Shown here: in pieces, positions 1 through 7,786 of the stretch | Layout: each line of letters starts with the position of its first letter | Position numbering within the stretch: the first letter of the stretch is position 1 | Assembly: GCA_018903055.1 (NCBI GenBank) | Contig: JAHIPW010000075.1 | Location: 1-7,786 of the forward strand | Direction of reading: 5' to 3' | Length of the DNA stretch: 7,786 bases | DNA from: DRGV01 sp018903055 [NCBI: bacterium] | GTDB taxonomy: Bacteria; UBP18; UBA7526 | Made by a program: the position numbers and the translations under genes | The notes under the pieces: model-generated | What the model saw: the letters and a program-made list of their open reading frames with translations, nothing else | The model's database searches: none | What the model was told of the DNA's origin: nothing

Positions 1-888
1 CCCTCCTATCCCTACAAGTATACCGCTCACATATTTAAGGATGCCGATATCTCCTTTGCGAACCTGGAATCTCCCCTATCCACAAAGGGAGAACCGAACC
101 CGAATAAGGAATATACCTTCCGAGCAAACCCCAAGGTCGCCGAAGGATTAAAGGATGCGGGATTCGACGTCCTATCCTTGGCCAATAATCACATCCTGGA
201 CTATGGAGGAGAAGCCCTTTTTGAGACCATAGAAGTCTTAGATAGCAAAATGATCTTCCACATCGGGGCAGGAAAGAATATTCAAGAGGCAAGGGAACCG
301 ATCATTCTCAAAGTAAAGAATAAAAAATTTGGATTCCTTGCCTATTCCAATACCTTCCCTGAAGAATTCTGGGCGAAAGAAGAAAAAGCAGGAACTGCCT
401 ATGGTAAATTTTCAAGCGTAAAAGAGGATGTCAAAGAACTAAAAGAAAAGGTAGATTTTCTAATTATTTCCTTCCACTGGGGAGATGAAGAGCAGGTCTC
501 TCCTCAGGAGTATCAAAGGAATTTAGCCCATCTGGCCATCGATAATGGGGCAGACATTATCTTAGGCCATCATACTCATATGCTAAGTGGTATAGAGACC
601 TATAAGAACGGGGTAATTATCTATTCTTTGGGAAACTTTGCCTTCGGCTCCTATAGCGAGAAAGCAAAAGAATCGGCAATCTTCAGGTTTTATTTTTCAA
701 AAGATAGGTTACAAAAATTAGAGATTATTCCTATTTCGGTCTATAACAAAGAGGTTAGGTTCCAACCCCAAATCCTTAAAGATAGAGAAGCAGAAAGAGT
801 CCTGGAAAGAATCCAGGAATTATCAAAAGAATTCAATACCAAGATTAAGGTAGAAAACTCCAAAGGAATAATTACCTTTTCGGAGTGA
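1..888 (+). CDS. CapA/PGA_cap-family metallophosphatase-like protein, 5' end outside the window
   Basis: Frame 1 is open from the first base of the window to TGA at 886-888, giving 295 residues without the N-terminus. The protein matches the CapA (poly-gamma-glutamate capsule, PGA_cap) family, a calcineurin-like metallophosphoesterase fold. Numbering from the window edge, visible family motifs are NLESPL (21-26), a FRANP-type stretch leading to LANNHILDYG (60-69), SFHWGDE (158-163), GHHTHMLSGIE (189-199) and YSLGNFAFG (208-216). The Asn/His motifs are the expected metal-site residues. The usual N-terminal GD motif and any signal peptide lie upstream of the window. TTG at 178 codes for the Leu of LANNHILDYG, inside the conserved core, so it is not the start. 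CapA proteins take part in capsule or polyglutamate export or related envelope chemistry, but the family is broad and the substrate here cannot be told. The gene converges on gyrA with a 38-bp gap. Confidence 0.9.
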   Translation, partial: PSYPYKYTAHIFKDADISFANLESPLSTKGEPNPNKEYTFRANPKVAEGLKDAGFDVLSLANNHILDYGGEALFETIEVLDSKMIFHIGAGKNIQEAREPIILKVKNKKFGFLAYSNTFPEEFWAKEEKAGTAYGKFSSVKEDVKELKEKVDFLIISFHWGDEEQVSPQEYQRNLAHLAIDNGADIILGHHTHMLSGIETYKNGVIIYSLGNFAFGSYSEKAKESAIFRFYFSKDRLQKLEIIPISVYNKEVRFQPQILKDREAERVLERIQELSKEFNTKIKVENSKGIITFSE

Positions 889-890
889 AA

Positions 891-934
891 CGGAGACCCC
901 GACCCTTTTCTTCCTGCTTGTCGGGGTTACTTTT
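891..934. repeat. Palindromic interspersed element, copy 1, spanning the gyrA stop codon
   Basis: This 44-bp unit matches 1042-1085 at 40 of 44 positions by eye. It contains the inverted pair ACCCCGAC (896-903) and GTCGGGGT (920-927) around a 16-base loop. The gyrA stop codon (complement of 927-929) lies at its edge. In the plus-strand direction it follows the CapA stop codon by 2 bases and is followed by T-rich sequence, so it might help terminate CapA transcription. However, the loop is long and the T tract is interrupted. Confidence 0.75.
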
Positions 935-3614
935 GACTTTTGGTTCTTGGCTTTTGACTCTTGACTTTTGACTCTTGACTTTCTTTTTTGAGGGGTCTTC
1001 CCCTTTTTCTTTTTTCTATTTTCCCACTTTTCGAAGCGGAGCGGAGACCCCGACCCTTTTCTCCCCGCTTGTCGGGGCTACTTTCTTTCTTTACCTCTAC
1101 TTCTTTCTCACTTTCACGCTTTCCCACTTTCTCACTTTCCCGCTTGTCGGGGCTACTTTCTCTTTTTACTTCTGCTTCCTCCCTATCCTGGTTGTTCATC
1201 ACCCGGGCAATGGCCACCACCTTATCTTCTGGCTTAAGTCTAATGAGACGAACCCCTTGAGTATTTCTTCCCATGGACCGGATATCCTTAATCGGAGATT
1301 GGATAATCATTCCTCTTGCAGTAACAATCATCAACCCATCAGAGGTATCAACCATCTTGATTCCCACCACCGGGCCATTCCTCTTGGTGGTCTGAATATT
1401 TATTACTCCTTTACCACCCCGCGACTGGACCCGATAATTGGTATGCTTGGTCCTTTTCCCATATCCATTCTCGGTAATCGCTAATAACGTGGCCTCCTCC
1501 CTTATGACCTCCATGCCGATTACCCGATCCTCCTTACTTAGCCTAATTCCCCTTACTCCCCTTGCTCCCCTTCCCATGCCTCGCACCTGGGTTTCTCGGA
1601 ATCTTATAGCCAGTCCCACCCTGGTTCCCAAGACAACATCCTGAGAGCCATCGGTCATCTTCACCTTCATTAACTCGTCCCCCTTATCCAGACGGAGAGC
1701 AATGATCCCTCCTGCCCGAGGACGAGAATAAGCAGCCAGATTGGTCTTCTTAATTACCCCCTTCTTGGTAGCCATAATGAGGAAGTGTCTGTCATCGAAC
1801 TCCTTCACTGGTATGAAGGTGGTGACAAATTCATCCTGATCCAGTTTTAATAAGTTAACAATGGCCTTTCCCTTGGCCGCTCTTCCTGTTTGGGGAATCT
1901 TATAAACCTTCAGCCAGTGAATCCTTCCCTTATTGGTGAAGCATAAGATATACTGGTGGGTAGAAGCAATCAGGAGATGCTCTACGAAGTCCTCTTCCTT
2001 GGTCCCCATTCCCGTGACCCCTCTTCCACCCCTTCTCTGGATGCGATAGGTGGAAACGGGAATCCTCTTTATATAACCAGTATGAGAAACAGTGATGGCT
2101 ACATCCTCCTCAGCGATTAAGTCTTCTACCTGGAACTCCTCCACCGCGGCCTTGGTAATCTGAGTCCTTCTTTTATCCCCGTATTTCTTCTTAATAGCCA
2201 ATAGCTCTTCACTAATAATATCCAGGACCTTCTGGGGATCCTTCAGGATTGTTTTATACTCCTTTATTCTCTTCTCTAATTCCTTATACTCCAGATCTAT
2301 CTTCTCCCTCTCCAGTCCGGTCAACCTCTGCAGTTTCATATCCAGGATGGCCTGGGCCTGTTCCTCACTCAATTCAAAGGCCTTGATTAACTTCTCCTCA
2401 GCCTCTTCAGGTGACTTGGAGGCCCTGATTATCTTTATCGTCTTATCCAAGTTAGCGATGGCAATACGCAGACCTTCCAGGATGTGGGCCCGGAGAGTGT
2501 CCTTTCTTAATTCATACTCTATCCTTCTTACCGTCACCCTTCGTCTATGCTCAATGTAGTGGACGATTACTTGCTTAAGGTTTAAGACCCGCGGACGGTT
2601 ATTGACCAGGGCGAGCATAATTACCCCGAAGGTGGTCTGCATTTGGGTATGCTTGTATAATTGATTCAGAATAACCTGAGCGATCTCACCCCTCTTCAAT
2701 TCAATGACAACCCTCATTCCTTTCCTATCCGATTCATCCCTTAAGTCCGCTATCCCTTCAATCTTCTTGGCCCGGACTAAATTAGCGATGGACTCCACTA
2801 ACCTTGCCTTATTCACCTGGAAAGGTATCTCTTTTACTATGATAGACTCTCTTCCTCCCTTATGCTTCTCAATATCCGCCCTGGCCCTCACAGTAATATG
2901 TCCCCTTCCTGTGGTATAGGCCTCTTCTATTCCGCTCCTGCCACAGATGAGAGCCCCGGTAGGAAAGTCTGGTCCTTTAATGATGGGGATTAACTTCTCC
3001 ACTTCAATCTCTGGATCATCTATGACCGCGATTGTGCCATCCACCACCTCTTCTAAATTATGGGGAGGGATATTGGTGGCCATTCCCACCGCAATACCCG
3101 ACGAGCCATTTACCAAAAGGTTTGGAATGGCAGAGGGTAGAATATGGGGCTCTTGCAAAGAGCCATCGAAGTTGGGGCCAAAGTTTACCGTCTCCTTCTC
3201 AATATCCTTGAGTATCTCCTCAGCCAGGGATCCTAATCTAACCTCAGTATATCTCATGGCCGCTGGCGCATCACCATCTACAGAGCCGAAGTTGCCCTGA
3301 CCATCGATTAAGGGGTGTCTCAGAGAGAAGTCCTGGACCATCCTGGTCAGGGTATCGTAGACCGCGGCATCCCCGTGAGGATGGTACTTTCCCAAGACCT
3401 CTCCTACAATCCTTGCCGACTTCTTATGTGGTCTGTTATGGGTCATCCCCATCTGATGCATGGCATAGAGAATCCTTCTATGCACTGGCTTCAGTCCATC
3501 CCTTACATCCGGTAATGCCCTACCGATGATGACGCTCATGGCATAATCGATATAGGAATCCTTCATCTCATCTTCAATATAAATGGGAATAATTTTTTCC
3601 TTAATCTCTACCAT
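927..3614 (-). CDS. gyrA: DNA gyrase subunit A with an extended basic repeat-derived tail
   Basis: This 895-residue protein is the breakage-reunion and DNA-wrapping subunit of gyrase, which acts with GyrB as A2B2 to introduce negative supercoils using ATP. The N-terminal winged-helix region carries DVRDGLKPVHRRILYAM and the active-site Tyr122 in AAMRYTEVRL. The QRDR reads HPHGDAAVYD, so the residue aligned to E. coli Ser83 is Ala83, while Asp87 is kept. A coiled-coil and C-gate region covers about 365-490. Six beta-pinwheel blade motifs begin near 508, 559, 615, 663, 713 and 764. The GyrA box QRRGGRG at 526-532 separates it from ParC. Residues 808-895 are a low-complexity K/R/E/S tail, net positive, with two ESSPDKR copies and an AT-hook-like RGRP core at 871-874. 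The ATG has AAAGGA 7 bases upstream (rc 3622-3627) and AGGAGG 13 bases upstream. It lies 42 bp after the HEAT gene, so co-transcription is likely. Confidence 0.98.
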   Translation of the reverse strand: MVEIKEKIIPIYIEDEMKDSYIDYAMSVIIGRALPDVRDGLKPVHRRILYAMHQMGMTHNRPHKKSARIVGEVLGKYHPHGDAAVYDTLTRMVQDFSLRHPLIDGQGNFGSVDGDAPAAMRYTEVRLGSLAEEILKDIEKETVNFGPNFDGSLQEPHILPSAIPNLLVNGSSGIAVGMATNIPPHNLEEVVDGTIAVIDDPEIEVEKLIPIIKGPDFPTGALICGRSGIEEAYTTGRGHITVRARADIEKHKGGRESIIVKEIPFQVNKARLVESIANLVRAKKIEGIADLRDESDRKGMRVVIELKRGEIAQVILNQLYKHTQMQTTFGVIMLALVNNRPRVLNLKQVIVHYIEHRRRVTVRRIEYELRKDTLRAHILEGLRIAIANLDKTIKIIRASKSPEEAEEKLIKAFELSEEQAQAILDMKLQRLTGLEREKIDLEYKELEKRIKEYKTILKDPQKVLDIISEELLAIKKKYGDKRRTQITKAAVEEFQVEDLIAEEDVAITVSHTGYIKRIPVSTYRIQRRGGRGVTGMGTKEEDFVEHLLIASTHQYILCFTNKGRIHWLKVYKIPQTGRAAKGKAIVNLLKLDQDEFVTTFIPVKEFDDRHFLIMATKKGVIKKTNLAAYSRPRAGGIIALRLDKGDELMKVKMTDGSQDVVLGTRVGLAIRFRETQVRGMGRGARGVRGIRLSKEDRVIGMEVIREEATLLAITENGYGKRTKHTNYRVQSRGGKGVINIQTTKRNGPVVGIKMVDTSDGLMIVTARGMIIQSPIKDIRSMGRNTQGVRLIRLKPEDKVVAIARVMNNQDREEAEVKRESSPDKRESEKVGKRESEKEVEVKKESSPDKRGEKGRGLRSASKSGKIEKRKRGRPLKKESQESKVKSQKPRTKSQK
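930..978 (-). repeat. 7-bp tandem array encoding the last residues of GyrA
   Basis: Seven consecutive 7-bp units read on the plus strand as CTTTTGA, CTTTTGG, TTCTTGG, CTTTTGA, CTCTTGA, CTTTTGA, CTCTTGA. The last four alternate strictly between two variants. Because 7 is not a multiple of 3, three units give a 7-residue period, which produces the S-K/S-Q-K pattern at GyrA 879-894. The array adjoins copy 1 of the palindromic element. Confidence 0.8.
990..1016 (+). terminator. Candidate intrinsic terminator for the CapA-like gene, inside the gyrA 3' end
   Basis: On the plus strand AGGGG (991-995) pairs with CCCCT (1000-1004) around the loop TCTT, with a possible G-T pair outside. It is followed at once by a T-rich run (1004-1015, one C). 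The opposite strand has no T run after the stem. The stem is only 5-6 bp, so the strength is uncertain. If used, CapA transcripts would overlap the end of gyrA by about 90 bases in antisense. The same bases encode the RGRP stretch of GyrA. Confidence 0.35.
1042..1085. repeat. Palindromic interspersed element, copy 2, inside the gyrA coding region
   Basis: This is the second copy of the 44-bp unit, with CCCCGAC (1048-1054) and GTCGGGG (1071-1077) separated by 16 bases, as in copy 1. It can form an alternative inner hairpin, CCCCG (1063-1067) with CGGGG (1073-1077). Read on the minus strand it encodes GyrA residues of the ESSPDKRGEKGRGLR region, about 844-858. It sits 151 bp from copy 1, so the two copies are in different frames relative to gyrA. 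Confidence 0.75.
1103..1142 (-). repeat. 8-bp tandem array inside the gyrA tail
   Basis: Five consecutive 8-bp units read on the plus strand as CTTTCTCA, CTTTCACG, CTTTCCCA, CTTTCTCA, CTTTCCCG. On the coding strand they give the RESEK-VGK-RESEK stretch of GyrA (825-837). The array lies between palindromic copy 2 and half-copy 3 and runs straight into the latter. Confidence 0.8.
1139..1160. repeat. Half copy of the palindromic element (copy 3)
   Basis: These 22 bases are identical to 1064-1085, the right half of copy 2. The offset is 75 bp, exactly 25 codons, so both copies are read in the same frame and give the duplicated peptide EVK-R/K-ESSPDKR (GyrA 815-825 and 840-850). The left arm of the large palindrome is missing here and is replaced by the 8-bp array. 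The flanking coding sequence is also similar, which points to a segmental duplication in the tail. Confidence 0.75.
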
Positions 3615-3656
3615 TTCCTAATCCTTTCCTCCTGGGCAAAAATAACATCTTCACTT

Positions 3657-4223
3657 CTATTTTGGAAGTTCTTTTTCCATTTCTTTGATCTCTTTCATCA
3701 TCTCTTCCGCTTCTTTCAAAGGAGACCCTTTTTCATAAGTGTAATCCTTACCTGTAATCTTTTTCAAGGATTGTGCGGCCTGACTGCGAGTGTAAGAATA
3801 CTTATCTTTCAAAGCCTTTTCCAAAGCGGGAACAGCTCTCCTATCGCCAATCTCTCCCAAGGCTTTTGCTGCTGCAGCCCGCATATAACTAGGACTATCA
3901 CTTTCCAGGACATTGATCAATGCCGGGGTTGCCCTTTTGTCACCAATTCTTCCCAAAGCCTTTATTATCTCAGTTCGTAAGTGATCGTTCTTACTATATT
4001 TCAAATGTTCCATTAAAGGTTCCACTGCCCTAGGATCACCAATCATTCCTAATGCCACAACAGCATCTGGTTTTTCAAAATTTTCATCACCATACTTTAG
4101 TACCTTTATTATTTTATTGATGACCACGCTCAATTCATCTTTAGTCTTGCTCCTCACTGTTTCGCTTGTAAGAAAGACTACCGCAATACTAACTACTAGT
4201 AAAATAATGAGGTATCGCTTCAT
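3657..4223 (-). CDS. HEAT-repeat (PBS-lyase-type) protein with N-terminal membrane segment or signal
   Basis: With the chosen start the product has 188 residues. Residues 4-18 are a strongly hydrophobic helix after a short basic start (MKRY), so it is either an uncleaved anchor or a signal peptide; there is no lipobox cysteine. Residues 46-158 hold about four HEAT repeats, with the helix signatures AVVALGMIGDPRAVEPL, IIKALGRIGDKRATPAL, AAKALGEIGDRRAVPAL and a degenerate AAQSLKKITG. The C-terminus (164-188) is a Lys/Glu/Met-rich helix. Such repeats form protein-binding solenoids and carry no catalytic residues. A longer reading frame starts 8 codons upstream at 4247, but it has no ribosome site, whereas the chosen ATG has AAGGAGG at 9 bases. 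The gene ends 42 bp before gyrA and follows gyrB, yet a surface-facing scaffold has no evident link to gyrase. The partner and role are unknown. Confidence 0.85.
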   Translation of the reverse strand: MKRYLIILLVVSIAVVFLTSETVRSKTKDELSVVINKIIKVLKYGDENFEKPDAVVALGMIGDPRAVEPLMEHLKYSKNDHLRTEIIKALGRIGDKRATPALINVLESDSPSYMRAAAAKALGEIGDRRAVPALEKALKDKYSYTRSQAAQSLKKITGKDYTYEKGSPLKEAEEMMKEIKEMEKELPK

Positions 4224-4232
4224 TCTTCTATT

Positions 4233-4239
4233 CCTCCTT
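4233..4239 (-). promoter_or_regulatory. Shine-Dalgarno AAGGAGG that decides the HEAT-gene start
   Basis: The reverse complement of 4233-4239 is AAGGAGG, 9 bases ahead of the ATG at 4223-4221. The upstream in-frame ATG at 4247-4245 would place this site inside the coding region and has no purine-rich site of its own. Confidence 0.85.
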
Positions 4240-4251
4240 TCCTTCATTTAA

Positions 4252-4346
4252 ACCATATGACCATAAGACAACAGGACCATCTGACATCTGATATCCGTGT
4301 CTATCCGTGTCACTATCTGCGATTAGCTTTTAGTTTTTAGTCTCCG
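4252..4346. repeat. Mosaic of short-period repeats upstream of the HEAT gene
   Basis: Three micro-arrays follow each other. From 4252 there are 8-bp units ACCATATG, ACCATAAG, ACAACAGG, ACCATCTG and a partial ACATCTG. Then come ATCCGTGT at 4293 and 4303 and a related ATCTGC at 4315. Then 7-bp units GCTTTTA (4326), GTTTTTA (4333) and GTCTCCG (4340) follow. There is no open reading frame of note and I see no convincing promoter, although one for the HEAT gene could be hidden here. Confidence 0.65.
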
Positions 4347-4360
4347 AACTCCCCACCTGT

Positions 4361-4388
4361 GGCGAGGTCTCGCCCCTTTGGGGCGGAC
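4361..4388. repeat. Strong hairpin in the gyrB-HEAT spacer
   Basis: CGCCCC (4371-4376) pairs perfectly with GGGGCG (4380-4385) across a TTT loop. GTC (4367-4369) and GAC (4386-4388) extend it with one bulged T. A competing inverted pair GGCGAG (4361-4366) and CTCGCC (4369-4374) overlaps it, so the RNA could switch between two folds. Neither strand has a T run after the stem, so a standard intrinsic terminator for gyrB is not supported. The 9-mer CTCCGAACT flanks it on both sides (4342-4350 and 4399-4407). Confidence 0.65.
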
Positions 4389-4412
4389 GAACTGTAAACT
4401 CCGAACTAAACT

Positions 4413-4450
4413 ATCTGTGCTAATCTGTTATAAATCCGTGCTCATCCGTG
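4413..4450. repeat. 10-11 bp spaced ATCYGTG array touching the gyrB stop codon
   Basis: Related heptamers start at 4413 (ATCTGTG), 4423 (ATCTGTT), 4434 (ATCCGTG) and 4444 (ATCCGTG), with spacings of 10, 11 and 10 bp. The gyrB stop codon begins 3 bases further on. The same heptamer recurs at 4293 and 4303 on the other side of the hairpin, in the same orientation. Confidence 0.75.
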
Positions 4451-4453
4451 TTC

Positions 4454-7190
<2,737 letters not shown>

Positions 7191-7673
7191 TTAGTCTCTC
7201 TTCTCATCCCTGATAGTTTCGTATTTTGCTTCTTTTGTAAGAAAGTTCTTTAGTATTTTCTTTATTTCAGGGTCCTCTATCTTTTCTAAACTCTCTTCTA
7301 TTTTTTTTCTCTTCTCTTTATCTAATTTTACGCTTTCTAAATCTATTGTCTTTTCTTTCTTCTCTTCTGGAAAAGATTTTTTTATTTCTCCTATCTTAAA
7401 ATAGATATCTTTAATCACCTCTTTCCCAATGCTTCTATTCAACCTTTCTATTATCCTATTCTTTAAAAAGGTAAGTTCCTGAGTCCAGGAGGAGCTCTCC
7501 ACCAGAACGGTCATCCTACCATCATAGACCTTGACGGGCTTGGTATGGAGAGCGATATTCTCCCCTACTGCATCATTCCATAAGGATAGAATGGCACACT
7601 CCTTGATTCTCTTTTCCAGCCCTAACTTACGCAGAATAGCATTCAGGATTCTTTTAATTCTCTTGGGCCTCAT
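7191..7673 (-). CDS. DUF721 / DciA-family protein, probable replicative helicase accessory factor
   Basis: The product has 160 residues. The DUF721 core covers about 1-97: a basic N-terminus (RPKRIKRILNAILRKLGL), then LWNDAVGENIALHTKPVKVYDGRMTVLVESSSWTQ in separate conserved blocks, including Trp32 and Trp63, then the helix FLKNRIIERLNR and the strand DIYFKIGEI. These form the KH-like fold of DciA, which associates with DnaB helicase in bacteria lacking DnaC or DnaI. The C-terminal third (98-160) is Lys/Glu-rich with the family-like helix DPEIKKILKNFL. Its DNA is clearly more A/T-rich than the 5' half. The ATG has GAGG 5 bases upstream (rc 7679-7682). Position before gyrB is common for this family and supports the call; biochemical function is inferred from family alone. 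Confidence 0.88.
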   Translation of the reverse strand: MRPKRIKRILNAILRKLGLEKRIKECAILSLWNDAVGENIALHTKPVKVYDGRMTVLVESSSWTQELTFLKNRIIERLNRSIGKEVIKDIYFKIGEIKKSFPEEKKEKTIDLESVKLDKEKRKKIEESLEKIEDPEIKKILKNFLTKEAKYETIRDEKRD

Positions 7674-7697
7674 TTAATCCTCGCTATCGCTCGGATA

Positions 7698-7778
7698 GTT
7701 AGCCTGTTAACCGGTTATCCTGTTAGCCGGTTAATCTGTCTAACCGGCAAACTGGTAAACTGGCCAACTGGCAAACTT
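7698..7778. repeat. 8-bp tandem array upstream of the dciA-like gene
   Basis: Ten contiguous units fit an 8-bp period, with one 9-bp step. They read GTTAGCCT, GTTAACCG, GTTATCCT, GTTAGCCG, GTTAATCT, then GTCTAACCG, then GCAAACTG, GTAAACTG, GCCAACTG, GCAAACTT. In the first five, the last base alternates T,G,T,G,T, showing a 16-bp higher-order unit. The array fills most of the region where the dciA-like promoter would be expected. I see no clear -10 box in the part available. Confidence 0.8.
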
Positions 7779-7786
7779 TTTATGTA

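Follow-up and report, generated by a model that had tools for sequence, protein, structure and literature searches.

A short dispersed palindromic element residing in frame in gyrA and other conserved genes of a sparsely sampled bacterial lineage

The gyrA tail in the 7,786-nucleotide stretch of DNA analysed here (the window) carries a 46-bp palindromic unit in frame, and a second copy lies directly 3′ of the gyrA stop codon. We consider, with modest confidence, that this unit is a short, non-autonomous dispersed palindromic element, similar in its working to the Rickettsia palindromic elements (RPE), which becomes coding through displacement of a stop codon or through in-frame insertion at tolerant loops. 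We infer the mobility of the element, an enzyme behind it and the order of events; stop displacement would have been the route taken in gyrA, and the inserts are probably tolerated rather than useful. The window comes from a 1.09-Mb draft genome, and six genomes of the lineage, the whole phylum set examined, were compared, all of them draft MAGs. The features of the gyrA region are as follows.

927 to 3614, minus strand: gyrA ORF, 895 aa, with Pfam PF00521 and PF03989 and a tail after the CTD at about aa 806-895
1032 to 1077, minus strand: palindromic element copy A, 46 bp, in frame in the gyrA tail
1078 to 1084, minus strand: left flanking direct repeat of copy A, AAAGTAG; empty site in G004
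1023 to 1031, minus strand: right flanking direct repeat of copy A, AAAAGTGGG; empty site in G004
881 to 926, minus strand: palindromic element copy B, 46 bp, directly 3′ of the gyrA stop, non-coding
927 to 934, minus strand: left flanking repeat of copy B, AAAAGTAA, containing the gyrA stop codon TAA
872 to 880, minus strand: right flanking repeat of copy B, AAAAGGTAA
1139 to 1160, minus strand: truncated half copy, EAEVKRESSPDKR / EVEVKKESSPDKR, in the gyrA ORF

A preliminary description of this DNA had reported a repeat between 891-934 and 1042-1085, matching at 40 of 44 positions, together with an exact 22-bp half copy, and direct comparison confirmed both; the peptide ESSPDKR is indeed encoded twice in the gyrA ORF. 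A repeat search of the window returned a 58-nt repeat with 88% identity, and the second copy was recovered at E 6.8e-15 with positions 1020-1165 as the query, so the similarity of the two copies is not due to chance. The proposed 44-bp limits were not retained, as comparison of 18 simple copies moved the element to 1032-1077 and 881-926 on the minus strand. The claim that the unit had been captured as gyrA coding sequence is true of copy A but not of the other copy: the gyrA stop (927-929) lies just outside copy B, in its flanking repeat, and copy B is therefore non-coding. Copy B is 93% identical to a copy on contig C171, 91% to the one on C60 and 87% to copy A, which ruled it out as a local duplicate of copy A. 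The half copy is identical to 1064-1085 and its upstream context is repeated too. Rather than an independent copy of the element, as first thought, it probably came from local duplication of gyrA tail sequence.

The gyrA copy occupies the same position in three MAGs, and the frame is maintained in each. Relatives whose gyrA tail lacks the unit, worth seeking according to the preliminary description, do exist, namely G004, where the site is empty, and G002; the G005 contig stops short of the tail. All four long gyrA tails differ in length and keep the frame, the coding frame having no stop before its end, and their two non-coding frames combined hold 8 to 15 stops. An AlphaFold model of GyrA (16 rows, mean pLDDT 64.6, poor N-terminal part) served solely to contrast the CTD with the tail, and pLDDT was below 50 from residue 808 onward. 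GyrA trees left the branching order of the six species unresolved and so did not separate gain from loss of the unit in gyrA.

Copies were sought with nhmmer at a cut-off of E<=0.001, and the profile model gave 24 matches spread over many contigs of all six lineage genomes. Weak matches were found in 5 of 187 other genomes, and an exact pattern scan of viral contigs gave none. The 24 rows reduced to 20 independent loci once four that represented the same locus in another species were dropped: two for gyrA (G001 and G003) and two for the uppP neighbour (G004 and G001). The host genome itself has further copies, and neither of the two outcomes named in the preliminary description as refuting it was seen. 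A simple duplication within the gyrA tail, or a faulty assembly, could account for a half copy that repeats its own upstream context, and the genomes are all draft MAGs. Yet the copies on many contigs of six genomes, the shared and frame-keeping position of the gyrA copy in three MAGs, and the closer similarity of copy B to the C171 and C60 copies than to copy A refute this account for the full copies, and we hold it to be highly improbable overall.

Simple copies of the element are 46-47 bp long (one is cut at 41-42) and nested ones 93-115 bp. A 7-bp stem encloses a variable loop and is followed by a conserved tail of TCTCCGCTTCGCTCCG type; terminal inverted repeats are absent, the right stem arm stopping 16 columns short of the element end. 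The inverted pair of 7-8 bp with a fixed 16-base loop, as first described, fits the predicted fold of both gyrA copies (7-8-bp stem, 16-nt loop), but across the family loop sequences differ and loop length shifts by about one base. The outer stem is paired in 94.4% of cells, and 3 of 18 copies show a double change from C-G to U-A; this covariation is modest, being equalled in 18 of 500 shuffles. An inner hairpin had been thought to add folding choice. Its pairing (67.8% of cells) was no better than the shuffled mean of 69.0, and we dropped it as a meaningful feature. Absence of stops in all six frames was likewise rejected as a special trait: it holds for 15 of 24 copies, but also for 1334 to 1343 of 2000 dinucleotide shuffles made from three copies.

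The 20 loci split into 13 at gene ends, six in frame within a protein gene and one uncertain (G001C36), which shares its frame with an ORF of 118 aa that contains a PKD domain. Each gene-end locus lies at the 3′ terminus of an ORF on the same strand with 100 aa or more, and the element has the sense of the gene in all 13; stop codons range in position between 42 nt ahead of the element and just past it. Such a bias would also follow if the hairpins were retained for a role as RNA signals at the 3′ ends of genes, acting in transcript ends, stability or termination, with coding use a side effect of shifted stop codons. The conserved outer stem agrees with this, as do the terminator-like sites between positions 700 and 1300 of the window, seven against 1.2 (sd 1.4) in shuffles. 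However, the terminator-like matches within the element fall on the opposite strand and correspond to the inner hairpin, which is not conserved, the sense strand has no T run after the right arm, fold energy is unremarkable given the base composition (z -0.05 and -1.16), Rfam at gathering scores gave no match in the window, and the six in-gene loci include three that are antisense. We regard a primary RNA role as rather improbable.

Two further hairpin features were noted in the window.

990 to 1015, plus strand: terminator-like hairpin and T-rich run, downstream of the convergent gene; read on the other strand, the hairpin encodes RGRP of the GyrA tail
4351 to 4389, minus strand: belongs to a second dispersed family of palindromes, located between gyrB and the HEAT-repeat gene

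Incidentally, the GyrA tail reads through the terminator-like hairpin of the convergent gene. KRKRGRP was seen by eye in the GyrA tails of four species, yet no Pfam AT-hook was matched in three tails at E up to 10, and an AT-hook was not retained. Conservation of KRKRGRP cannot be assigned to the protein, because the same bases form the terminator-like hairpin on the other strand. As for the second palindrome family, positions 4338-4402 gave 38 matches in five of the six genomes.

The six in-frame loci lie in the gyrA tail, gatA, the leuS editing domain, an ABC ATPase gene and the gene of a DegT aminotransferase (two species), and in these five genes Pfam domains matched across nearly the full length. 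Element-free orthologues were found for leuS (3 of 3 covering the site), gatA (2 of 2), DegT (two of four species) and the ABC ATPase (5 of 5, compared via anchored regions). At four internal loops, tandem arrays with 7/8-bp units are present in frame in 10 of 12 orthologues that lack the element, and these arrays are usually built from a different unit. Essential proteins with the element thus seem to have grown piece by piece through repetitive DNA. Survivorship by itself would be enough to leave copies that are in frame. The gyrA tail holds two arrays of this kind.

1103 to 1139, minus strand: octamer array of AAAGTGRG type, coding ESEKVGKRESEK
929 to 982, minus strand: heptamer array of AAAAGTC / AAGAGTC type, coding the last GyrA residues

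An array scan returned 27 arrays against a shuffled expectation of 4.85, an expectation that includes N-bearing sequence, two of the 27 being N runs in G002 and one lying in the conserved GyrA CTD. Direct repeats of about 8 bp flank the element itself: over the 20 loci, flank pairing averaged 6.15 of 8 against 4.71 (sd 0.23) expected, and none of 5000 reassignments scored as high. Ten of the 20 loci scored below 7/8, seven of these 3 to 5; the G002C38 flank was under-scored, the element end having been placed one base late. Nested units, one element within another, occur at several loci. The flanking repeats could also be explained by landing in a tandem array. Similar flanks recur, by eye, among copies with similar loops, as if arrays travelled along with the element.

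This raises another possibility, that what moves is the 7/8-bp array block, which would spread between repeats through template switching, recombination or gene conversion and carry the palindrome as a passenger. That loop subtypes go with flank array types by eye points this way, and so do the arrays at the same loops of element-free orthologues, a compound array shared by two LeuRS loops in G001 and one in G005, and the duplicated flank of about 31 bp, not 8 bp, at the ABC ATPase locus of G000. Against it, some copies have no evident adjoining array (C60 and the ABC ATPase of G000, for example), the element sequence is conserved across different arrays, and arrays alone leave the sense bias at gene ends unexplained. 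We think this array reading unlikely.

On the preferred reading of an RPE-like element, a stop would be displaced at gene ends, the ORF then reading into or through the element. For gyrA this would be the preferred history, with a new copy now behind the new stop. Elsewhere the element occupies, in either orientation, internal loops that also vary among species. It may land beside or inside the 7/8-bp tandem arrays, or move together with them; after landing, a direct repeat of about 8 bp bounds it, and it is able to nest in its own copy. Copies in essential genes would survive only at tolerant sites and with the reading frame intact.

Known systems are compared here as excerpts of the cited reports describe them. 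RPE are palindromes dispersed between genes and in frame inside conserved genes (PMC2229807, PMC10969869, PMC3767692), and for RPE-4, RPE-6 and RPE-7 some orthologues have no element or have another family near the same place (PMC2229807, PMC10969869, PMC3767692). The resemblance to RPE first suggested stands as regards in-frame residence in gyrA and other conserved genes, but not as regards size and terminal repeats: RPE measure 105-146 bp with terminal inverted repeats (PMC2229807), whereas the unit here has 46-47 bp, pairs only near one end and finishes in an unpaired tail. The lineage is also a different one, and the likeness lies in dispersal and placement. We read the element as one that may work like RPE.

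GTAG/CGTC-tagged REPs are also short palindromes, some within ORFs and some giving stop codons to flanking ORFs (PMC3733652). Unlike in the REP/RAYT system, GTAG directly precedes the stem in only 2 of 20 loci here and CGTC in none, and the REP-type Y1 transposase PF01797 was found in none of the six genomes (53-93% complete), the same search being positive in 5 of 14 control genomes. The element differs from MITEs in having no terminal inverted repeats; its flanks pair beyond 5000 reassignments, which a MITE-type target-site duplication could explain, but arrays could cause that pairing as well. YPAL/RU-2 of Yersinia shares internal inverted repeats, a composition that is not A+T-rich and co-translated copies, and its target duplications of variable size may have a counterpart here (PMC2229807); RU elements form in-frame fusions in enterobacteria (PMC2759123). 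However, YPAL/RU-2 is about 168 bp long (RU-1 127, RU-3 103 bp) and belongs to Enterobacteria (PMC2229807, PMC2759123), against 46-47 bp here. As for the arrays, the TAACTGA heptamers of Beggiatoaceae are likewise genome-dispersed 7-bp direct repeats, some over stops or in ORFs (PMC4679880), but are mostly intergenic, upstream of starts and of one main unit (PMC4679880), whereas those here have several units, are in frame in essential-gene loops and depend on the species.

The best-known examples of palindromes inserted in frame come from Rickettsia and Wolbachia, and some other bacteria have intragenic REPs and RU elements (PMC3767692, PMC3733652, PMC2759123). Such an element is now seen in a sparsely sampled lineage, in a gyrase, a tRNA synthetase and an amidotransferase subunit. 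Species-specific tandem arrays accompany it at the same loops, and at gene ends its sense bias is strong. As orthologous sites are available in filled, empty and nested states, both movement and the entry route, by insertion or by stop displacement, can be tested through comparison of close strains. More tentatively, and as a possibility for which we would not claim even odds, loops and tails of essential proteins (three loops of LeuRS, GatA, the ABC ATPase, the DegT enzyme, GyrA) may be standing landing sites, where array and hairpin blocks are repeatedly gained, swapped and nested in frame, most species having a different insert at the same point. If true, this would amount to a general process in which very small pieces of mobile DNA extend proteins, perhaps with no transposase resident in the genome.

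The preliminary description had claimed a 44-bp palindromic repeat captured as gyrA coding sequence, and we indeed found the two full copies in the window to match at 40 of 44 positions and the 22-bp half copy to be exact. Contig 58 of a draft genome (G000; 1,085,295 bases, 191 contigs, 85% complete) constitutes the window. We compared this genome with five others (G001 to G005), which gives a phylum sample of six genomes from a single family.

Features of the window
881-926, minus strand: copy B, non-coding, directly downstream of the gyrA stop and also at the end of the convergent gene
990-1015: hairpin in the gyrA tail
1032-1077, minus strand: copy A, in frame in the gyrA tail
1139-1160, minus strand: half copy
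4351-4389: copy from a second family of palindromes (CGCCCCAAAGGGGCG type), lying between gyrB and the HEAT gene
6902-6961 and 7698-7777: tandem arrays in intergenic DNA close to gyrB and the DciA-like gene (repeat period about 10 and 8)
Genes: gyrA and gyrB, minus strand; HEAT-repeat gene, DciA-like gene and convergent PGA_cap gene

Comparison of 18 simple copies defined a unit of 46-47 bp, made of a 7-bp stem enclosing a variable loop and then a conserved tail. The stem was paired in 94.4% of cells, versus at most 69.8% in slid controls, and its outermost pair changed on both sides from C-G to U-A in 3 of the 18 copies. Covariation gave the stem modest support, the observed value being reached in 18 of 500 shuffles. 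The inner hairpin proposed from the window sequence was not conserved among copies. Neither copy in the window had a fold energy outside the shuffled-sequence range (z −0.05 and −1.16).

A covariance model built from 9 copies and searched against the six genomes returned 28 matches at E≤0.1 and 24 at E≤0.001 (9, 6, 1, 3, 3, and 2 from G000 to G005), part of the 24 being pieces of one nested element. Copies elsewhere in the host genome and its relatives, a check proposed in the preliminary description, were present in all six genomes. With stricter filters, weak matches appeared in 5 of 187 further genomes (best E 6.8e-6), and 2 of the 4 inspected resembled the tail of the unit by eye. Hairpins with such a tail, seen in G110 and G006 outside the phylum, may hint at a wider superfamily. 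Viral contigs scanned for an exact pattern of the unit gave no match. The second palindromic family had 38 matches in five of the six genomes and also occurred inside the G000 ABC ATPase gene.

Copies were sorted by location over 20 independent loci. Six lay in frame inside a protein gene, and 13 where an ORF of 100 aa or more on the same strand ends, all 13 in sense orientation. Locus G001C36, in frame with a 118-aa ORF holding a PKD domain and 123 nt behind another ORF, is of uncertain assignment.

Copies in frame inside genes, and gene-end copies read into by the ORF
G000, sense: gyrA tail; gatA; ABC-transporter ATPase gene
G004, antisense: leuS; DegT aminotransferase gene
G005, antisense: same DegT gene
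Gene end, whole copy coded as C-terminus (2 loci): SMC-type gene in G000; ThiD2 gene in G001
Gene end, ORF entering the element for a few residues (2 loci): PSP1 gene and phosphorylase gene, both in G001

Nine of the 13 gene-end copies, including copy B, begin 3 to 42 nt behind the start of the stop codon, and at several such loci, window 881-934 among them, the stop codon lies inside the left flanking repeat, 3 to 10 nt ahead of the unit. Host genes with internal copies in G000 and G004 matched their Pfam domains over nearly full length, and the Pfam match of the G005 DegT protein was split in two. On solved homologues, the gatA site lies in 3h0l chain A between residues 327 and 332, and that of leuS in a gap-bearing stretch within the editing domain of 1h3n. 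The G000 draft also holds a second gatA fragment (C27:559-795), 78% identical, possibly reflecting strain mixture or contamination.

In the gyrA tail, the reading frame after the CTD crosses arrays, element, and hairpin, remaining open in G000, G001, G003, and G004; the first in-frame stop comes 312, 420, 414, and 252 nt from a fixed anchor, respectively, against a combined 15, 14, 8, and 8 stops in the two alternative frames. The hairpin at 990-1015 is reached in the same phase in all four tails, its antisense reading being RGRP. On the strand opposite to gyrA it shows a G+C-rich stem and then a T-rich run, a terminator-like site behind the convergent PGA_cap gene. Predicted pLDDT fell below 50 from residue 808, with most of the CTD (about 600-760) at 80-93. 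G001 and G003 have a second unit nested within the loop, and comparable nesting is seen at other loci. The half copy and copy A have their upstream context in common (EAEVKRESSPDKR / EVEVKKESSPDKR), which suggests a local duplication. Given that sense-oriented gene-end copies make up 13 of 20 and that copy B lies directly behind the present stop, we think that copy A was formerly behind a stop too and would have become coding through ORF extension. Incidentally, G005 GyrA carries an extra stretch near its N-terminus relative to G000 (ATGSESLRARRE).

Relatives without the unit in the gyrA tail, which the preliminary description had suggested seeking, do exist: the G004 site is empty and the G002 tail is short and devoid of it, the G005 contig ending ahead of the tail. 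The G004 site reads GAGAGAAAGTGAGAAAATTGC, versus GAGAGAAAGTAG + element + AAAAGTGGGAAAATTGC in G003, that is, one octamer in the empty site and two around the element. The unit may have been lost from G004, or may never have been present there. The unit was likewise absent from leuS of G001, G003, and G005, gatA of G001 and G003 (that of G002, partly N-masked, ends before the site), DegT of G002 and G003, and the ABC ATPase of all five other genomes. Left and right flanks paired at a mean of 6.15 of 8 positions versus 4.71 (sd 0.23) for reassigned flanks, a value reached in 0 of 5000 reassignments. Pairing was at least 7 of 8 at 10 of 20 loci versus 11.8% of cross pairs, and 7 of the 10 weaker loci scored only 3 to 5. 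Such pairing would be expected from an ~8-bp target-site duplication, and also from landing inside a tandem array. At the G000 ABC ATPase, the flank repeat spans about 31 bp, and the five orthologues show one partly diverged copy.

Four internal loops bear the element in one species. Of the 12 orthologues without it there, 10 carry an in-frame array with a 7- or 8-bp period (LeuRS 3/3, ABC ATPase 5/5, GatA 1/2, DegT 1/2; each p≤0.005, 1000 shuffles). The array unit is mostly species-specific, one type being common to G003, G004, and G005 in the ABC ATPase. Overall, 25 gene sequences contained 27 arrays, two of them N runs and one in the conserved GyrA CTD, versus 4.85 in codon-shuffled genes. 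LeuRS has three such loops in G004, G003, G001, and G005 (aa about 370-405, 647-711, and 710-769): in the first, G004 has the element and the remaining three species have an in-frame 7-bp array; the other two are occupied in all four full-length orthologues by 7/8-bp arrays with partly differing units. Both of these latter loops in G001, and one of them in G005, carry the compound array (CCAGTTAA)n-(AAACCGGC)n. In the G005 ABC ATPase, another small palindrome sits in frame amid an (AAAGTCC)n array. Heptamer arrays are known in Beggiatoaceae and Cyanobacteria (PMC4679880).

We favour the reading that the unit is a palindromic element of non-autonomous kind, associated with arrays, accumulating at gene ends, and filtered inside genes. 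It would land in 7/8-bp arrays or travel with them, copies would build up in sense at gene ends, and selection for frame and tolerance would filter those inside genes. Dispersal, gene-end bias, in-frame residence, orthologues lacking the unit, nesting, and flank pairing are all observed, and movement, its enzyme, and the direction of change are what we infer; a PF01797 transposase search found none in the six incomplete phylum genomes and was positive in 5 of 14 control genomes. Alternatively, the element could have an RNA role at gene 3′ ends, to which we give more weight because the sense bias of gene-end copies is also its expectation. In our favoured reading, the element works like Rickettsia palindromic elements. 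It resembles them in in-frame residence and same-site variety (PMC2229807, PMC3767692, PMC10969869) but differs in size and terminal-repeat features; unlike REPs, it lacks the GTAG/CGTC tag (PMC3733652), and YPAL is nearest in internal repeats and variable duplications (PMC2229807). No report of this combination appeared among the titles and abstract openings listed from the open literature, where subscription papers are mostly absent, so the support for novelty is weak. In our judgement, the most surprising part, which goes beyond what the preliminary description had in view, is the occurrence of arrays at the same loops as the element.
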